Positions 1 to 64,000 of a stretch of 64,000 bases of DNA are shown piece after piece. Numbering within the stretch: position 1 is the first letter of the stretch; every line of letters begins with the position of its first letter. A program made the position numbers and the translations under genes. The notes under the pieces were generated by a model, which saw only the letters and a program-made list of their open reading frames with translations, was not told where the DNA came from and did no database searches. Origin of the DNA: Komarekiella atlantica HA4396-MV6 (GTDB taxonomy: Bacteria > Cyanobacteriota > Cyanobacteriia > Cyanobacteriales > Nostocaceae); assembly GCA_019359395.1 (NCBI GenBank), contig JAHHHK010000041.1:1-64000 (forward strand), read 5' to 3'.

Positions 1-540
1 AGTAGCAACATAGGGATGGTCGCCATCAAACAGCCGCCTTCTCATCTCCAAGGCTTGGGTGTAGAGGGGTTCGGCTTCGCTGTACCGCCCTTGGCTACGA
101 TAGAGTCCTGCTAAATTGTTCAAGCTACCAGCAACATCAGGATGGTCGCCATCAAACAGCCACCTTCTCATCTCCAAGGCTTGGGTGTAGAGGGGTTCGG
201 CTTCGCTGTACCGCCCTTGGCTATCGTAGAGTCCTGCTAAATTGTTCAAGCTAGTAGCAACATAGGGATGGTCGCCATCAAACAGCCGCCTTCTCATCTC
301 CAAGGCTTGGGTGTAGAGGGGTTCGGCTTCGCTGTACCGCCCTTGGCTACGATAGAGTCCTGCTAAATTGTTCAAGCTAGTAGCGACATCAGGATGGTCG
401 CCATCAAACAGCCGCCTTCTCATCTCCAAGGCTTGGGTGTAGAGGGGTTCGGCTTCGCTGTACCGCCCTTGGCTACGATAGAGTTCAGCTAAATTGTTCA
501 AGCTAGTAGCAACATCAGGATGGTCGCCATCAAACAGAGC
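1..540 (-). repeat. 126-bp tandem repeat encoding TPR units
   Basis: The same 126-bp unit recurs with register points at about 24, 150, 276, 402 and 528, giving four full units and a partial one in the window. Units differ by only a few bases (for example DVATS versus YVATS). The array continues past the left edge. Each unit encodes one 42-residue TPR of the NB-ARC protein. Confidence 0.95.
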
Positions 541-2013
541 TTGGCAAACATTTAAGCATTGTTCATTCCAGGATTCTGCTAATTTATATAATCCTTGTCC
601 TTCGTAAAATCTTCCTATCCCCACAAATACCCAAATTACTTGATCATTGGGGACTGATGCTATAGAAATTATCTGTGTCTCTTTTGCTTGTATCTCTAAA
701 ATTAAACGGTTTCCCAGGTCTTCGAGATGGGGAACGACATCTTTGATGCTTTTAATCTGCTCAGAAGTTGGTGAATTAGGAAGTATTTGGGCAAAGGATA
801 TCATGGCAGCGGCGAAGGTTGTTTCTAAAACTGATTTGGTTTCGCCAGAGGCCGTTAACTGCTCTTGCAAAAACCACCGCACTAAGGCATGAATTTTATA
901 ACACCCTTCTCTTTCTTCCACCTGTTGCAGCAAGTTTCGCTCGTAGAGTTGCTGTTTAGCTACGTTTAATTCATTTTCTGACCACGTTAGCTGTCTTTCT
1001 TCTTGATTTTCTGCTTCCTCTCTACCTACCGCCACCCAAACAACCAATTCCCAAAGAATCAGTGCAGGAGAAAATAAACTCAACAATTTTCCTAATTGTT
1101 GCGCCAGTGGGTTGAGTTCTTCCCAAGTTAAGGTAAAGGCGGCTTTGACTCCCAGTTGACTTGAGTTGAGAGTTTCCCGGTTTTGTAAAGCTGCTTCTGC
1201 TAATTTACGTTCTTGCAATTGCCCAAACATAATATCTAAAGATATTTGCGGGTCGCGTATCAAATAACCTCCAACTAACTCTATCCCCAAGGGCAAATAT
1301 TCCAGACATTCACATATTTTTGTTGCGGCTTGTGGTTGGTTTTCAACTCGCCTATCTTCGTCCCCCAATAGTCGTTTTAACAGTTCTAAGGCTTTACCTG
1401 GTTCTTTTTGGGGCGAGAGAACATCTAAGGGAATCTGTTGAATAAAATTTGGGTCTAAATGCCGCAGTCGAGTAGTAACTAAGACTCGGAAGCGGTGGTC
1501 ATTGGGTACGACTTCGCGGAGGTTAGCTAGGTCGGTCACGTCATCGAAGACGATTAAAATAGGCAAGGCGGAGTTAGGATATTTAGACCAACACCAAGCG
1601 ACTTGTTCTTTAAGGCTTAAAAGTCTTCCTCCTAATTCTTGGGGAATCTCAAAAGCAAACTGCAACTGAAAAAACTCTAAAACTTCGGCGGCGAGATTGG
1701 TGTCTCTATTGTTAAACCAAGCAATTCCGCCATAATCTTGTTGATATCGTCTAGCGTATTGGGTAGCTAATTCAGTTTTGCCCACGCCACCCATTCCCGC
1801 TATTGCTACATAGTCTTTGCGTTGCAAGTCTTCATGCAACATTGTCAATTCGGTTTCTCGCCCGACGAAATGAACAGAACCGCGATAAGGGATATATTTT
1901 GTGGGAATTAGCTGTTTTTGCCCTCCAATAATTTGAGTGTTAATGTTAACTTGAGCGCCAGGGGCAGCAAAAGCACCTATTTTATCGGCAAACTTACCAG
2001 AGTCTTCAGGCAT
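1..2013 (-). CDS. NB-ARC/TPR STAND protein, 3' end off the window
   Basis: This is a signal-transduction ATPase with numerous domains (STAND). The ATG is at 2013 and the frame stays open to base 1, so at least 671 residues are seen and the C-terminus is missing. Residues 1-40 are a short lead-in. A P-loop reading GMGGVGKT lies near residues 72-79, a Walker B with FDDV near 154, and the winged-helix/MHD-like segment around IHALVR near 374. From about residue 480 the protein becomes near-identical 42-residue TPR units with consensus features LFDGDHP, SLNNLA, LYRSQGRYSEAEPLY. Such proteins in cyanobacteria are predicted regulators or anti-phage/cell-death sensors in which the TPRs recognise a ligand and the NB-ARC domain oligomerises. 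The small gene at 2597-2995 lies upstream on the same strand. No effector domain is visible in the part seen. Confidence 0.9.
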   Translation of the reverse strand, partial: MPEDSGKFADKIGAFAAPGAQVNINTQIIGGQKQLIPTKYIPYRGSVHFVGRETELTMLHEDLQRKDYVAIAGMGGVGKTELATQYARRYQQDYGGIAWFNNRDTNLAAEVLEFFQLQFAFEIPQELGGRLLSLKEQVAWCWSKYPNSALPILIVFDDVTDLANLREVVPNDHRFRVLVTTRLRHLDPNFIQQIPLDVLSPQKEPGKALELLKRLLGDEDRRVENQPQAATKICECLEYLPLGIELVGGYLIRDPQISLDIMFGQLQERKLAEAALQNRETLNSSQLGVKAAFTLTWEELNPLAQQLGKLLSLFSPALILWELVVWVAVGREEAENQEERQLTWSENELNVAKQQLYERNLLQQVEEREGCYKIHALVRWFLQEQLTASGETKSVLETTFAAAMISFAQILPNSPTSEQIKSIKDVVPHLEDLGNRLILEIQAKETQIISIASVPNDQVIWVFVGIGRFYEGQGLYKLAESWNEQCLNVCQALFDGDHPDVATSLNNLAELYRSQGRYSEAEPLYTQALEMRRRLFDGDHPDVATSLNNLAGLYRSQGRYSEAEPLYTQALEMRRRLFDGDHPYVATSLNNLAGLYDSQGRYSEAEPLYTQALEMRRWLFDGDHPDVAGSLNNLAGLYRSQGRYSEAEPLYTQALEMRRRLFDGDHPYVAT

Positions 2014-2077
2014 ACATAGTAAAGTTAAATGCCGTTACACTTAAATTTTGCATCAGTTGCAACAACCGCCTCAGAAT

Positions 2078-2241
2078 AGACTTCTTGCAAAAGTCAGAAA
2101 GCTATTAATGTCATTCTGACCAGAACGTAGTCGAGGGTACTCCTAGGTCGAAGCAAGCTACGCCTTGGTTTCGCAGGAAAGAATCTCCGAGATGTTTCGC
2201 TCCGCTCAACATGACAATTTAAGCATTTATGCAAGAGGTCT
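2078..2241. mobile_element. MITE-like element, family A (AGACYTCTTGCA ends)
   Basis: A 164-bp noncoding segment starts AGACTTCTTGCA and ends with the inverse of AGACCTCTTGCA (11 of 12 matched). It is flanked by AAT on both sides (2075-2077 and 2242-2244), which fits a 3-bp target duplication. The interior has paired GTCATTCTGA-like and TCAACATGAC-like blocks, so the whole unit can fold as a long hairpin. A partial inverted copy lies at 51184-51285. No transposase is encoded. Confidence 0.6.
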
Positions 2242-2276
2242 AATGAATTCTAAGGCTAATAGCTAAAGTCTTCTAA

Positions 2277-2470
2277 GAGGATGTCTGAAAAGCTAGGTAA
2301 TGGTATATTTTGTCATTCTGACTGGAGCAGAGCGGAAGGAAGAATCTCTATTATCCGTTAATTTCTGAGATGCTTCTCTACGAGACGCTCCGCGTAGCTT
2401 GCTTCCCCGTAGGGGTACATTACGCTATCGCTTCATTCAGCATGACAATTTTGACTTCTCAGACATCCTC
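2277..2470. mobile_element. MITE-like element, family B copy 1 (GAGGATGTCTGA ends)
   Basis: A 194-bp noncoding element has inverted ends GAGGATGTCTGAAAAG / CTTCTCAGACATCCTC and is flanked by a perfect 3-bp TAA duplication (2274-2276, 2471-2473). It is nearly identical to copy 2 at 3869-4064 except in the centre. Short inverted ends with a TWA duplication resemble non-autonomous derivatives of IS5-superfamily elements; that assignment is inference. Confidence 0.75.
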
Positions 2471-2496
2471 TAAAGAAGATTGAGAAAAAAATAGTT

Positions 2497-2556
2497 TTAG
2501 TCCACTTGAGTGGACTTAAGCTATTAGCCCGGAAATTTATTTCTGGGCGGGCTGGG
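2497..2556. repeat. Paired palindromes downstream of the small STAND-partner gene
   Basis: A near-perfect palindrome, AGTCCACT-TG-AGTGGACT, is followed by a second imperfect hairpin in which AGCCCGGAAAT faces ATTTCTGGGC. The pair lies just past the stop of the minus-strand gene at 2597, so it may act as a terminator. The same sort of hairpin is a dispersed repeat in Nostoc genomes. Confidence 0.5.
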
Positions 2557-2596
2557 GGGCTAATCGAGAATCATGTTAAATTTTTAGATTATTAGA

Positions 2597-2995
2597 TTAA
2601 AAAGACATATTTTCAATATTTCCTGTTCCACCTGGCATTACTACCTGACCAATTTTATCTGCCAATTTTTCCAGGTTAGGCATAGCCAGAATTTCAGCAA
2701 GTTTAGGATTTTGTTCGGCTTTAGCTGCTGCGGCCAATTCTTGTGCAGCTTGAGCCACTTCAGGATTAGCTTGAGCAGCCGATTCAACCTCTAGTACAGC
2801 TTTGCCATAATCGAGTGGTTGGTCTGGTGCTTTCTCTATAGCTGCTACAGTATGGGGAGACTGCTTTTTGAGCGTGACGAGAAACTTACCAGTCTTATCC
2901 CATAAAGCTTCACCTACTTTTTCGCCCGTTTTTTCTAAGGCTTTGGTGGCTATTATAGTGCCGATCGCGATCGCCGCAGTAGTTAAAGGTTCCAT
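2597..2995 (-). CDS. Small conserved protein, probable partner or N-terminal module of the NB-ARC protein
   Basis: A 132-residue protein with no named domain that I recognise. Residues 1-25 are small and hydrophobic (TTAAIAIGTIIATKAL), then comes a charged KTGEKVGEALWDKTGKF segment, an Ala/Gln-rich helical middle and a C-terminus containing KLADKIG, PGG and GNIENMSF. The first residues of the NB-ARC protein next door (KFADKIG, then APG, then VNINTQ) echo this C-terminal motif. In many Nostoc STAND proteins a similar helical segment seems to sit directly in front of the NTPase, so the two genes may be halves of one system separated by MITE insertions. Same strand; the 583-bp gap holds two MITE-like elements. 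Confidence 0.7.
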   Translation of the reverse strand: MEPLTTAAIAIGTIIATKALEKTGEKVGEALWDKTGKFLVTLKKQSPHTVAAIEKAPDQPLDYGKAVLEVESAAQANPEVAQAAQELAAAAKAEQNPKLAEILAMPNLEKLADKIGQVVMPGGTGNIENMSF

Positions 2996-3217
2996 GCGCT
3001 ACTTTGACTTTGTGTATCCTATTTACTTATTAACACACGGCTTTTGTTCTAAATTCCGCAACCAACTTAATAAATTTAGATTTAGCTGAGCTTCGGATTT
3101 TGGCTCATCAATATTGCTTTTTCAATTTCATAGTCATAAAAACATTTCTGTCAAGAGCTTAACGCACTACTTTATCTGGCGGTGCGTTAAGTGCCGCCAT
3201 AGCGCACCCTACCAAAT

Positions 3218-3334
3218 CATGATTTACATCAACTAAACCGTGATTTACATCAACTAAATCGTGATTTACATTAACTAAACCGTGATTTACATCAACTAAA
3301 TCATGATTTACATCAACTAAACCGTGATTTAGTT
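3218..3334. repeat. 21-bp tandem repeat, five copies plus a partial
   Basis: Five direct units of 21 bp (start points 3218, 3239, 3260, 3281, 3302) share the core TGATTTACATCAACTAAA. They alternate between AAAC and AAAT ends, and a truncated sixth unit begins at 3323. There are no spacers and no repeat-unique-repeat pattern, so this is not a CRISPR. It ends about 114 bp upstream of the gene at 3448. The rest of 2996-3217 holds only dispersed repeat sequence of the GGTGCGTTAAG type. Confidence 0.9.
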
Positions 3335-3447
3335 AATAATACTGTTTTCATTACTTAATTTAATACTGATTTATGAGGATTTTACTGAACTAAAATGCAG
3401 ATATAGTAAGCCAAACTAGCTCCAGTACACTAAGAAAAAATATATTT

Positions 3448-3840
3448 ATGTCTCGTCAAAAACGTACATATCGCGTTTTAGAAAAAGCTGAATTGAGAGC
3501 ATCTGGACTCAGAGCAATTGATCCTAACATGGATTTTGGTGATACTCGTAACTTGCAAAATATGACACAACTCATTGAGCAGTACCGTACCAAGATAGAT
3601 GCTTATAATACTGCTCTAGCTGTGATTGACTCTTCTAAAACCGAGATGGATGAATTAGACAAAACCTTAAATGATCTCACTGAGAAAATGCTCATTGGAG
3701 TTGCTTTTAAATATGGCAAAGACAGTCGTGAATATGAAATGGCGGGTGCTGTTCGTAAAAGCGATCGCGTCCGCAAAATTTCAGCCAGCCGTTTGAAAGT
3801 AGACGCAGAGGAAGTATCTGTGAAGAACCAAACCGCTTAG
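3448..3840 (+). CDS. Conserved cyanobacterial hypothetical protein, coiled coil
   Basis: A 130-residue, highly charged soluble protein that I cannot assign to a family. The N-terminus is basic (MSRQKRTYRVLEKAELRASGL). The middle (residues about 38-85) is a long amphipathic helix with TQLIEQYRTKIDAY and DELDKTLNDLTEKM, suggesting a coiled coil. The C-terminal 40 residues contain a basic stretch around RKSDRVRKISASR. No signal peptide or membrane segment. It stands alone between a 21-bp repeat array upstream and a MITE copy 28 bp after its stop. The pattern of a repeat-flanked, short, charged gene is common in Nostoc accessory DNA. Confidence 0.65.
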   Translation: MSRQKRTYRVLEKAELRASGLRAIDPNMDFGDTRNLQNMTQLIEQYRTKIDAYNTALAVIDSSKTEMDELDKTLNDLTEKMLIGVAFKYGKDSREYEMAGAVRKSDRVRKISASRLKVDAEEVSVKNQTA

Positions 3841-3868
3841 TATTATTAAGGTGCGCTCAACTATCTTA

Positions 3869-4064
3869 GAGGATGTCTGAAAAGCTAGGTAATGGTATAT
3901 TTTGTCATTCTGACTGGAGCAGAGCGGAAGGAAGAATCTCTATTATCCGTTAATTTCTGAGATGCTTCTCTACGAGACGCTCCTTTGTAGCTTGGCTTTT
4001 GCGTAGGGGTACATTACGCTATCGCTTCATTCAGCATGACAATTTTGACTTCTCAGACATCCTC
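3869..4064. mobile_element. MITE-like element, family B copy 2
   Basis: A 196-bp element with the same ends as the copy at 2277-2470 (GAGGATGTCTGA inverted at the far end) is flanked by a perfect TTA duplication (3866-3868, 4065-4067). It differs from copy 1 mainly in about 15 central bases around TTTGTAGCTTGGCTTTT. Identical ends with different target duplications show that the two copies moved independently. The copies lie in direct orientation around 2471-3868. Confidence 0.75.
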
Positions 4065-4078
4065 TTAGGACTTGGTAC

Positions 4079-4190
4079 AAGAAATCAAAAACGAACCGCC
4101 AAGCACGCCCTTCGGGTTCACAGTCGCCTACGGCGGGAAACCCGCCTACAGCGCTGCTTCACCAAGTACGCCAAGAAATAAAGATGAAGA
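4079..4190. repeat. Dispersed palindromic repeat cluster
   Basis: A CCGCCAAG-type sequence is followed by a CCTTCGGGTTCACAGTCGCC / GGCGGGAAACCCGCC palindrome cluster like those elsewhere in the window (for example 55790-55900). No gene is supported here; an open frame crossing it is a by-product of the repeat. Confidence 0.5.
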
Positions 4191-4205
4191 GAGTTTGACG
4201 CAACT

Positions 4206-5312
4206 TCACAAAGAAACGGTATAAGTTTGTCTTAAGACCTCTTCTATTGAACCTACACGCCGAAACCTTTCTATTAATTCATGAGATTTGGTTTTTCGGT
4301 TCGCCAACATAACTTTTAATGGCGTTAACAACTTAACATCTGGATCTTCGCTAATGGCAACTTCAGCGGCTTGTAAAACCTTTGTAGCGGTTGTAAAAAT
4401 ATCCTGATTATCAAACCCTTGTTTTGCAGAAAGTTGATGCAAGGCGGCGTCGGGTATAGTTGCTCTACCCAGCAAAGTTTCATCTAACGCCAGACCTTTC
4501 AACAATGCCAACAATGCTGCATAGATAGAAAAATCATCGCAACTATCACAAGCTTTAAATTCGATGCGCCCCACTTCAGATGGAATACGGGCAACTTTTG
4601 TTAACGAAGGGATACTATTAATTAGTTGTTCTTCTTTTTGAACAAAAACTAACGTTGCCGATCTTTTTCCCGTTCTGATAAACGTCCGTACCGAAAGCCC
4701 ATCCCATAAACTTCCATGATAAAAAGGAGAACTATAACTAAAAGGAACAATATAAGGGCTGTAATAAGTTAACTTTTTACCGATATCAATCATTCGTTCA
4801 ATAGATAAATCTGCCACGGAAATATTTAGATCTGGGCCGTAAGTCACCATGTAAATATTGGCAGTTTGTTCGTCAGGATAAGCCTGTAACTGTTTTATTT
4901 CATAATCGTTTAATGGGGGTTGAGGTTCAAAAACATGATTATAAGGATTAAAACTAAGTAAAACTGGCGAGAACCCAAAGCTAGCAGCAACTTCGCGCAG
5001 CAAGCAAAAACTTTCTGACAATTCACTAATAGCGCCTTGAATATTAGAATGTATGGTAGTTCTAATTTCGATGCCTTTAGGCAGACAATCAATTACTTTA
5101 TCAGAATTCCCAAATCTTTCAAAACCTTCAATATACCATCTCTTTTGTTTAATACCAGCGTCCCCAACACGTAGCTGAGGATAGTCATTAGGATATATGG
5201 GCAACCTTTCAACAATTTGATTGAACTCAGCAAATTTCGTGCAGACAAAATCAGCAAACTTTCCTTCTTTGTTAAGGAAAGCAACTTCATGCTCAATGCC
5301 AAAACAAAACAT
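4206..5312 (-). CDS. Glutamate-cysteine ligase family (GCS2-like) protein
   Basis: A 368-residue protein resembling carboxylate-amine/glutamate-cysteine ligases (GCS2 fold), enzymes that activate a carboxylate with ATP and join it to an amine. The N-terminal FGIEHE (residues 4-9) matches the family's Mg-ATP site opening, GIEIRT (about 80-85) fits a second substrate-binding strand, and RIEFKACDSCDD (about 249-260) fits the RxEFRxxD block. It is not the usual cyanobacterial GshA as I remember that sequence. Its ATG overlaps the stop of a 44-residue peptide ORF (TAATG at 5314-5310), which suggests coupled translation and that the peptide could be its substrate or partner. The true substrate is unknown. 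Confidence 0.75.
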   Translation of the reverse strand: MFCFGIEHEVAFLNKEGKFADFVCTKFAEFNQIVERLPIYPNDYPQLRVGDAGIKQKRWYIEGFERFGNSDKVIDCLPKGIEIRTTIHSNIQGAISELSESFCLLREVAASFGFSPVLLSFNPYNHVFEPQPPLNDYEIKQLQAYPDEQTANIYMVTYGPDLNISVADLSIERMIDIGKKLTYYSPYIVPFSYSSPFYHGSLWDGLSVRTFIRTGKRSATLVFVQKEEQLINSIPSLTKVARIPSEVGRIEFKACDSCDDFSIYAALLALLKGLALDETLLGRATIPDAALHQLSAKQGFDNQDIFTTATKVLQAAEVAISEDPDVKLLTPLKVMLANRKTKSHELIERFRRVGSIEEVLRQTYTVSL

Positions 5313-5446
5313 TATATATACCTTAATTGCTTAGGGTTGACCAAATAATTACTAATTCGCTCTGGGACTTCGCCCCGCTGCGAAGCGCGTAATTCGTAAT
5401 TAAAAAGGGTACAAGCGGCCACTGAATTTTTAACTTTAGTTTTCAT
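5312..5446 (-). CDS. 44-residue peptide coupled to the GCS2-like ligase
   Basis: A small ORF starting ATG at 5446 after a strong GGAGGT ribosome-binding site (5456-5451) and ending TAA at 5314-5312, so that its stop overlaps the ligase start as TAATG. The peptide begins MKTKVKNSVAACTLF, contains one Cys (residue 12) and ends NPKQLRYI. The central part (about residues 16-34) is translated from a repeat-like sequence (AATTACGAATTACGCGC), so an intergenic repeat may have inserted in frame. A promoter-like pair lies just upstream. It could be a modified-peptide precursor, a leader for coupling, or a truncated gene. The gene arrangement supports expression; the function is unknown. Confidence 0.5.
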   Translation of the reverse strand: MKTKVKNSVAACTLFNYELRASQRGEVPERISNYLVNPKQLRYI

Positions 5447-5477
5447 GAATACCTCCATTACACAAATTAATTCTTCG

Positions 5478-5506
5478 TTATTAGTCTAAGTAGAAAAAAT
5501 TCTCAA
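5478..5506 (-). promoter_or_regulatory. Predicted sigma70-type promoter for the peptide-ligase pair
   Basis: On the minus strand TTGAGA (5506-5501) and TAATAA (5483-5478) are separated by exactly 17 bp. The expected start near 5471 leaves about 25 nt before the start codon, with the GGAGGT site inside it. Confidence 0.5.
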
Positions 5507-5739
5507 GACTATTCTCAGATGAATTTTACCCCAAGTTCGATTGTTGTGATTGGGAAACTTTTTTGGTTTACGCGCTTAGGCTAAGGCGTAGGCGTAGCCA
5601 GTCGTACCATATATGTCAATCTTTCCTTTAATCTTTCAATAAAAAACAAATCTTTAGAGCTTTTAAGTTAACTGTGTAACAGTTTATCCACCTTATAAGT
5701 AGCTTAGTATTGATTGAGGAAAGCTTGAGACGTGAGTTT

Positions 5740-6408
5740 ATGATAAGTGCCGTTCAATCCCCCTACAGCAGCGAACAAATTGCCGCTTGGTTGCGTGGAC
5801 TGCTCACCATTGCTTGGGCTGATGGTAATTTCGACGCCCAAGAACAGGAATTAATTGCCAGCATCACAGAGGATGAATTAGCTCCTGGGATTAACTTCGA
5901 GTCCCTAGAGGTAATCACACCAGAGGAATTAGCCGCAGTTTTGGGTAAAGGTACGCCAGCAGCGGAAAATTTCTTACGTACAGCCGTGATGGTAGCGATC
6001 GCAGATGGTACTTATTCTCCCAGTGAAGACAAGGTTTTACAACAGTTGTGCCAAGCCTTAGAACAGCCAGAGAATGTACTGGAAGCCCTTCGCCATACCC
6101 TGGAACATCCACAACAACTTACCCCGATAACTGGGCTGACAAAGCCACAAATTAACGCGCTACACCCCCTGCGTCAATGGTTAGACGGGCTAGATATCCA
6201 AGATCCAAGAGTAGCCCGCTTTTTGTGCAAAATGATTCCTTCCCAGTGTCCCTTTGAGCGAGATGTCAAACTGTTTGGACGTAAGATTGTTCATATTCCG
6301 CCAATGTGCAAAATTAATCCGCTGTATGAGCAACTAGTAAGCTTACGTTTCCGCGCCCTCTCCTATCTAGCAGATGAATGCGGTGAAGATATTTCACCAT
6401 ACATTTGA
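5740..6408 (+). CDS. TerB-like protein with Mo-dependent nitrogenase C-terminal domain
   Basis: Length is 222 residues from the ATG at 5740; a TTG at 5710 would add ten residues that look untypical. The first 140 residues are TerB-like helical repeats with LLTIAWADGNFDAQEQE and VMVAIADGTYSPSED, the acidic DGxxxxxE pattern of tellurite-resistance-like putative metal-binding helices. The last 70 residues (QCPFERDVKLFGRKIVHIPP, CKINPLYEQLV, ALSYLADECGED) match the domain named after the C-terminus of Mo-dependent nitrogenase-associated proteins in cyanobacteria. The role is unknown; the domain name reflects co-occurrence and not catalysis. It stands upstream of obg on the same strand, with a repeat-containing gap of about 200 bp. 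Confidence 0.8.
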   Translation: MISAVQSPYSSEQIAAWLRGLLTIAWADGNFDAQEQELIASITEDELAPGINFESLEVITPEELAAVLGKGTPAAENFLRTAVMVAIADGTYSPSEDKVLQQLCQALEQPENVLEALRHTLEHPQQLTPITGLTKPQINALHPLRQWLDGLDIQDPRVARFLCKMIPSQCPFERDVKLFGRKIVHIPPMCKINPLYEQLVSLRFRALSYLADECGEDISPYI

Positions 6409-6615
6409 GGGGTGAGTGAGGAGTTCTGAGTAATGAAGTGCTGAATGGGGAGTCACCGAACTTCTGATATCTGATGCCAAATTATTCTATGGGCGTCTAC
6501 GGCAAAAAATGCTGTTCAGAGTTCTCGGAGAGTTACAAGTAAAGAGTGAGGAATGAATAGTTAATTAAAACTTATAATTTATAACTCACCATTCAGCACT
6601 CAAGACTCTAAAAAT

Positions 6616-7644
6616 ATGCAATTTATCGACCAATCAGTAATTGAAGTTGAAGCTGGCAAAGGTGGCGATGGTATTGTCGCCTTCCGGCGCGAGAAGTATG
6701 TACCAGCAGGCGGCCCTTCCGGTGGTAATGGCGGACGAGGCGGCTCGGTAATTTTTGTTGCCGATGAGAACCTGCAAACCTTGCTGGACTTCAGATATAA
6801 CCATCGCTTTCAAGCAGAAAACGGTGCTCGTGGTGGGCCAAATAACTGCACTGGAGCATCAGGAAAGGATTTAATCATCGAAGTTCCCTGCGGTACTGCT
6901 ATTTATGATGCAGGAACAGGTGCTTTGCTAGAGGATTTAATCGAGCCTGGACAAAGATTTCGGGTTGCTGAAGGCGGTAAAGGTGGATTAGGAAATCAAC
7001 ATTTCTTGAGTAACCGCAACCGCGCCCCAGAATACGCCCTCCCCGGACTACCAGGGGAAATGAAGGTGCTGCGTTTGGAGTTGAAACTTTTGGCAGAAGT
7101 GGGAATTATTGGCTTACCAAATGCAGGGAAATCCACATTAATTTCATCTTTATCAGCCGCACGCCCAAAAATTGCCGATTACCCCTTTACTACCCTCATA
7201 CCAAATTTGGGTGTAGTACGCAAACCCACCGGTGATGGTACAGTTTTCGCTGATATTCCCGGACTAATTGAGGGAGCATCTCATGGTGCGGGACTGGGAC
7301 ACGATTTCTTGCGCCACATCGAGCGCACGCGGGTGCTATTGCATTTAATTGACGCTACTAGTGATGATGTAATCAGAGATTACAATACAATTCAGCAAGA
7401 ATTACAAGCATACGGGCAAGGTTTAGCCAAGCGTCCCCAAATTTTGGCGCTGAACAAAATTGACGCAGTTGATAGAGAAACAGTGGATTTGGAGGCGCTA
7501 GCTACTCAACTCAATCACCTCTCCTACGCCCCAGTTTTTATAATTTCAGCAGTGACGCGCACTGGCTTAGAGCCAATGCTACAAGAACTTTGGCGAATTC
7601 TTGACGAACTTAATGCTGTTGAAGAAGTAGAGGTGTTGGGATAA
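6616..7644 (+). CDS. obg: GTPase Obg (CgtA)
   Basis: Ribosome-associated GTPase of 342 residues involved in 50S maturation and stress signalling. The Gly-rich Obg fold occupies residues 1-158 ([27 protein letters not shown]). The G domain follows with GLPNAGKST (166-174), DIPG (213-216) and NKID (280-283). The length is usual for cyanobacterial Obg, which lacks a long C-terminal extension. The ATG at 6616 opens the typical MQFIDQ start. A hairpin 90 bp downstream is the likely terminator. In other bacteria Obg interacts with (p)ppGpp metabolism; a RelA/SpoT enzyme lies at the far end of this window. Confidence 0.97.
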
Positions 7645-7731
7645 TTGACTAAAATAAAAAATCAGTTAACTGACTCAAACTCAAAGGCTGGGTTTTATAC
7701 TAATTCAGCTATCTAGCTTGAAAGTTCCAGG

Positions 7732-7754
7732 ATCTCTGGAACTTATTGGCGTTC
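7732..7754 (+). terminator. Hairpin downstream of obg
   Basis: A perfect 9-bp stem AAGTTCCAG / CTGGAACTT has a five-base loop and lies about 90 bp after the obg stop. The T-tract is short, so intrinsic termination is likely but not certain. Confidence 0.5.
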
Positions 7755-7928
7755 AGTTAATTGAATAAAAACTCAAAGCCTAATGAATCTCGCCGCTATT
7801 TTCAAAGGCTCTAATTACAAGCTGTCTCAATTCACGCCTAAAAAGTTGACAACTTGGGGAAATTTATTGTCATGAAGCAAACGAAAGGCAAAGATATGAG
7901 TGAGAAAACATAAAATGAGGTCAATACT

Positions 7929-8237
7929 ATGACTGCAAAAGAACAATTAATCAAAGAAATAGAGCAAGCACCAGAGAATCTAATAGAAGAGTTATGAGAT
8001 TTTTTACTATTTGCTAAAGCAAGGCGAAATCAACAACATACTCAATCTAATTCTGCTAGTCAGTTAGCAACAGAACCAAGCGAACAGCAACTTCAGCAAA
8101 AAAGTAAACCAATTTGGGAAATTTTTGAAGATTTTACCAACGAATTACCGGAAGAGGTTATAGCCCAACTTCCGACAGATGGTGCTGCACAACTTGATCA
8201 TTATCTCTACGGTAAACCAAAACAAGACGAATCATGA
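7929..8237 (+). pseudogene. DUF2281-like/antitoxin-like gene interrupted by an in-frame TGA
   Basis: Reading from ATG at 7929 gives MTAKEQLIKEIEQAPENLIEEL, then TGA (7995-7997), then DFLLFAKARRNQQ and onward in the same frame to a stop at 8235. The intact version, with a Leu-type codon in place of the stop, would be a 102-residue protein of the small family that commonly precedes Uma2 genes in cyanobacteria. The downstream region still reads as sensible protein (KPIWEIFEDFTNELPEEV, HYLYGKPKQDES). A single nonsense change is the simplest explanation; internal restart or readthrough are possible. The Uma2 gene starts 23 bp later. Confidence 0.7.
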
Positions 8238-8260
8238 GAATGCAAAAATGAGGAATCATT

Positions 8261-8842
8261 ATGCAATTACAAGAACAACGCTATTATTTATCAGAAGAAT
8301 ATCTAGAAATAGAAGTTAATTCAGAGGAACGCCATGAATATATTGATGGTCAAATTATTCTTAAGCAAAGTGGAAACCCTAATCACAATATAGTAGTTGG
8401 TAAATTGGGTGCTACTCTTAATCTAGCTTTTAAACAGCAGCCATACCAAATTTTTATCCTTGACCAGCGTCTTTGGATTCCTCAAAAACGAATGTATATT
8501 TATCCTGATGTTATGGTCATCGCAGATAAATTGGAATTTGCAGAAGGAAGACGAGATACTCTGATTAATCCAGTATTTATTACTGAGGTGCTGTCAAAAT
8601 CTACTAAGAGTTATGACAGAGATGAAAAGTTTGCTGCTTATCGAACGATTCCTAACTTTCAGGAGTATGTTCTAATTGACCAGTACAAAATGCACGTTGA
8701 GCAGTACTTTAAAACGGATAATAATAGATGGATATTTTCGGAATTTGAAGATGGGGAAGAAAGTTTAAACTTGGCTTCTGTTCCTTGCCAAATTTTACTG
8801 ACGGATATTTACGATAAAGTGGATTTTAATGTGGAGGAGTAA
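8261..8842 (+). CDS. Uma2 family (DUF820) putative endonuclease
   Basis: A 193-residue protein of the PD-(D/E)XK-like Uma2 family, greatly expanded in cyanobacteria and of unknown biological role. Family marks are SEEYLEIEVNSEERHEYIDG near the start, the YPDVMVIAD strand (acidic Asp, residues about 87-95), VFITEVLSKSTKSYDR (Glu and Lys of the putative active site, about 107-122) and EYVLIDQ. It follows the broken DUF2281-like gene at 7929 on the same strand, an arrangement typical of Uma2 genes with a small upstream partner. Confidence 0.9.
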   Translation: MQLQEQRYYLSEEYLEIEVNSEERHEYIDGQIILKQSGNPNHNIVVGKLGATLNLAFKQQPYQIFILDQRLWIPQKRMYIYPDVMVIADKLEFAEGRRDTLINPVFITEVLSKSTKSYDRDEKFAAYRTIPNFQEYVLIDQYKMHVEQYFKTDNNRWIFSEFEDGEESLNLASVPCQILLTDIYDKVDFNVEE

Positions 8843-8845
8843 AGT

Positions 8846-9973
8846 TTACACTTTGATCAACCAGCGTTGGCGATACATCAAGAAGCCAACTGCAAACCAT
8901 AATAGTACAGTGACTAGGGCAAATAATAAAGAACCATTTAGCGCCCCCGCCCAAGAGGCGAAAATATTCTGGTAAATCCAATTGTAAGTGCTGGGAGCGT
9001 TTTCTCCGTTGCCGATATGGGTTTTGACTAGTATTTTAATTAATAAAACAGATGCAACAAAAAGTGCGATCGCATTTAAGCCCATAATTTCAAAGGGTTT
9101 ACTCCAGCGACGTATCAGCCGCACTTCGATGAGTTCGTAACAAGCTGCAAGCAAAAGTAATGCCCAACCGCTAGTAAAAACAACGTAGGAACTCGTCCAC
9201 AGCTTTTTATTGATGGGAAATGTCCACCCCCACACCCAACCAATAATCAAGCAACCGATGCCAAATAACACTAAACCTACACTCGTACGTGATTGCACTG
9301 GCTGACTGCGTATCCATTGCCCAGTAAAGTAGCCAGCGAGGACGTTGACAATAGCAGGAATAGTGCTGAAAAGTCCTTCTGGGTCTCCCAAATTTTTGAA
9401 GCCATCGCCAGCATACAGATGTGCTTTGGGTATAATTAGGCGGTCAATATAAGCGGCGAAGTTTCCTGTTCGCGTGAGAACACCAGCCCCATAATCGGGT
9501 ACTGGTACATACATCATCGTCAACCAGTAACCTACAAGTATTACTGCTGCTAATATCCATTGCCCTTTACGCGGCAAGTTGAGCACTACCAGAGAGGCTA
9601 AAAGATAACTCAGACTGATGCGCTGCAACACCCCCATAATGCGGATGCTACTCAAATCGAAAGTCCAAACACCCTTATTCCAAAAGCCATTTAGCAGCAA
9701 CCCCAAGGCAAAGAGAATAGCGGCACGGCGCAAGATCCGCCAGTAAACTGCTGAAGTAGGTTTGTTGGCTTCGGTGTACTTTGACAAAGAGAAAGTCATC
9801 GCCACTCCGATAATGAATAAAAAGAAGGGAAATACTAAATCTGTCGGTGTACAACCGTTCCAGTCGGCATGAGCTAACAGAGGATATACGTCATCTGCAA
9901 CTCCCATCATGTTGACGAGAATCATGCCAGCGATGGTAATGCCACGAAAAACATCAAGTGAGGTCAGACGCAT
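8846..9973 (-). CDS. Membrane acyltransferase-like protein (DUF5009/HGSNAT-like)
   Basis: A 375-residue integral membrane protein with about ten hydrophobic segments. The N-terminus (RLTSLDVFRGITIAGMILVN) and the following PLLAHADWNGCTPTDLVFPFFLFIIGVAM carry the pattern of the heparan-alpha-glucosaminide N-acetyltransferase-like family (COG4299), which moves acetyl groups across membranes in its characterised animal member. The bacterial substrate is unknown. It converges tail to tail with the Uma2 gene, leaving three bases between the stops. No partner genes are evident. Confidence 0.85.
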   Translation of the reverse strand: MRLTSLDVFRGITIAGMILVNMMGVADDVYPLLAHADWNGCTPTDLVFPFFLFIIGVAMTFSLSKYTEANKPTSAVYWRILRRAAILFALGLLLNGFWNKGVWTFDLSSIRIMGVLQRISLSYLLASLVVLNLPRKGQWILAAVILVGYWLTMMYVPVPDYGAGVLTRTGNFAAYIDRLIIPKAHLYAGDGFKNLGDPEGLFSTIPAIVNVLAGYFTGQWIRSQPVQSRTSVGLVLFGIGCLIIGWVWGWTFPINKKLWTSSYVVFTSGWALLLLAACYELIEVRLIRRWSKPFEIMGLNAIALFVASVLLIKILVKTHIGNGENAPSTYNWIYQNIFASWAGALNGSLLFALVTVLLWFAVGFLMYRQRWLIKV

Positions 9974-10137
9974 AGACGCAAGTTAAAATTTTGTTAAATT
10001 GTAAATTGAGGTGTCTGCAAAGTACAGTAATAAAAAGTAGCTATCACACCTGAACTGAGCGATCGCAGGCTAATATCTAAGTGCATCATAGCCTCCAAAT
10101 AATCAAGCAATATAGAAATATTAGTCTTCTCCATTAG

Positions 10138-10314
10138 TTGTGCTGTCAAACGTTCAGGCTAAGGTTGGCTGCTGGTTTGTACGAAGCAGGTAATTTGGTA
10201 CTATTACCGGAGGAAGCAGAACGACGACGAACTGATGTACAACAACGTGCAGAGCGATTAGCGGCTCGGTTACGGAAATTGGAGAAGCTCCACCAGATCA
10301 GCTTTAAGAAAACT
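10138..10314 (+). pseudogene. Remnant of the C-terminal part of an Uma2 gene
   Basis: The frame in front of the intact Uma2 gene encodes LYEAGNLVLLPEEAERRRTDVQQRAERLAARLRKLEK (here split over bases 10170-10290). This is the usual C-terminal tail of longer Uma2 proteins, not a normal N-terminus. A stop codon lies directly before base 10138. It appears to be the tail of a lost neighbouring copy now fused in frame to the next gene. Confidence 0.55.
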
Positions 10315-11160
10315 ATGTCAGAAACTACCCTCGCTGCACCAGACATAACACTCCCGCCTACCCAGGCAGATCTACCCTACGATGACGGTATCCCAATGGA
10401 AAGCCAACGGCATAAAATGCAAATGGAATTGTTAATTGATGTCGTAGAGACTTGGCTGGAACAACGGGAGGATGGATATGCAAGCGGCAATATGTTCGTT
10501 TATTTCAGTCTGGCTCAGGTGAAAAACCAAGATTTTAGAGGCCCGGACTTTTTTGCTGTACTAGGAGTCCCCAAAGTAGAACGCCGCAGTTGGGTTGTTT
10601 GGGAAGAAGGTAAAGGCCCTGATGTCGTAATTGAATTGCTTTCTCCGGGTACAGCAGCAACCGATAAGAATGAGAAAAAGTTGATTTATCAAAATCAGAT
10701 GCGCGTTCCAGAATATTTCTGGTTTGATCCTTTCAACCCTGATGACTGGGCTGGTTTTTCTCTTGGTAGTGGAGTGTATCAATCAATAACGCCTAATGCA
10801 GAAAATCAATTAGTGAGTCAAGCATTAGGTTTAGTATTGCTACGTTGGCAAGGTAGCTACAAAGGCGTTAATACAACTTGGTTGCGTTGGGCAACAATAG
10901 ATGGAGAATTGTTGCCAACAGCAGAAGAAAAGCAACGTCAACGCGCAGACCAAGAACAACAACGCGCAGACCAAGAACAACAACGCGCAGACCAAGAACA
11001 ACAACGCGCAGACCAGGAGCAACAACGCGCAGATCAGGTAAATTTGCAGTTGCAGCAAACGGCACGAAAGTTACTTCAGTTAGGGATGTCGGTAAAACAA
11101 GTAACGGAGTTAACAGATTTGCCGGAGTCTGTGGTTGAGGAACTGAGTATTTCTGATTGA
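10315..11160 (+). CDS. Uma2 family protein with coiled-coil heptad-repeat tail
   Basis: I chose the ATG at 10315 (MSETTLAAPDITLPP), giving 281 residues, because the frame before it reads as the tail of another copy. The Uma2 core has DGIPMESQRHKMQME, DFFAVLGVPKVERRSWVVWEEGK, DVVIELLSPGTAATDKNEKK (putative catalytic Glu and Lys) and VPEYFWFDPFNPDDW. After residue about 205 come five QRADQEQ heptads coded by a 21-bp tandem repeat, then a helical end (LLQLGMSVKQVTELTDLPESVVEEL). The heptads probably form a coiled coil. It is the second Uma2 gene within 2 kb. Confidence 0.9.
   Translation: MSETTLAAPDITLPPTQADLPYDDGIPMESQRHKMQMELLIDVVETWLEQREDGYASGNMFVYFSLAQVKNQDFRGPDFFAVLGVPKVERRSWVVWEEGKGPDVVIELLSPGTAATDKNEKKLIYQNQMRVPEYFWFDPFNPDDWAGFSLGSGVYQSITPNAENQLVSQALGLVLLRWQGSYKGVNTTWLRWATIDGELLPTAEEKQRQRADQEQQRADQEQQRADQEQQRADQEQQRADQVNLQLQQTARKLLQLGMSVKQVTELTDLPESVVEELSISD
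10939..11037 (+). repeat. 21-bp tandem repeat encoding QRADQEQ heptads
   Basis: Nearly identical 21-bp units start at 10939, 10960, 10981, 11002 and 11023 (the last one partial and diverged). They sit inside the Uma2 gene and keep the frame, so changes in copy number would lengthen or shorten the coiled coil without a frameshift. Confidence 0.9.
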
Positions 11161-11164
11161 TGTG

Positions 11165-12052
11165 TTAGTTTAAATACCGTTGTAATAAACCAATTACAAC
11201 TTCTGGTATTTCTAGATGAGGTAGTATTCCTGCATCTGCGATCGCATAAAAATCTTGAACTGCACTTGTATTTAAATTTGCCAAGCGCCGTCCTAGTTTG
11301 ATAGTGGTAAATTGTGCTTTTTCACCCCAAAAAATGACAGTGGGAATTATTAATTGCTGAATATACAAACTTAGATCAAAGTAAAGGTCGCCTCGTAAAA
11401 ATGACAAAGCGGCAAACTTAGCATTAGGCTGTTGTGCAGAGGTTAAATAAGCCTCTACCATTTCCTGAGATACTCGTTGGGCTTTAGCAAAGAGAAAACT
11501 CTGCAAAAAGTTTCGCACTGCAATTTCATTTTCAGCACCAAGAGTATAAATTAAACTGTCTAATAGGGGTGTATTAATTACCGAAAGTGGAAGTCTGCGT
11601 CCAGCACCCTGGCCAAAGTCATCAAACCCAGAAGGACAGACCAAAAACAGTGTTTTGAATAAGTTGGGTTGGACAATAGCCAAGCGGATAGCGAAAGCAG
11701 CTGTTAGAGACGAGGCTACCACCGTTACAGGCTGGCGACAAGTTTGAATGATAAACTCTGCGATCGTGCTGAGATAATCCCTAATTTGATAATCTCTGGG
11801 TGGATGAGCCGACTCTCCCCAACCGATTAAGTCGGGAGCTAAAACATGGTAAGTGGAGGCAAAAGCCGGGTAAACTTTAGACCATTCATAAGCAGAGGCC
11901 CCACCACCAAAGTTGTGCAGAAATAGTAATGGGGGTAAATCTTCAGTGTCAGCGAACGTCCAAGGTGCATTCGTTTGGGTATAGTAAACCATTGCCCCCA
12001 AGGATGTATGGATGACTTTATGTCCAAAGCCAGGAGGTTGAAACTGAAGCAT
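11165..12052 (-). CDS. Alpha/beta hydrolase fold protein
   Basis: A 295-residue hydrolase. The oxyanion-hole segment LLFLHNFGGGASAYEWSKV lies near residues 43-62, followed by YHVLAPDLIGWGESAHPP (about 68-86), a core signature of the fold. The nucleophile elbow reads VASSLTAA (about 111-118), that is S-S-L in place of the more usual G-x-S-x-G, as in several cyanobacterial members. The C-terminal LPHLEIPE supplies a plausible catalytic His. No signal peptide. The substrate is unknown. It ends four bases from the stop of the converging Uma2 gene. Confidence 0.88.
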   Translation of the reverse strand: MLQFQPPGFGHKVIHTSLGAMVYYTQTNAPWTFADTEDLPPLLFLHNFGGGASAYEWSKVYPAFASTYHVLAPDLIGWGESAHPPRDYQIRDYLSTIAEFIIQTCRQPVTVVASSLTAAFAIRLAIVQPNLFKTLFLVCPSGFDDFGQGAGRRLPLSVINTPLLDSLIYTLGAENEIAVRNFLQSFLFAKAQRVSQEMVEAYLTSAQQPNAKFAALSFLRGDLYFDLSLYIQQLIIPTVIFWGEKAQFTTIKLGRRLANLNTSAVQDFYAIADAGILPHLEIPEVVIGLLQRYLN

Positions 12053-12157
12053 AAAATTAAAAAGTCTAGTTTAATTGCACTTAGCCTAATGCCAAAAGTA
12101 TAAAGTAAAGCTTACCGATAGCGGGAGCTAGTACTGCTGCGCTAATTTGTAATACTC

Positions 12158-12247
12158 GCCAAGGGCGAGAAGCAAGCTACGTAATTCGTAATGACGCTCG
12201 CGGACTCGCTACCGCTACTAAGCGCGTAATTCGTAATTCGTAATTGT
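12158..12247. repeat. Dispersed AATTCGTAATT-type repeat with palindrome
   Basis: TAATTCGTAAT blocks surround a GACGCTCGCGGACTCGCTACCGC core. The same core recurs near 19129-19160 and the AATTCGTAATT motif recurs at 5390, 14600 and 44575. It is a dispersed noncoding repeat between convergent/codirectional genes. Confidence 0.6.
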
Positions 12248-12269
12248 TATAGCGCAAACGTTTCATTTT

Positions 12270-12779
12270 TTATCCAGGCTTTTGGTCACTATCTCCCGTA
12301 AGTTGAACAAGTTGATGGAGGTTATCGCCACTGATGTGATAAGCTGCTCCAAAACCAATTACAAAACGACCTTCACTAGGAGTTAGCTGGAAAATCCGAA
12401 AGTCAGCCAAGCCTCGCAAAACCTCAATAATTTGACCAAATCGCCCTTGAAATTGCTCAACAATTTTATTCCACTTCTGAGTTTCACGTTCTATTAAAGT
12501 TGCTGTACAATCAAAACTTAAACGGCGACGAGCGAAAATTTGGTTAGTCTGAGCTTCATCCTCAATAAATAAGATACTTACATGAGGATTAGCATCAAGA
12601 TTTTTAGTATGGCTCGCAAGACCGCTGACGTAGATGTAAATATTCTTGGCATCATCCATCACATAGGGAGCATAACTAGAGTTGGGTATTCCCTGTGCGT
12701 TCACAGTGCTAATGATTACACTCTGAATTTCTTCAGTAAATTTTTCGTACTCTAATTGAACCTTTTCCAGTTGACTCAT
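12270..12779 (-). CDS. Pyridoxamine 5'-phosphate oxidase-like (HugZ-type) protein
   Basis: A 169-residue split-barrel flavin/heme-binding-type protein. SVIISTVNAQGIPNSSYAPYV (residues about 20-40), the SGLASHTKNLDANPHVSILF segment and ARRRLSFDCTA match the HugZ-like branch, in which some members degrade heme. The C-terminal FVIGFGAAYHISGDNL is typical of that branch (a His in a heme-contact loop). It appears to be a single gene, not in an operon. Function as heme oxygenase or general FMN-binding protein is inference. Confidence 0.85.
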   Translation of the reverse strand: MSQLEKVQLEYEKFTEEIQSVIISTVNAQGIPNSSYAPYVMDDAKNIYIYVSGLASHTKNLDANPHVSILFIEDEAQTNQIFARRRLSFDCTATLIERETQKWNKIVEQFQGRFGQIIEVLRGLADFRIFQLTPSEGRFVIGFGAAYHISGDNLHQLVQLTGDSDQKPG

Positions 12780-12992
12780 AAAAAATTAGTAAAATGAATA
12801 ACAATTTATTCAGTATCCTAACGTTATTAACCAATAAAATGGAATGCAAACTGAGTAAGAAGCGCTCAGTCAAAAGTCAAGAGTCAATTGTAATTTTTCT
12901 TCCCCTGCCCCTCCGCTCCCCCCTCCTACCTTTAGCAACCGTTCCGTTATTATGTAGCAAGATGTTGTAAAAATCATTGCGTCAGCCACACT

Positions 12993-14255
12993 ATGCTAGG
13001 AAAGCTATTAGATGGGCGTTACAAAGTTATCCAAGTTTTGAGTGCCGGAGGGTTTGGAGAAACATACATTGTGGAAGACACCCGCCGACCGGGTAATCCC
13101 AAATGTGTTTTGAAGCTACTAAAACCTGCTATTTCTGAACCCTACTATTTGCAAGTTGCTAGACGCCTATTTAATAGCGAGGCAGAGATTTTAGAACAGT
13201 TGGGCAACCATGACCAAATTCCTCGGCTTTTAGCTTACTTTGAAGAAAATCAAGAATTTTGCTTGGTGCAAGAGTTAATTGTTGGGCATCCACTCAGCAC
13301 AGAAATGCGTCCTGATGAATGCTGGAATGAAAACCAAGTCATTCAGATGCTACAAGATGTTTTGGGAGTTTTGGAGTTTGTTCATAGCTATGGAGTGATT
13401 CATCGTGACATCAAGCCTGATAACTTAATTAGACGGGACTATGATGGCAAGTTAGTTTTAATTGACTTTGGCGCAGTTAAACAAATGCAAACGCAAGTAG
13501 CCGCAGATAGCCAAATAGCGGCTACTGTGGCTATTGGTACTCCTGGATACATGCCAGCAGAACAGGCACAAGGAAAACCACGCCACAATAGTGATATATA
13601 TGCGTTAGGAATGATTGCTATTCAGGCGTTAACGGGAATACTGCCGTCACAATTACAGGAAAATTTGGAAACAGGTGAGGTCGTGTGGCAAAATCAAACA
13701 CAGGTTTCCCTGCGACTGGCAGAGGTTGTACAAAAGATGGTGCGTTATCACTACCGCGATCGCTATCAGTCTGCCACAGAAGTACTACAAGATCTCCGGC
13801 AATTATTAAGTCCCTTTGCACCAACTCAACCTTCAATTCCGCCTGTAGGCACATATACCCTTACACAATCACCAACACCTGCTTCTGATTTTCTTGATCA
13901 CTCCAAGCCTCAAGTTACATCATTATCTTTCCTTAACAAAGTATTATCTGTAATCAGATTTATACCATTTGTCGGCGCGGCTGGGTTATTTTTGTTTAAG
14001 TCAACTACCTGGGTAATTTTGCTAGGAGTTGGTCTAGCAGCTTTTGGAGCAAGTTTGTTTTTTCTCCGTTCTTGGTACTCCAATGTTGCAAGAGATTATG
14101 ACGCTATCTTTGCTGTTATTTTCTGTATCTGTGGAATATTGCTTTTATTTCAAAGTCAGTATGTTAAGCCGGAAATACAAATTAGTCAATTCCTATTAGC
14201 AGGAATAAGTATTTTCTCAGCAGCAGAGTGTATCCATTGGCGAGGAAATAAGTAA
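12993..14255 (+). CDS. Ser/Thr protein kinase fused to a Ycf66-like membrane domain
   Basis: Length 420 residues. The N-terminal Hanks-type kinase has LSAGGFGETY (16-25), the catalytic loop HRDIKPDN (137-144), DFG (158-160) and GTPGYMPAEQ (182-191), so it should be active. A Pro-rich linker (about 275-305) leads to a membrane part of about 100 residues. Its last 80 residues (GASLFFLRS, RDYDAIFAVIFCICGILLLFQ, ISQFLLAGISIFSAAE) match the pattern of Ycf66, a small membrane protein family of cyanobacteria and plastids. The next gene is a free-standing protein of the same type. A kinase anchored by Ycf66 is, to my knowledge, not a standard architecture. Confidence 0.9.
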   Translation: MLGKLLDGRYKVIQVLSAGGFGETYIVEDTRRPGNPKCVLKLLKPAISEPYYLQVARRLFNSEAEILEQLGNHDQIPRLLAYFEENQEFCLVQELIVGHPLSTEMRPDECWNENQVIQMLQDVLGVLEFVHSYGVIHRDIKPDNLIRRDYDGKLVLIDFGAVKQMQTQVAADSQIAATVAIGTPGYMPAEQAQGKPRHNSDIYALGMIAIQALTGILPSQLQENLETGEVVWQNQTQVSLRLAEVVQKMVRYHYRDRYQSATEVLQDLRQLLSPFAPTQPSIPPVGTYTLTQSPTPASDFLDHSKPQVTSLSFLNKVLSVIRFIPFVGAAGLFLFKSTTWVILLGVGLAAFGASLFFLRSWYSNVARDYDAIFAVIFCICGILLLFQSQYVKPEIQISQFLLAGISIFSAAECIHWRGNK

Positions 14256-14294
14256 GACAACTCTAGAGTTAAATTTTCCATTGAATAATTAGTA

Positions 14295-14558
14295 ATGAAT
14301 AACTCAACCAATCTTATAGGCAATATTTTGATACTAGCAGCAATTTCGTTATGTGTTCTACCCTTATTGCGTCCTAAAATATTTAAACGTCAAGATATAT
14401 TATTAATCATAGCGTTTTTCATTTCTGGTCTGAGTCTTTTATTTCAAGGTAGATATCTTAACGAGTTGCCACAATTTAGTTTAATCTTATTGACTGTATC
14501 CGCTATTTTCTACACGGCTGAAAGTATCAGATTGCGAATCAAAAATACTAAATCATAA
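14295..14558 (+). CDS. Ycf66-like small membrane protein
   Basis: An 87-residue protein with three hydrophobic stretches: ILILAAISLCVLPLL, ILLIIAFFISGLSLLF and FSLILLTVSAIFYTA. The arrangement of RPKIFKRQDI, then LLFQGRYLN, then FYTAESIRLR mirrors the Ycf66 family and the C-terminal domain of the kinase 39 bp upstream (LLFQSQYVK, FSAAECIHWR). The two genes are on the same strand and probably cotranscribed. It may dimerise with the kinase's membrane domain. Function unknown. Confidence 0.7.
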   Translation: MNNSTNLIGNILILAAISLCVLPLLRPKIFKRQDILLIIAFFISGLSLLFQGRYLNELPQFSLILLTVSAIFYTAESIRLRIKNTKS

Positions 14559-14682
14559 TTTAGACTTCAAAATTTACTATAGTTTAATATCAAACTAATT
14601 ACGAATTACAAATTAGAAAACCAAATTTGTTATTTTGTCTTCTGCTTAAGTTAGACTTAAGAAAAGTTGCGAGGACGCGATT

Positions 14683-16167
14683 GTGACTGACAAAAATCGT
14701 TCTCAATGGGATTTAGGCAGGTTTATCGAAACCCTGACTTACTTTGAGGTAATTCCTTTGCTTAACTGGGTACAAGAGTTAATCCAAGGTCGTCCCAAGG
14801 ATAATCAAAATAGACCCGATGGAGGAAGAAATATGGGTGTAATACTGGTAGCAGGCGCAACGGGTGGCGTCGGAAAACGGGTGGTACGGCGATCGCTAGA
14901 ACGGGGTTATAAAGTTCGGGCGATCGTACGAGATATCGACAAGGCACGGTCAATTATTGGTGATGATGTTGACTTAGTAGTTGCGGATATTACTAAACCA
15001 GAAACTTTAAATTCCCTAGTCATGGCTGATGTCCAAGCTGTCATTTGTTGCACAGCAGTGCGTGTACAACCAGTAGAAGGAGACACAGCAGATAGAGCTA
15101 AATATTATCAAGGTGTTAAATTTTACCAGCCAGAAATTGTCGGCGACACCCCTGAAAACGTAGAATATCAAGGTGTTAAAAACTTAGTACAAGCAGCAAA
15201 AAAATATCTACCCCAAGCAAGTGAAAAACTGATATTTGACTTCACGAATCCATCAATAGAATTAAAAAACATTTGGGGTGCGGTTGATGATGTTGTGATG
15301 GGTGGTGTGAGTGCAAGTAATATGCAATTTGTGGAAAATACAGCTTTATTTGCAGGTAATGTCTCCACCGCTAACTCAGGCGGATTTGCTTCGGTAAGAA
15401 CTAGAAACTTTGATCCACCTTTCAACTTATCTGACTACGAAGGTGTGAAATTACGCGTCAAAGGTGACGGTCAACGCTATAAAATATTTCTGCGGACAGA
15501 AGCACAATGGGACGGTGTTGGTTATGGCTATTCCTTTGATACTGTAGCAAATACCTGGATAGATATTCACGTCCCTTTTGCAGATTTAATTCCTGTATTT
15601 CGGGCAAAAACTGTAAAGGATGCTCCGCCAATTGACTTTAGCAAGATTTGCTCATTTCAATTAATGTTGAGCAAATTTGAATATGATAGTGCGTTAAATC
15701 CTAAATTTTCACCTGGTGGTTTTTCTTTACAAGTAGAATCCATAAAAGCTTATGGCGGGGAAAATCTTCCACAGTTCGTCCTTGTCAGTTCAGCAGGTGT
15801 GACTCGTCCCGGTCGTCCCGGCATTAATTTAGATGAAGAACCACCAGCGGTTAAATTAAATGACCAATTGGGAGGAATTTTAACATGGAAATTAAAGGGA
15901 GAAGATAGTTTAAGAGAAAGTGGGATTCCTTACACAATCATCAGACCTTGCGCCTTAACAGAGGAACCTGGAGGCAAAGAATTAATATTCGAGCAAGGTG
16001 ACAACATTAAAGGCAAAATCAGCCGTGAGGATGTTGCAGAAATTTGTGTGCAAGCACTGAAACTAGCAAATGCTTATAACGTCACGTTTGAAGTTAAAGA
16101 GGAGGAAAATAGTCTCAACTCTATCGATTGGCAGAGGTTATTTTCTAACTTACAACGGGATAAATAA
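14683..16167 (+). CDS. NAD(P)-binding SDR (NmrA-like) with inserted CIA30 domain
   Basis: A 494-residue fusion known in cyanobacteria and plants. The first 50 residues are a helical lead, then a Rossmann fold starts with VAGATGGVGKRVV (about 56-68). At about residues 183-350 the Rossmann fold is interrupted by a CIA30 domain (complex I intermediate-associated protein 30; IWGAVDDVVMGGVS, FASVRTRNF, GDGQRYKIFLRT). The SDR then resumes with FVLVSSAGVTRPGRPG and IIRPCALTEEPGG. The start is GTG at 14683, chosen because a GCGAGGA site lies before it. Likely an assembly or oxidoreductase-associated factor for membrane complexes; the precise role is unknown. Confidence 0.88.
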   Translation: MTDKNRSQWDLGRFIETLTYFEVIPLLNWVQELIQGRPKDNQNRPDGGRNMGVILVAGATGGVGKRVVRRSLERGYKVRAIVRDIDKARSIIGDDVDLVVADITKPETLNSLVMADVQAVICCTAVRVQPVEGDTADRAKYYQGVKFYQPEIVGDTPENVEYQGVKNLVQAAKKYLPQASEKLIFDFTNPSIELKNIWGAVDDVVMGGVSASNMQFVENTALFAGNVSTANSGGFASVRTRNFDPPFNLSDYEGVKLRVKGDGQRYKIFLRTEAQWDGVGYGYSFDTVANTWIDIHVPFADLIPVFRAKTVKDAPPIDFSKICSFQLMLSKFEYDSALNPKFSPGGFSLQVESIKAYGGENLPQFVLVSSAGVTRPGRPGINLDEEPPAVKLNDQLGGILTWKLKGEDSLRESGIPYTIIRPCALTEEPGGKELIFEQGDNIKGKISREDVAEICVQALKLANAYNVTFEVKEEENSLNSIDWQRLFSNLQRDK

Positions 16168-16245
16168 ATGAAATGTCTTCAGATGATTAATCTGTAGACC
16201 TACTCACAAAAGTTGCTTATCAAAGCTGTTGTAAAAAGTCAGATA

Positions 16246-16590
16246 ATGAAAAAAATCAAGGTGCTAGTTCTCGCCGGGATTTTAGTAATGATTATCTCGA
16301 TGGGATTTCCTAAAACTGCCTCATCGCAACAAGTTGAGTCCCGCCTCAACAATCTAGAAGCGGACTTTAATCGTGTCGAGTCGCGGTTAAACCAGCTAGA
16401 ATCTCAACTAGGCCAACCACGCCAGCCTTCATCCTCAAGAACAACACTTACTCCACGACAATCAACTGGTTCCAGAGGGAACTTATCACAGCAAGATCGC
16501 ATGTTTGATCGGCTAGCAACTTTAGTGGTCGAATTGAAGCAACAAGTCAACAAATTAGAGGAGCGTGTTTCTAAAATAGAGTCACGCTGA
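16246..16590 (+). CDS. Small exported coiled-coil protein
   Basis: Length 114 residues from the ATG at 16246; a TTG at 16213 would add eleven unlikely residues. A signal peptide is clear (MKKIKVLVLAGILVMIIS, then a TASSQQ cleavage region). The mature protein has a coiled coil with VESRLNNLEADFNRVESRLNQLESQL, a Ser/Thr/Pro-rich linker, and a second coil (LATLVVELKQQVNKLEERVSKIES). It resembles the exported helical proteins often seen in cyanobacteria. Function unknown. Confidence 0.75.
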   Translation: MKKIKVLVLAGILVMIISMGFPKTASSQQVESRLNNLEADFNRVESRLNQLESQLGQPRQPSSSRTTLTPRQSTGSRGNLSQQDRMFDRLATLVVELKQQVNKLEERVSKIESR

Positions 16591-16723
16591 TTCCTATTTC
16601 AATTAAATTTAGGAATGTGTTTATTAGGTGGCAAATCTCAGTCAGGTAATTTATTTTCTGGCTGGTGGGTGTGACAAGTAAGTGTAAAATAGCAAAGTTC
16701 ATCAATTTTTCAGCTACCTTTAC

Positions 16724-17116
16724 ATGACAACAAATATCAATGAACCAGTAGCTTACGAAGGTGGATGTCACTGTGGCGCAGTACGTTTTCGGGTAGTGGT
16801 TAAGCGACACAAAGTCGATGATTGCAACTGTTCAATTTGCCGAAAAAAAGGATTTTTACATTTAATAGTGTCGCAAGAACAGTTTACCTTGTTGCAAGGT
16901 GAAGATAAATTAACAACTTACAGATTTAATACAGGAGTTGCTCAGCACAAGTTTTGCTGTATTTGTGGAATGCATCCTTTTTATATTCCACGAAGTCATC
17001 CTGATTGTATTGATGTGAATGTGCGCTGTTTGGATGGGGATGTGATATCTGATTTTGAAATTGTACCTTTTGATGGGGCAAATTGGGAGCAGAATATAGA
17101 CAAATTACGAAGCTAG
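16724..17116 (+). CDS. GFA family (CENP-V/GFA) zinc-binding protein
   Basis: A 130-residue protein related to glutathione-dependent formaldehyde-activating enzyme. GGCHCGAVRF (residues about 13-22) and CNCSICRKKG (about 34-43) supply the structural and catalytic zinc cysteines, and FCCICGMHPFYIPRSHPD (about 82-99) the third Cys pair. All expected Cys positions are present. The family's real reaction is uncertain, since formaldehyde activation has been questioned. It appears to be a single-gene unit. Confidence 0.92.
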   Translation: MTTNINEPVAYEGGCHCGAVRFRVVVKRHKVDDCNCSICRKKGFLHLIVSQEQFTLLQGEDKLTTYRFNTGVAQHKFCCICGMHPFYIPRSHPDCIDVNVRCLDGDVISDFEIVPFDGANWEQNIDKLRS

Positions 17117-17141
17117 GATATTATTTGATTAGCAATGTATA

Positions 17142-17357
17142 CTATCTGTAATAACATTTATCAATCCAAATCCGCATTTCTTCCTCAGAACCAAAACAGG
17201 CAGAGCGTCCTGTCATCGGATCATAAGCGTGCCAACAAGAAGCGTGACCCCGATGATCTAATTCCTGCCAAACTTGAAGGTCAGAACTGCTATTCATCCA
17301 GATGACAAAATGCCGCCAAATCCTTTGAAAGGATAACAGTAAATTAAATTTATTCAT
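17142..17357 (-). CDS. Small conserved cyanobacterial hypothetical protein
   Basis: The 71-residue version from ATG at 17357 (MNKFNLLLSFQRIWRHF) is preferred because an AGGTG site lies before it; a longer version from 17405 adds 16 residues. The conserved-looking features are a basic aromatic N-terminus and the C-terminal HAYDPMTGRSACFGSEEEMRIWIDKCYY. No membrane span. It is divergent from the MocR gene, and the MocR operator-like repeats lie in their shared upstream region. Function unknown. Confidence 0.6.
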   Translation of the reverse strand: MNKFNLLLSFQRIWRHFVIWMNSSSDLQVWQELDHRGHASCWHAYDPMTGRSACFGSEEEMRIWIDKCYYR

Positions 17358-17445
17358 AATCAAAACACCTAAGCAAAATAAACTATTACTTTTAGTTTTA
17401 CGCAAGAATCTTTAACTAAGAAGGTACAGTTATGGCAGATTTTAT

Positions 17446-17503
17446 CTAGTACAGTTGTGCGTCGTTGCAACTGTTCTAGTAGAAAATTAGTTAACTGTAC
17501 TAG
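17446..17503 (+). promoter_or_regulatory. Operator-like repeats upstream of the MocR gene
   Basis: CTAGTACAGTT (17446-17456) is the exact inverse of AACTGTACTAG (17493-17503). A third copy, AACTGTTCTAG (17469-17479), lies between and differs by one base. Start points are 23 and 24 bp apart, about two helical turns, so the sites face the same side of the DNA. A fourth partial site GGTACAGTT is at 17423-17431. MocR/PdxR regulators bind this kind of repeated half-site, so autoregulation and control of the divergent gene are likely. Confidence 0.7.
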
Positions 17504-17573
17504 GTGAACTTAGGGAAAATCGTTTATATTGCCAGTATTGATGATTTTACATTCTGGAAATGAGTGCATCAGA

Positions 17574-19067
17574 ATGAACATTTTATTAGAACGGCAGTCA
17601 CACAAGCCGATTTATTTGCAGATACGCGATCGCATTAGTCATCTTATCAAATCTGGCGCACTTAAAAGTGGCGATCGCCTCCCTTCTATTCGCTCACTTG
17701 CAGAGAGTTTACAAGTTAATAAACTCACGATAATTGAAGCGTATAGCGTTTTAGAAGCCGATGGTATTGTTTCTGCACGTCAGGGGTCTGGATATTTTGT
17801 CAACAGCCTTTCTCTTCAGAGTGCAAAGCTGGAATCTACATTTTCCCCAGCCCAAAATGTCACAATCTTAGAGCCAGGTAAAAGTTCTTTTTATGATATG
17901 TACACTCCCTTGGTGCAAGCGAAAACGAAGCCAGGAATGATTAATTTAGGCTATGGTTATCCTCATCCACCAAAAGATATCAACCTCATTGCAAGACGAG
18001 CATTAAGACAAGAAAACCCTGATATTTTCTTTTCTCATGATATGCCTCAAGGACAGCTAACTTTATGCAGACAAATTGCTCAAATGTTAGTGCAACAGGG
18101 ATTAGAAGTTTTTCCAGAAGATTTAATTATTACTAATGGCTCTCAGCAAGGGTTGTCATTAGCTATCAACTATTATGTAAAACCTGGTGATTGGGTGATT
18201 GTAGAAGCGCCCACTTATTATGGTGCAATATCTATTTTAGAAAACTTAGGAGCCAGGATTATTGGTATTCCCATGACAGCAGAGGGAATGAATCTAGAAT
18301 TATTGGAGCAATATCTACATAGTCATCGTCCTAAATTAATTTATACAATTAGTACCTTCCACAATCCCACTGGGTTGACAACAACACAAACACATCGTCA
18401 AGAATTGCTAGCATTAGCCGAAAAATATGAGTGTCCAATTTTAGAAGATAATGCCTATGAAGGAATAAGTTTCCAGCCTGTACCAGCACCAATTAAAGCT
18501 TTAGATAAAAATGATTTAGTAATTTATTTAAGTACCTTTTCTAAAACTTTGATGCCTGGTTTACGAGTGGGTTATATGGTAATTACAGGTAAGCATTATC
18601 AAACAATTATTGAGCAAAAATTGCTCCATGATTTGCACACATCTAGTATTTCCCAAGCAATAGTAAGTGAGTATCTCGCTTCAGGACATTACCGCAGACA
18701 CCTCAGCCGACTTCGCACAGATAATCTGCAAAGTCGTAATGCTATGCTGCAAGCTTTAGAGCGTTATTTTCCCGAAGAAGCGCGGTGGACAGTTCCCACG
18801 GGAGGATTATTTCTCTGGGTGCAACTACCAGATGATATTCCTATTCAGACAATTCGTAATGAAGCTTTTGCACAAAATGTTTACCTGGCGTGTGGTTCGG
18901 CGTTTTTTCCAGATAAGCAGGGTTATCCGGCGATGCGTCTAACTTTCTGTCTTCCGCAAGAGGAGATTGAGCAAGGTATTTCGATTGTGGGTAAGTTGCT
19001 CAAAAAGTATATTTCCAGAGGACATGAACGGATATATAATTATCAACCGTTTGCCCATAGTATTTAG
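17574..19067 (+). CDS. MocR/PdxR-type regulator (GntR wHTH + aminotransferase fold)
   Basis: Length 497 residues from the ATG at 17574 (MNILLERQSHKPIYLQIRD), the usual start for this family; an upstream start would add 15 residues. Residues about 8-75 form a GntR winged helix (SGDRLPSIRSLAESLQVNKLTIIEAYSVLEADG). The rest is a fold-type I PLP aminotransferase-like domain with LIITNGSQQGLSLA, YTISTFHNPTG, ILEDNAYEG and the PLP-lysine motif STFSKTLMPGLRVGYM. Such proteins sense PLP or an amino acid and control a neighbouring metabolic or transport gene. The adjacent genes here are not obviously metabolic. Operator-like repeats lie at 17446-17503. Confidence 0.93.
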   Translation: MNILLERQSHKPIYLQIRDRISHLIKSGALKSGDRLPSIRSLAESLQVNKLTIIEAYSVLEADGIVSARQGSGYFVNSLSLQSAKLESTFSPAQNVTILEPGKSSFYDMYTPLVQAKTKPGMINLGYGYPHPPKDINLIARRALRQENPDIFFSHDMPQGQLTLCRQIAQMLVQQGLEVFPEDLIITNGSQQGLSLAINYYVKPGDWVIVEAPTYYGAISILENLGARIIGIPMTAEGMNLELLEQYLHSHRPKLIYTISTFHNPTGLTTTQTHRQELLALAEKYECPILEDNAYEGISFQPVPAPIKALDKNDLVIYLSTFSKTLMPGLRVGYMVITGKHYQTIIEQKLLHDLHTSSISQAIVSEYLASGHYRRHLSRLRTDNLQSRNAMLQALERYFPEEARWTVPTGGLFLWVQLPDDIPIQTIRNEAFAQNVYLACGSAFFPDKQGYPAMRLTFCLPQEEIEQGISIVGKLLKKYISRGHERIYNYQPFAHSI

Positions 19068-19210
19068 TATAGAAACAATGCGATTCTCATACTAATAGTA
19101 AAGTGATGTCTGTCTTGAAAAGTTCAGAGACGCTCGCGGACTCGCTACCGCTACGCTAACGGCGGAAGCCGCCGCTCCGACGGGCTATGCCTACGCCTTA
19201 CATAGACTAC

Positions 19211-19495
19211 TCAATATACCTCATCATGAGTACCAATATCGATGAGGATAATCAACTCTTCATTAGTATCATTATTCACATCAAAGATGTAGACTATACG
19301 ACAATCATATTCGACCCAACACGCCCACAAACCTTCTAGCTCACCTTTCAATTTGTGTGGCTTCAAAGATATTGTAAACGGGTCAGCTTCCAGCAATGCC
19401 AAAATTTCAAAAATTTTTTCCTCTAACCGAGGATTCTTACGAACCACTCGCTTAAAAGCACGCTTAAAGCTATTATTCCAAATCAGGGTTTTCAT
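19211..19495 (-). CDS. RelE/YafQ-family toxin of a type II toxin-antitoxin pair
   Basis: A 94-residue protein with the RelE/ParE fold pattern. LIWNNSFKRAFKRVVRKNPRLEEKI is the N-terminal helix pair. PHKLKGELEGLWACWVEYDCRIVYIF is the central sheet with the usual Lys, Arg and Tyr side chains, and IDIGTHDEVY is the family end motif with a His. This is the form of mRNA interferases such as YafQ. It overlaps the upstream antitoxin by four bases (ATGA). The gene order is antitoxin then toxin. Confidence 0.88.
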   Translation of the reverse strand: MKTLIWNNSFKRAFKRVVRKNPRLEEKIFEILALLEADPFTISLKPHKLKGELEGLWACWVEYDCRIVYIFDVNNDTNEELIILIDIGTHDEVY

Positions 19496-19713
19496 TCTTG
19501 ACTTAGCAAGTCAGCCCTTAGATCTGCAACACTTCCACGCTTGGCTTTGCCAGTCTTGATTGCTTCTAGCGTTTGTGCTGCATTGTTGGCAATTTCTTGA
19601 CGCCGTTTTTCAACTCGTCTTTTCTGAATTAGTTCCAGCAGCAAGTCTTGATCTTCTGTTGAAAGAGCTTCAACATATTCAACTACTGTCTGAAAAGGTA
19701 TAGCTTTGTTCAT
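19492..19713 (-). CDS. Antitoxin partner of the RelE-type toxin
   Basis: A 73-residue, highly charged protein. Residues 8-35 (TVVEYVEALSTEDQDLLLELIQKRR) form a helix pair. The basic middle is followed by an acidic C-terminal part ending ADLLSQE that could wrap the toxin. It starts upstream of the toxin with a four-base overlap, as expected for translational coupling. I recognise it by context and by its similarity to the short antitoxins that pair with cyanobacterial RelE-like toxins. Confidence 0.8.
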   Translation of the reverse strand: MNKAIPFQTVVEYVEALSTEDQDLLLELIQKRRVEKRRQEIANNAAQTLEAIKTGKAKRGSVADLRADLLSQE

Positions 19714-19794
19714 TGAAAGTGTTTATATATTTTGATAATCTCAATATTCTCTAATTTTATCTTGTTTCTGTTGTCTTATCGAAGTGCGATCGCC

Positions 19795-20160
19795 TCATCC
19801 CAGCGTCAATATTCCTGCTGAAAAATCTGCCACTAACCGCTTTATCTGTAACCAACGTACACCTAAAAGAATGTCTTGCATTTCATCTCCACCCAATGCT
19901 GGAATTGCAAAATATTCTCCGTCCAGCAGCACATTTCCTTGATACAGGTTAAATCGTGCTTCTCCTCTCGCTGTCTGCATATCTTCTGTTTGACTCTCCC
20001 TCAACCATCCCAAACTGAGAGCATCTTGATTATCAATTGCTAAGTAGCCAGTAAATCCTGTATCTAGTAGTGCCTGGGCTGGAATGATATCACCATCAGC
20101 AACAATCAAACCAATTTCAAAAATTAATTCTCCTTTACTGTTAAACTCGCCTGAAATCAT
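19795..20160 (-). CDS. Retropepsin-like aspartic protease-fold protein
   Basis: A 121-residue protein with the clan AA motif ALLDTGFTGYLAI (residues about 29-41). The single DTG supplies the catalytic Asp of a dimeric retropepsin-like enzyme. A later VLLGVRWLQI segment fits the second signature of small cyanobacterial clan AA proteins. The gene overlaps the preceding one by four bases, so the two are probably translated together. Protease activity and substrate are unproven. Confidence 0.8.
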   Translation of the reverse strand: MISGEFNSKGELIFEIGLIVADGDIIPAQALLDTGFTGYLAIDNQDALSLGWLRESQTEDMQTARGEARFNLYQGNVLLDGEYFAIPALGGDEMQDILLGVRWLQIKRLVADFSAGILTLG

Positions 20161-20474
20161 ATTCTGCCACAGGTTCCAGTCTCGTTGATTCGCATCATGA
20201 GACGCAGGGTATCACCAAATTGATCGCGAGCCTTCTGTCTAGCAACTGTTTCATCGGAATCAATAATATAATCTCCACTATTAGGCTCAATGACTATGAA
20301 CCAATCGTAGTGATCCTTAATTAGTTCTGGCTGAACTCGGTTAAATATCACTCGACAACGCTGATAAAATACCTCATCTTCAGCTTTCCGTTGTGCCTTC
20401 TCTTCAGGTGAGAGTTGGCGTTCTGGGAATACTCTTCCTCGACGTGGCGTGTGATTAGAAGAAAGTCGTGTCAT
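20157..20474 (-). CDS. Hypothetical partner of the retropepsin-like protein
   Basis: A 105-residue soluble protein. The basic start (MTRLSSNHTPRRGRVFPERQLSPEEKAQRKAED) is followed by a core with IFNRVQPELIKDHYDWFIVIEPNSGDYIIDSDETVARQKARDQF. The YDWFIVIEPNSGDY strand-turn and following helix recall small DUFs found beside aspartic-protease-fold genes in cyanobacteria. The stop overlaps the next start (ATGA-type overlap), indicating coupling. Function unknown; it may act as an antitoxin-like or substrate partner. Confidence 0.7.
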   Translation of the reverse strand: MTRLSSNHTPRRGRVFPERQLSPEEKAQRKAEDEVFYQRCRVIFNRVQPELIKDHYDWFIVIEPNSGDYIIDSDETVARQKARDQFGDTLRLMMRINETGTCGRI

Positions 20475-20770
20475 TTTGTTGACTATCTTTTCGATTGCTG
20501 TGATTGACTTATTATATTTTGATTATATCTGGGGGCATTTTCTTTACTGCAATCAGTGTCAGACGATCGCTTCTAGCGAGCACTCCGCACTATCGCACCT
20601 CCCACAAGTATAATTGCCTTTTAACTTCATCATTTCATCTCAGAACTTGGAACATTAAGCTTTTTTCTCGAAAGTTCATGCTGAAAACTTGGAACACTAA
20701 AAAGAAAAGCGATCGCTATCTTAATTTAAAGAGCGATCGCCAATATTTATTTATATTAAAGACATGCAGC
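20475..20770. other. Gap with HIP1-type palindromes, no gene seen
   Basis: The segment holds two GCGATCGC sites at about 20708 and 20734 that form an imperfect hairpin after the stop of the DUF3386 gene, and may terminate it. Two near-copies of the AACTTGGAACA motif occur at 20644 and 20687. No convincing ORF. Confidence 0.4.
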
Positions 20771-21427
20771 TTAGGCAGCAGTTGGCTCTAACAATTTGAT
20801 ATCAGAGAAGACAAATTCCTGAATAGATACTTGTCCTTCTATTTCAGTGCGAATTTCTCGACGATTTAGAATGAAATAGTTACCAACCTTTTCATATTCA
20901 TCTGTAAATTCGCTTCTTCCACCCTTTTGTTCCCCAGTTTTGGGGTCATGGTACACGGAGTCATAGGTATGAGATAAATAGCCTTCTCCAGTGTCATGAC
21001 TACTAAAGGTGTCAATTGTCACAAAAGTACCGTGGATTAGACGGTGAACATGGCACACCTCATTGTTGCGGACTTTGTATTTGTCGCCCTCAGCTTTACC
21101 ACCAACTAAAAGCTCAACTGCACCCGTTTCGTCAGTTTTACCGTAGCTAAACGTATTTGCGCTGTGAGTGTCTTCAAAGCTGCGGCGGATGCGGTGAATT
21201 GCTATCTCCCAAGCTTGACCGTGAATTGCCTGTTTTGCTTGCTCATCGTCTACATCCAAAACTTCCGCCTTGAGATTAGCGTTGACGAGAACTTTGCCTG
21301 TAAACACTTTATCGTCATGCTTATAAGTAATATTTGCAGTGTAACCGGGGAAATTCTTATCCCACGTATAACGGTTCTCATAAGCAGCCCGGAAAAGTTC
21401 CTGAGCAGAGAGTTGTGTAACTGTCAT
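20771..21427 (-). CDS. DUF3386 family protein
   Basis: A 218-residue protein widely present in cyanobacteria and plants. Features are AAYENRYTWDKNFPGYTANI (residues about 14-33), IHRIRRSFEDTH, GKAEGDKYKVRNNEVCHVHRLIHGT and the C-terminal VFSDIKLLEP. No signal peptide or membrane segment. It seems to be a lone transcription unit divergent from the first GAF-LuxR gene, with a gap of about 100 bp that must hold both promoters. Biochemical role unknown. Confidence 0.88.
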   Translation of the reverse strand: MTVTQLSAQELFRAAYENRYTWDKNFPGYTANITYKHDDKVFTGKVLVNANLKAEVLDVDDEQAKQAIHGQAWEIAIHRIRRSFEDTHSANTFSYGKTDETGAVELLVGGKAEGDKYKVRNNEVCHVHRLIHGTFVTIDTFSSHDTGEGYLSHTYDSVYHDPKTGEQKGGRSEFTDEYEKVGNYFILNRREIRTEIEGQVSIQEFVFSDIKLLEPTAA

Positions 21428-21527
21428 GTGCTTCTCCTATCGCCACTGTAATTAGCGTTTTACTTTATCTTGGTATTAGCATAGAAGTAATTGTTGAGCC
21501 TTGGATAGACCCCAACTGGGTACACTT

Positions 21528-22217
21528 ATGGCTAATTCTCTTCACGCCGTATTTCATGCGATCGCTAATGTCCGCCATGAGCAAGAGTTAAGACTAGCTC
21601 TGATGGATAAAATTGGCGAGCATTTTGGCGTGCAAAATTGGGGTATCTATCTCCTAGATGAGCCGCCAACGGCTGAGATTGATGTTCAAAGCATTCCGGC
21701 TGTATGCTTAGAAAGTAATCCCGTTGGACGCTACGTAGTTGAGCGTCACGCACCCGCTCATGAGCAATTAATACTATCTCCAGGCGACTGGAAGCATATT
21801 TGTCCACGCCACGACCATGAACACGTCATGACAGGGCCAATTGTTTGCGATGGTCGTCTTGTGGGGACGCTTAACTTGGCCCGCGACAAGGGGAATCCTG
21901 CCTTTAATGGCAATGATTTAGCTGACTTGAGCGCCTTATGCATTCATTTATCAGCAAAAATGGCAACCCTACGAACAAAACCAAATACATCCAAGTCCCT
22001 GTTAGCAACTCCTCTAACAGCCCGCGAGTTAGAAATTGCCGAATTGGTAGCGCAGGGGTTAACTAATGCGGAAATTGGTGAAAAACTTTGGATTACGCAA
22101 AACTCCGTCAAGCAAGCTTTAAAGAGGATGTTTCGTAAGTTGAAGGTTTCGGCGCGTACTGAGATGGTAGCAAAGTTGCATTCGATATCTTCTCAACAGT
22201 CCGAACAAATCAATTAA
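21528..22217 (+). CDS. GAF-LuxR transcriptional regulator, copy 1
   Basis: Length 229 residues from the ATG at 21528 (MANSLHAVFHAIANVRHE), chosen because it aligns with the start of the paralogue at 23002. The N-terminal 150 residues are a GAF-like sensor (EHFGVQNWGIYLLDE, HDHEHVMTGPIVCDGRLVGTLNLARDK). The C-terminal LuxR-type HTH reads LTARELEIAELVAQGLTNAEIGEKLW and VKQALKRMFRKLKV. It overlaps the converging DJ-1 gene by four bases at the 3' ends. No phosphoacceptor domain, so it is probably a one-component sensor. Confidence 0.9.
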   Translation: MANSLHAVFHAIANVRHEQELRLALMDKIGEHFGVQNWGIYLLDEPPTAEIDVQSIPAVCLESNPVGRYVVERHAPAHEQLILSPGDWKHICPRHDHEHVMTGPIVCDGRLVGTLNLARDKGNPAFNGNDLADLSALCIHLSAKMATLRTKPNTSKSLLATPLTARELEIAELVAQGLTNAEIGEKLWITQNSVKQALKRMFRKLKVSARTEMVAKLHSISSQQSEQIN

Positions 22218-22912
22218 ACACCCAACAACTTCTTGGCTGTCTGCTTCGTCTGTGCAAGAGATGCTCTAATCAACTGCTTTCCTAATTTTTTCACCTGTTC
22301 AACCAAAACCTCCCCAGCATTTTCTGGCGAACCGACGTTAAAAGGTGGTGCAGGGTTATACTCCAGCAATAGCTGAATCAGCTTCGCTGTTTCTTCACCG
22401 CACAGATGAGCAGCAACTATCAGTCCAAAATCAATCCCAGCGGTAACACCACCGCCTGTAATGCGATCGCGGTCAATTACTACTCTTTCAGTTCCAACCT
22501 CAACCCCTAACATTGCTAACTGGTCACGAAATGCCCAATGGCAAGCAGCGCGGTAGCCTTGTAGTAATCCAGCCGCAGCTAGAATCAAAGAGCCAGTACA
22601 AACAGAGGTAACATACTTTGCTGTTTTGCCCTGTAGCTGTAGAAATTCCAGCACTTCAGTATCCACCATCATGTCCACCTGTCCAGCACCACCAGGGACG
22701 CACAAAACATCCAGCGATGGACAGTTATCAAAAGTAGTAGTGGGTAAAATAGTCATCCCCTCAGTGCTTATCACTGGCTGCAAAGTCTTCCACAATAAAT
22801 GAACGTGAGTTTCAGGCATGAGGGCAAATACCTGATGTGGCCCAGTCACATCTAGTTGAGTCATATCAGGAAAAATGACTAGACCAATGTGATATTTTGC
22901 AGGATTAGTCAT
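22214..22912 (-). CDS. DJ-1/PfpI family protein, isonitrile hydratase-like
   Basis: A 232-residue glutamine-amidotransferase-like protein. GLVIFPDMTQLDVTGPHQVF (residues about 10-29) has the Asp near the active site seen in isonitrile hydratase (InhA) relatives. The nucleophile Cys sits in YVTSVCTGSLILAAAGLL (about 102-119), and GGGVTAGIDFGL follows. It lacks the AraC domain found in related regulators. It lies between two paralogous LuxR genes, facing copy 1 and diverging from copy 2, so the regulators may control it or sense its product. Confidence 0.9.
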   Translation of the reverse strand: MTNPAKYHIGLVIFPDMTQLDVTGPHQVFALMPETHVHLLWKTLQPVISTEGMTILPTTTFDNCPSLDVLCVPGGAGQVDMMVDTEVLEFLQLQGKTAKYVTSVCTGSLILAAAGLLQGYRAACHWAFRDQLAMLGVEVGTERVVIDRDRITGGGVTAGIDFGLIVAAHLCGEETAKLIQLLLEYNPAPPFNVGSPENAGEVLVEQVKKLGKQLIRASLAQTKQTAKKLLGV

Positions 22913-23001
22913 TGTTAAATATTCTTAATGATTGTTATGGATTATTGTAAGAGTGACTATGGAGCTGCGCCTAGTCCTCGAAAGAGTACACTTTAATTTC
23001 A

Positions 23002-23724
23002 ATGGCTGATTCTCTTCACAATTTTTTTCAAGCTTTAGCCTCTGCTCGTAACCAGCGCGAACTCAGACTGTGCTTTATGGATGGAGTTGGCGAACATTTT
23101 GGCGTACAGCGTTGGGGAATATATCTTCTGAATGAGCAGTCATCGCACTATATTGCAGTAGATGTCCACGGTATGCCAAATGTTGATACATTTGTGGAAC
23201 TCTACGAAAAAGTTGGTAGAGATGTTGATCCAGTACTGCGCTACGTAGTTAAGCATCATGCTCCAGCACACGAGGAAATGGTATTACCCCCAGGAGGTTG
23301 GAAGCAATGCGAACTTTATCAAAATTGTTGCGCCTATTATGACCACGAACATATCATGACTGGCCCAATAGTAGGTGGTGGTAATCTCATCGGTGCAGTT
23401 TACTTTGCCCGTGTGGGTCATACACCAGCATTTAATCACCAAAATATTTCTGACTTAAGCGCTGTTTGCACTCATCTGTCGGCCTGTCTAGCAACTTTAG
23501 GGATGCGACAAACAAGATTGAATTCTTCTGTAGCTAATCGCTTAACCCCGCGTGAAATTCAAATTGCTGAGTTGGTAGCACAAGGGTTAACTAATGCGGA
23601 AATTGGTGAAAAACTTTGGATTCAAGAAAATTCCGTCAAGCAAGCTTTGAAGAGGATGTTTCGTAAATTGGAAGTTGTCAATCGTGCCGAGATGGTAGCA
23701 CAAGTGCAAAATATTTTGGTTTAA
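23002..23724 (+). CDS. GAF-LuxR transcriptional regulator, copy 2
   Basis: A 240-residue paralogue of the regulator at 21528. Shared blocks include GEHFGVQ-WGIYLL, VLRYVVKHHAPAHEEMVLPPGGW and YDHEHIMTGPIVGGGNLIGAVYFAR. Copy 2 carries a short insertion with extra Cys residues (KQCELYQNCCAYYDHEH, about 108-124), which could make it redox- or metal-responsive; that is inference. The LuxR HTH is nearly identical to copy 1 (EIQIAELVAQGLTNAEIGEKLW). It is divergent from the DJ-1 gene. Confidence 0.9.
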   Translation: MADSLHNFFQALASARNQRELRLCFMDGVGEHFGVQRWGIYLLNEQSSHYIAVDVHGMPNVDTFVELYEKVGRDVDPVLRYVVKHHAPAHEEMVLPPGGWKQCELYQNCCAYYDHEHIMTGPIVGGGNLIGAVYFARVGHTPAFNHQNISDLSAVCTHLSACLATLGMRQTRLNSSVANRLTPREIQIAELVAQGLTNAEIGEKLWIQENSVKQALKRMFRKLEVVNRAEMVAQVQNILV

Positions 23725-23749
23725 GAAATGACTAGATGAAGTTTCAAGA

Positions 23750-23783
23750 CGATCGCATCCATCCTATCGTGTAAATGCGATCG
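23750..23783 (+). terminator. HIP1-based hairpin after LuxR copy 2
   Basis: CGATCGCAT (23750-23758) and its exact inverse ATGCGATCG (23775-23783) can form a 9-bp stem between the LuxR gene and the converging membrane protein gene. There is no T-tract, so terminator function is only probable. Confidence 0.4.
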
Positions 23784-23822
23784 CTTGATTAATGCATCTA
23801 AATTAAGTCAGACCAAGCCAGA

Positions 23823-24302
23823 TTAAGGATTTTGCGATACATTAACACCCATAATCTTGCGTGGTATAACAATACCATAGTAACCAGCTGCGATCGCTGC
23901 TAGAGCATTAAGCCAAACATTGTTACCGAAGAGTGGCATTAAGCCGAAAAAGGTCTTAGCCAAGGGTAACAATCCCATGATTGCCAGTAACGCATAAGTA
24001 ATTGCGAAACTAAAATTGAATAAACGTGCGCTGCTAGCACTGGTGTAGGAAGTAATTCCCAACAATCCTACAGCGCAACGTACAAGGTTATGCAAGAAAT
24101 TGGTGGGAATTAGCCCAAATATATAGCCAAATCCCGCAGCGTAAGCGTTAGGTGAGACATCAAGCGGCACATAAGATTCTGCCGACCCTGGTAATGAAAC
24201 TAAAGCTGGTATAAATCCAGCTAAACCCAAAAGTAAATAGATAATTCCGATGCTTAGAGCACAGTAACGCTCTACCATTTTTCCTGTGTTGATATTTTCC
24301 AT
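23823..24302 (-). CDS. DUF4383-type four-helix membrane protein
   Basis: Length 159 residues from ATG at 24302 (MENINTGKMVERYCALSIGI), which has a GGGG site before it; a longer start from 24350 is less likely. Four hydrophobic segments are visible: YCALSIGIIYLLLGLAGFI, the GFGYIFGLIPTNFLHNLV region, FSFAITYALLAIMGLL and LNALAAIAAGYYGIVI. NFLHNLVRCAVGLLGI is the family's characteristic block. Function unknown; often stress-associated in annotation. Confidence 0.85.
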   Translation of the reverse strand: MENINTGKMVERYCALSIGIIYLLLGLAGFIPALVSLPGSAESYVPLDVSPNAYAAGFGYIFGLIPTNFLHNLVRCAVGLLGITSYTSASSARLFNFSFAITYALLAIMGLLPLAKTFFGLMPLFGNNVWLNALAAIAAGYYGIVIPRKIMGVNVSQNP

Positions 24303-24436
24303 GTTTACCCCTGGTTTGTGCAAAATACTCTTTGCTAAGTGACTATGCAAAAATAAACATAAGTAGGAAGCTTTTTAGTAGTTACTGCCTTTTAATAAGT
24401 GCCACTAACCACTAATATTCATCTATTTATGCCAAT

Positions 24437-24682
24437 CTACTTAGCTTTAATATCGCTACAACCAATTTCCTTAAAAGTTAAAAACGGATTTTTTCCAGAC
24501 AATTGGTTCACGACACTTGATAATTTATATTCAACTAATATTTCATAGCCTTTCACTCTATCAAAAGGAAGGATTAACATTTGAGAATAGAGTGTTTCAT
24601 TCTCCTATTTACGTACTTTCCCATCGCTGAGACTGGTACTGTTCCAAATTAGTTCTTGAATCGCAAATATCCCAGATTTAAT
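24437..24682 (-). pseudogene. Decayed ORF with in-frame TAG, family unknown
   Basis: An 82-codon open stretch broken once by TAG at 24607-24605. Before it the frame reads KSGIFAIQELIWNSTSLSDG, after it ENETLYSQMLILPFDRVKGY and on to GKNPFLTFKEIGCSDIKAK before the stop at 24437. The composition is protein-like on both sides of the stop, and further stops lie upstream, so this looks like the C-terminal remnant of a lost gene. I do not recognise the family. Confidence 0.45.
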
Positions 24683-24781
24683 TTATATTTAGATAATGCT
24701 ATTTCTTTGTGTATTCACGATTACATATAAACTTAACTTAAGATAATTCCTGCGATAAAAAAACAAATTGATTGATAAAAC

Positions 24782-24937
24782 TTAAGGTTTACCATATAAG
24801 GCTTTGAGACGTCCAAAACAATTATAAATAAATTTTATTTTAAGGATATCTTCAGGCATGATTGTAATCAACACTTCATCGTTGATTTTGGACAATTTTA
24901 TCAATCTGTTTGATTGCCTTTCAATAGTCTTTTCCAA
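24782..24937 (-). other. Possible small ORF or remnant
   Basis: A 51-residue open frame on the minus strand has readable composition (IERQSNRLIKLSKINDEVLI, then MPEDILKIKF and NCFGRLKALYGKP). It starts immediately after the hairpin that follows the Ycf45-like gene, and a TTG would be its only early start. No ribosome-binding site is convincing. It may be a remnant; I do not claim a gene. Confidence 0.25.
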
Positions 24938-24969
24938 ATAGCCCCTCTCAATTTGTTGAGAGGGGCTAT
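24938..24969 (-). terminator. Strong hairpin after the Ycf45-like gene
   Basis: A perfect 14-bp stem (ATAGCCCCTCTCAA with TTGAGAGGGGCTAT) and a four-base loop begins six bases after the minus-strand stop. The following minus-strand sequence is only moderately T-rich. Confidence 0.7.
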
Positions 24970-24975
24970 GTGTGA

Positions 24976-26712
24976 TTATGCCGGATAAATCCTTAAGCGC
25001 CGATTTGGTTCTTCGCCAAAGCTATGCGACTTGAGTCGATAGTGTTCTACCAACTCATGTTGCATTTTGCGGACTTGGGGAGAACGGGGTAATAACTCAA
25101 CTGGCTGTCCTTTGGGAATTACAATTTGCTCTACGGCAAGTCTAGCTTCTTCGAGGGCGTCCATCTCGTCATCGCTACCACTGTGTAGAAACAGTTGCAG
25201 TTCTCGGTCATCGGCTAATTCTGGGTCGTCGATGTTCAGCAACCGCCGCAAGCCGCGAGTAATTTGCGGAATGGTGCTGGATTTAATCATGTGGATGGGT
25301 ACTTGACGGGCCTTTGCCATTTGGCGTAATTTGGCGTGGTTTTTGACGTGCGATCGCAGTGCTAAAATTGCATCAGCACTATCAATATCTTTTGTCAATA
25401 CCACTGGTAGAGTTAGCACGCTGATTACCTGTTCGAGTTGGTGGCGGCTGACGCCATAAGGGTAAACGTGCAGTGGCAAATCTTCGCCATTTGGCCCCGC
25501 CTGTCTATTAGCGGTGAAATCAATGCTCTCAGAGTAATTGAAAGATTCATCCAATAAGCGGTCAAACTCGCTTCGCCCAGTCACCCGCTCCCGCTCTATA
25601 GGCAATGCTGGTAGTGCCACCATTTGTCCAGATGAACGCCAACCATTAGACTGTCGCGGCGGCGGGAAAGAGTCTTCCCCTGTGGACATCTGTCCACCGC
25701 GACCATTCACAACAGCTAACTGCCGTGTAACCGCAACTTTACCCTGTTCATCAACAGTTCTCGTTTGTGGGCTAGGCTGACGTCCCCGGAGCAGATTATC
25801 TACTGTGTCAGCAACGCTTTCGTGTACTACCCAGCGTTGCCGTTCCAACATTTCCACAGCAATCTCGAATGTTGGGGGGGCTTTGCGTTCCAAAACGGTC
25901 TTTTGAGAACCCCGGCGTCTGGCTTCATCATCTCCCAGCGTCACAGCCTGGATACCCCCAACTAAATCAGCAAGGGTAGGGTTTTTAATCAGATTTTCTA
26001 TCTGATTGCCGTGGGCAGTACCTACCAATTGCACACCCCGTTCAGCAATGGTACGAGCTGCTAACGCTTCCAATTCTGTGCCAATTTCGTCAATTACGAT
26101 GACTTCTGGCATGTGGTTTTCCACTGCCTCAATCATCACCTGATGCTGTTGGTCGGGATGAGCCACTTGCATCCGCCTAGCGCGACCAATGGCGGGGTGA
26201 GCAACATCACCATCCCCGGCGATTTCGTTGGAGGTATCGATAATCACCACACGTTTATGCAGATCATCCGCCAAAACGCGAGCAATTTCCCTTAATGCGG
26301 TAGTTTTGCCCACGCCTGGACGCCCCAGCATGAGAATCGATTTACCAGTTTCTACCAAATCGCGAATCATGCCAATGGTTCCGAATACCGCCCGACCGAC
26401 GCGACATGTCAAGCCGATAATCTTGCCGGTGCGGTTGCGGATGGCGCTGATCCGATGCAAAGTTCGCTCAATTCCTGCGCGATTATCTCCGCCAAAGATT
26501 CCGACTCGCTCAATGCAATCATCTATCTGTTCTTGAGTAACGGGTGTTTCGCTCAGATACTCAGCTTGATTGGGAAAGCGAGCCTCTGGGCGACGACCCA
26601 GATCCAAGACCACTTCAACTAAACTATCTCGCTTAGGATGATTCTCTAGTACTTGTCGCAGGTCTTGGGGCAAAATATCTAACAACTTTTGGAGATCGTC
26701 TGTAATCGTCAT
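24976..26712 (-). CDS. Ycf45/SpoIIIAA-like AAA ATPase with C-terminal R3H domain
   Basis: A 578-residue protein conserved in cyanobacteria and some plastids (Ycf45). The N-terminal IERVGIFGGDNRAGIERTLHRISAIRNR precedes a secretion-ATPase-like domain with Walker A GRPGVGKTT (about 131-139), VIVIDEIGTELEA (Walker B, about 203-215) and VGTAHGN. A low-complexity linker follows, then a C-terminal R3H nucleic-acid-binding domain (about 500-560, including QVRKMQHELVEHY). The SpoIIIAA-type core and R3H domain suggest RNA- or DNA-linked ATPase function, though the role is unproven. It is upstream of a strong hairpin terminator and follows ldpA on the same strand 86 bp away. Confidence 0.92.
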   Translation of the reverse strand: MTITDDLQKLLDILPQDLRQVLENHPKRDSLVEVVLDLGRRPEARFPNQAEYLSETPVTQEQIDDCIERVGIFGGDNRAGIERTLHRISAIRNRTGKIIGLTCRVGRAVFGTIGMIRDLVETGKSILMLGRPGVGKTTALREIARVLADDLHKRVVIIDTSNEIAGDGDVAHPAIGRARRMQVAHPDQQHQVMIEAVENHMPEVIVIDEIGTELEALAARTIAERGVQLVGTAHGNQIENLIKNPTLADLVGGIQAVTLGDDEARRRGSQKTVLERKAPPTFEIAVEMLERQRWVVHESVADTVDNLLRGRQPSPQTRTVDEQGKVAVTRQLAVVNGRGGQMSTGEDSFPPPRQSNGWRSSGQMVALPALPIERERVTGRSEFDRLLDESFNYSESIDFTANRQAGPNGEDLPLHVYPYGVSRHQLEQVISVLTLPVVLTKDIDSADAILALRSHVKNHAKLRQMAKARQVPIHMIKSSTIPQITRGLRRLLNIDDPELADDRELQLFLHSGSDDEMDALEEARLAVEQIVIPKGQPVELLPRSPQVRKMQHELVEHYRLKSHSFGEEPNRRLRIYPA

Positions 26713-26798
26713 GCTTTCTATGGTGACGTTTTTAGAGATAGCGAGGACACTTCCTTGCTCTGGTCAACAGAGTTAAGGAAAGTATCCAGAACGAGCGA

Positions 26799-27932
26799 TT
26801 AGCGCTCTTGCTGTGACTTGAGCTGGGAAACGAGAGAATGGGCAAGTTCTACAGCTTGCCAAAGTAATACGTCATCTTCTTCCAGGCGAACAGTCGCCTT
26901 AATACTAGTGTTACTCACCTCCTTATTCTCTAACTGATCGAGAATTGGTGACAGCAGTACACGGGCGTAACTACCGTAGGCTACTCCAGCAATAGAGGCA
27001 GAGGGGCAGAGAGGCAGAGGGGCAGCTCCCTGCTCCCCTGCTTGTTGAAGCAGTCCCATTGCCTTTAACTTAGCAACAGTGTAGCTATTAGTACCACCTG
27101 CTAACTGCACATATCCCGGTAACTTAGCTGCCAAAACTTTTTGTCCTAATTTCACTGCTGCTAAAGTGGTGCCATCTCCAATATCTCCACTCATGGGACG
27201 ACCATCGGTTTGCCAAATTAAAGCACTCTTGAGCGGCGTAATTAGGTCATAAATTGCATGAAGGTAGTCAGTCATTCCCTCGCCATCGGGACAGCTGATA
27301 GCTATTACCTTTAGTTGATCAGCCCATGGTGAAATTGCTTGCCATAATCGCTGAAATTCTTCTAGTCGCCCGACTTTTGTGTGAATTTCTACGGCATCTA
27401 TTCCCGTTGACATTACCAATGGCGCGATCGCTCCCGGCGTTGACATGTATGATGATGTATAAATTATCTCATACGGACAGACTGGTATACAGCGGCCACA
27501 GCCGTAGCACTTTTGAGATACCACTCCAGAAAATTCGTCTTTTATACGGTTAAACACGATTGCTTGTGCCGGACAAATCCTTTGGCAGGGTCTAGGGCAG
27601 TCTGTAGGACATTCCGTAGAATTAAATTCTGCTTTGCGAAAATGCGGGTCTTCTCCATCGTTTAGGCTGACCATCAAAAAGGGTGAGTTGCCTTTGTAGC
27701 TAAACCCTCGCTCCTGGGCATCCCTAGCCAAATCTCTGGCTACTTGTAGCGCTGCTTGCGCTGCTGCAATCACCGCTGGATCAGCTGCCACATCTATGCA
27801 GTCAGCACCCGCCAAAGTGTAGGCTAATGTTAAACTTCTGACCGCAGGCAAATGCTGGAAGCTGGCTCCGCAGATGAGCTTGAACCAGTCACCTTGTTTC
27901 AAAGATTGTAAAGGGGCGAACAGATCAGTCAC
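26799..27932 (-). CDS. ldpA: Circadian clock input protein LdpA (4Fe-4S)
   Basis: A 377-residue iron-sulfur protein which in Synechococcus modulates clock period with light and redox state. Two ferredoxin-like clusters are visible: STECPTDCPRPCQRICPAQA and QKCYGCGRCIPVCPYE. The rest (STGIDAVEIHTKVGRLEEF, LIWQTDGRPMSGDIGDG, VQLAGGTNSYTVAKL) matches the LdpA C-terminal domain. An insertion of about 15 residues (QGAAPLPLCPSAS) at about residue 298-313 is coded by a GGCAGAG-rich tandem repeat and looks like an in-frame invasion by repeat DNA. ldpA lies upstream of the Ycf45-like gene on the same strand. Confidence 0.92.
   Translation of the reverse strand: MTDLFAPLQSLKQGDWFKLICGASFQHLPAVRSLTLAYTLAGADCIDVAADPAVIAAAQAALQVARDLARDAQERGFSYKGNSPFLMVSLNDGEDPHFRKAEFNSTECPTDCPRPCQRICPAQAIVFNRIKDEFSGVVSQKCYGCGRCIPVCPYEIIYTSSYMSTPGAIAPLVMSTGIDAVEIHTKVGRLEEFQRLWQAISPWADQLKVIAISCPDGEGMTDYLHAIYDLITPLKSALIWQTDGRPMSGDIGDGTTLAAVKLGQKVLAAKLPGYVQLAGGTNSYTVAKLKAMGLLQQAGEQGAAPLPLCPSASIAGVAYGSYARVLLSPILDQLENKEVSNTSIKATVRLEEDDVLLWQAVELAHSLVSQLKSQQER
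26995..27042 (-). repeat. Short tandem repeat inside ldpA
   Basis: GAGGCAGAGGGGCAG occurs twice in tandem, followed by a CTCCCTGCTCCCCTGC stretch. The block keeps the ldpA frame, adds about 15 residues and resembles the short tandem repeats of Nostoc intergenic DNA. Confidence 0.7.
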
Positions 27933-28113
27933 ACTTCTATTATGCGTTTATGCGACTAAAAATAGTAGCCTGTAATCAATAAAAAGTTCGGATTTCCTCA
28001 TGCAGAGTTTTGCTCGGTAATCCACCTCAATCGGATTATGGCTTGATATCTAGTGGATGATGATTTTGTTATCTTATTACTAAGTTTTTATTGCTACCTA
28101 GTAATGCAAGTAT

Positions 28114-29418
28114 TTACTTGATGGGAATTTTGATCGCAAACTCTGCTCCTTTTCCTGGGTATGAGGTGCAAATAATCTGTCCTTGGTGTTTTTGTACAAT
28201 AATCTGATGGCTAATCGACAATCCTAGCCCACTACCTTTGCCTACAGGTTTTGTGGTAAAAAATGGGTCAAATAAACGCGATCGCAACGATTCATCTATA
28301 CCAGGGCCATTATCAGCGATCGCAATTCTGACAAAATTAGAGTCTTTAACTTCTGTATGAATCCGAATTTGCGGAGTTTTCTTTTGTCCTTTGTCCTCTA
28401 ATAATGAAAAATGACTAGTAACAAATGACTCTTCCAACGCATCAATGGCATTATTCAACAGATGCATAAATACCTGATTTAATTCACTAGCATAACAATT
28501 GATTAAGGGTAAATCACCATACTCTTTAACTACAACAATAGCAGGACGATCCGCTATTTCTCTCAGTCGATGCTGTAACATCACCAAAGTGCTATCGATA
28601 CCTTCATGAATATTTACCTGCTTCATTTCGGCTTCATCATGCCTAGAAAAGTTTTGTAGTGCCAGTACAATTTCCCGAATGCGATCAGCACCTCTATACA
28701 TAGCACCTATGAGGTTTTGCAGGTCATTAATCACAAAATTCAGATCTATGTCATTGACTATTTGCTGAATTTTTGGCGTAGGTTTTGGATATTCTTGTTG
28801 ATAGATATCAATCAAATTTACTAAATCTTCTACATACTGACTAGCATATTGAAGATTGCCATAAATAAAACTAATAGGATTATTAACTTCATGAGCAATT
28901 CCAGCCACTAACTGCCCCAGCGCCACCATCTTTTCGTTTTGAATCTGTTGAACTTGAGCAGCTTTTAAATTATCAATAGCCTGTTGGAGTAAAAAATTCT
29001 TTTCTTGCAGTTTAGTTTGAAGCAAACGTAAATTAATCTGATTTTCAATTCGCAATACAACCTCTGCTCCATAAAAAGGTTTTGTAATATAATCTACGCC
29101 ACCAACATCAAAGGCTTTTACCTTATCTAACACATCATCCAAAGCACTAATAAAAATCACTGGCACTTCACAAGTTGTACTGTTAGATTTCAGTTGTTGA
29201 CAAACTTGATAGCCATCCATACCTGGCATATTTATATCCAACAAAATCACATCTGGTAAAAGCATCTGACAGGCAGTCAATGCCAGTTTACCATTTAAAG
29301 CTTTGCGAACTTCAAAACCTTGTGCAGACAACATCGCCGACAAAAGACGCAAATTATCTGGAGTATCATCGACGACTAAAATATTTCCTTTATGTTGATT
29401 AGATTGATTTAAATCCAT
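28114..29418 (-). CDS. Hybrid response regulator-histidine kinase
   Basis: Length 434 residues. A receiver domain comes first (residues 13-125; VVDDTPDN, phosphoacceptor D61 in LLDINMPGMDG, K113 in ITKPF), then a coiled coil, then the kinase core with H176 in GIAHEVNNP, an N box around HLLNNAIDALEE and ATP-lid G boxes IADNGPGIDE and GKGSGLGLSI. All key residues are present. This N-receiver/C-kinase order is common in cyanobacteria, where the receiver integrates input from a partner kinase. The gene lies downstream of a REC-GGDEF-EAL gene on the same strand. Confidence 0.94.
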   Translation of the reverse strand: MDLNQSNQHKGNILVVDDTPDNLRLLSAMLSAQGFEVRKALNGKLALTACQMLLPDVILLDINMPGMDGYQVCQQLKSNSTTCEVPVIFISALDDVLDKVKAFDVGGVDYITKPFYGAEVVLRIENQINLRLLQTKLQEKNFLLQQAIDNLKAAQVQQIQNEKMVALGQLVAGIAHEVNNPISFIYGNLQYASQYVEDLVNLIDIYQQEYPKPTPKIQQIVNDIDLNFVINDLQNLIGAMYRGADRIREIVLALQNFSRHDEAEMKQVNIHEGIDSTLVMLQHRLREIADRPAIVVVKEYGDLPLINCYASELNQVFMHLLNNAIDALEESFVTSHFSLLEDKGQKKTPQIRIHTEVKDSNFVRIAIADNGPGIDESLRSRLFDPFFTTKPVGKGSGLGLSISHQIIVQKHQGQIICTSYPGKGAEFAIKIPIK

Positions 29419-29809
29419 TTTGAAAAACAGCTATTTTTGTAAAAACTAAGTATGTGTTACACGCTTTTAAAACAGCCTAAATAAGTTATTACGTGATTTC
29501 ATAAAACGACTTACAATGACTAAATTTCCTCATATTTAATATATTTATATCCAGTAAAATTAAATCTTGTACTAAATTTTTCAAGCTATCAAACCTACTT
29601 TTAGGTTAAGAGATTTGCAAATTTAATAACCCTCTTACGTAAGTATAGTAGATATCACACACAGTTTATCTAGCAGTATATAAAAAATTGCTCATTAATT
29701 GCTTGAATATTGAGATAAGTTTGAGTAGCAGGTTCCAACTATCAGAACTTCAGTGAATTTGAATTGGAGTGTAGATACAAAGAAGTTTCTCAAAAAATAA
29801 CGATAGTCA
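29419..29809. other. AT-rich intergenic region, no gene seen
   Basis: About 390 bp between two codirectional two-component genes. It is AT-rich with no clear hairpin, no repeat and no convincing ORF; it probably holds the promoter of the REC-histidine-kinase gene. Confidence 0.4.
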
Positions 29810-31645
29810 TTACCATTGAGGTGCTGCTGCAAGCAACTTGATAACCAATTCTTGTTCGAGGGGTCTAGAAAATAAATATCCTTGAGCAAAATTACAGTTT
29901 AAACTTCTTAGTTGAGCTAACTGTTCTTTTGTTTCGACGCCTTCAGCGATCGCAGTCATTCCCATTGAGTCAGCAATACCAATCATTGCTGGAACTAATC
30001 CCATATTATCTTGATTTTCCTGCATCCGTTTGACGAAAGATTTGTCAATTTTAAGTGCATTTAAAGGAAAGCTATATAAGTAACTCAAAGAAGAATAGCC
30101 TGTACCAAAATCATCCATAATTAATTTAATATTTCGCTGCTTTAATTGCTGAAGAATTATTTTAATACCATTATTATTTTCCATAATTACACTTTCGGTA
30201 ATTTCCAACTCTAAGTTAGCAGGATTGATTTTAGTTTCATCAATAATTTGGTCAACTTTGGCTATAAAATCTGGTTGAGAAAACAATCTTGCGCTCAAAT
30301 TAACACTGATAGTTAAGTTTTTTGGTGTTGCTGGGTACTGTTGCCAAATGCTTAGTTGATGGCAAGCTGTATGTAATACCCAGGTATTAATAACATTAAT
30401 CAAACCTGTTTCTTCTGCAACAGGAATAAAGTCTACAGGACAGACAAGTCCACGAATCGGATGTTGCCAACGAACCAACGCTTCAAATCCAGAAATTTTA
30501 CCTGTAGCTAGGGAAATAATTGGCTGATAGTAAACGATAAATTCTTGCCGATCAACAGCCCTTCGTAAATCATTTTCTAACTCTAAAAGCTGAATAGCTT
30601 CCTCATACATCACTGGATCAAAAACGTGATATCTGGCTCTACCTTGAGCCTTAGCACGATACATTGCTGTGTCTGCATCCCGCAGCAAATACTCTGGGCG
30701 TTCATAATCTTTGTTGCCCCAACTAATACCAATACTGACATTCATAAATACTTCATATCTAGATAGCTTAAAAGTCAGTGCTAGCTGTTGCAAAATCCGC
30801 TCAGCAAGTTGGATTGCCATGCTGATATCTGTGAGATTTTCTATGAGAATCCCAAATTCATCACCGCCTAATCTTGCTAAAGTGTCAACAGGCATCAGAC
30901 ATGCTTGCAGACGGTGAGCGATCGCTATTAGCAATTCATCTCCCACGAGATGTCCAAGAGAATCATTAATCACTTTGAAGCGATCGCAGTCCAAAAACAA
31001 TACAGCAAACTGATAATTTGATTTTTGCTGAGCACGATTTAGAGCTTTTTCTAGTCGCCTAATAAACAATACTCGATTTGGTAAACCAGTGAGTGAATCA
31101 TGCAGTGCTATATCTAGCAATTTATTTTGTAATTCTTGACGGGAACTGATTTCTTCTTGAAGTATCTGCAAAGCTTTCTCTAGCTCACGAGTCCGCTGTT
31201 TTACCCTTTGTTCTAGTTCAGTATTTAGGTTTAATATTTCTAATCGTGCTGTCCTTAAAGCCAATTGATTTTGCACACGCACTAAGACTTCTTCAAACTC
31301 AAAAGGTTTCGTAATATAGTCTACACCACCAACCCTAAAAGCTTTAATTTTATCAAAAACATCATCTAAAGCACTAATAAAAATTACCGGAATATCTGCG
31401 GTTAACTCGCTCGCTTTTAACCTCTGACAAACTTCATAACCATCGACTTCTGGCATCATAATGTCGAGTAAAATCAGATCGGGTAATACTGTTTGACAAG
31501 CAGTCAATGCCATTTGCCAGTTCAAGGCTTTGCGGACGTTATACCCTTCCTTAGTCAGGATAGAGGACAAAACCCGCAGATTGATTGCCATATCGTCAAT
31601 GATCAAAATATCTTTTTTATCAAAGTCTAATCGCTCGTAATTCAT
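29810..31645 (-). CDS. REC-GGDEF-EAL response regulator (c-di-GMP turnover)
   Basis: A 611-residue protein. The receiver domain (about residues 12-125) has IIDDMAIN and phosphoacceptor D61 in LLDIMMPEVDG. A coiled coil leads to the GGDEF domain (about 180-345) with an intact GGDEF motif in LARLGGDEFG. An EAL domain (about 350-605) follows with GFEALVRWQHP, DDFGTGYSSLSYL and EGVETKEQ. Both catalytic motifs are intact, so it could make or degrade cyclic di-GMP depending on phosphorylation. Its likely partner kinase is one of the neighbouring genes on the same strand. Confidence 0.95.
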   Translation of the reverse strand: MNYERLDFDKKDILIIDDMAINLRVLSSILTKEGYNVRKALNWQMALTACQTVLPDLILLDIMMPEVDGYEVCQRLKASELTADIPVIFISALDDVFDKIKAFRVGGVDYITKPFEFEEVLVRVQNQLALRTARLEILNLNTELEQRVKQRTRELEKALQILQEEISSRQELQNKLLDIALHDSLTGLPNRVLFIRRLEKALNRAQQKSNYQFAVLFLDCDRFKVINDSLGHLVGDELLIAIAHRLQACLMPVDTLARLGGDEFGILIENLTDISMAIQLAERILQQLALTFKLSRYEVFMNVSIGISWGNKDYERPEYLLRDADTAMYRAKAQGRARYHVFDPVMYEEAIQLLELENDLRRAVDRQEFIVYYQPIISLATGKISGFEALVRWQHPIRGLVCPVDFIPVAEETGLINVINTWVLHTACHQLSIWQQYPATPKNLTISVNLSARLFSQPDFIAKVDQIIDETKINPANLELEITESVIMENNNGIKIILQQLKQRNIKLIMDDFGTGYSSLSYLYSFPLNALKIDKSFVKRMQENQDNMGLVPAMIGIADSMGMTAIAEGVETKEQLAQLRSLNCNFAQGYLFSRPLEQELVIKLLAAAPQW

Positions 31646-31713
31646 TCTACGTTTGTTCTAGTCAATTCCATAATTTTCTCAAACTGATAGTTGTTTTCTA
31701 AATCCCTGAGAAA

Positions 31714-32397
31714 TTAGACAATTTGACTCTTATTTAGTGGAATTTGTTTAATTAAGTCTAAAATTAGGTCATCGCTACAGCTGGCTGCGGCATGGTGTAT
31801 CTTTTCCAGCCAATCAGGTGACATTCGTGACAAGGCTCTCAACAGTTCGGCTTCGCTAGCAAACATCTGTGCTGTTTGATCTACAACTGATTGCTTTGTG
31901 ATTTTTGCTTGGTTGATATATTTTACACCCAGATGTTCGCTCAGTTTTTCGAGTAATATTTCCTGAGTGTATGGCTTGCGAATAAAATCGTCGCAGCCGA
32001 TTGACAAAATTTTCTGTCGCTCTTTAGCAAAGTTGTTGTAGCCAACATTAAAAACCCGCATTTGTTTCCAAAAGAAATGTTTAGAAAGGTTGAGTAAATC
32101 TAGCTTGATAGCAGCTAAATTGATTTGATTAATTTGCTTAGGAGTTGTTAAGTAGCTATCGAGATGCTGTTCAATGCGATCGCAGATTTCATTTTCTAAC
32201 TGAGCGGCAAGCTCTTTTACGGCTTTTTGCCCGTTTTTAAACGAAAGATACCCCACAAATCCCACCGCCCCGAAAATTTGCAATACAAAGGACAAAATTA
32301 GAATATATTTTAGGAACATCTTGACATAAGCCATGCCAAATAAGTGTTTGAGAGATTTGACAAGCTGAATTTTCGTTTGATTTTCTCCAAGATTCAA
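31714..32397 (-). CDS. Internally deleted remnant of a hybrid sensor kinase
   Basis: A 227-residue ORF that joins two non-adjacent parts of a large hybrid kinase. Residues 30-105 are a membrane helix and the start of a periplasmic sensor (LSFVLQIFGAVGFVGYLSFKNGQKAV, then RIEQHLDSYLTTPKQINQIN). At about residue 120 it switches to the end of a receiver domain (RQKILSIGCDDFIRKPYTQEILLEKLSEHLG) and a C-terminal tail with LSRMSPDWLEKIHHAA. The kinase core, receiver Asp and most of the sensor are missing. An in-frame deletion is the simplest explanation. The membrane start resembles that of the sensor protein at 49350. Confidence 0.7.
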   Translation of the reverse strand: MNLGENQTKIQLVKSLKHLFGMAYVKMFLKYILILSFVLQIFGAVGFVGYLSFKNGQKAVKELAAQLENEICDRIEQHLDSYLTTPKQINQINLAAIKLDLLNLSKHFFWKQMRVFNVGYNNFAKERQKILSIGCDDFIRKPYTQEILLEKLSEHLGVKYINQAKITKQSVVDQTAQMFASEAELLRALSRMSPDWLEKIHHAAASCSDDLILDLIKQIPLNKSQIV

Positions 32398-32813
32398 CTT
32401 GGAGTATTTTTGTCATATCAGCTACATTCAATACAAGGATAAGTACTACCTACTATAGCTAAAACTATGATCTATTCCTAAGAATTTAGTATAATAAAAT
32501 ACTAAAAATGCTTACGATATACTTCTTCGAGCGACTGAATTCCTCTAAATCTTAATCTTCAGACTTTGTTATATCAATTTATTTTGCCCACTTTCATCTG
32601 ACAATGCATCAATATTTATTGGATGAATCGCAAAATGTATTTACACTAATTCACAATATCAACTCTATTTGACCACAGTAATCTTATAGCGGTTTTCGCA
32701 TGAGTCAGGTACACCACCAAGAACTAATTAACCACAGGGAAAAGTTTGCGCGTCCGGGTTTCTCGGCGCAAAACTTTTCAAGACAGATAAACAACGGACA
32801 CTTGCTACAACGG

Positions 32814-33001
32814 GGAGGCAGCCGTGTGGGCGGGTTTCCCGACTTGAACGGACTGCCGTGGGAGGCAGCCGTGTGGGCGGGTTTCCCGACTTGAACGGAC
32901 TGCCGTGGGAGGCAGCCGTGTGGGCGGGTTTCCCGACTTGAACGGACTGCCGTGGGGGGCAGCCGTGTGGGCGGGTTTCCCGACTTGAATGGACTGCCGT
33001 G
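32814..33001. repeat. 47-bp tandem repeat, four copies
   Basis: Four head-to-tail units start at 32814, 32861, 32908 and 32955, identical except for one base in the fourth unit and one near its end. Each unit carries GGCAGCC near one end and GACTGCC near the other, so each can fold into a hairpin around CGGGTTTCCCGAC. The unit is a relative of the dispersed GGGAACCCGCC repeats at 55860 and 57286. There are no spacers, so it is not a CRISPR. Confidence 0.95.
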
Positions 33002-33220
33002 GGAACCCTCCGTTCGCGCAGCGTCTTTGCTAGGAGAAGTTCTGATGCCTGTGGCAACCCCTTCGGGGAACGGATAGCGCAGCCTAAAGCCTTCTCTACG
33101 AGAGGCTACGCCTTAAGCGAAGCCATGCCACAGGCTTTACGGCATGTCTTCGCTTAGAGCGACGTAGGAGCGTCGGAAGCCTCCGCTCAGACAACTCTGG
33201 GCAACGCAGTGTCCTCTCAA
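33002..33220. repeat. Degenerate palindromic repeat cluster
   Basis: A mosaic of short inverted repeats (GCCTGTGGCA / TGCCACAGGC, CCTTCTCTACGAGAGGC, CTTCGCTTAAG-type) fills the space between the 47-bp array and the MOSC gene. With the flanking AT-rich DNA (32398-32813 and 33221-33405) this makes a 1-kb gene-free stretch. Confidence 0.6.
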
Positions 33221-33405
33221 TAAACACCGATAAATTTGTACTTTAGCTGACTAGGAAACGCTATAAAACTGCCGTAATCAATAAATAGCAAAAAGTAAAA
33301 AAAATCAAAAGATTTTTCACGTTTTCCTTTGGCAAAAGGTTAATTGTGTTGAACAAGTACCTCTCTATTGAAAAGTTCTGAGCACCAGAATTTGGCGTTT
33401 GGACT

Positions 33406-34173
33406 TTACACAACTTCGTTGCCTATTTGTAAAATTTTCCCGGCTTCTGAGGCGGGTAATCGTGTATTAACACTCAATCTGAAAAAGTGATTAAAACGGG
33501 ATGAGGCTACCCACTCTGGCAAGGTTGCTTGCCGTTGTTTCATAAAAATCTTTTGAAAGTTTGGATAAGCTTCCCCTAAATAAGAATCACGTGTTGGAAC
33601 TACACAACGCTGACAGGGATTAACTCCATAAAAGCAAACATCTCCTACTCGAAAAGAGACTACATCGCCTTGTTCGGTAAATAACCGATCTTCCCAAAAC
33701 GGTGGTACACCGTCAATTTCGATATTGGCACGTATCCGACGGCGCATTTCATCAACACTCAAACCTGGAAACCAGGAAGCAACTTCTGCTAGTGTTGCTG
33801 TACTAATTACTGTTGGCCCAGGTGAGTTTGTATCATCAGGAAAGCCCATTACAGAGTTTTGTGCTAATGTGACAGCAAAGCCAAAAAAATCACTCAAATA
33901 CGCTTCTAGAGCTTGCCTTTGCTCATCCAGATGAAATTGTTGTGAGTCGCTACCTGGGAATTGTAGTGAGATTCTATTAAAAAGTGTAAATTGTGAGCGC
34001 AGTAAATGGATTTTGGCATTACGTTTGCCATTTACCAACCTCTGAACTTTGTCAAAAATGGCAAACTCACGGTCATGCTGTAGTGCTCCACTAGCAAGCA
34101 CTTTGGCATTCTCAACTTCAATGCCATCAAGCGACTTAATTGGATAAAGTAAAATTTTAGCTAAGTACGGCAT
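33406..34173 (-). CDS. MOSC domain protein
   Basis: A 255-residue molybdenum-cofactor-binding-type protein of the YiiM/mARC family. The N-terminal beta-barrel starts MPYLAKILLYPIKSLDGIEV, followed by GALQHDREFAIFD. The MOSC domain includes VRFxx-like VSFRVGDVCFYGVNPCQRC, where the conserved Cys may bind the Mo-cofactor, then VVPTRDSYLGEAYPNFQK. Members reduce N-hydroxylated compounds or handle cofactor sulfur, but the substrate here is unknown. It appears to be a single gene followed by a repeat-rich gap. Confidence 0.92.
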   Translation of the reverse strand: MPYLAKILLYPIKSLDGIEVENAKVLASGALQHDREFAIFDKVQRLVNGKRNAKIHLLRSQFTLFNRISLQFPGSDSQQFHLDEQRQALEAYLSDFFGFAVTLAQNSVMGFPDDTNSPGPTVISTATLAEVASWFPGLSVDEMRRRIRANIEIDGVPPFWEDRLFTEQGDVVSFRVGDVCFYGVNPCQRCVVPTRDSYLGEAYPNFQKIFMKQRQATLPEWVASSRFNHFFRLSVNTRLPASEAGKILQIGNEVV

Positions 34174-34290
34174 TATACCAATTTTAGATTTTAGTTTCGG
34201 ATTAAAAATTGGTGATTTAGTTGACGGTTGTTAGTCACTAGCGGTCTATCGCATTAATTTTGCTAGGTGAATCAACTATTAGATCCCCTT

Positions 34291-34323
34291 AGATCCCCGA
34301 CTTATTAAAGAAGTTGGGGATCT
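34291..34323 (-). terminator. Hairpin after the lepB pair
   Basis: AGATCCCCGACTT faces AAGTTGGGGATCT with one G-T mismatch and a seven-base loop, just after the stop of the second lepB. The same GGGGATCT hairpin recurs in Nostoc intergenic DNA, so it may be a captured repeat serving as a terminator. Confidence 0.55.
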
Positions 34324-34345
34324 AGCCACCGCCAAAATTGCTCAG

Positions 34346-34951
34346 TTACTTGTTCACTTTACCAATATTATTTAAAGGCCAGAAGCGAACTCCGGCACGA
34401 CCGATGATATTCTCGCGGGGGACAATACCCCAACAGCGTCCATCATAACTATTGATGCGGTTGTCACCTAGCACAAGATATGAGTTAGGAGGTATAGTAA
34501 CTGGTTGAGATAGGTACGGTGGCTGTTTTCCTGTTTTGCAAACATCAATCGATGTCCACTCTTGTGAGGTCAAGTATTTATCTTCCCGTAGAGGTTTGTT
34601 GTTGACGTAAACTTTGCCATCCTTAATTTCTACTCTTTCTCCGGGTAAGGCTATTACACGCTTAATGAAAGCATCTTGGTATTGTTCTCTTTCTAGCTCC
34701 TCCGTAGGTGAAAAGACCACAATTTCTCCTCGCTGCGGCTCTCCAAAGTGGTATCTTACCTTGTCTACAAGAAACTTATCATTAATTTGTAAAGTTGGCT
34801 CCATTGACCCAGAAACAATATTGAAAGCTTGTGCCGCAAATGTACGTATACTAAAAGCAAAAATCAGACTCAGCCCAATCGTCTTAACTACCTCCATCCA
34901 GAAATTTTGCTGGCTTGAAGACGGCGATGCTTGATGTTGCCTGCGACTCAT
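34346..34951 (-). CDS. lepB: Signal peptidase I, copy 2
   Basis: A 201-residue membrane-anchored serine/lysine protease that cuts signal peptides off exported proteins. A single N-terminal membrane helix (residues about 20-42) leads to the catalytic Ser49 in SGSMEPTL, with the general-base Lys97 in DAFIKRVIALPGE, then GDNRINSYDGR and the typical FWPLNNIG end. Both catalytic residues are present. It lies 32 bp after copy 1 and is about as similar to it as a tandem duplicate would be. The two may serve thylakoid versus plasma membrane, as has been proposed for cyanobacteria; that is inference. Confidence 0.95.
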   Translation of the reverse strand: MSRRQHQASPSSSQQNFWMEVVKTIGLSLIFAFSIRTFAAQAFNIVSGSMEPTLQINDKFLVDKVRYHFGEPQRGEIVVFSPTEELEREQYQDAFIKRVIALPGERVEIKDGKVYVNNKPLREDKYLTSQEWTSIDVCKTGKQPPYLSQPVTIPPNSYLVLGDNRINSYDGRCWGIVPRENIIGRAGVRFWPLNNIGKVNK

Positions 34952-34983
34952 TAAAGTGTATTTCCCACGTAGACAATCGTTAA

Positions 34984-35625
34984 TTATGGATACAGTGGTG
35001 ACTTATCAATTCCTCCAATATTATTTAGAGGCCAGAAACGAACTACAGCCCGTCCAATAATATTATTGCGAGGGACAACACCCCAGCAGCGGCTATCATA
35101 GCTACTATTACGGTTATCACCTAACACTAAGTATGAGTCGGGTGGTATGGTTTGGGGTTTTGCTAAAAAAGGCGGTTGCTGTCCTGATGTGCAAACATCA
35201 ATTACTGTCCGCTGTGTGGAGGGTAGGTAATTTCCTTCTTGCAGAGGTTTGTTGTTAATATAAACTCTGCCATTCCTGAGTTCTACTCTGTCTCCAGGTA
35301 GGGCAATTATGCGTTTAATAAAAGCATCCTGGTATTGTTCTTTTTGTAATTCTAACGTAGGGGAAAATACTACAATATCTCCCCGTTGCGGGTCAGAAAA
35401 TTTATACTTCAACTTATCAACAATGATTTTGTCTGCTTCCCACTGGTTGGGTGTACCATGCAGCGTTGGTTCCATTGAGCCAGAAGGAATCCAGCGTGCT
35501 TCGGCAACAAAGGTACGAATTCCCAGGGCTAGAACGATGCTCAAGATAATTGTTCTACCTAGCTCTGCGATCCAGGAATTGTCAGGTTGTTGGCTAGAGT
35601 TGTTATCAGACACTTGATTTTGCAT
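34984..35625 (-). CDS. lepB: Signal peptidase I, copy 1
   Basis: A 213-residue signal peptidase I. Ser50 lies in PSGSMEPTL after a membrane helix at about residues 24-43; the Lys104 general base lies in DAFIKRIIALPGD, and GDNRNSSYDSRCWG is the conserved C-terminal block. It has a GTPNQWEADKI insertion after the Ser motif that copy 2 lacks. It is the upstream member of a two-gene lepB unit. Confidence 0.95.
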   Translation of the reverse strand: MQNQVSDNNSSQQPDNSWIAELGRTIILSIVLALGIRTFVAEARWIPSGSMEPTLHGTPNQWEADKIIVDKLKYKFSDPQRGDIVVFSPTLELQKEQYQDAFIKRIIALPGDRVELRNGRVYINNKPLQEGNYLPSTQRTVIDVCTSGQQPPFLAKPQTIPPDSYLVLGDNRNSSYDSRCWGVVPRNNIIGRAVVRFWPLNNIGGIDKSPLYP

Positions 35626-35875
35626 GAAAGTACTTAACTAAAGGAAGGATGCAGGTAATTAACTCGCCTGGGAAGACTTTATTTGTTAATCTTAACGGGA
35701 GGGAGAACTTTGCTTTCCTGGTCATATGGGCATGTTTACAGAGATATTCATAAATTAAAAATAAACTTTTTTTTAGCGTGCAGCAAAAAATTGGCTACTT
35801 AGAGCGCAACCAAGTTTAACCTAAAAGAAGAGTTATCTGTCAGGTATAGCTCTGTGTTGTGACTCTTTTAAGGCC

Positions 35876-37198
35876 ATGTCATCTCCAAAAAGTTTACTGA
35901 TTCGCCACGCTCGCATAATTTTACCCAATGGTGAATTGATGATTGGGGATGTGCTGACGCGCGATCGCCAAATAGTCGAAGTTGCACCAACAATCTCCCA
36001 AACAATAGTAACCACAGAGATTGACGCACAAGGTTTAACTTTGTTGCCAGGAGTCATTGACCCGCAAGTGCATTTCCGGGAACCAGGACTAGAACACAAA
36101 GAAGATTTATTCACTGCCAGTTGTGCCTGTGCTAAAGGCGGAGTCACTTCCTTTCTGGAAATGCCCAATACGCGCCCTTTGACAACTACACAGCTAGCTT
36201 TAGACGACAAGCTACAACGTGCCTCTAACAAATGCTTAGTTAATTATGGCTTTTTTATTGGGGCGACAGCAGAGAATTTACCAGATTTGCTTTTAGCAAA
36301 GCCGACACCGGGAATTAAGATTTTCATGGGGTCTATGCATGGTCAGTTGTTGGTCGATGGAGAGACAACACTGGAGGCGATATTTGCCAAAGGCGATCGC
36401 TTAATTGCCGTTCATGCCGAAGACCAAGCCAGAATCAACCAGCGCCGCCAAGAATTTGCTGGGATTCATGATCCAGCAGTTCACTCCCAGATTCAAGATA
36501 ATCAAGCGGCATTGCTAGCAACTCAACTAGCGTTAAAACTTTCTCAAAAATATCAGCGTCGCCTGCATATTCTGCACATGTCAACCGCTGAAGAAGCAGA
36601 GTTGCTGCGTCAAGAGAAACCGAGTTGGGTGACAGCAGAGGTGACACCACAGCATTTGTTGTTGAATACCAGCGCTTATGAGAAGATTGGCACTTTAGCA
36701 CAGATGAATCCACCGTTGCGATCGCCCCATGATAACGAAGTTCTCTGGCAAGCTTTGCGCGATGGCGTGATTGATTTTATCGCCACAGATCATGCACCGC
36801 ACACCTTGGCTGAAAAAGCGCAAGAATATCCTAATAGTCCTTCAGGTATGCCTGGGGTAGAAACTTCTCTAGCTTTAATGTTAACTGCGGCGATGCAAGG
36901 GCGGTGTACTGTGCCCCAAGTTGTTAACTGGATGTCTAAGAACGTGGCTGAAGCTTACGGTATTCCTCATAAGGGGGCGATCGCACCTGGTTATGATGCT
37001 GATTTAGTGCTTGTAGATTTAAATACATACCGTCCAGTCCAGCGCGAGGAACTGTTAACCAAGTGTGGTTGGAGTCCTTTTGAAGGCTGGAACCTCACAG
37101 GATGGGCTGTCACAACCATTGTCGGCGGTGAGATTGTTTATGACAAAGGTCAGTTAAATACGCAAGTGCGGGGCCAAGCTTTAACTTTTTCATCGTAA
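35876..37198 (+). CDS. pyrC: Dihydroorotase
   Basis: A 440-residue zinc amidohydrolase for step three of pyrimidine synthesis, cyclising carbamoyl-aspartate. The metal-binding motif reads GVIDPQVHFREPGLEHKED (about 60-78), followed by GGVTSFLEMPNTRP, HILHMSTAEEAELL (metal His) and ATDHAPHTLAEK (metal Asp). Residues match the class I (allantoinase-like) dihydroorotase pattern. It is a single gene ended by a 14-bp hairpin; the start ATG is followed by SSPKSLLIRHARIILPNG. Confidence 0.95.
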   Translation: MSSPKSLLIRHARIILPNGELMIGDVLTRDRQIVEVAPTISQTIVTTEIDAQGLTLLPGVIDPQVHFREPGLEHKEDLFTASCACAKGGVTSFLEMPNTRPLTTTQLALDDKLQRASNKCLVNYGFFIGATAENLPDLLLAKPTPGIKIFMGSMHGQLLVDGETTLEAIFAKGDRLIAVHAEDQARINQRRQEFAGIHDPAVHSQIQDNQAALLATQLALKLSQKYQRRLHILHMSTAEEAELLRQEKPSWVTAEVTPQHLLLNTSAYEKIGTLAQMNPPLRSPHDNEVLWQALRDGVIDFIATDHAPHTLAEKAQEYPNSPSGMPGVETSLALMLTAAMQGRCTVPQVVNWMSKNVAEAYGIPHKGAIAPGYDADLVLVDLNTYRPVQREELLTKCGWSPFEGWNLTGWAVTTIVGGEIVYDKGQLNTQVRGQALTFSS

Positions 37199-37218
37199 AT
37201 ATTACTATCGTATTTTGA

Positions 37219-37250
37219 TAATTATTCCTGTATAAATACAGGAATAATTA
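37219..37250 (+). terminator. Perfect hairpin after pyrC
   Basis: TAATTATTCCTGTA and TACAGGAATAATTA form a perfect 14-bp stem with a four-base loop, 20 bp after the pyrC stop. The T-tract is weak. Confidence 0.6.
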
Positions 37251-37803
37251 CATAAAATTATCTTGACAACCGTGTTAGCTACAGATACAAACATAAAAAA
37301 CTATTTAATAAAGTTTTATTGAAATTAGTTTATTTGATCAATAATAATCAGTGTTTTTATGTATAGATAGTAACTTGATATAGGGAATCCTGAATACAAG
37401 GATAAGTTAGACCACTTATGCAGAACTTGATTGTTGTTTAACTTTTCTCAACTAGTTTTTATTGTTCAATAATCCAGATTGTTTCTCTAGGTAATTGTAG
37501 AGAATCATTCGGGTTAAGCCAAGCTGACTAAGTTCTGTAACAACTATCATTTAACCCAACAACAGTTTACAAGTCTTTAATTTACACATCATTACAACCA
37601 GGTTTTTAACTGATTATTACTAGCTGAAAGCTAGTAGATGTCAATCCTGGAGATATCTGCTGTTCAAATTTTGAATAATTGAGATCACAATGTTAGCAAT
37701 TTTTGATGGTGAGCGCGGTAGTGGCAGATAAGGCGAGTGTGGAATTCTCCCTCGACTGTTTGCATAAATTTTCTAGGGTTTTGATCAATTAATTTGCATA
37801 CAT
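37251..37803. other. AT-rich intergenic region, nothing definite seen
   Basis: About 550 bp between the pyrC hairpin and the hairpin after tsaE. It contains no supported ORF, tandem repeat or palindrome beyond ordinary AT-rich DNA. Confidence 0.35.
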
Positions 37804-37832
37804 GTAAAGACGTTGCAATACAACGTCTTTAC
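37804..37832 (-). terminator. Hairpin after tsaE
   Basis: GTAAAGACGTTG and CAACGTCTTTAC make a perfect 12-bp stem with loop CAATA, directly after the tsaE stop. The sequence AGACGTTGCAAT-CAACGTCT is a common dispersed hairpin in cyanobacteria. Confidence 0.65.
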
Positions 37833-37836
37833 TACA

Positions 37837-38292
37837 TTATGTGGAGGCGATCGCTTCGCTAATGGCACAATTGAATGGCGTAATTTCGGCTTGACGAGTA
37901 ACCTCATGCTCATAAGTCAAATTGATGCTGAGATAACTATCTGGTTTGTAAGGCATTCGTTCTGCCCATTCAATCGCCACAATTCCTGGTATGACCTCAA
38001 TCCCTTCCCAGTAGGTTTCTAAATTCAGGGCTGCAACTTCTGGTGGTTCTAGGCGATATAAATCCAGGTGGTAAAGAGGAAGGCGTCCTTCGGTATACTC
38101 ATTAATCAGGGTGAATGTGGGACTAACAACGAGTTCAGTGATTCCTAAACCTTTGCCAATACCTTGAACTAGGGTAGTTTTCCCCGCGCCTAAATCACCT
38201 TCTAGTAAAATTACACTGCCCGCACTTAGGGATTCACCGAGAGTAATACCTAAACGTAGCGTCGCCTCTGCATCTGCAAGAAAAATTTTCAT
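37837..38292 (-). CDS. tsaE: tRNA threonylcarbamoyladenosine biosynthesis ATPase TsaE
   Basis: A 151-residue P-loop ATPase needed with TsaB, TsaC and TsaD to make t6A37 on tRNAs. The ATG at 38292 (MKIFLADAEATLRLG) fits the family start better than the upstream frame. Walker A reads LEGDLGAGKTTLVQGI (about 30-45), PTFTLINEY and LYHLDLYRLEPPE follow, and VAIEWAERMP is the family's last motif. It lies in an order with yvcK upstream on the same strand. Confidence 0.92.
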   Translation of the reverse strand: MKIFLADAEATLRLGITLGESLSAGSVILLEGDLGAGKTTLVQGIGKGLGITELVVSPTFTLINEYTEGRLPLYHLDLYRLEPPEVAALNLETYWEGIEVIPGIVAIEWAERMPYKPDSYLSINLTYEHEVTRQAEITPFNCAISEAIAST

Positions 38293-38450
38293 GGTGAAGT
38301 TAGGAGATGGGAGATGGGAGACAGGAGTTAAGAGTTTTAAACAATACGTAATAGCTGTTGACAAATGACCAATACTTCTCTACTTTGAGGCTGCGCTCTA
38401 AACGTAGCTATGCCGCGAAGTCGAAACTCAGTACAAGTGACAAATGACAT

Positions 38451-39821
38451 TTATCTCCCATGATGAGCTCCACCGTACCACCGTAATAACACTCGCGCTA
38501 GTTTTTGTGGATTATGGCGTACGATACCCATTTCATCTTCATATAAAACATTAGCAGGGACAATGCGCCGTCCTAGCTCAGATATAGCTTCTCTATCTAG
38601 AAAAACGGGATGAGAATTTTGTTGGGCATAGCGGATGAGTGCTTGCTCAGAAGGAGATTTTTTGTGTACTAGCACAGCATCAAATAATCGTCTCTGACCG
38701 CAAGCCGCATCAATTGCTCTGATGTGGTCAGCAACAGTGTATCCTTCAGTTTCTCCAGGTTGAGTCATGATATTGCAGACATAGATGCGTGGGGCGTCTG
38801 TTTTGGCGATCGCATCGGCAATCTCTGGTACTAACAAATTAGGAATTAAACTAGTATAAAGGCTACCTGGGCCAATGATAATGTAGTCAGCTTCCTTAAG
38901 TGCCTTAATCGCTGCTGGTACTGCTGGCGGATTAGCAGGAATACAGCCAAGTTTGACAATTTTACCTCCAGCTTTGGGAATGCTAGACTCGCCTTCAATG
39001 CGGCGGCCATCGGCTAATTCTGCCCAGAGGCGAACATCGCTGAGAGTCGCTGGTAATACTTGTCCCCGTACCGCTAGCACTTTGGAACTAGCTGCAACTG
39101 CCTGTTCCAAATCTCCAGTAATGTCACTCATTGCCGTTAAAAACAAATTGCCAAAACTGTGACCGGTTAATCCATCACCAGCACGAAAACGGTATTGAAA
39201 CAATTCTGTTAATAACTTTTCTTCATCTGCTAGTGCTGCTAAACAATTGCGAATATCCCCTGGTGGTAGCACTCCAAACTCTTGGCGCAACCGCCCAGAA
39301 GACCCGCCATCATCGGCTACAGTGACGATAGCAGTAATATTGGCGCTGTAGGTTTTGAGTCCCCTCAACAATGTAGAAAGTCCTGTACCGCCACCAATCA
39401 CCACTATTTTTGGGCCTCGGTACAATCGCCGATGTGCTAACAGGACATCAATAAGTTCTTCTTCACCTTCTGGTCTTAGTACTCTAGTAATTGAGCCGAC
39501 GGTGCGAGTTTGTCCCCAAAGCAATAGCAGAAACCCACAAAGCAACACTAAAGGCCCGCTAATATAGTTGGGTAAGATGTTGGTGATTATTCCCAATAAA
39601 CCCCTAAGTAACTCAATCATCCAAAAAATTGGGGTCAGCTTAACCCAAATAGCTAACCCCAGACTCGCTAGTAGTACACCTCCAACACTGATTAGCAACC
39701 AACGTTTTATCGATAGTCCAGGAGATAACCACTTAAACCACTGGTTAACTCGATGGGAAGTTCGAGAGCGCGACTGCTTTTGCAGGGCGTTGAGGGCTTG
39801 TCTGAGAAAACCGATTGACAT
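38451..39821 (-). CDS. yvcK: YvcK family (gluconeogenesis factor/CofD-like) protein
   Basis: A 456-residue protein. Two N-terminal membrane segments (about 38-58 and 68-105) are unusual for bacilli but common in cyanobacterial members. The CofD-like core has [35 protein letters not shown] and [12 protein letters not shown], with [20 protein letters not shown] and [19 protein letters not shown] following. It binds UDP-sugars in Bacillus and adjusts wall precursor flux. The membrane anchor suggests action at the cytoplasmic membrane. It is upstream of tsaE on the same strand. Confidence 0.9.
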
Positions 39822-39990
39822 ACCTGATTTGGAGCAGTGCTACAAACAATGATTAACAGAAAATGTACACCACCTGATTTAAACACCAAGTGTGGAACTA
39901 TTATATTTTTCAATTTAGGTTGATTTTAAAGCAAGTTATCATGCCAGCCTTCTTAGTTAAATAACAGCCTGGTTTGGTAAAGTAAATTTA

Positions 39991-40482
39991 ATGGAAAAAC
40001 GAATTTTAGGATTAGATCCGGGACTGGCGATTTTAGGGTTTGGGGCAATTACTTGCACACAAAGTTCTACCAAAATACAACATACTACAGTAGATCTGCT
40101 GGATTTTGGTGTAATTCGCACATCGGCAGATGCAGAAATGGGACAGCGTTTGTGTACCTTGTTTGATGATTTGCACGCCCTGATTGAGGAGTTGCAACCA
40201 GATTTGGTTGCGATCGAAAAACTATTCTTCTATCGTATGTCAAGCACTATCCTTGTTGCACAGGCGCGGGGTGTACTTATTTTAGTATTGGGGCAGCGTC
40301 GTCTTCCGTATGTTGAGTTTACTCCTGCCCAAATTAAACAAGCTTTAACAGGGTACGGTAATGCGGATAAGGCTGAAGTGCAAGAGGCAGTAGCACGAGA
40401 GTTGAATTTAGATGAGATTCCGAAGCCAGATGATGCGGCAGATGCTTTAGCAGTAGCTTTGACGGCTTTGTATCAGATGTAG
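39991..40482 (+). CDS. ruvC: Crossover junction endodeoxyribonuclease RuvC
   Basis: A 163-residue Holliday-junction resolvase. The N-terminal [16 protein letters not shown] holds the first catalytic Asp (D9), [26 protein letters not shown] the Glu, and the C-terminal [20 protein letters not shown] the last acidic pair. All expected acidic residues are present. RuvC acts with RuvAB, which are not encoded in this window. The hairpin 23 bp after the stop may end its transcript. Confidence 0.97.
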
Positions 40483-40505
40483 CTTTTTGATCACATAGAT
40501 TTCTC

Positions 40506-40534
40506 GTAGGGGCACGGCAATGCCGTGCCCCTAC
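40506..40534 (+). terminator. GTAGGGGCACGGC hairpin after ruvC
   Basis: A perfect 13-bp stem GTAGGGGCACGGC / GCCGTGCCCCTAC with loop AAT. It is one of the commonest dispersed palindromes in Nostoc and here sits in terminator position. The rest of the gap up to 40816 holds only GC-rich repeat sequence (CCCGCCCCTTATCCCC) and no gene. Confidence 0.55.
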
Positions 40535-40816
40535 CAACGTATTTGTATCATTTTTAAAGTTAAATTGTATAAACAGGTCGCACCACTTGCGTGCGTTAGC
40601 GTAGCGGGACGTTCGCGTTCATCGTCTTGTAGAGAAGTTCGGTTTTTACCTTTTCCCCCGCCCCTTATCCCCAGAGGGAACCCCACCTTCCCCTTTCCCC
40701 CTGAGCCTTCACAATAAGGTTTTTTACTGACTGAAATTAGCGATCGCACTTTACAAACCCTATCTCATACCACACAGGCTTTAATAGAATTAGGGTAAGT
40801 CAATAGTCGTGCTTGA

Positions 40817-41089
40817 ATGAAATGCCCTCGAATTTGTAAGGCAAAAGCAATTAACGATCGCACCTTGGTGATTGAATTCACCAATCAAGAAGTCAAGAAA
40901 TATGATATTTTACATCTTTTAGAAAATCCCATGTTTGCTCCACTTCGTCAACCTGCATTTTTCAAGAACTTTAAGGTTGAGCAAGGGGGCTACGGGATTG
41001 TGTGGAATGAAGATATCGATCTGAGTGAGTATAAGCTTTGGAAAAATGGCATGACGGTGGCAGAAGGCGATCGCTCAGTTACGCTGTAA
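40817..41089 (+). CDS. DUF2442 protein
   Basis: A 90-residue protein. The N-terminal CPRICKAKAINDRTLVIEFTNQE and the central EVKKYDILHLLENPMFAPLR and FFKNFKVEQGGYGIVWNEDIDLS follow the DUF2442 pattern, a small beta-rich domain found alone or near toxin-antitoxin and nuclease genes. Function unknown. It is 114 bp upstream of the PLD-SNF2 helicase on the same strand, so it may belong to the same accessory unit, but it is also common as a free-standing gene. Confidence 0.82.
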   Translation: MKCPRICKAKAINDRTLVIEFTNQEVKKYDILHLLENPMFAPLRQPAFFKNFKVEQGGYGIVWNEDIDLSEYKLWKNGMTVAEGDRSVTL

Positions 41090-41202
41090 GTTGGCAACTC
41101 GGTTTTTATATTATTCGTAGCTGCGATCGCCTGGCTACTAAAGAACTTTATTGTTTGTGATCAATAAGGAATATAATGTTGTCGTTTTAATAGTTTTAAG
41201 TA

Positions 41203-44200
41203 ATGCCACGCATTTTCGACAACATTGACTTACAATTGTTACCGATTTTGAGAGAGACTCTCAAAGTGTCTTATCGAGCGGATTTTTGCGTTGGCTACTT
41301 CAACCTTAGAGGTTGGCGGGGAATTGATGATTTGATTGAGCCTTATGTTGGCGGCGAAGGTTGTTGTTGCCGTTTGCTGATTGGGATGCAGAGTTTGCCT
41401 AGTGATGAAGTTCATGCGGCATTTACTCTTGGTAGTGGGAACGGGAGTATTGATAATAGTGCAATTGTTCGTTTGAAAAAACGGATGGCTGCGGAATTTC
41501 GCCAGCAGCTTACTATCGGTGCGCCTACTAATCAGGATGAAGCGGGGTTGCGGCGGTTAAGTCATCAGCTAAAAACTCAAAAAGTAATTCTTAAATTGTT
41601 TTTGCAGCACCCACTCCACGCTAAGTTGTATCTTGTGCATCGCAATGATGCCAACACTCCAATGGTGGGATTTTTGGGTAGCAGTAACTTGACTCTTTCA
41701 GGATTGGCGAAACAAGGGGAATTGAATGTTGATATTTTAGATCACGATGCTTGCAATAAATTGGAAAAATGGTTTGGCGATCGCTGGCAAGATTACGGTT
41801 GTATAGATATATCTAAAGAACTGGCAGAAATCATTGATGCAAGTTGGGCAAGAGCCGAATTAATCCCGCCATATCACATATATTTAAAGTTTGCTTATCA
41901 TTTATCTCACGAAGCGATCGCAGGATTGTCAGAATTTCGCATACCCCGCGAATTTAATAATTTATTTGATTTCCAAAAAGCCGCCGTGCAGCTAGCGGCG
42001 CGTCATGTCACAAGGCGCGGCGGTGTATTAGTTGGGGATATAGTTGGTTTAGGCAAAACTTTAGTGGGAACTGCTTTAGCGAAAATTTTACAAGAAGATT
42101 GTTACTTAGAAACGCTGATTATTTGCCCGAAAAACTTAGTAAAAATGTGGCAAGAATATGCTGATAAATATCGGCTATATGCCAAAGTTATGCCTAGTAG
42201 TCAAGTGCAGAGTCAATTACCAGAACTTCGCCGTTACCGAGTTGTGTTGATTGATGAAAGCCATAATTTGCGGAATCGTGAAGGGAAAAGATATCGTGCG
42301 ATCGCAGAATATATTACCGCTAATGAAAGTAAATGTATTCTCTTATCGGCAACACCTTATAACAAAACTTATCTTGATTTATCTGCCCAATTACGGTTAT
42401 TTGTGCTTGAAGATGAAGATTTGGGATTTCGACCAGAAGCCTTACTGAATGAATTAGGTGGAGAATTAGAGTTTATCAGAAGACATCAATGTTCTGTACG
42501 TTCTTTAGCTGCTTTTGAAAAGAGCGAATATGCCGATGACTGGCGAGAATTGATGAAACGTTACATGGTGCGGCGGACGCGATCGTTTATTAAAGATAAC
42601 TACGCCAACACTGATGAAACAGGGCGCAAATATCTTAAATTTTCTGATGGCAGACGTTCTTATTTTCCAGAGCGTAAACCTCGTACTGTCAAATTTACTT
42701 TAGAAAGTTCTCACGCTGACCCTTATTCTCATCTTTATTCCGAAGCAATTATAGAATTAATTAATCAACTTAATTTACCTCGTTATGGGCTAGGCAATTA
42801 CATTGCTGCTAAACACAAGCAACCACCCACAGAAGCAGAACAACGCGTATTGAGTGGGTTATTTCGTGGTGGAAAAAGGTTAATGGGATTTTCCCGCACT
42901 AACTTATTTAAACGCTTAGAAAGTAGTGGTATTGCTTTTATTCAATCAATTGAACGCCACATTTTACGGAACTTTATTTATTTAACTGCTATTGAAAAAG
43001 GGCTAGATATTCCTATAGGTACTCAAGAGGCTGATTTATTAGACACTCGCAATAATGATGAAGATGCAGATTCCGTAACAGCAACATTGTTTGATGCAGA
43101 AATAGAAGATGAGACAAATGTAGTAGATTTAGAAAATCAGTTATTGCAAGAGAAGAATTTTCGTCAACGTGCTGAGTCAGTTTACCAAGAATACACAACT
43201 CGATATAAACGACGATTTAAATGGCTGCGTTCTACACTATTTGATATTAAAAAGCTGAAGCAGGATTTGTTATCTGATGCTCAAGCATTGATTAATGTGC
43301 TGCAAAATTGTGGTGAATGGAATCCCAAGCATGATGAAAAACTTGCTGCTTTGGTTAAATTGCTAACGCAAACTCACCCTAATGATAAGGTACTAATATT
43401 CACACAGTTTGCTGATACAGTACGTTATCTTGCTGATAATTTACAGGCACTAAATATCACGAATATTGCAGGGGTAACAGGTCAATCTAAAGACCCAACA
43501 GAAATGACAGGAAGGTTTAGCCCGGTGAGTAATGGAATTCCTATCTCGCCATCAAGTGAATTACGTATTTTAATTGCCACCGATATTTTAAGTGAAGGTC
43601 ACAACCTACAAGACTGTGCAATTATAGTTAATTGGGATTTACCTTGGGCGATTATTCGCTTAATTCAACGGGCGGGACGGGTAGACCGAATTGGACAAAA
43701 AGCAGAACAAATTATCTGTTATTCTTTCTTGCCAGCCGAGGGAGTAGAACGTATTATTAATTTGCGGGAAAGACTGCGCCAGCGATTGCAAGAAAATGCT
43801 GAAGTTGTAGGAACTGATGAAGCATTTTTTGAAGACGATTCTACACAAGTAATTCTCGACCTCTACAACGAGAAATCTGGGATGTTGGATGGCGATGAGG
43901 ACACGGAAGTAGACTTGACATCGGAAGCTTTTCAAATTTGGAAAAAAGCTACAGATGACAATCCTGGTTTGAAGAAGACTATCGAAGAAATGTCTAATGT
44001 GGTTTATTCTACTCGTGCTCATATAGGTCAACCTATTCAACCAAACGGTGTATTGCTGTATATAAAAACCACTGAAGGTAATGATTCCTTGGTTTACGTT
44101 GACCGTGAAGGTAACAGCGTCACGCAGTCACAATTGGGAGTACTTCGGATGGCGGCGTGTGATGAATTTACTCCAGCAATCCCTAGAGATAAACAGCATC

Positions 44201-44568
44201 ACGAGTTAGTTAAAAAAGGTGTTGAATTGATTGCTGAAGAAGAAAAAAACGTAGGTGGTCAATTGGGACGACCATCAGGGGCGAGATTCAAAACTTATGA
44301 ACGACTTAAGAGCTATGCTCAAGAAATGAAGGGAACGTTATTTGTCACTGACGAACTTTTGAAGGCGATTGATGATATTTATCGTTACCCTTTGCGACAG
44401 TCAGCAATTGATACCCTCAACCGTCAACTAAGAAGTGGTATTAGTAATCAACAATTAGCAGAATTAGTAGTAGCGCTGCGGATGGATGACCGTTTGTGTA
44501 TTGTGAGTGAAGAAGTAGAGCACCGAGAGCCTCAGATTATTTGTTCGCTGGGATTATTTGAGGAATGA
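41203..44568 (+). CDS. PLD-domain SNF2 helicase, putative defence protein
   Basis: An 1121-residue protein. The first 200 residues are a phospholipase-D-type nuclease domain with a single HKD-like motif HAKLYLV (H139, K141) and GSSNLTLSG (about 159-167). The SNF2/SF2 helicase follows: motif I GDIVGLGKT (278-286), DESH (351-354), LLSATPYNK (about 381-389) and, in the second RecA lobe near residues 820-830, QRAGRVDRIGQ. A long insertion lies between the lobes, and a 250-residue C-terminal part of unknown fold ends the protein. The next gene is an N6-adenine methyltransferase in the same orientation. The pair looks like a restriction-type system in which the helicase-nuclease attacks unmodified DNA. 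DISARM class 1 drmD and type ISP enzymes have comparable helicase parts. Confidence 0.88.
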   Translation: MPRIFDNIDLQLLPILRETLKVSYRADFCVGYFNLRGWRGIDDLIEPYVGGEGCCCRLLIGMQSLPSDEVHAAFTLGSGNGSIDNSAIVRLKKRMAAEFRQQLTIGAPTNQDEAGLRRLSHQLKTQKVILKLFLQHPLHAKLYLVHRNDANTPMVGFLGSSNLTLSGLAKQGELNVDILDHDACNKLEKWFGDRWQDYGCIDISKELAEIIDASWARAELIPPYHIYLKFAYHLSHEAIAGLSEFRIPREFNNLFDFQKAAVQLAARHVTRRGGVLVGDIVGLGKTLVGTALAKILQEDCYLETLIICPKNLVKMWQEYADKYRLYAKVMPSSQVQSQLPELRRYRVVLIDESHNLRNREGKRYRAIAEYITANESKCILLSATPYNKTYLDLSAQLRLFVLEDEDLGFRPEALLNELGGELEFIRRHQCSVRSLAAFEKSEYADDWRELMKRYMVRRTRSFIKDNYANTDETGRKYLKFSDGRRSYFPERKPRTVKFTLESSHADPYSHLYSEAIIELINQLNLPRYGLGNYIAAKHKQPPTEAEQRVLSGLFRGGKRLMGFSRTNLFKRLESSGIAFIQSIERHILRNFIYLTAIEKGLDIPIGTQEADLLDTRNNDEDADSVTATLFDAEIEDETNVVDLENQLLQEKNFRQRAESVYQEYTTRYKRRFKWLRSTLFDIKKLKQDLLSDAQALINVLQNCGEWNPKHDEKLAALVKLLTQTHPNDKVLIFTQFADTVRYLADNLQALNITNIAGVTGQSKDPTEMTGRFSPVSNGIPISPSSELRILIATDILSEGHNLQDCAIIVNWDLPWAIIRLIQRAGRVDRIGQKAEQIICYSFLPAEGVERIINLRERLRQRLQENAEVVGTDEAFFEDDSTQVILDLYNEKSGMLDGDEDTEVDLTSEAFQIWKKATDDNPGLKKTIEEMSNVVYSTRAHIGQPIQPNGVLLYIKTTEGNDSLVYVDREGNSVTQSQLGVLRMAACDEFTPAIPRDKQHHELVKKGVELIAEEEKNVGGQLGRPSGARFKTYERLKSYAQEMKGTLFVTDELLKAIDDIYRYPLRQSAIDTLNRQLRSGISNQQLAELVVALRMDDRLCIVSEEVEHREPQIICSLGLFEE

Positions 44569-44608
44569 TACTAATTCGTAATTCGTAATTAAGGGAAGAC
44601 GTAGCCAG

Positions 44609-44813
44609 TAGGTTGGGTTGAGGAACGAAACCCAACATTAATAAACCTAAGCATTGTTGGGTTTCACTCCGTTCAACCCAACTTACAGTACTGAAGTGCT
44701 TACTACGAACCTCTCAAAACTTTTGCAACAGACTAGTAGGTTGGGTTGAGGAACGAAACCCAACATTAATAACCTAAGCATTGTTGGGTTTCACTCCGTT
44801 CAACCCAACCTAC
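44609..44813. repeat. Two copies of a GTTGGGTTGAGG / CAACCCAAC hairpin repeat
   Basis: Near-identical hairpin units lie at 44609-44686 and 44737-44813, each beginning TAGGTTGGGTTGAGGAACG and ending in its inverse. Each has GTTGGGTTT paired with AAACCCAAC across a short middle. They separate the helicase gene from the 21-bp array and may terminate its transcript. Confidence 0.8.
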
Positions 44814-44831
44814 ACTACTACACTACTAAAA

Positions 44832-45158
44832 ATGAGAAAGCATTCAAGTATTTTGAGAAAGTCAAATGCCTTTTTGCTTACGGAATATACCAAAATGAGT
44901 AGGCATTTAAAGCTTTTGCTTGCGGAATATACCAAAATGAGTAAGCATTTGAGGCTTTTGCTTGCGGAATACACCAAAATGAGTAAGCATTTAAAGCTTT
45001 TGAGTAAGTATTTAAAGCTTTTGCTTGCGGAATACACCAAAATGAGTAAGCATTTAAAGCTTTTGAGTAAGTCAAACCTGCTTTTGAGAAAGCATTTAAG
45101 TATTTTGCGAAAGCATTTAACCATTTTGAGCAAGCAATTAGGCATTTTGATAAAGTAA
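44832..45158 (+). CDS. Possible heptad-repeat peptide between helicase and methyltransferase
   Basis: An ORF of 108 residues from the ATG at 44832 that translates a 21-bp repeat array into heptads: RKHSSIL, RKSNAFL, LTEYTKM, SRHLKLL, LAEYTKM, SKHLRLL and so on, ending SKQLGIL-IK-stop. The last position of nearly every heptad is Leu or Met, and Lys/His dominate. This is strongly suggestive of an amphipathic or coiled-coil design, but the reverse strand is also open, so translation is uncertain. No strong ribosome-binding site. It may be a structural peptide or a noncoding minisatellite. Confidence 0.35.
   Translation: MRKHSSILRKSNAFLLTEYTKMSRHLKLLLAEYTKMSKHLRLLLAEYTKMSKHLKLLSKYLKLLLAEYTKMSKHLKLLSKSNLLLRKHLSILRKHLTILSKQLGILIK
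44834..45148. repeat. Fifteen degenerate 21-bp units
   Basis: Fifteen consecutive units of exactly 21 bp fill 44834-45148. Two subtypes interleave: one like GAGTAAGCATTTAAAGC and one like GCTTGCGGAATACACC. The three full 42-bp pairs suggest expansion by two-unit steps, while single-unit repeats appear at both ends. There are no spacers. After the array 45149-45434 shows no gene; the methyltransferase promoter should lie there. Confidence 0.9.
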
Positions 45159-45434
45159 TCAGCAAATATACCTGATGATTAAAAATCGCGTCTGTACAAA
45201 TGAAGCCGGCGCTTAAATAACTCAATAACTTTCAGTATATTTTCTCAACTGTAAATAAGGATAAAGGATTTATAAAGTATAGAAAGCATGGTTTAAATAA
45301 AAAAATTTAACTCGTCTAAAAAGGGTTTATTAAAGTCCGCCTACGCAGACTTAATTTTAGAGCCACAGATTTATTTTCTGAATGGCAAGTTTACCATGCT
45401 TGGTTTTTATTTTCCAAGTTATTTACGGTAAATT

Positions 45435-48400
45435 ATGTCACTTAATTTTCAACGAACACGCGATTTTCTCTATAACTTCCAATTTAATGATTTGTTTATA
45501 AAAGAGTTAGGTTGGTCACAACCTTCAAAGAAAAAAACTCTTTCGTTGGAAGTTGACGAAAAGACGTATCACTACAAAAGTATTGCTGAAATTTCGGGAG
45601 TTGCTGTATTTGAGGTTGTAGCAGCAGATGGCGCAATTCCAGAAGCTAAAGTTAGAGTTGAAATTTACAAAGAAATTACTAAATTAATCAATGAAAATCT
45701 GCTGATTTTTATTGATGAAGAACGTACACGCAGTCTTTGGTATTGGGTAAAAAGAGAAGATAGTAAAAGTTATATCCGCGACCATTTATATGTGAAAGGT
45801 CAACCGGGAGACTTATTTTTAAGTAAGCTTGGTTCTTTAGTTATTGAGATTGCTGAATTAGAATCTGGTGAGCCGACTGTTATAGAAATTGCCCATAAGT
45901 TGCAAAAAGCTCTGGATGTCGAGCCAGTAACTAAAAAGTTTTACAAGGAATTTCAAGAGCAACACCAGAAGTTTTTGCAGTTTGTTAAAGGAATTAGTAA
46001 CGAAGTAGATAGACGTTGGTACACATCGGTAATTCTCAATCGCCTGATGTTCGTTTATTTTCTCCAGCGTAAGGGTTTTATTGATAACCAGGATTTAAAC
46101 TATTTACAAAATAAGTTAGAACAAAGTCAGCAAAAAGGTGAAGATTTATTCTATGATGAATTTCTTCAGGCGTTATTTTTTGAAAGCTTTGCTAAACCTG
46201 AGATAGACCGAGATTCATCAGTTCAAAATTTGGTAGGAAAGGTTAAATATCTCAATGGTGGATTATTTCTTCAACATCGTATTGAAAAAGATTATAAGAT
46301 TTTTATAGCTGATAAGGCGTTTGAGCAAGTTTTAGATTTATTTAAGCGTTATTCTTGGAATCTGGATGATACGCCAGAGGGTAAAGATGATGAAATAAAC
46401 CCTGATGTTTTAGGATATATTTTTGAAAAATATATTAATCAAAAAGCGTTCGGTGCGTATTATACTAGACCGCAAATTACAGAATATCTCTGTGATAAAA
46501 CTATTCACAAATTAATTGTAGACCGTGTAAATAATCGGCTGTCTGATAGTGAGAAGTCATTTGAGGATATTAATGAACTAATCATCAAACTGGATGCAAA
46601 TATTTGCTATCTGTTAATTGATGATATTCTCCCCAATTTATCAATTCTTGACCCGGCTTGTGGTTCAGGTGCGTTTCTTGTAGCGGCGATGAAGACGCTA
46701 ATTCAAGTTTATAGTGCGGTGATTGGGTCAATTGAGTTGATGGGAGAAGAGACGCAAAGTTTTGCAGTTTTACAGGAAATAAAAAACTCTCATGCATCGT
46801 TAGATTATTATATTAAAAAACGTATTGTTACTGATAACCTCTATGGTGTAGACATTATGGAGGAAGCAACAGAAATTGCAAAGCTGCGTTTGTTTCTAGC
46901 GTTGGTTTCTTCTGCTAAAAATGTCGGTGAGTTGGAACCGTTGCCGAATATTGACTTTAATATTATGGCTGGTAATTCGCTGATTGGGTTAATTCGGGTT
47001 GATGAAACAGCGTTTGATATGGTTGGAAATTCGCTACAAGGCAATCTTTTACAAACATTAGCAGCCGATAATTACAAGAAAATATTAGAAGAGAAGAATA
47101 AATCAATTGAATCTTACAAAGAATATGCCTTTTTTCCTCAGAATTTACCTCACACAGATACACCTAAAGATACTTGTTTGAGACATCTACGCAGAAGTAT
47201 TGAACAACTAAACAGTAAATCGGAAAAGAACTTAAATCTTTTATTACTGGATGAGTTTAGTAAGCGTTTGGGTATCAAGTATGAGGAAGTGCAGTTATCT
47301 GGAAAATCACAGAAACGTGTATTAAAGGTTGAGGATATTGCAGCGCTGAAGCCTTTTCACTGGGGTTATCACTTTGATAAGGTTTTAGAACGCGGTGGCT
47401 TTGATGCGATTATTACTAATCCACCGTGGGAGATATTTAAGCCGCAAGCTAAAGAGTTCTTTGCACAGCATAATGAACTGGTGACGAAGAACAAAATGGA
47501 TATCAAGGCTTTTGAGAAAGAGCAGAACAAACTATTACAAAAACCTGAGATTGCTAACGCTTGGTTAGAATATCAGAGTAAATATCCTTATTTAAGTGCT
47601 TATTATCGTTCATCTGAGCAGTATAAAAATCAGATTTCTATTGTTAATGGCAAAAAAGCAGGGACGGATATTAATTTATATAAGTTGTTTGTAGAACAAT
47701 GTTTTAATCTTTTGCGTTCGGGTGGCGAGTGTGGAATTGTGATTCCTAGCGGTATCTACACTGATTTGGGAACTAAGCAATTGCGGGAGATGTTGTTTAA
47801 TCAAACAAAAGTTACTGGTTTATTCTGCTTTGAGAATCGCAAGACAATATTTGAAGGTGTTGATAGTCGGTTTAAGTTTGTTATTCTTTCTTTTGAAAAA
47901 GATAATACAACAACAGAATTTCCATCGGCTTTTATGCGTCTTGATGTGAATGAACTTGAAAGGTTTCCTAATGATCATAGCTTGCAGATTAGCGTTGACA
48001 TGGTGCGTCAACTCTCGCCTGATTCACTATCTGTAATGGAGTTTAAGAATGAGGTGGATATCCGCATTTCTAGGAAAATGCTTAAGTTTCCTTTGCTGGG
48101 AGAAAAGATTGAGGGTAAGTGGAATTTGCACTTAACTCGCGAATTTGATATGACGAATGATAGTCATTTATTTAAGCAACAGTCGAGTAAAGGAAGATTA
48201 CCACTTTATGAAGGCAAGATGATTCATCAGTTCACTCATCTATATGCTGAACCAAGGTATTGGGTTGATGAACAGGAAGCGAGGAAAGCTTTATTAGGAC
48301 GAAATGAAAGTGATACCAATCAAAAATTAGATTATCAATTTTTTCGGCTGGGATTTCGTGATATTGCTAGTAATACCAATGAAAGGACGATGATTTCGTC

Positions 48401-48938
48401 TATCATTCCTCCTACTTTTCACGGTAACAAGATTCCAACAGCAAAAATATTCGATCAGCAAGGAAAACTGCTAATAGATAATGTTAGTCAATTATTTCTC
48501 TGTGCAGTCTGGAACACCTTCATTCTAGACTGGCTTTTACGAACAAAAGTTACTACGACATTAAATTACTTTTATATATACCAGCTACCAGTACCGCGAT
48601 TAACGAAAAGCGATCGCTACTTCAATGACATAGTACAACGCGCCGCTAAACTAATATGTACCACACCAGAATTTGACGAACTCGCGCAAGAAGTCGGGTT
48701 ATCCCACAAACAAGGCGTTACCGACGAGACAGAACGCGCTCAGCTACGAGCAGAACTCGACGGCATGATAGCGCACCTTTACGGTTTAACTGAAGAAGAG
48801 TTTAGCTACATTTTGACAACTTTCCCTATTGTTCCTGAATCTGTCAAACAGGCAGCATTGGAAGCTTACCGCATCTTTGCACCGCAACTTAAACGTAGAA
48901 ATTGCGGTATGAACTCAATAGACCTGTCTATAAAATAA
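45435..48938 (+). CDS. Eco57I-class N6-adenine DNA methyltransferase
   Basis: An 1167-residue protein. The N-terminal 330 residues are a divergent domain with no complete nuclease motif that I can see. The methyltransferase core has motif I LDPACGSGAFLVA (about 405-417), YGVDIMEEATEIAKLRL near 470, and the catalytic ITNPPW (about 660-666) of gamma-class N6-adenine enzymes. The last 450 residues, including LPLYEGKMIHQFTH and LPVPRL, probably form the target recognition region as in type IIG, type IIL and PglX enzymes. It follows the PLD-SNF2 helicase in the same direction and would protect host DNA. It is near the drmMI gene of DISARM in size and class. Confidence 0.88.
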   Translation: MSLNFQRTRDFLYNFQFNDLFIKELGWSQPSKKKTLSLEVDEKTYHYKSIAEISGVAVFEVVAADGAIPEAKVRVEIYKEITKLINENLLIFIDEERTRSLWYWVKREDSKSYIRDHLYVKGQPGDLFLSKLGSLVIEIAELESGEPTVIEIAHKLQKALDVEPVTKKFYKEFQEQHQKFLQFVKGISNEVDRRWYTSVILNRLMFVYFLQRKGFIDNQDLNYLQNKLEQSQQKGEDLFYDEFLQALFFESFAKPEIDRDSSVQNLVGKVKYLNGGLFLQHRIEKDYKIFIADKAFEQVLDLFKRYSWNLDDTPEGKDDEINPDVLGYIFEKYINQKAFGAYYTRPQITEYLCDKTIHKLIVDRVNNRLSDSEKSFEDINELIIKLDANICYLLIDDILPNLSILDPACGSGAFLVAAMKTLIQVYSAVIGSIELMGEETQSFAVLQEIKNSHASLDYYIKKRIVTDNLYGVDIMEEATEIAKLRLFLALVSSAKNVGELEPLPNIDFNIMAGNSLIGLIRVDETAFDMVGNSLQGNLLQTLAADNYKKILEEKNKSIESYKEYAFFPQNLPHTDTPKDTCLRHLRRSIEQLNSKSEKNLNLLLLDEFSKRLGIKYEEVQLSGKSQKRVLKVEDIAALKPFHWGYHFDKVLERGGFDAIITNPPWEIFKPQAKEFFAQHNELVTKNKMDIKAFEKEQNKLLQKPEIANAWLEYQSKYPYLSAYYRSSEQYKNQISIVNGKKAGTDINLYKLFVEQCFNLLRSGGECGIVIPSGIYTDLGTKQLREMLFNQTKVTGLFCFENRKTIFEGVDSRFKFVILSFEKDNTTTEFPSAFMRLDVNELERFPNDHSLQISVDMVRQLSPDSLSVMEFKNEVDIRISRKMLKFPLLGEKIEGKWNLHLTREFDMTNDSHLFKQQSSKGRLPLYEGKMIHQFTHLYAEPRYWVDEQEARKALLGRNESDTNQKLDYQFFRLGFRDIASNTNERTMISSIIPPTFHGNKIPTAKIFDQQGKLLIDNVSQLFLCAVWNTFILDWLLRTKVTTTLNYFYIYQLPVPRLTKSDRYFNDIVQRAAKLICTTPEFDELAQEVGLSHKQGVTDETERAQLRAELDGMIAHLYGLTEEEFSYILTTFPIVPESVKQAALEAYRIFAPQLKRRNCGMNSIDLSIK

Positions 48939-49165
48939 ACTTTTAAGACGGCTCCTGTCCCACCGCTAGATTACCTAAATTTATTTTACGAACCGCCAAG
49001 AACGCCAAGGACGCAAAGGAAGAAGATAAAGTAATCTTGTAGCGCGAAGGAAGAGGTCTGTTTAACAAAGGCATTTGTGAAGTGGTATATTGACACTTGG
49101 TTCAACCGATTTCAAACTATGGATTAGCCAGCAGGATAGTGAAATCACTGTCTATAAAACGATAG

Positions 49166-49256
49166 TAGGACTTACGCACACTCTAAAAATTCTTGGCGTC
49201 TTGGCGTCTTGGCGGTTGCATAATTAACCTTTTTGGCAATTTTCGCGTAAGTCCTG
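49166..49256. mobile_element. MITE-like element, family C (AGGACTTACGC ends), copy 1
   Basis: A 91-bp segment begins TAGGACTTACGCA and ends CGCGTAAGTCCTG, so the ends are inverse over 11 bases. A perfect 5-bp GATAG flanks both sides (49161-49165, 49257-49261). The interior holds tandem GGCGTCTT motifs. Noncoding; a longer copy lies at 55741. The DNA before it (48939-49160) has only GCCAAGGACGC-type dispersed repeats. Confidence 0.7.
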
Positions 49257-49349
49257 GATAGATATCATAGGTGTAAATGGCATCAAGTCAGTTCAACGAG
49301 CAAGATTAAAAGCATTGGGAGCGGTTGAAAAAGGGAGTGAAGCAGGCAG

Positions 49350-51122
49350 ATGATCCAAAAACCTGGGCAGAGTTGGCTTTCTTCCTTAATTAAAGGCGTG
49401 CCGTTAAGTCGCGTTCTCGTTGTGCCGTTTTTGCTACAAATCTCGCTAACGGTAGGATTAACTATATATTTATCGCTCTACAACGGGCAAATTGATCGCA
49501 ATACTCAAACCATAATTTGGTTCTCTTTGGCAGCTTTTGTCATGGCTGCATTGCTGGGGATTCTTACCATCCGTTGGATAGCTCAACTAATTATCGACTT
49601 AAGTACAGCGGTAAAAGCTTTAGCCCAACGCAAAACTTCAGACGATTTCATCAATGCCGAGGATTCAGTGATAGTACAAGGTATTGATGAACTGGAGGGG
49701 TTGGCTGGCTCTTTTAACCAGATGACGCAGCAGTTACGCGAATCCTTTGCAAAACTGGCAACTGCGAAGGAAGATTTAGAATTACGAACTCAAGAGTTGC
49801 AGCAAGAAATTCAACAGCGCATCCAGAATGAACGCAGACTAGGCCAACACAGTCGCGCATTGGCAGAATTGGCAAATCACAGAGCCGTTTCAGATGGAAA
49901 TTTGGAAACAGCGTTTAAAGTAATTACGGAAACAGCAGCGAATGCTTTAGAAGTCGAGAGAGTTAGCGTGTGGATATACAATGGCGATCGCACCAAATTA
50001 CAATGTGTAAATCTCTACGAACGTAGCAAACAGAGATTTACCGCAGGTATGGAACTCAAGCGGAAAGATTATCCTATCTACTTTAAAGCTTTAGCAACTG
50101 CTTGCACCATCATCGTTACTGACACGCGCAACGATCTACGGGTGAAGGAATTACTGGCTCAACTGCTAGAACCGCACAACATCGTATCTTTAATTGTTGC
50201 CCCCATTTGGGTTGGGGGTGAAGTGGTGGGAATGGTATTTCATGAACAAGTTGGAACCCCCCGCCAGTGGGAACTGATTGAGCAAAACTTTGTAGGTTCC
50301 ATTGCTGACTTTGTGGCGCTAACTTTGGAAATATGCGATCGCATTCGTGCAGAATCCGCTCTACGTGAGGCTAAAGAAGTTGCTGAAGTGGCAAATCGTG
50401 CCAAAAATACATTCCTCGCAAATATGAGTAATGAACTCCAGACTCCCCTAAACTCAATTTTAGCGATCGCCACAGCACTTCAAAATGAGGTATCTGGCCC
50501 TCTAAGCCAAGAACAGCACCAGTCCTTAAATACTCTAGAACTTAACGGTAAGCACCTACTGCAACTGATTAATAACATCCTCGACTTTGCCAAAATCGAA
50601 TCCGGTAAAATCGAACTGCAACTGGCTCCCGCTTCTATCCAAGAATTATGTAACTCCAGCCTCAGTTTTGTGAAACAGCAAGCATTCAAGAAAAATATTC
50701 GACTCAGTTCACAAGTACCAGAAGGACTCGAACCCATCCAAGTCGATGAGTACCGCATCAGACAAATGCTCGTTAACCTGTTAAACAACGCTATCAAGTT
50801 TACTCTAGACAATGGCAAAGTCTGGATTGAAGTTCAGCCAAATTCCACAAACGAATATATCTTTATCAGCGTGGTAGACACAGGCATTGGCATTTCTTCA
50901 GACGACCTCTCTAAATTATTTCAACCTTTTGTGCATATTGATAATGCATACACCCGCCGTCAAGCAGGTACAGGTTTAGGATTAGCAATGGTGCAACGAA
51001 TTGTACAGTTGCATGGTGGTAGTGTCCATGCCGAAAGTGCATTGGGAAGAGGTAGCCGATTTACGGTAAAACTTCCTTGGAAGAAGAAAGGAGATAGGAT
51101 AGGCATCTTGCCCGTCCTGTGA
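49350..51122 (+). CDS. Sensor kinase-like protein lacking the phosphoacceptor His
   Basis: A 590-residue membrane protein with two helices (about 22-44 and 55-77), a HAMP-like segment, a GAF domain (about 178-335) and a kinase core. The H box reads ANMSNELQTPLN, with Asn361 where a His is expected; the codon is AAT. The ATP-binding side is intact: NLLNNAIKFT, DTGIGIS and GTGLGLAM. The periplasmic part between the two helices is only ten residues, whereas relatives have a large sensor there, so an in-frame deletion joined NGQ to DRNTQ. It may be a pseudokinase scaffold or modulator. Followed by the TonB gene on the opposite strand. Confidence 0.9.
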   Translation: MIQKPGQSWLSSLIKGVPLSRVLVVPFLLQISLTVGLTIYLSLYNGQIDRNTQTIIWFSLAAFVMAALLGILTIRWIAQLIIDLSTAVKALAQRKTSDDFINAEDSVIVQGIDELEGLAGSFNQMTQQLRESFAKLATAKEDLELRTQELQQEIQQRIQNERRLGQHSRALAELANHRAVSDGNLETAFKVITETAANALEVERVSVWIYNGDRTKLQCVNLYERSKQRFTAGMELKRKDYPIYFKALATACTIIVTDTRNDLRVKELLAQLLEPHNIVSLIVAPIWVGGEVVGMVFHEQVGTPRQWELIEQNFVGSIADFVALTLEICDRIRAESALREAKEVAEVANRAKNTFLANMSNELQTPLNSILAIATALQNEVSGPLSQEQHQSLNTLELNGKHLLQLINNILDFAKIESGKIELQLAPASIQELCNSSLSFVKQQAFKKNIRLSSQVPEGLEPIQVDEYRIRQMLVNLLNNAIKFTLDNGKVWIEVQPNSTNEYIFISVVDTGIGISSDDLSKLFQPFVHIDNAYTRRQAGTGLGLAMVQRIVQLHGGSVHAESALGRGSRFTVKLPWKKKGDRIGILPVL

Positions 51123-51183
51123 ACTGGGCGGGCAAGATGCCCACCCCACAAAATTAGATAATTTATTTGTAGGAGTTCCCTAA

Positions 51184-51285
51184 ATGTCATGTTGAGCGGA
51201 GCGAAACATCTCGGAGATTCTTCCCTCTACTACGTTCTGGTCAGAATGACACTCAGAATTTTTGGACTTTTGCAAGAGATCTAAT
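51184..51285. repeat. Partial family A MITE-like copy
   Basis: This segment matches the inverse of the element at 2078-2241 over ATGTTGAGCGGAGCGAAAC, CATCTCGGAGATTCTT, CTACGTTCTGGTCAGAATG and the GACTTTTGCAAGA end. The other inverted end is missing, so it is a truncated copy. It lies after the sensor-like gene and the converging tonB-like gene. Confidence 0.6.
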
Positions 51286-51366
51286 GTTCTTTGTACCTTT
51301 GTGGTGAAAAAAATTTTAATTAACCACAAAGGCACTAAGACACTAAGTAAAACCTATGTTGTAGCT

Positions 51367-52779
51367 CTATTCCTGATTTGTACCAGCAGGTGGTTGTGAG
51401 CGCAACTGACGTAGAGACTGCCGTAACTTGTTTTGAGTTTGACTAGTATTAGTGTTTTCTCTGCGCCGCCGTCGATTTGTAGTTGCTTGTGGCTTTGGTG
51501 ATGAATTTACTCGCTCACGCTGGATGTTGCGTAAAGACTCTCTGGCAGTTCCCTGAGTGCGATTTGTCCTAGGTTGAGTTGTTGAACCTGCGGCATTATT
51601 TTCTACTCTGGGACGGCGGATCTGAGGGGTAACTCTAGATTGTACTGGTTTTTCGGCGGGAACATCTGTAATTGTCGGTGCTAGCGATCGCCTACGTCTG
51701 CGAGTTGTGTTTGTGGAGTCAGTATTTGAAGTCGCTGTTTGCTGGCTTCTTTCTTGCGCTTCTCTGCGTTTTTTCTGTTCTTGGGCTTGGCGGTGTCGCC
51801 GTGAGCCTTGTATAGCGTATTCAGTTGCGATCGACACTCCCTGTCTACCACCAGACGCGGGTTTTAATTTCCAGTTACGTGCTTGTCTTAGGGTTTCTTC
51901 ATCCAAGTCGCGGTTTCCACTAGATTTCGCTACCCGCACATTCGTAACATTACCTTTATCGTCAGTATCGACAGCTACTTCTACTCTACCTTCAATACCT
52001 CGTCGTCTTGCTGCCTCTGGATACTTAGCAGCGCATTCGCGACAAGCTGCACGACCATTACCAGTACCGGAATTGTTAATTTTTGGAGGTGTAGGCGCTG
52101 TTGGTGCTGTTACCACTGGCGATCGGTTTCCTGATTGATTGCCTGTACCAGTACCTATGCCTGTGCCTATTCCTGTACCTCTACCTATGCCTGTACCTCT
52201 CCCCGTGCCTGTACCTGTATTTAAAGCAACACCAGAGCCAGAGTTGCTAAGGGTATTTGACGGTGTACTATCACTACCACCTTGAGTCGGTGTAGAATCT
52301 CTCAGTTCGCTCAACTGTTGTCTTAAATTATTGTTAGACGGAGTAACAGGTGCAGATGTTGTCACAGGAGCTTCTGACCTAGTGACAACTTCTTTTTGCG
52401 GGGTATTTATTGGCTGTACTTTTTGTGGTACTGGTGTAACCCTTTCTGGTTGTTGTTGAACTGGTGGAGTTTTTGGAGGTTCAACAACCTTTTGTACTGG
52501 TTGAGTTACTATGGGCTGTTTTTGTACAACTTCGGGCTGTTTTTTTATTTCTTGTGGAACTTCTTTTGCTGGTTTTTCTGGTTCTGTAGTCGGTTCAACG
52601 ATCGCTAACTCTATTGGTTCTTCTTCTAGTTCAGGCACTCGCGCCAAAAAATTACCTATGCCTGATGACAGTGCGCCGATATGCAGCGCTAGCGAGCCAA
52701 TCAAACTGTAAGTTAGAAAAGACTTGAGAGCCTCAACTTCTTTGGAACGTTGCTCACCAGTGATGCCAGAAAAGCTCAT
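51367..52779 (-). CDS. TonB family protein with internal TonB domain and Arg-rich tail
   Basis: A 470-residue energy-transduction protein. One membrane helix at about residues 21-40 anchors it, and a Pro-rich spacer (EPEKPAKEVPQEIKKQP) crosses the periplasm. A GTGTGRGTGIGRGTGIGTG repeat (about 188-214) gives a flexible link. The TonB C-terminal domain lies at about 250-325 (YPEAARRRGIEGRVEVAVDT, VRVAKSSGNRDLDEETLRQA). Unusually it is followed by a basic, low-complexity tail of about 145 residues rich in Arg, Gln and Asn. It is divergent from exbB-exbD, its expected partners, from which it would take proton-motive energy for iron or cobalamin receptors. Confidence 0.9.
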   Translation of the reverse strand: MSFSGITGEQRSKEVEALKSFLTYSLIGSLALHIGALSSGIGNFLARVPELEEEPIELAIVEPTTEPEKPAKEVPQEIKKQPEVVQKQPIVTQPVQKVVEPPKTPPVQQQPERVTPVPQKVQPINTPQKEVVTRSEAPVTTSAPVTPSNNNLRQQLSELRDSTPTQGGSDSTPSNTLSNSGSGVALNTGTGTGRGTGIGRGTGIGTGIGTGTGNQSGNRSPVVTAPTAPTPPKINNSGTGNGRAACRECAAKYPEAARRRGIEGRVEVAVDTDDKGNVTNVRVAKSSGNRDLDEETLRQARNWKLKPASGGRQGVSIATEYAIQGSRRHRQAQEQKKRREAQERSQQTATSNTDSTNTTRRRRRSLAPTITDVPAEKPVQSRVTPQIRRPRVENNAAGSTTQPRTNRTQGTARESLRNIQRERVNSSPKPQATTNRRRRRENTNTSQTQNKLRQSLRQLRSQPPAGTNQE

Positions 52780-53099
52780 AGTCTATTGCTACCCATTCTC
52801 ACTAATTTAGTCATATTAGGATGTATTGGTGTAAATACGCAAGTAAAAAATTAAAATTTTTGGCGAACTGCATATTTATCAAAAACATCTTCTAACATCA
52901 GGGTTTTTAGATAAAATAAATTTTTATTCAATGAAATTATTTTTTTTTATATAAAACTCACAAATAGGTAAATAAAAATCATCACTGATTGATTTAAAAA
53001 AATTATCATTATATTTTAAATTTAATTGAGAAAAACTATCAGGTTTTCTCAAGATTCTGGTAGTCTGACTGTGTTATTGTTGGCATTTAGAGGCATTAC
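52780..53099. other. AT-rich divergent promoter region, tonB-like versus exbB
   Basis: A 320-bp very AT-rich gap between divergent energy-transduction genes. TTATCATTAT (53003-53012) is close to the Fur-box half AATCATTATC, about 90 bp before exbB. Iron regulation by FurA is plausible but one half-site is weak evidence. No gene. Confidence 0.4.
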
Positions 53100-53753
53100 A
53101 TGGGAATTCAAAATCTTTTTACAGCAGGTGGTGTGGTCATGTGGCCCCTGCTGGGTTTTTCAGTATTGGCAGTGGGGCTGATAATTGAGCGTGTAGTTTT
53201 TTGGGTACGGATTAATAAACGTCAAAGCCGCGTAGTGCGAGATGTTTTGAATCTCTATCGACTCGATAACGTTGTCGGTGCAATGGATAAACTGCAAAAA
53301 AATGCAGATTTACCACTTGCCCGTATTTTTCTGGCGGCTTTAGAGTTGGAAGGCCCAAATCCCGAAGAATTTCGTTTGGCATTAGAAAGTGAAGCGCAGG
53401 CTGAGATACCTGTACTCAAACGCTTCCAAAATCTTCTAGAGACAATCATCGGTTTAGCGCCACTTTTAGGTCTTCTTGGGACTGTATTAGGATTGATCAC
53501 CTCTTTTGCTTCCTTAAACCTTGGTGATGTGGGAGGTACTAAAACAGTCGGTGTTACATCCGGGATTAGTGAAGCCTTGGTATCAACTGCATCAGGATTG
53601 ATTGTTGCAATATTTACACTCCTCTTTGCTAATACTTTCCGGGGACTGTACCAGCGCCAAATAGCATTGATTCAGGAGTATGGAGGACAACTAGAATTGC
53701 TCTATCGCCGTCGCTACGAACGAGGAGAAAAAACTTATGCGCCTACAAGATGA
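53100..53753 (+). CDS. exbB: ExbB/TolQ-type proton channel subunit
   Basis: A 217-residue MotA/TolQ/ExbB family protein. Membrane helices lie at about 10-33, 115-140 and 150-180; the family motif RFQNLLETIIGLAPLLGLLGTVLGLITSF is clear (here split at about 103-130) and TASGLIVAIFTLLF is the third helix. The stop overlaps the next start by 17 bases, so ExbD is probably translated by coupling. Together with ExbD it powers the divergent TonB-like protein. Confidence 0.93.
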   Translation: MGIQNLFTAGGVVMWPLLGFSVLAVGLIIERVVFWVRINKRQSRVVRDVLNLYRLDNVVGAMDKLQKNADLPLARIFLAALELEGPNPEEFRLALESEAQAEIPVLKRFQNLLETIIGLAPLLGLLGTVLGLITSFASLNLGDVGGTKTVGVTSGISEALVSTASGLIVAIFTLLFANTFRGLYQRQIALIQEYGGQLELLYRRRYERGEKTYAPTR

Positions 53754-54141
53754 ACCTGAGTTGCCACCACAGATTAATATTGTGCCGATGATTGACGTGA
53801 TATTTGCAATTTTGACGTTTTTTATCATGTCAACTTTATTTTTAACACGCTCAGAAGGATTACCAGTAAATTTACCGAAAGCAGCCACAGCAAAACAACA
53901 GCAAGTTCCCACTAAAATCACCGTTACGGTTGATGACAAAGGACAGATCAGCCTGAATCGGAAACCAGTGGCAATTGATAATTTGACACAGCAAGTGCGT
54001 GCTTTAGTTGGCTCTAACTCAGAAGTTTTGGTGATTATTAATGCTGATGAAAAAGTCGGTTATGGCGAAGTAGTAACGGTAATGGATCGGGTACGTCAAG
54101 TTGAGGGAGCAAAATTAGCGATCGCCACGCAAAAACCATAA
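53737..54141 (+). CDS. exbD: ExbD/TolR-type protein
   Basis: A 134-residue single-pass membrane protein. PQINIVPMIDVIFAILTFFIM (split here at about 8-28) carries the conserved membrane Asp that binds protons. The periplasmic domain follows with VDDKGQISLNRKPVAIDNL and VIINADEKVGYGEVVTVMD. Overlaps exbB by 17 bases. Confidence 0.93.
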   Translation: MRLQDEPELPPQINIVPMIDVIFAILTFFIMSTLFLTRSEGLPVNLPKAATAKQQQVPTKITVTVDDKGQISLNRKPVAIDNLTQQVRALVGSNSEVLVIINADEKVGYGEVVTVMDRVRQVEGAKLAIATQKP

Positions 54142-54172
54142 TGTAGATATTAGCCCATAATAGATAATTGTC

Positions 54173-54196
54173 GGGCGATTGTGTTGGCGATCGCCC
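54173..54196. terminator. HIP1-derived hairpin between convergent genes
   Basis: GGGCGAT and ATCGCCC form a seven-base stem between the exbD stop and the converging thioesterase stop, followed by T-rich DNA. It could terminate in both directions. Confidence 0.5.
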
Positions 54197-54204
54197 ACAT
54201 TTGT

Positions 54205-54969
54205 TTACGCCGCTGGCGCTCGCATCTGTAATTCTTCAGCTATACTTTTCAATAATGCCGCCTGCTCTGAGTGGATAAAAAAGTGTGCACCGTTGAACAT
54301 CTGTAATGAAAAAGCAGCGGTAGTCTGCTGTTGCCATGCTTGCAAAGCTTCATAACTGACTTCTTGGTCTTGTAAGCCACCAAAAACAGTAATCGGACAT
54401 TCTAGGGGTGGCTCTTGAGTATAAACATAAGTTTCCACAATTGCGAAATCTGCCCGCAGAATTGGCAAGAACAGTTCCATCAATGCCTGATTTTCTAAGA
54501 CTGCTTCGGGTGTACCGTTGAAATTACGAAGTTTTTCTAACAACTCCGGCTCTGATAATGTGTGTAGAGGTGGTTTTGTTAACGGGATTTGCGGCGCAAG
54601 GCGAGCAGATATAAAAAGGTGAAATGGAGTAAGACTATATTGAGAGCGCAGTAGCCGGGTTAACTCGAAGCTAATTAGTCCACCCATGCTGTAACCGAAA
54701 AAGGCGAATGGTTTATCTAAGTATAATATCAGTTCTGATGCGATCGCATTTACAAGCGGCTCTAACCGCGTCAAAGGAAGCAACCTTATTAGAGATCCCC
54801 GTCCCGGAAGTTCCACAGGACAGACTTCGACAGTTTCAGGTAGACTCTTAGACCAGGTACGAAAGGTTGAAGCCCCACCACCAGCATAAGGAAAGCAGAA
54901 TAAACGCAAATTTGCTTGAGGATTAGGCCGGGGACAAGTAAGCCAATTGAAGAGTGGTCTAGTTGTCAT
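54205..54969 (-). CDS. Type II thioesterase (GrsT-like) alpha/beta hydrolase
   Basis: Length 254 residues from the ATG at 54969 (MTTRPLFNWLTCPRPNPQA), the typical start; a TTG at 54996 would add nine residues. LFCFPYAGGGASTFRTWSKSL and VCPVELPGRGSL are the family opening, GYSMGGLISFELTRLL holds the catalytic Ser, and FNGAHFFIHSE the His. These enzymes free misloaded intermediates from nonribosomal peptide or polyketide carriers. No NRPS or PKS gene is in the window, so its partners lie elsewhere. Confidence 0.92.
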   Translation of the reverse strand: MTTRPLFNWLTCPRPNPQANLRLFCFPYAGGGASTFRTWSKSLPETVEVCPVELPGRGSLIRLLPLTRLEPLVNAIASELILYLDKPFAFFGYSMGGLISFELTRLLRSQYSLTPFHLFISARLAPQIPLTKPPLHTLSEPELLEKLRNFNGTPEAVLENQALMELFLPILRADFAIVETYVYTQEPPLECPITVFGGLQDQEVSYEALQAWQQQTTAAFSLQMFNGAHFFIHSEQAALLKSIAEELQMRAPAA

Positions 54970-55309
54970 AATGAAACTTAGATTTGAATAACACAATCCT
55001 GCTGGAACTATTAAGTATATACACGTTAATCTTATGACAAAAATTGAACCTTGGGTAACACAAGCTATTAACGTTTAGCAGCTTCGATTTTTCAAATCCT
55101 TTAAGGAAGCGATGGTAAAGTTTTAACCTCATCCACCCCTAAAAAGAGATGGGATTTCATGTTGACTGTTAACTGTTGACTGTTGACTGATAAAAATATT
55201 GTTTGTTTGGTAGGTATTCCCTATTCTAGAACTTCGTTTAAAAAACTAAATCTTCAAGGGAATCCTACCTTTTTGTGACAAAAGTTTTACTTATCTATGT
55301 AGTTAATCA

Positions 55310-55507
55310 TTAGTCACTGTCGCTATCACAACAGTTTTTCGTATCTTTCTTAGGGTATCTAAACTCGTGAACATGGTGATGATGGTGATGGTGGTGATGG
55401 TGGTGATATTTCTTTTCTCCACAATATTTGCATCCTCCAGATAGAAACTGCTGTTCTTCTGGGGATAACTCCACCAATGAATTAGATTCCATAACTTGAT
55501 TTGACAT
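55310..55507 (-). CDS. Double-glycine-leader peptide with poly-His, Cys-rich core (RiPP/bacteriocin-like precursor)
   Basis: A 65-residue peptide from the ATG at 55507 with a GAGG site before it; an upstream start at 55588 would add a weak hydrophobic lead. Residues 1-25 look like a cleavable leader: MSNQVMESNSLVELSPEEQQ then FLSGG, the E-L-S...E-L...GG pattern of C39-peptidase-processed bacteriocins. The predicted 40-residue core starts at Cys26 and has a CKYCG pair, 11 consecutive His (codons mixed CAC/CAT), a VHEF segment, then KNCC and an acidic DSDSD end. The core could bind metal ions (Ni, Zn, Cu or heme). No modification or export genes adjoin it. Confidence 0.7.
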   Translation of the reverse strand: MSNQVMESNSLVELSPEEQQFLSGGCKYCGEKKYHHHHHHHHHHHVHEFRYPKKDTKNCCDSDSD

Positions 55508-55740
55508 AATTTTTGCCTCACTTACTGACAGAGGTATTGCACAAATGAGTAAAGTGTGTAACACCTCTTTTATTATTTCTAAATACATTTTCTAGATATT
55601 AAATTCCCCTAAAGTTAGAAATAAGTAGGCTAAGATTATTACTTTTGGCTCATGACAAATCTAGTTCTAATTTCAAGAAAAATTTTTCTTAAGCGCTACA
55701 AACAATCTCGCTGTTCATAGGCACTATGCAAAAATAACCA

Positions 55741-55959
55741 TAGGACTTACGCAAAAACTCTCTGAAACTCTTATTTCTCCCTTCGGGTTTACAGTCGCCT
55801 GCGGAGGGAAACCCTCCCGCAGCGCTGTTTCACCGTGCTCTCCGTGTCGCGCCAGTTGCTTCAAGTCGGGGAACCCGCCCAACGCACTGGCTTCTCTGTG
55901 GTACCCTTCGGGAAGCCACTTCGTGTCTACGATTCTCCGTTACCTGTGCGTAAGTCCTG
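55741..55959. mobile_element. MITE-like element, family C, copy 2
   Basis: A 219-bp unit with ends TAGGACTTACGCA and TGCGTAAGTCCTG (inverse over 12 bases). Flanks AACCA (55736-55740) and AATCA (55960-55964) agree at four of five positions, which would fit an aged 5-bp duplication like the one at 49166. The interior contains dispersed palindromes, including a relative of the GGGAACCCGCC repeat. Confidence 0.6.
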
Positions 55960-55968
55960 AATCAGTTT

Positions 55969-56002
55969 GTAGGGTGGGCATTATAATGGCCGGCCACCCT
56001 AC
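55969..56002 (-). terminator. Hairpin after dapF
   Basis: GTAGGGTGG pairs with CCACCCTAC across 16 bases, about 20 bp after the dapF stop, so it probably ends the dapF transcript. Such GTAGGGTGGGCA units are dispersed in Nostoc. Confidence 0.55.
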
Positions 56003-56021
56003 TATTACTTATCTTTGTGAT

Positions 56022-56861
56022 TTATATATTACCTGTGAACACTCGCTCAGCAGATCCAGTCATATAAATACGCTGATCTATTTCTGACCATTCGATTTGT
56101 AAAGCCCCACCAGGTAATTCTACGGTAGCGGTGCGATCGCATTTGTCTGTCAATACACCAGCTACCAAGGCAGCACAAGCACCAGTACCACAAGCCAGCG
56201 TGATCCCAGCACCTCGTTCCCACACTCGCATTTTTAGATAGTCACGGCTCACTACTTGAATAAATTCTGTATTTGTCCGTTGAGGAAAAACTGGATGATG
56301 CTCAAACAGAGGGCCGATGGTTTCTAAGGGAATTGCTGCTACGTCTTTTACAAAAGTAATGCAGTGAGGATTTCCCATACTCACACAAGTGACATTCCAA
56401 ATTTGCTCCGCCACTTCTAGCGGCTGATTAATGACTTTTTCTTCAGCAGGTGTAAGGGTGGTAGGAATTTCTTGAGCGAGTAAACGAGGTAAACCCATAT
56501 CCACCTTCACTTGACCATCTTGCATCAGTTGGGGCGTCATCACACCAGCCAATGTCTGAATACGATATCGGTCTTGATTTCGAGATTCGCCCTCTAAATC
56601 TGCCAAAAACCCAGCTAAACAGCGAATACCATTACCGCACATTTCCGGCTCTGAACCATCAGAGTTGAAAATCCGCATGGTGTAGTCAGTACCATTTTCT
56701 CCCGGTAGGGCAAAAATTACACCATCAGCACCAATGCCAAAGTGGCGATCGCACAACTTGATCGCTTGCTCTGGTGTCAGTGCAGGCGCAGATGATGAGC
56801 GATTATCAATCAGAATAAAGTCGTTACCTAGACCGTGATACTTAGTAAATTCGATTGCCAT
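56022..56861 (-). CDS. dapF: Diaminopimelate epimerase
   Basis: A 279-residue cofactor-independent epimerase that turns LL-DAP into meso-DAP for lysine and peptidoglycan. The two catalytic cysteines lie in [14 protein letters not shown] and [32 protein letters not shown] is the family start, IGADGVIFA is conserved, and ERGAGIT precedes the second Cys. It is divergent from hfq, an arrangement also seen in other cyanobacteria. Confidence 0.97.
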
Positions 56862-56888
56862 TTCTCTAAGGATGAATTATCAAGGATT

Positions 56889-56944
56889 AGGGACTGGGGA
56901 CTGGGGACTAGGGACTAGGGACTAGGGACTGGGGACTAGAAACT
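56889..56944. repeat. Heptanucleotide tandem repeat (RGGGACT)8
   Basis: Eight 7-bp units, mostly GGGGACT or AGGGACT, with one changed unit AGAAACT at the end. This is the short tandemly repeated repetitive (STRR) sequence class of heterocystous cyanobacteria, in the dapF-hfq intergenic region. Confidence 0.9.
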
Positions 56945-56969
56945 AGGTAGGAAAGATTTTTCTAATACT

Positions 56970-57043
56970 TAATCCCTAATTCTCAATCTCTAATTCTAAA
57001 TACCAATACCCAATCCCCAATCCCCAGTACCCAATCCCCATTA
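56970..57043. repeat. Second heptanucleotide array just upstream of hfq
   Basis: Heptamers of the CCCAATC/AATTCTC type continue to within 15 bp of the hfq start. The cleanest part (57009-57036) is CCCAATC twice, CCCAGTA, then CCCAATC. It lies where the hfq 5' untranslated region is expected. Confidence 0.85.
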
Positions 57044-57057
57044 CATCATTACTAAAA

Positions 57058-57276
57058 ATGCTAACAACTGAATTTGATACCTCACTACCTAGCATTAGGC
57101 AAGTGCAACATCTGATTAAAGAAACAACACAGGTGGAATTCAAACTAATGACAAACGATTCGCTCACAGGTAGGGTTTTATGGCAAGACTCATACTGTGT
57201 ATGTATTTTAGATGAGAACAGTCAGCAAACCACTATTTGGAAGCAAGCGATCGCCTACATTAAGCCCAAGAGTTAG
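57058..57276 (+). CDS. hfq: Cyanobacterial Hfq-type RNA chaperone
   Basis: A 72-residue Sm-fold protein. The cyanobacterial form differs from the enteric one. TEFDTSLPSIRQVQHLIKE (residues about 3-21), QVEFKLMTNDSLTGRVLWQD (here split at about 25-44) and TIWKQAIAYIKP at the end match the Synechocystis/Anabaena protein. In cyanobacteria Hfq acts with the pilus base and in nitrogen control; RNA binding by the proximal face is weaker than in E. coli. The ATG lies 15 bp from a heptamer repeat. Confidence 0.93.
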   Translation: MLTTEFDTSLPSIRQVQHLIKETTQVEFKLMTNDSLTGRVLWQDSYCVCILDENSQQTTIWKQAIAYIKPKS

Positions 57277-57285
57277 TCAAAAGGA

Positions 57286-57326
57286 GCCAGTGCGTTGGGC
57301 GGGTTCCCCGGCTTGTAGCAACTGGC
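57286..57326. repeat. GGGTTCCCC palindromic repeat after hfq
   Basis: GCCAGTGCG and GCTTGTAGCAACTGGC surround TTGGGCGGGTTCCCCGG, which can fold as a hairpin. The same unit occurs, inverted, at about 55850-55900 and is related to the 47-bp tandem repeat at 32814. It may also serve as the hfq terminator. Confidence 0.6.
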
Positions 57327-57355
57327 GTTCCAAAGTCAAATCATAACCCTTGTAC

Positions 57356-57375
57356 AGACGCGATTCATCGCGTCT
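57356..57375 (-). terminator. Hairpin directly after the antiporter stop
   Basis: AGACGCGAT and ATCGCGTCT form a perfect 9-bp stem with loop TC, touching the stop codon of the minus-strand gene. It belongs to a dispersed palindrome class. Confidence 0.5.
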
Positions 57376-59712
57376 CTACTCCCGCAAATTATCCAAAGGC
57401 AGAAACTCTTTAAGCGCTTCTGCCTCACTTGCTTTTACTATTGGGATAGATAGCGACACTGCACTAGTGGGGACAAACAACAGTTGTAATTGATTTAGAC
57501 TGGGCAAACTACCGCACAATAGTACTTGATCACCCAAACGTAAATCTATATTGCCATCAGGAGAGCGAATAAACTTACCATCTCGGCGGATGGCTTGCAC
57601 TTGTCCCCCAGATGACTGTTGGATATCCAAATCTGCAAGAGTTTTACCCAAGACTGGGGAATCACCATTAATTGTGATCCACTGACAAGCACTATTTTCA
57701 CCGGGAACAGCCACTTGTCCTTTAGCTAATTCTGCTAAGGCTGCTAGTTCTTCATTTGCACCCACTACCAGCAGGCGATCGCCTGCTTCCAATCTAGTTT
57801 GATTATTGGGATAATCTATTTCATCGCCGTTAACGCGGCGAATTGCCATTAAACTCGCTCCTGTGAGATAGCGCATATCTGCTTCTTCTATACTCATACC
57901 AATCAAGGGCGAATCAGATGGTAGGGGATACCAGCGCCGATTTAAATCGCGAGTTGCTTGCTGCAAATCGTAGGAAACTTCTGATGCAGAACGCTCTGGG
58001 CGCAATTGTAAATAATGATCATTGCGGATTTGCTGCATTTCCTGCTGCAAGACATCAGATGACAAGCCTAAGCTAGTTAATAAATGGGTTGCCATTTCTA
58101 AGCTGGCTTCAAACTCTGGTTGCACAACTTCCCTGGCTCCCAATTGGTAAAGCACTTCAATATTTTTATCTTGAGTGGCACGGACGACCAAATCTAGTTC
58201 TGGACACAATTCTAAAGCACGTTTCAGGCAAAGGCGGCTACTCATGGGGTCAGGAAGTGCGATCGCCATTCCTTTAGCATGATTTACTCCAGCGGTTTCC
58301 AAAACGTGTAAACTGACGCAATTACCATATACATAAGCCACTCCGGCATCACGTAACTGCTGAATTCTGCTTTCTGATTGGTCAATGACAACTATAGGTA
58401 AGTTGTGTTGCTGCAACAACTTGACTAAATTCCTGCCGACTCGCCCATAGCCGCAAACTACTACATGGTCTTTTAAGGGTAGTTCTGCTGACATATCGCG
58501 TGGCTGATCTTCTTCTAAATATGGTTTCAGCCAAGGCATTGATTCGGCAAAGTTGAATAAAAATGGTACTAATCGCAGTACAAAAGGCGTAAGTACAAGT
58601 GTGACTGCTGTGGTTCCCAAAATCAGTAAATATATCTGTCGGGATACCAAGCCCAACGCTTGCCCTTCACTAGCCAGAACAAAGGAAAATTCTCCAATTT
58701 GAGCCAATCCTAACCCGGCTATTAAGGCTGTTTTCAACGGGTAGCGGAACAACTTCACTAGGGGCGTAATAATCAAAAACTTACCCACAAAAACTAGTGC
58801 TACCAACCCCAAAATCAATTCTAGGTTGTTCCACAAAAACACTGGGTCAATTAACATCCCAATGGCGGCAAAAAATAAACTGGCAAAAATATCTCGCAGC
58901 GGCTCTACATAAGTTAAGGTTTGGTCAGCGTACTCCACCTCAGAAATCATTAAACCGGCGACAAACGCCCCCATTTCAATAGATAGTCCCAAATACTCTG
59001 TTAACAGGGCAATACCTAAACACAAGGCAACTACGCCTAATAAAAAAAGCTCTCGGCTTTCGGTGCGGGCTAGCATTCGCAACAAAGGGGGAATCAGCCA
59101 AATTCCCGCCGCCACTGCGCCAGCTGCAAATAAACCAATCCGCAGCAGCGCTGTTAACACGGCGATGCCAATAGTTTCTGCTGGTTGGTTGAGGGCTGGT
59201 AACACGGCTAGCATCAGTCCCAATGCCAAGTCCTGCACGACCAAAATCCCCAACATCACTTGCCCGTGGGGCATTTCTGTTTCGTTACGCTCCATCAAGC
59301 ACTTGAGGACAACCGCTGTAGAAGATAAAGACAGAATTGAGCCTAAAAATACGCCTTTAGCAGGTAAGGTTCCCCAGGCTCCTGTTACCCCACATACCAA
59401 AACCGTGATCAAAATCGTCAGCGCAATCTGAAGTCCTCCGCCTCCAAGAGCGATCGCTTTTACCTTTTTGAGTTCTGCAAAGGAAAATTCCACTCCCAAA
59501 GCAAATAACAAAAAGGCGACGCCGAACTGTGCCAGAGTTTCAACTTGAATAACTTCTTTAATCAGTCCCAGACCGGCTGGCCCGACAATCATCCCGCCAA
59601 TGAGATATCCCAGTAACACGGGTTGTCGTAACAGCGCCGCTAACAGTCCGCCACAAGCTGCAACGGCGAGAACCAAAACTAAATCAACAATTAGCCTAAA
59701 ATCTTCTTGCAC
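57376..59712 (-). CDS. CPA2 cation/proton antiporter with regulatory TrkA domains (KefB-like)
   Basis: A 778-residue membrane protein. About 13 hydrophobic segments occupy residues 5-395 (GGMIVGPAGLGLI, LLFALGVEFSF, SLSSTAVVLK, IGEFSFVLASEGQALGL). A TrkA-N domain (about 415-535) has the Rossmann start VVCGYGRVGRNLVKLL, and two RCK/TrkA-C-like domains fill about 595-665 and 675-755 (SPVLGKTLADLDI, RLGDQVLLCGSL). Substrate is likely K+ or Na+ exchanged for protons, gated by NAD(H) or a nucleotide. It is followed by a hairpin at its stop. Confidence 0.92.
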   Translation of the reverse strand: MQEDFRLIVDLVLVLAVAACGGLLAALLRQPVLLGYLIGGMIVGPAGLGLIKEVIQVETLAQFGVAFLLFALGVEFSFAELKKVKAIALGGGGLQIALTILITVLVCGVTGAWGTLPAKGVFLGSILSLSSTAVVLKCLMERNETEMPHGQVMLGILVVQDLALGLMLAVLPALNQPAETIGIAVLTALLRIGLFAAGAVAAGIWLIPPLLRMLARTESRELFLLGVVALCLGIALLTEYLGLSIEMGAFVAGLMISEVEYADQTLTYVEPLRDIFASLFFAAIGMLIDPVFLWNNLELILGLVALVFVGKFLIITPLVKLFRYPLKTALIAGLGLAQIGEFSFVLASEGQALGLVSRQIYLLILGTTAVTLVLTPFVLRLVPFLFNFAESMPWLKPYLEEDQPRDMSAELPLKDHVVVCGYGRVGRNLVKLLQQHNLPIVVIDQSESRIQQLRDAGVAYVYGNCVSLHVLETAGVNHAKGMAIALPDPMSSRLCLKRALELCPELDLVVRATQDKNIEVLYQLGAREVVQPEFEASLEMATHLLTSLGLSSDVLQQEMQQIRNDHYLQLRPERSASEVSYDLQQATRDLNRRWYPLPSDSPLIGMSIEEADMRYLTGASLMAIRRVNGDEIDYPNNQTRLEAGDRLLVVGANEELAALAELAKGQVAVPGENSACQWITINGDSPVLGKTLADLDIQQSSGGQVQAIRRDGKFIRSPDGNIDLRLGDQVLLCGSLPSLNQLQLLFVPTSAVSLSIPIVKASEAEALKEFLPLDNLRE

Positions 59713-59824
59713 CAGTTTTTAACAGAACTATTAAAACCCATTAAACTCAGCATACAAAGTTTTATATATCTGAGGAATAAGATGTTGATGTAGAGACTGC
59801 AAAATTTCCTCCCTAGGAATCTAA

Positions 59825-59854
59825 AATAAAAAACCTCGGCGAAACTAACCGAGG
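59825..59854 (-). terminator. Intrinsic terminator of the candidate sRNA
   Basis: On the minus strand CCTCGG and CCGAGG (59854-59834) form a stem with a nine-base loop, followed immediately by TTTTTTATTT (59833-59824). This is the best textbook intrinsic terminator in the window. Confidence 0.85.
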
Positions 59855-59990
59855 TAGGAGAGAGAAGTCAGAATGACAATTAAAGATACAAATACTGAAT
59901 TAAAAAAATATTAGTTAACCGCCCACGGAAAACTAAAATATTGCGGTGACGCTGTACATGGACAATTTAGTTACACACTTTGTTTTAATG
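59825..59990 (-). ncRNA. Candidate orphan small RNA of about 165 nt
   Basis: A near-consensus promoter (59997-60025) points into this region and an intrinsic terminator closes it, with no ORF beyond eight codons between (MYSVTAIF from 59960). The transcript would start near 59990 and run toward the antiporter gene without reaching it. The body contains a pyrimidine-rich CTTCTCTCTCCTACC just before the terminator and no recognised RNA family that I can name. It is not Yfr1, which is much shorter. Function unknown; a base-pairing regulator is one option. Confidence 0.6.
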
Positions 59991-59996
59991 TAATTA

Positions 59997-60025
59997 AATA
60001 TAACAATATTGTTACGATATGTCAA
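59997..60025 (-). promoter_or_regulatory. Consensus promoter with a palindromic operator in its spacer
   Basis: TTGACA (60025-60020) and TATATT (60002-59997) are exactly 17 bp apart. The spacer contains the perfect 14-bp palindrome TAACAATATTGTTA (60001-60014), which overlaps the -10 element by two bases. A dimeric repressor bound there would block the promoter. It does not match NtcA (GTAN8TAC). Confidence 0.7.
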
Positions 60026-60118
60026 TAGGTCTTGACGCTAAAAGGCTAGTAGCGTTAATGAGAGTTGCTTATTCAAAATAAGAACTTCAAAATCTCACGG
60101 CTTCAAACTGTGAGAATA

Positions 60119-60487
60119 TCAAAACTTCTTCATATTTCTACTTACGGGATCAAAACCTCTAGAAAACCTGGTACTTTCGTCATAGCAAGCTCCAGTAAGA
60201 TCTGCTCCATACAACTTGGCATGATTTAGTTTGGCTCCCCGAAGATTTGCTTCATTGAGTTTGACACCGCTCAAATTAGCTCTGGTCAAATTTGCTTTAG
60301 CTAAGTTAGCTCTACTCAAATCTGCTCCCCAAAGTTTGGCTTTAGCTAGGTTAGCTCCGCTCAAATCTGCTCCCCATAAGTTGATTCCCGGCAGATAAGC
60401 TCCAATGAGCTTGACTCCAATTAAGATAGCTGCTGGAAAATATCTTTCCCCTGCGGCATAGCGCCGCTTCAATTCTGCCGTGTCCAT
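60119..60487 (-). CDS. Pentapeptide repeat protein
   Basis: Length 122 residues from the ATG at 60487 (MDTAELKRRYAAGERYFP), the common start for these proteins; an upstream start at 60532 adds 15 residues. Pentapeptides of the A(D/N)LSx type run from about residue 34 to 100 (GADLSGANLAKAKLWGADLS, RANLAKANLTRANLS). A right-handed beta-helix is expected. A short helical lead RRYAAGERYFPAAIL precedes it. Its start overlaps the end of the upstream gene by 19 bases, so the two are cotranslated. Confidence 0.92.
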   Translation of the reverse strand: MDTAELKRRYAAGERYFPAAILIGVKLIGAYLPGINLWGADLSGANLAKAKLWGADLSRANLAKANLTRANLSGVKLNEANLRGAKLNHAKLYGADLTGACYDESTRFSRGFDPVSRNMKKF

Positions 60488-60798
60488 GTTTTGTTGACCT
60501 TTTTCAGCAACCAAGAAACTATTTGTTCCCATTCCTGGTCTAGCTCTTTGAAAAACTCTGGCTGACCACTGCGTCGATACCAGAAATGGGCATTGCTCAA
60601 ATCACCCTCTTTCCGATGTAGATAGGCATGAACCCAAGCACTGTCAGCATCGCTAGCATTTTGAACTATTTCGTGTGCCTGTTCCCAATCACCTTTCTTG
60701 TCATACCACATTGCTCGCAGAGCTTCTGGCAGTGTATTGAGATATGAGGGCTGTTTTTCGATCAATTGCTGAAATTCCTCTGTAGTCATGATCGCCAT
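60469..60798 (-). CDS. Conserved hypothetical protein, coupled to the pentapeptide gene
   Basis: A 109-residue soluble protein. TTEEFQQLIEKQPSYLNTLPEALRAMWYDKKGDWEQAH, EIVQNASDADSAWVHAYLHRKEGD and FWYRRSGQPEF suggest a TPR-like helical pair of the kind seen in bacterial hypothetical proteins with WYDxKGDWEQAH and WVHAYLHRxEGDxxNAxYWY motifs. The motif is widely conserved, function unknown. It is first in the two-gene unit. Confidence 0.85.
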   Translation of the reverse strand: MAIMTTEEFQQLIEKQPSYLNTLPEALRAMWYDKKGDWEQAHEIVQNASDADSAWVHAYLHRKEGDLSNAHFWYRRSGQPEFFKELDQEWEQIVSWLLKKVNKTWTRQN

Positions 60799-60936
60799 CC
60801 AAAAAATATCAAACTTCTATACTTAAATTTAAGATAATTCTTGGACTGCCCGCAGGCGATATCTTGAAATTAGTGCGTTACACCGCGTTAACGCACCTAC
60901 CAATTAATACAGGAAAACTACGTCTTTCTACCCCTA

Positions 60937-63204
60937 TTACTCGTCAATTTGACCAATTCGACGTATATTCAAAATGTCGCTCATTTTTTTGATTTGGGTA
61001 AATACTTGCTCTAATTGAGAGCGATCGCGTATATCTATACCCAAGTCCATTAATGCTGGTTGACCAATAGCGGTTTTTACCTGAGCATGACGTACATTGA
61101 TGCCTTGGTCACTCAACCGAGACAATATATCTTTTAACACCCCTACGCGATCAAGTGCTTCAATTTGAATATCTACTGGGTAAGTGTGCGGATGACCGCT
61201 ATTTTCAGCCGTTGAGTTCCACCTGACTGGTACTAGGCGCTCACACTCGACATTTTCCAGATTATGACAGCCTTGGCGATGAATCGAAATTCCTCTACCT
61301 CGTGTGACTACACCGATAATTGGTTCGCCAGGAATTGGGGTACAACACCCAGCTAGATGATAAACTAACCCTTCTACTCCAACAATTGGTGAATCAGTAC
61401 GGGAGTTAGTTGTAGGAGCATCCCGCAAGGATTTTGCTGTAGTTGGCTCTTTGGGGATAAACGGGGGTGCAATGGTAACTGGTTGTTGCGCCTTTACTAC
61501 TTCGCGCCAACGATTTAGCACTAGGTTTAGTGTGACTTCACCGTAACCTAAACCTGCAAGTAAATCTTCCACACTGTGATAGTTACATTTTTCGGCGACA
61601 CTTTCCATCGCTTCTGACTTCAACAAGCTATCAAAACCAGTTTTACCAAGTTCTTTTTCTAACAATTCCCGTCCACGGGCGACATTCTCTTCTCGGCGCG
61701 ATCGCTTGTACCATTGTTTAATCCGATACTTCGCCGCTGAGGTTCTAACAAAGTTCAACCAATCCAAACTCGGATGGCTGTTCTTCTGAGTCATAATCTC
61801 CACAATATCGCCATTATGCAACCGTGTTGATAAAGGTACCATTCGCCCATTTACTCGCACCCCTGCACAGTGGTTTCCGACTTCTGTATGAATGCGATAA
61901 GCAAAATCTACACTGGTAGACCCAGGACTTAAAGGAACAACATCCCCCTTAGGGGTGAAGACATAAACATCATCTTCAAATAGATTGTCTTTGACGCTAT
62001 CAAGATACTCTTGTGCGTCCTTGAGATCACTTTGCCATTCTAATAGCTGTCTCAACCAAGTAAACTTCTCATCTGTCGCCGTCAAATGGCTATTGTTAGA
62101 ACCGCCTGTTTCTTTGTACTTCCAATGAGCAGCAATCCCGTACTCGGCGATATGATGCATTTCTATCGTCCGAATCTGTACTTCCAAAGGACGGCCAGTC
62201 AAACCAATTACTCCAGTATGCAACGACTGGTAACGATTGGGTTTAGGCAATCCAATGTAGTCCTTAAATCTACCGGGAATTGGGCGAAAGGCATCGTGAA
62301 CTACTGCCAAAGCACGATAGCATTCCTCATTGGTTTGGACAATAATCCGTAGCGCCGCCAAATCGTAAATTTCGTGAAATTCTTTTTGCTGTCGCTGCAT
62401 TTTTTGGTAAATACCATACAGGTGCTTAGGACGCCCACTGATATCCTGGCAGCGAATTCCCGCTTGCTGCAAACGCTCCCGCAAAATATCCGTAGCTTTA
62501 GCTAATTTCTCTTCCCGCGCTGTGCGTTTTTCGGAAACATGCTGTTGAATTTCGCGGAAAGCGTCCGGTTCTAGGTATTTAAAAGCCAAATCTTCCAGTT
62601 CCCATTTAATCCGCCAGATCCCCAAGCGATTGGCTAAGGGTGCAAAGATATCTCGTGTTTCCTGAGCACTACGGCGGCGGCTAGCCTCTGGCATATATTG
62701 TAAAGTTCGCATATTATGCAAACGATCTGCCAATTTCACCACAATTACTCGGATATCTTGCGCCATTGCCAAAAACATCCGTCGGAAGTTTTCGGCTTGG
62801 CTTTCAGTTTTGCTTTTAAAATTGATTTTAGAAAGCTTGGTGACACCTTCGACCAATTGCCGTACTTCTGGCCCAAAGCGTTCTTCTATTTCTTCAATTG
62901 TGACATCTGTATCTTCAACTACATCATGGAGAAAACCAGCTGCTATCATAGCAGGACTGCCTCCCAAGTCACGCAGCGATCCAGCTACAGCAACAGGATG
63001 AGCAATGTATGGTTCTCCAGATTTGCGGTATTGACCTTGATGAAGTTGATAAGCAAATTCAAATGCGCTAGCAATCAAAACTGTATCACTATGCCTTCGG
63101 TCATCTTCTGCTTCGCTGCTAGTTGCTGATGCTCCCTTCAAGCATTTCTGTAACCAGTCTGGAAGGGTAAGATCAATTGAGGAATTTATCGCTATGCTGC
63201 TCAT
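60937..63204 (-). CDS. spoT: RelA/SpoT bifunctional (p)ppGpp synthetase/hydrolase
   Basis: A 755-residue stringent response enzyme. The HD hydrolase domain has YIAHPVAVAG, AAGFLHDVVEDTDVT and VKLADRLHNMRTL. The synthetase domain has GRPKHLYGIYQKM, RFKDYIGLPKPNRYQSLHT and EVQIRTIEMH. A TGS domain (DDVYVFTPKGDVVPLSPGST) and a C-terminal ACT domain (about 680-755, DRVGVLKDILSRLSDQGINV) follow. Both catalytic sites look intact, so synthesis and hydrolysis are expected. As in most cyanobacteria a single long RSH is likely. The ATG at 63204 is followed by a charged lead rich in Ser. Confidence 0.96.
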   Translation of the reverse strand: MSSIAINSSIDLTLPDWLQKCLKGASATSSEAEDDRRHSDTVLIASAFEFAYQLHQGQYRKSGEPYIAHPVAVAGSLRDLGGSPAMIAAGFLHDVVEDTDVTIEEIEERFGPEVRQLVEGVTKLSKINFKSKTESQAENFRRMFLAMAQDIRVIVVKLADRLHNMRTLQYMPEASRRRSAQETRDIFAPLANRLGIWRIKWELEDLAFKYLEPDAFREIQQHVSEKRTAREEKLAKATDILRERLQQAGIRCQDISGRPKHLYGIYQKMQRQQKEFHEIYDLAALRIIVQTNEECYRALAVVHDAFRPIPGRFKDYIGLPKPNRYQSLHTGVIGLTGRPLEVQIRTIEMHHIAEYGIAAHWKYKETGGSNNSHLTATDEKFTWLRQLLEWQSDLKDAQEYLDSVKDNLFEDDVYVFTPKGDVVPLSPGSTSVDFAYRIHTEVGNHCAGVRVNGRMVPLSTRLHNGDIVEIMTQKNSHPSLDWLNFVRTSAAKYRIKQWYKRSRREENVARGRELLEKELGKTGFDSLLKSEAMESVAEKCNYHSVEDLLAGLGYGEVTLNLVLNRWREVVKAQQPVTIAPPFIPKEPTTAKSLRDAPTTNSRTDSPIVGVEGLVYHLAGCCTPIPGEPIIGVVTRGRGISIHRQGCHNLENVECERLVPVRWNSTAENSGHPHTYPVDIQIEALDRVGVLKDILSRLSDQGINVRHAQVKTAIGQPALMDLGIDIRDRSQLEQVFTQIKKMSDILNIRRIGQIDE

Positions 63205-63239
63205 ACAATTGGGACTAAAGGTGATCGGTAGATAAGCGA

Positions 63240-63421
63240 GTGATAGACAAAACTGGCAGCATCGTACTTAGAAGATGCTGTTGCCCAGAGACGGGTGTAA
63301 AAAGTAGTGTAAGGATGATTCTTAAGTTTCTGATAGCAATCATCCGGCAGAATTTAAAGGATCATAAACTTGAAAATCCATTGATTGCAAACAAAGCCTC
63401 AAGTCTTTATTTGAGGCTTTT
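63240..63421 (+). ncRNA. Possible structured RNA with terminator, upstream region of spoT
   Basis: Within the divergent gap three hairpins lie in order on the plus strand: CAGCATC/GATGCTG (63257-63280), GGATGATT/AATCATCC (63313-63345) and a terminator-like stem AAAGCCTCAA/TTGAGGCTTT (63393-63420). No gene on this strand starts between 63205 and the terminator, so the hairpin must end some transcript other than a known mRNA. No clear promoter is seen; the evidence is structural only. Confidence 0.35.
63393..63421 (+). terminator. Hairpin terminator before the 63499 gene
   Basis: AAAGCCTCAA and TTGAGGCTTT form a perfect 10-bp stem with an eight-base loop. The stem's 3' arm runs into a TTTT on the plus strand, and the reverse strand also gives TTTGTTTG, so it may act both ways. 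Confidence 0.65.
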
Positions 63422-63498
63422 GATGCTAACACTAACTCAGAAAAGTTTATTGTAGAAGAAAAATTACTTGACATTAATACTATCTTAACTAGCACTGG

Positions 63499-63852
63499 AT
63501 GTCTTTAAATCTTGAGAAATATCAGGCACTAGCAACATTGCTAGAGCAGTTACGTGCTGATGTTACCACAGCTGGACTGGATGCACCTACGCTGAGGCAG
63601 CGTTTGATATCGGTACAGCAGTTGTTTGGGCAGGAAATTGTACCTTTGACTGATGAAGATTCGCGGGTACAGTCTTATCGAACGGAAATCAGTAAGCAAC
63701 TGCGCCTGTTGGAAATAGATGTGATGTTTTTCCAAGGAGCGCGACAGGCATCTACTGCACAAGCGAGACTTCAGACTATTGGCGATCGCCTGACAACTCT
63801 GATTCAATACTGTAATGCCATTATGCAACAAGAAGCGGAGGGAGAAAAATAA
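63499..63852 (+). CDS. Small conserved cyanobacterial protein, possibly PatD-like
   Basis: A 117-residue helical soluble protein. LEKYQALATLLEQLRADVTTAG, RQRLISVQQLFGQEIVPL, ISKQLRLLEIDVMFFQGARQ and LQTIGDRLTTLIQYCNAIM make a four-helix pattern. Its length and the start MSLNLEKYQ resemble the heterocyst frequency protein PatD as I recall it, but I could not confirm this and give no symbol. If correct, it supports a heterocyst-forming host. It is a lone gene whose start is 78 bp after a hairpin. A GTA-N10-TAC sequence upstream is not a proper NtcA site. Confidence 0.7.
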   Translation: MSLNLEKYQALATLLEQLRADVTTAGLDAPTLRQRLISVQQLFGQEIVPLTDEDSRVQSYRTEISKQLRLLEIDVMFFQGARQASTAQARLQTIGDRLTTLIQYCNAIMQQEAEGEK

Positions 63853-64000
63853 CAATTGTTCACCTTTTTCTCTGGTTACTCTATCATCCCATTGACGACC
63901 CATAGTTGAAAGTTATTTTGGGTCTTGGCAACTTTTGGTGATCTTGATTGGGGATATTAGTTTAGGCGATCGCAACAAGAAAAGATGAAATAATAACTAT

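Follow-up and report, generated by a model that had tools for sequence, protein, structure and literature searches.

In Komarekiella atlantica HA4396-MV6, a PLD nuclease-SNF2 fusion protein (P0001) and an Eco57I/BrxX-like N6-adenine methyltransferase (P0002) are encoded by neighbouring genes that, judging from sequence and predicted structure, most likely form a split, two-component ATP-dependent restriction-modification system of a Type ISP/Type I-like kind (probability of roughly 70%). This widespread and apparently unnamed pair probably marks the DNA of its host cell and degrades incoming DNA that lacks the mark. The genes lie in a stretch of 64,000 nucleotides of contig JAHHHK010000041.1, hereafter the window, and their features are listed in Table 1.

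In the proposed mechanism, the C-terminal half of P0002 would bind an asymmetric DNA target and methylate one adenine, thereby marking self DNA. We infer that P0001 docks onto the conserved N-terminal half of P0002, and that an unmethylated bound site would license the SNF2 motor to translocate along the DNA, after which the PLD domain would cut, probably as a dimer since a single HKD motif is found. Specificity would sit in the methylase and be altered by exchange of its recognition half, and the pair would act in phage defence. The predicted logic is that of Type ISP enzymes, whose ATP-driven motor and nuclease are licensed by the methylase once it has bound its site.

Table 1 Coordinates of the gene pair, its domains and its motifs in the window
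Feature	Position	Strand	Basis
P0001, PLD-SNF2 protein, 1121 aa, predicted nuclease and ATP-dependent DNA motor	41203..44568	+	ORF list, Pfam, AF2 model
PLD nuclease domain, residues 27-195	41281..41787	+	PF13091 (PLDc_2), 35.2 bits, cut-off 27
Single HxK...GSSN catalytic motif, residues 139-162	41617..41688	+	HAK139, GSSN159; conserved across homologues
SWI2/SNF2 ATPase core, residues about 237-904	41911..43914	+	VIA-align; PF00176, PF00271
P0002, Eco57I/BrxX-like N6-adenine methyltransferase, 1167 aa	45435..48938	+	ORF list, Pfam, AF2 model
N-terminal extra domain, residues 1-161	45435..45917	+	AF2 model; without conserved (D/E)xK motif
HsdM-like helical domain, MTase core and target recognition region, residues 162-1134	45918..48836	+	VIA-align
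SAM-binding motif I DPACGSG (DPACGSG406)	46650..46670	+	sequence and alignment
Catalytic motif IV NPPW (NPPW662)	47418..47429	+	alignment

The two proteins

Both ORFs run uninterrupted from ATG to stop. The original prediction placed the PLD-SNF2 fusion correctly, and its motifs are intact. Besides PLDc_2, the nuclease part matches RE_NgoFVII (PF09565, residues 121-191, 26.8 bits, cut-off 23.8), and the motor matches SNF2-rel (residues 334-494) and Helicase_C (residues 712-831), with Walker A (K285), DESH351 and RAGRVDR823 all being found. The AF2 model (pLDDT 78.8, pTM 0.69) was compared using VIA-align with a Sulfolobus SWI2/SNF2 protein (Z 18.3, rmsd 18.9, 388 aligned) and with SRCAP 8x19 (Z 17.6, rmsd 3.7, 409 aligned), both comparisons covering the SNF2 core. 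Conservation of the catalytic residues, raised as a check in the original prediction, was found to exceed chance: in a set of 59 PLD-SNF2 rows thinned by hand from 75, plus the window, HAK is present in 59/60 sequences (the exception being one HTK), GSSN in 60/60 and DESHN in 59/60. The PLD motif is also retained in nine aligned divergent cyanobacterial relatives, in one of them as HGK.

The second ORF was rightly predicted to encode an Eco57I-class methyltransferase on the same strand, with matches to the Eco57I and N6_Mtase Pfam domains and both signature motifs in place. In an alignment of 53 homologues plus the window, restricted to sequences of 1000-1360 aa that end within their contig, motif IV reads NPPW in 17/17 methylases of recognition class A and NPPY in 34/36 of class B. 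Foldseek gave BrxX as top match, and HsdM is also among the fold matches. For the AF2 model (pLDDT 85.4, pTM 0.78), VIA-align found the top structural Z for CamA (28.6, rmsd 4.7, 498 aligned), with 25.8 for BrxX 9ewz (rmsd 5.7, 670 aligned, starting at BrxX residue 1), 24.2 for LlaGI 5ffj (rmsd 6.0, 572 aligned) and 23.8 for LlaBIII (rmsd 5.9, 556 aligned). Since CamA is known as a lone methylase, the fold by itself is no argument for restriction. Residues 1-161, where the modelled order of helices and strands is compatible with PD-(D/E)XK, were given no fold assignment, since the VIA-align rows start around residue 162 and in one case at 112. No conserved (D/E)xK nuclease motif is present in columns 40-124 of the 53 homologues or in residues 1-165 of a majority consensus built from 32 methylase sequences, and a profile search of the N-terminus against PDB sequences gave a best E value of 1.2.

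The claim that the genes sit side by side on one strand holds. They are separated by 866 bp in which a 21-bp repeat array and also short inverted repeats occur, and the pair is therefore not closely packed here, tight spacing being frequent elsewhere. A 125-aa ORF at 44781-45158 was rejected as a third gene, as it is a product of the repeat array. Segment 44567-44823 does not align to genome G292, which has other bases there, and is thus regarded as unaligned sequence and not as a demonstrated insertion.

Pairing, methylase damage and recognition classes

The wider set consisted of 85 homologous loci, 80 from GTDB (the best 80 of 585 confirmed relatives) and five from IMG/VR. PLD-SNF2 homologues in these loci span at least 21 phylum-level groups, assigned by hand from record titles, some of them naming just a genus. 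A methylase or a piece of it lies on the same strand as the PLD-SNF2 gene in 77 of the 85 loci, which argues that P0001 and P0002 are one system; it is downstream in 75, and a piece lies upstream in L151 and L167. The gap is 30 bp or less in 41/85 loci, as called by a script that may over-call starts. Eight loci are without methylase: L156, L171, L176 and L190 stop at a contig edge, whereas the contig continues in L145 and L166, and for another 0.98 kb in L147 and 2.2 kb in L178. Among close cyanobacterial loci the pair is kept in 30/31, methylase fragments counted; L065 is without methylase, and its contig stops about 1.6 kb further. Seen from the methylase, 19 of 20 cyanobacterial sequences scoring above 1000 bits (window included) have a PLD-SNF2 gene on their contig at a distance of no more than 5 kb, so the co-occurrence that had been suggested as a check bears the pairing out. 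The arrangement varies, with both genes directly adjacent and no spacer in Pelobacter pPRO1, an inverted order in several cyanobacteria and, in PCC 7339, an intact methylase on the opposite strand 3.2 kb from a truncated PLD-SNF2 gene. Locus L196 has a second methylase-like match.

The 54 large same-strand neighbours that were scanned (the + strand ORFs out of 91 large flanking ORFs) show no recurrent third gene: among the matches listed, the commonest Pfam family occurs in three and each PADLOC family in one. Genes between or beside the cyanobacterial pairs, which we take by eye to be of DUF29, Uma2-like, MNT, PIN, XisI and Rpn-like types, vary between loci and were discarded as a third essential component. 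Of the minimal two-gene restriction system originally put forward, the module without drmABC is supported by these comparative data, and restriction itself is predicted.

Several loci carry a damaged methylase. The PLD-SNF2 ORF is open in G292, where methylase residues about 306-910 are lost, and in G294, where residues 1-180 are lost; its pairwise dN/dS against the window is 0.077 and 0.084, respectively, values that do not date the methylase loss. In the wider set, 6/77 loci have a broken methylase beside an open PLD-SNF2 ORF (at least 1050 aa). Because the ORF stays open in such company, these sequences suggest that the PLD-SNF2 protein is harmless by itself, as expected if the methylase is needed to find DNA. 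Alternatively, the nuclease could already be silent where an intact PLD-SNF2 gene adjoins a broken methylase.

The recognition end of the methylase comes in two unrelated classes, A and B. Along the PLD-SNF2 tree the class switches at least six times, the labels being somewhat clustered (equally low in 2-4 of 500 shuffles). Based on the 15 and 32 pairs with both partners present in the alignments, which were used for the Mantel test and the class tree, methylase residues 1-560 track PLD-SNF2 distances (within-class Mantel rho 0.42-0.83), whereas residues 901-1150 do not (rho -0.005 and -0.108). Class B residues 600-900 correlate weakly (rho 0.225, p 0.006). At the sequence level, specificity appears to be exchanged by swapping part of the methylase, the cutting subunit being unchanged.

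Comparison with known systems

Type ISP enzymes (LlaGI, LlaBIII) share the methylase-TRD fold with P0002, although other adenine methylases score equally high. They are a single chain with an Mrr-like PD-(D/E)XK nuclease, whereas here, as had been noted, the methylase is encoded by one ORF and the PLD nuclease with its SNF2 motor by another. No Type I HsdS or HsdR match was found in P0001-P0003 or the ten neighbouring genes.

DISARM class 1 (DrmD and DrmMI) also joins a SNF2 helicase to a PglX-like adenine methylase. However, P0001 scores 133.6 bits against the DrmD family, below the cut-off of 610. In a tree built from every third row of alignment A3 plus six others, PLD-SNF2 proteins form a clade of their own, separate from DrmD (SH-aLRT 100). 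The PLD motif was found in 0/7 DrmD proteins by a strict HxK...GSxN pattern, which also missed 2/3 NF042964 proteins and is too strict to count as evidence by itself. The reported lack of drmABC was confirmed, with no match to drmA, drmB, drmC or any other DISARM gene among the ten neighbours (34-54 kb). The MZB domain, which marks DrmB and YprA proteins, occurs in the genome solely on contig C72.

According to the passages available of PMC12839542, BREX-related Type-2 consists of an HKD-helicase, DUF499, an N6-MTase and DUF3780, and thus resembles the pair in having an HKD/PLD nuclease N-terminal to a SNF2 helicase partnered by an N6 methylase. That system is centred on DUF499, which has no match genome-wide in the window genome (positive control in Thermotoga maritima); P0001 reaches 155.3 bits against NF042964, below the cut-off of 1100, and falls in a different clade. 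BREX PglZ likewise has no match genome-wide (positive controls in Sulfolobus acidocaldarius and Methanosarcina acetivorans). ARMADA (ArmA and ArmB) also combines a SNF2 helicase with a PglX-like methylase but is centred on a YprA-like helicase, as far as the excerpts of PMC12458937 describe it, and none is present among the ten neighbours of the pair. As the genome is without DUF499 and PglZ and no partner recurs among the neighbours scanned, DISARM, ARMADA, BREX and BREX-related Type-2 were rejected, their defining partners being missing. The nearest PADLOC family is C3a139 'HKD+Snf2' (P0001, 150 bits), but the three divergent relatives that score higher (175-287 bits) fall outside the core PLD-SNF2 clade. 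A literature search of mostly non-subscription texts, REBASE not covered, retrieved no description of the pair without DUF499.

The Synechocystis homologue and alternative readings

On pSYSX of Synechocystis PCC 6803, a class B-like methylase, SGL_RS01600, lies downstream of, and on the same strand as, the PLD-SNF2 gene SGL_RS01585, whose product is 54% identical to P0001. The methylase is probably M.Ssp6803IV, since passages of PMC6604393 locate Ssp6803 methylases IV and V on pSYSX and the annotated pSYSX DNA methylases seen are this one and a Type I. As regards a match to a characterised system, there is none for the whole pair, but the methylase half has one, filed alone as Type IIG. According to the accessible part of PMC7296061, M.Ssp6803IV methylates GA-m6A-GGC at 1446/1451 sites, and the one-strand m6A motif expected for the window pair matches this asymmetric form; the target itself should differ because the recognition ends are unrelated. 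The literature passages handle M.Ssp6803IV as a single enzyme and name no PLD-SNF2 partner.

The Type IIG label would make the methylase self-contained and the PLD-SNF2 protein a neighbour with a separate role. PADLOC model PDLC03628 does match the Synechocystis methylase end to end (2661.8 bits), but the near-constant linkage, the co-variation of the methylase N-terminal half with PLD-SNF2 and the absence of a conserved (D/E)xK from the alignment columns and the consensus examined make this very improbable, and a lone Type IIG enzyme was rejected on the last point. Alternatively, the PLD-SNF2 protein may itself recognise and cut DNA, in a Type II-like or modification-sensing way, the methylase merely protecting the host. 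M.Ssp6803IV is said, with reference to Hagemann and colleagues in 2018, to be essential, which would suggest that PLD-SNF2 can act without the methylase in Synechocystis. Passages of PMC12024952 go no further than ascribing to M.Ssp6803IV a crucial role in growth. In several loci that lack an intact methylase the PLD-SNF2 ORF stays open, as for a stand-alone enzyme. However, repeated methylase damage beside an open PLD-SNF2 gene (G292, L107, L115) should then kill, and PLD-SNF2 keeps a mean column identity of 56% although the recognition ends of its partners are unrelated, so this reading is considered unlikely.

The pair might instead block phage in a BREX/DISARM-like manner, with no cleavage guided by the methylase, or be left over from a larger system of the BREX-related or ARMADA kind. 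The BrxX match and the relatedness of PLD-SNF2 to DrmD and NF042964 proteins would agree with this. It is quite unlikely given the missing third gene, DUF499 and PglZ, and a remnant would hardly form a clade of its own whose catalytic residues are intact over at least 21 phylum-level groups. A pair that serves epigenetic or DNA-maintenance functions and has no defence role could be expected where, as here, there is no defence island: the ten neighbours scanned are of housekeeping types (RuvC, TsaE, CofD, signal peptidases, histidine kinase, ExbB/ExbD and others). Against this stand the carriage on plasmids and viral contigs, the recognition-end swaps, linked defence-type accessories in other loci and a patchy presence, so that it is highly improbable as well. 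In the same-genus genome G295, just two methylase scars remain at the corresponding site; in G293, also of the genus, the pair is absent, with ruvC and the kinase on separate contigs and the site uninformative.

Should the two-component restriction-modification reading hold, annotation has fragmented a widespread defence system, the methylase being filed as a lone Type IIG and the motor labelled 'helicase-related protein' in public records. The known methylation mark of the model cyanobacterium Synechocystis would gain a cutting partner, and a removable transformation barrier would be identified in many hard-to-engineer bacteria. The chances are about even that the pair represents an undescribed two-subunit ATP-dependent restriction-modification class across at least 21 phylum-level groups, with a conserved PLD-SNF2 restriction subunit, two unrelated recognition ends on one docking half and accessory defence genes that tend to be class-specific; some methylases now regarded as orphans or as Type IIG would then become halves of a cleaving system. 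Regarding these accessories, DprA-like genes tend to occur with class B, and an OLD-like ATPase and DUF4276 with class A, while DprA-like genes are also present farther downstream in two class A loci.

The two genes and their linkage

The pair, consisting of the PLD-SNF2 protein P0001 and the N6-adenine methylase P0002, is a predicted split ATP-dependent restriction-modification system. Two intact plus-strand genes were found exactly where the original prediction had placed its two-gene restriction-type module, on a window that is part of contig C21 in a genome of 7.78 Mb. The 10 genes scanned around the pair are of housekeeping types, with neither an OLD-like ATPase nor a DprA-like gene among these neighbours. 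The 866-bp gap between the two genes contains short inverted repeats and a 21-bp repeat array, possibly with a regulatory role. Compared with the same-genus genome G292, the array aligns and positions 44567-44823 are without alignment.

Coordinates of the pair and of associated features (L numbers are homologous loci; C72 is a contig of the same genome as the window)
Feature	Location	Strand	Remarks
DUF2442 gene	window 40817-41089		immediately 5' of PLD-SNF2
P0001	window 41203-44568	+	PLD domain with one HxK...GSSN motif, joined to SWI2/SNF2 ATPase; intact
21-bp repeat array	window 44872-45155		within the P0001/P0002 gap
P0002	window 45435-48938	+	Eco57I/BrxX-like N6-adenine methylase; intact
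pSYSX pair	SGL_RS01585 + SGL_RS01600		hypothetical gene and VapC gene between
PIN/VapC-type gene	L102:11707-12120		by annotation
PIN/VapC-type gene	L127:11647-12042		by Pfam
PIN/VapC-type gene	L159:11696-12100		by eye
DprA/PsyrA-like gene	L120:14714-15349	same as methylase	downstream
AAA/DUF2357/PLD gene set	L112:11348-20500; L113:9967-19119		duplicated segment of pSYSX
Two MZB-domain proteins	C72, at 122857 and 172455		open frames of 2126 and 908 aa

At E<=1e-30, 51 of 292 cyanobacterial genomes contain a PLD-SNF2 relative and 50 a methylase relative. Of the 20 cyanobacterial methylases above 1000 bits (window included), 19 share a contig with a PLD-SNF2 gene no more than 5 kb away; in the exception, G229, the two are on different contigs. 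All 41 loci inspected (the window, 31 close and 9 divergent ones) have the PLD-SNF2 cluster, and 40 have the methylase cluster, fragments counted; the sole locus without it (L065) ends about 1.6 kb downstream. A GTDB scan gave at least 585 confirmed relatives, of which the best 80 were analysed and span 21 phylum-level groups (assigned from record titles), and IMG/VR added 5 strong and 8 weak relatives. In 77 of these 85 wider loci (80 from GTDB and the 5 strong ones from IMG/VR) a methylase, or a piece of it, lies on the same strand (75 downstream, 2 upstream); in 41/85 the gap called by script is at most 30 bp, some starts being over-called. On Pelobacter pPRO1 the two genes abut directly, and upstream of them lies a recombinase gene. 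The predicted pairing is thus borne out, and the two proteins are one system. In several phyla PIN/VapC-type genes lie between them, as if nested in the operon.

No recurrent third gene emerged from the 54 same-strand flanking ORFs of at least 500 aa that were scanned, out of 91 large flanking ORFs: among the families listed (up to 25), the commonest Pfam family occurs in three and each PADLOC family in one, and defence matches such as GajA, pAgo, HEC-05 and PDC-S06 are one-offs.

Comparison with known systems

The nuclease and motor motifs of PLD-SNF2 are nearly invariant in 60 sequences, so its catalytic residues are kept. The SNF2 core of P0001 resembles solved SWI2/SNF2 structures, and its PLD domain was assigned by sequence profiles. 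When checked against DISARM DrmD, as had been proposed, P0001 scored 133.6 bits, far below the 610-bit cut-off; against the PLD-helicase NF042964 it scored 155.3 bits (cut-off 1100). In a 52-protein tree, the 26 core PLD-SNF2 rows group together (SH-aLRT 100), separate from DrmD and NF042964 and adjoining divergent C3a139-like PLD-SNF2 proteins; the deep branching order is unsure, because long branches meet elsewhere in the tree. These divergent proteins, whose nearest PADLOC family is C3a139 (three scanned), likewise adjoin methylases and represent another branch of this arrangement. At L093-L101, L108 and L111 the methylase often comes first, with an extra gene between. Neither DUF499 nor PglZ has a match in the whole genome, and its MZB-domain proteins, possibly YprA-type helicases, lie on another contig than the pair.

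Residues 162-1134 of P0002 fit BrxX (9ewz; Z 25.8, rmsd 5.7, 670 aligned), LlaGI (5ffj; Z 24.2, rmsd 6.0, 572 aligned), LlaBIII, MmeI and HsdM. CamA gives the highest Z (28.6; rmsd 4.7, 498 aligned), and therefore fold alone cannot separate restriction from lone methylation. Taken alone, the methylase would be called Type IIG, since the PADLOC model PDLC03628 matches the Synechocystis homologue end to end (2661.8 bits). Residues 1-161 fall outside the structural matches, and no conserved (D/E)xK was seen in this region among homologues. The predicted working logic of the pair is like that of Type ISP and Type I systems, although it belongs to neither. Cleavage, complex formation and phage defence are predictions of the restriction-modification reading.

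A mosaic methylase and its accessory genes

The 53 methylase homologues fall into class A (n = 17, NPPW, window-like) and class B (n = 36, NPPY in 34). Class B is 43-63% identical to the window at residues 201-350, but 3-19% at 701-1150. In Mantel tests (15 class A and 32 class B pairs), methylase residues 1-560 diverge in step with PLD-SNF2 (rho 0.42-0.83 within classes), and residues 901-1150 do not (rho -0.005 in A, -0.108 in B); for 600-900 there is no link in A (0.075) and a weak one in B (0.225, p 0.006). Saturation does not account for this contrast, because both ends are about equally divergent in class A. Along the PLD-SNF2 tree there are 9 switches of class label, at least 6 of them forced by starred branches; L148/L125 and L165/L144, for example, are sister rows of different class. 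This is most simply read as a methylase with a docking half that keeps step with the restriction subunit and a recognition end that can be exchanged.

Accessory genes follow the methylase class. An OLD-like ATPase lies directly downstream in 7/17 class A against 0/36 class B loci (Fisher p 1.3e-4), and six of these seven also have DUF4276. For a DprA-like gene no more than three genes and 1.5 kb away, the counts are 16/36 class B against 0/17 class A loci (p 8e-4), and for one anywhere downstream 22/36 and 2/17; such a gene is a possible frequent third component in class B. The HEC-01A-like ATPase gene, seen at L119, L130, L150, L170, L174, L179 and L189 and also at L104, overlaps the methylase by 4 bp in 4/7 GTDB cases, and the HEC-01B-like DUF4276 joins it everywhere except L150. 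At L207 two hypothetical genes of similar size take this position. Besides L120, 21 other class B loci carry the same-strand DprA/PsyrA-like gene.

Broken loci and the Synechocystis relative

Within the genus, the site is occupied in G000 (the genome of the window), G292 and G294, and G293 is uninformative. In G295 only methylase scars of 121 and 141 bp are left, between ruvC and a histidine kinase. The methylase has lost residues about 306-910 in G292 and 1-180 in G294, and PLD-SNF2 is open in both (dN/dS 0.077 and 0.084, respectively, against the window). On a Paenarthrobacter plasmid an IS3 transposase splits the methylase beside a full-length helicase gene, and the methylase is broken or absent in 6 of the 77 wider loci with a PLD-SNF2 of at least 1050 aa. 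That PLD-SNF2 stays open beside broken methylases argues, without being proof, that it is harmless without its methylase, in keeping with how Type I and Type ISP systems work; its nuclease may instead already be silent in such loci.

Plasmid pSYSX of Synechocystis PCC 6803 has the pair, with a PLD-SNF2 54% identical. Among its annotated genes covered here (all but about 950 bases, from incomplete PLSDB tables), the DNA methylases are the pair member and one of Type I. According to PMC6604393, M.Ssp6803IV and V are both on pSYSX; PMC7296061 ties V to Type I genes and names GA-m6A-GGC as the motif recognised by IV, with 1446/1451 sites methylated. Because IV is on pSYSX, V is Type I and two methylases were seen, the pair methylase is probably M.Ssp6803IV. 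A match to a characterised system, the case raised against the original prediction, thus probably holds for the methylase half and not for the whole pair, which is widespread and apparently has no name in the literature searched. Hagemann et al. (2018) reportedly assigned M.Ssp6803IV to slr6050 and called it essential. A crucial role in growth is stated in PMC12024952. Essentiality, if so, would favour a cutting partner but fits poorly with a nuclease that depends strictly on the methylase. The duplicated AAA/DUF2357/PLD set of pSYSX looks McrBC- or CoCoNuT-like by annotation.
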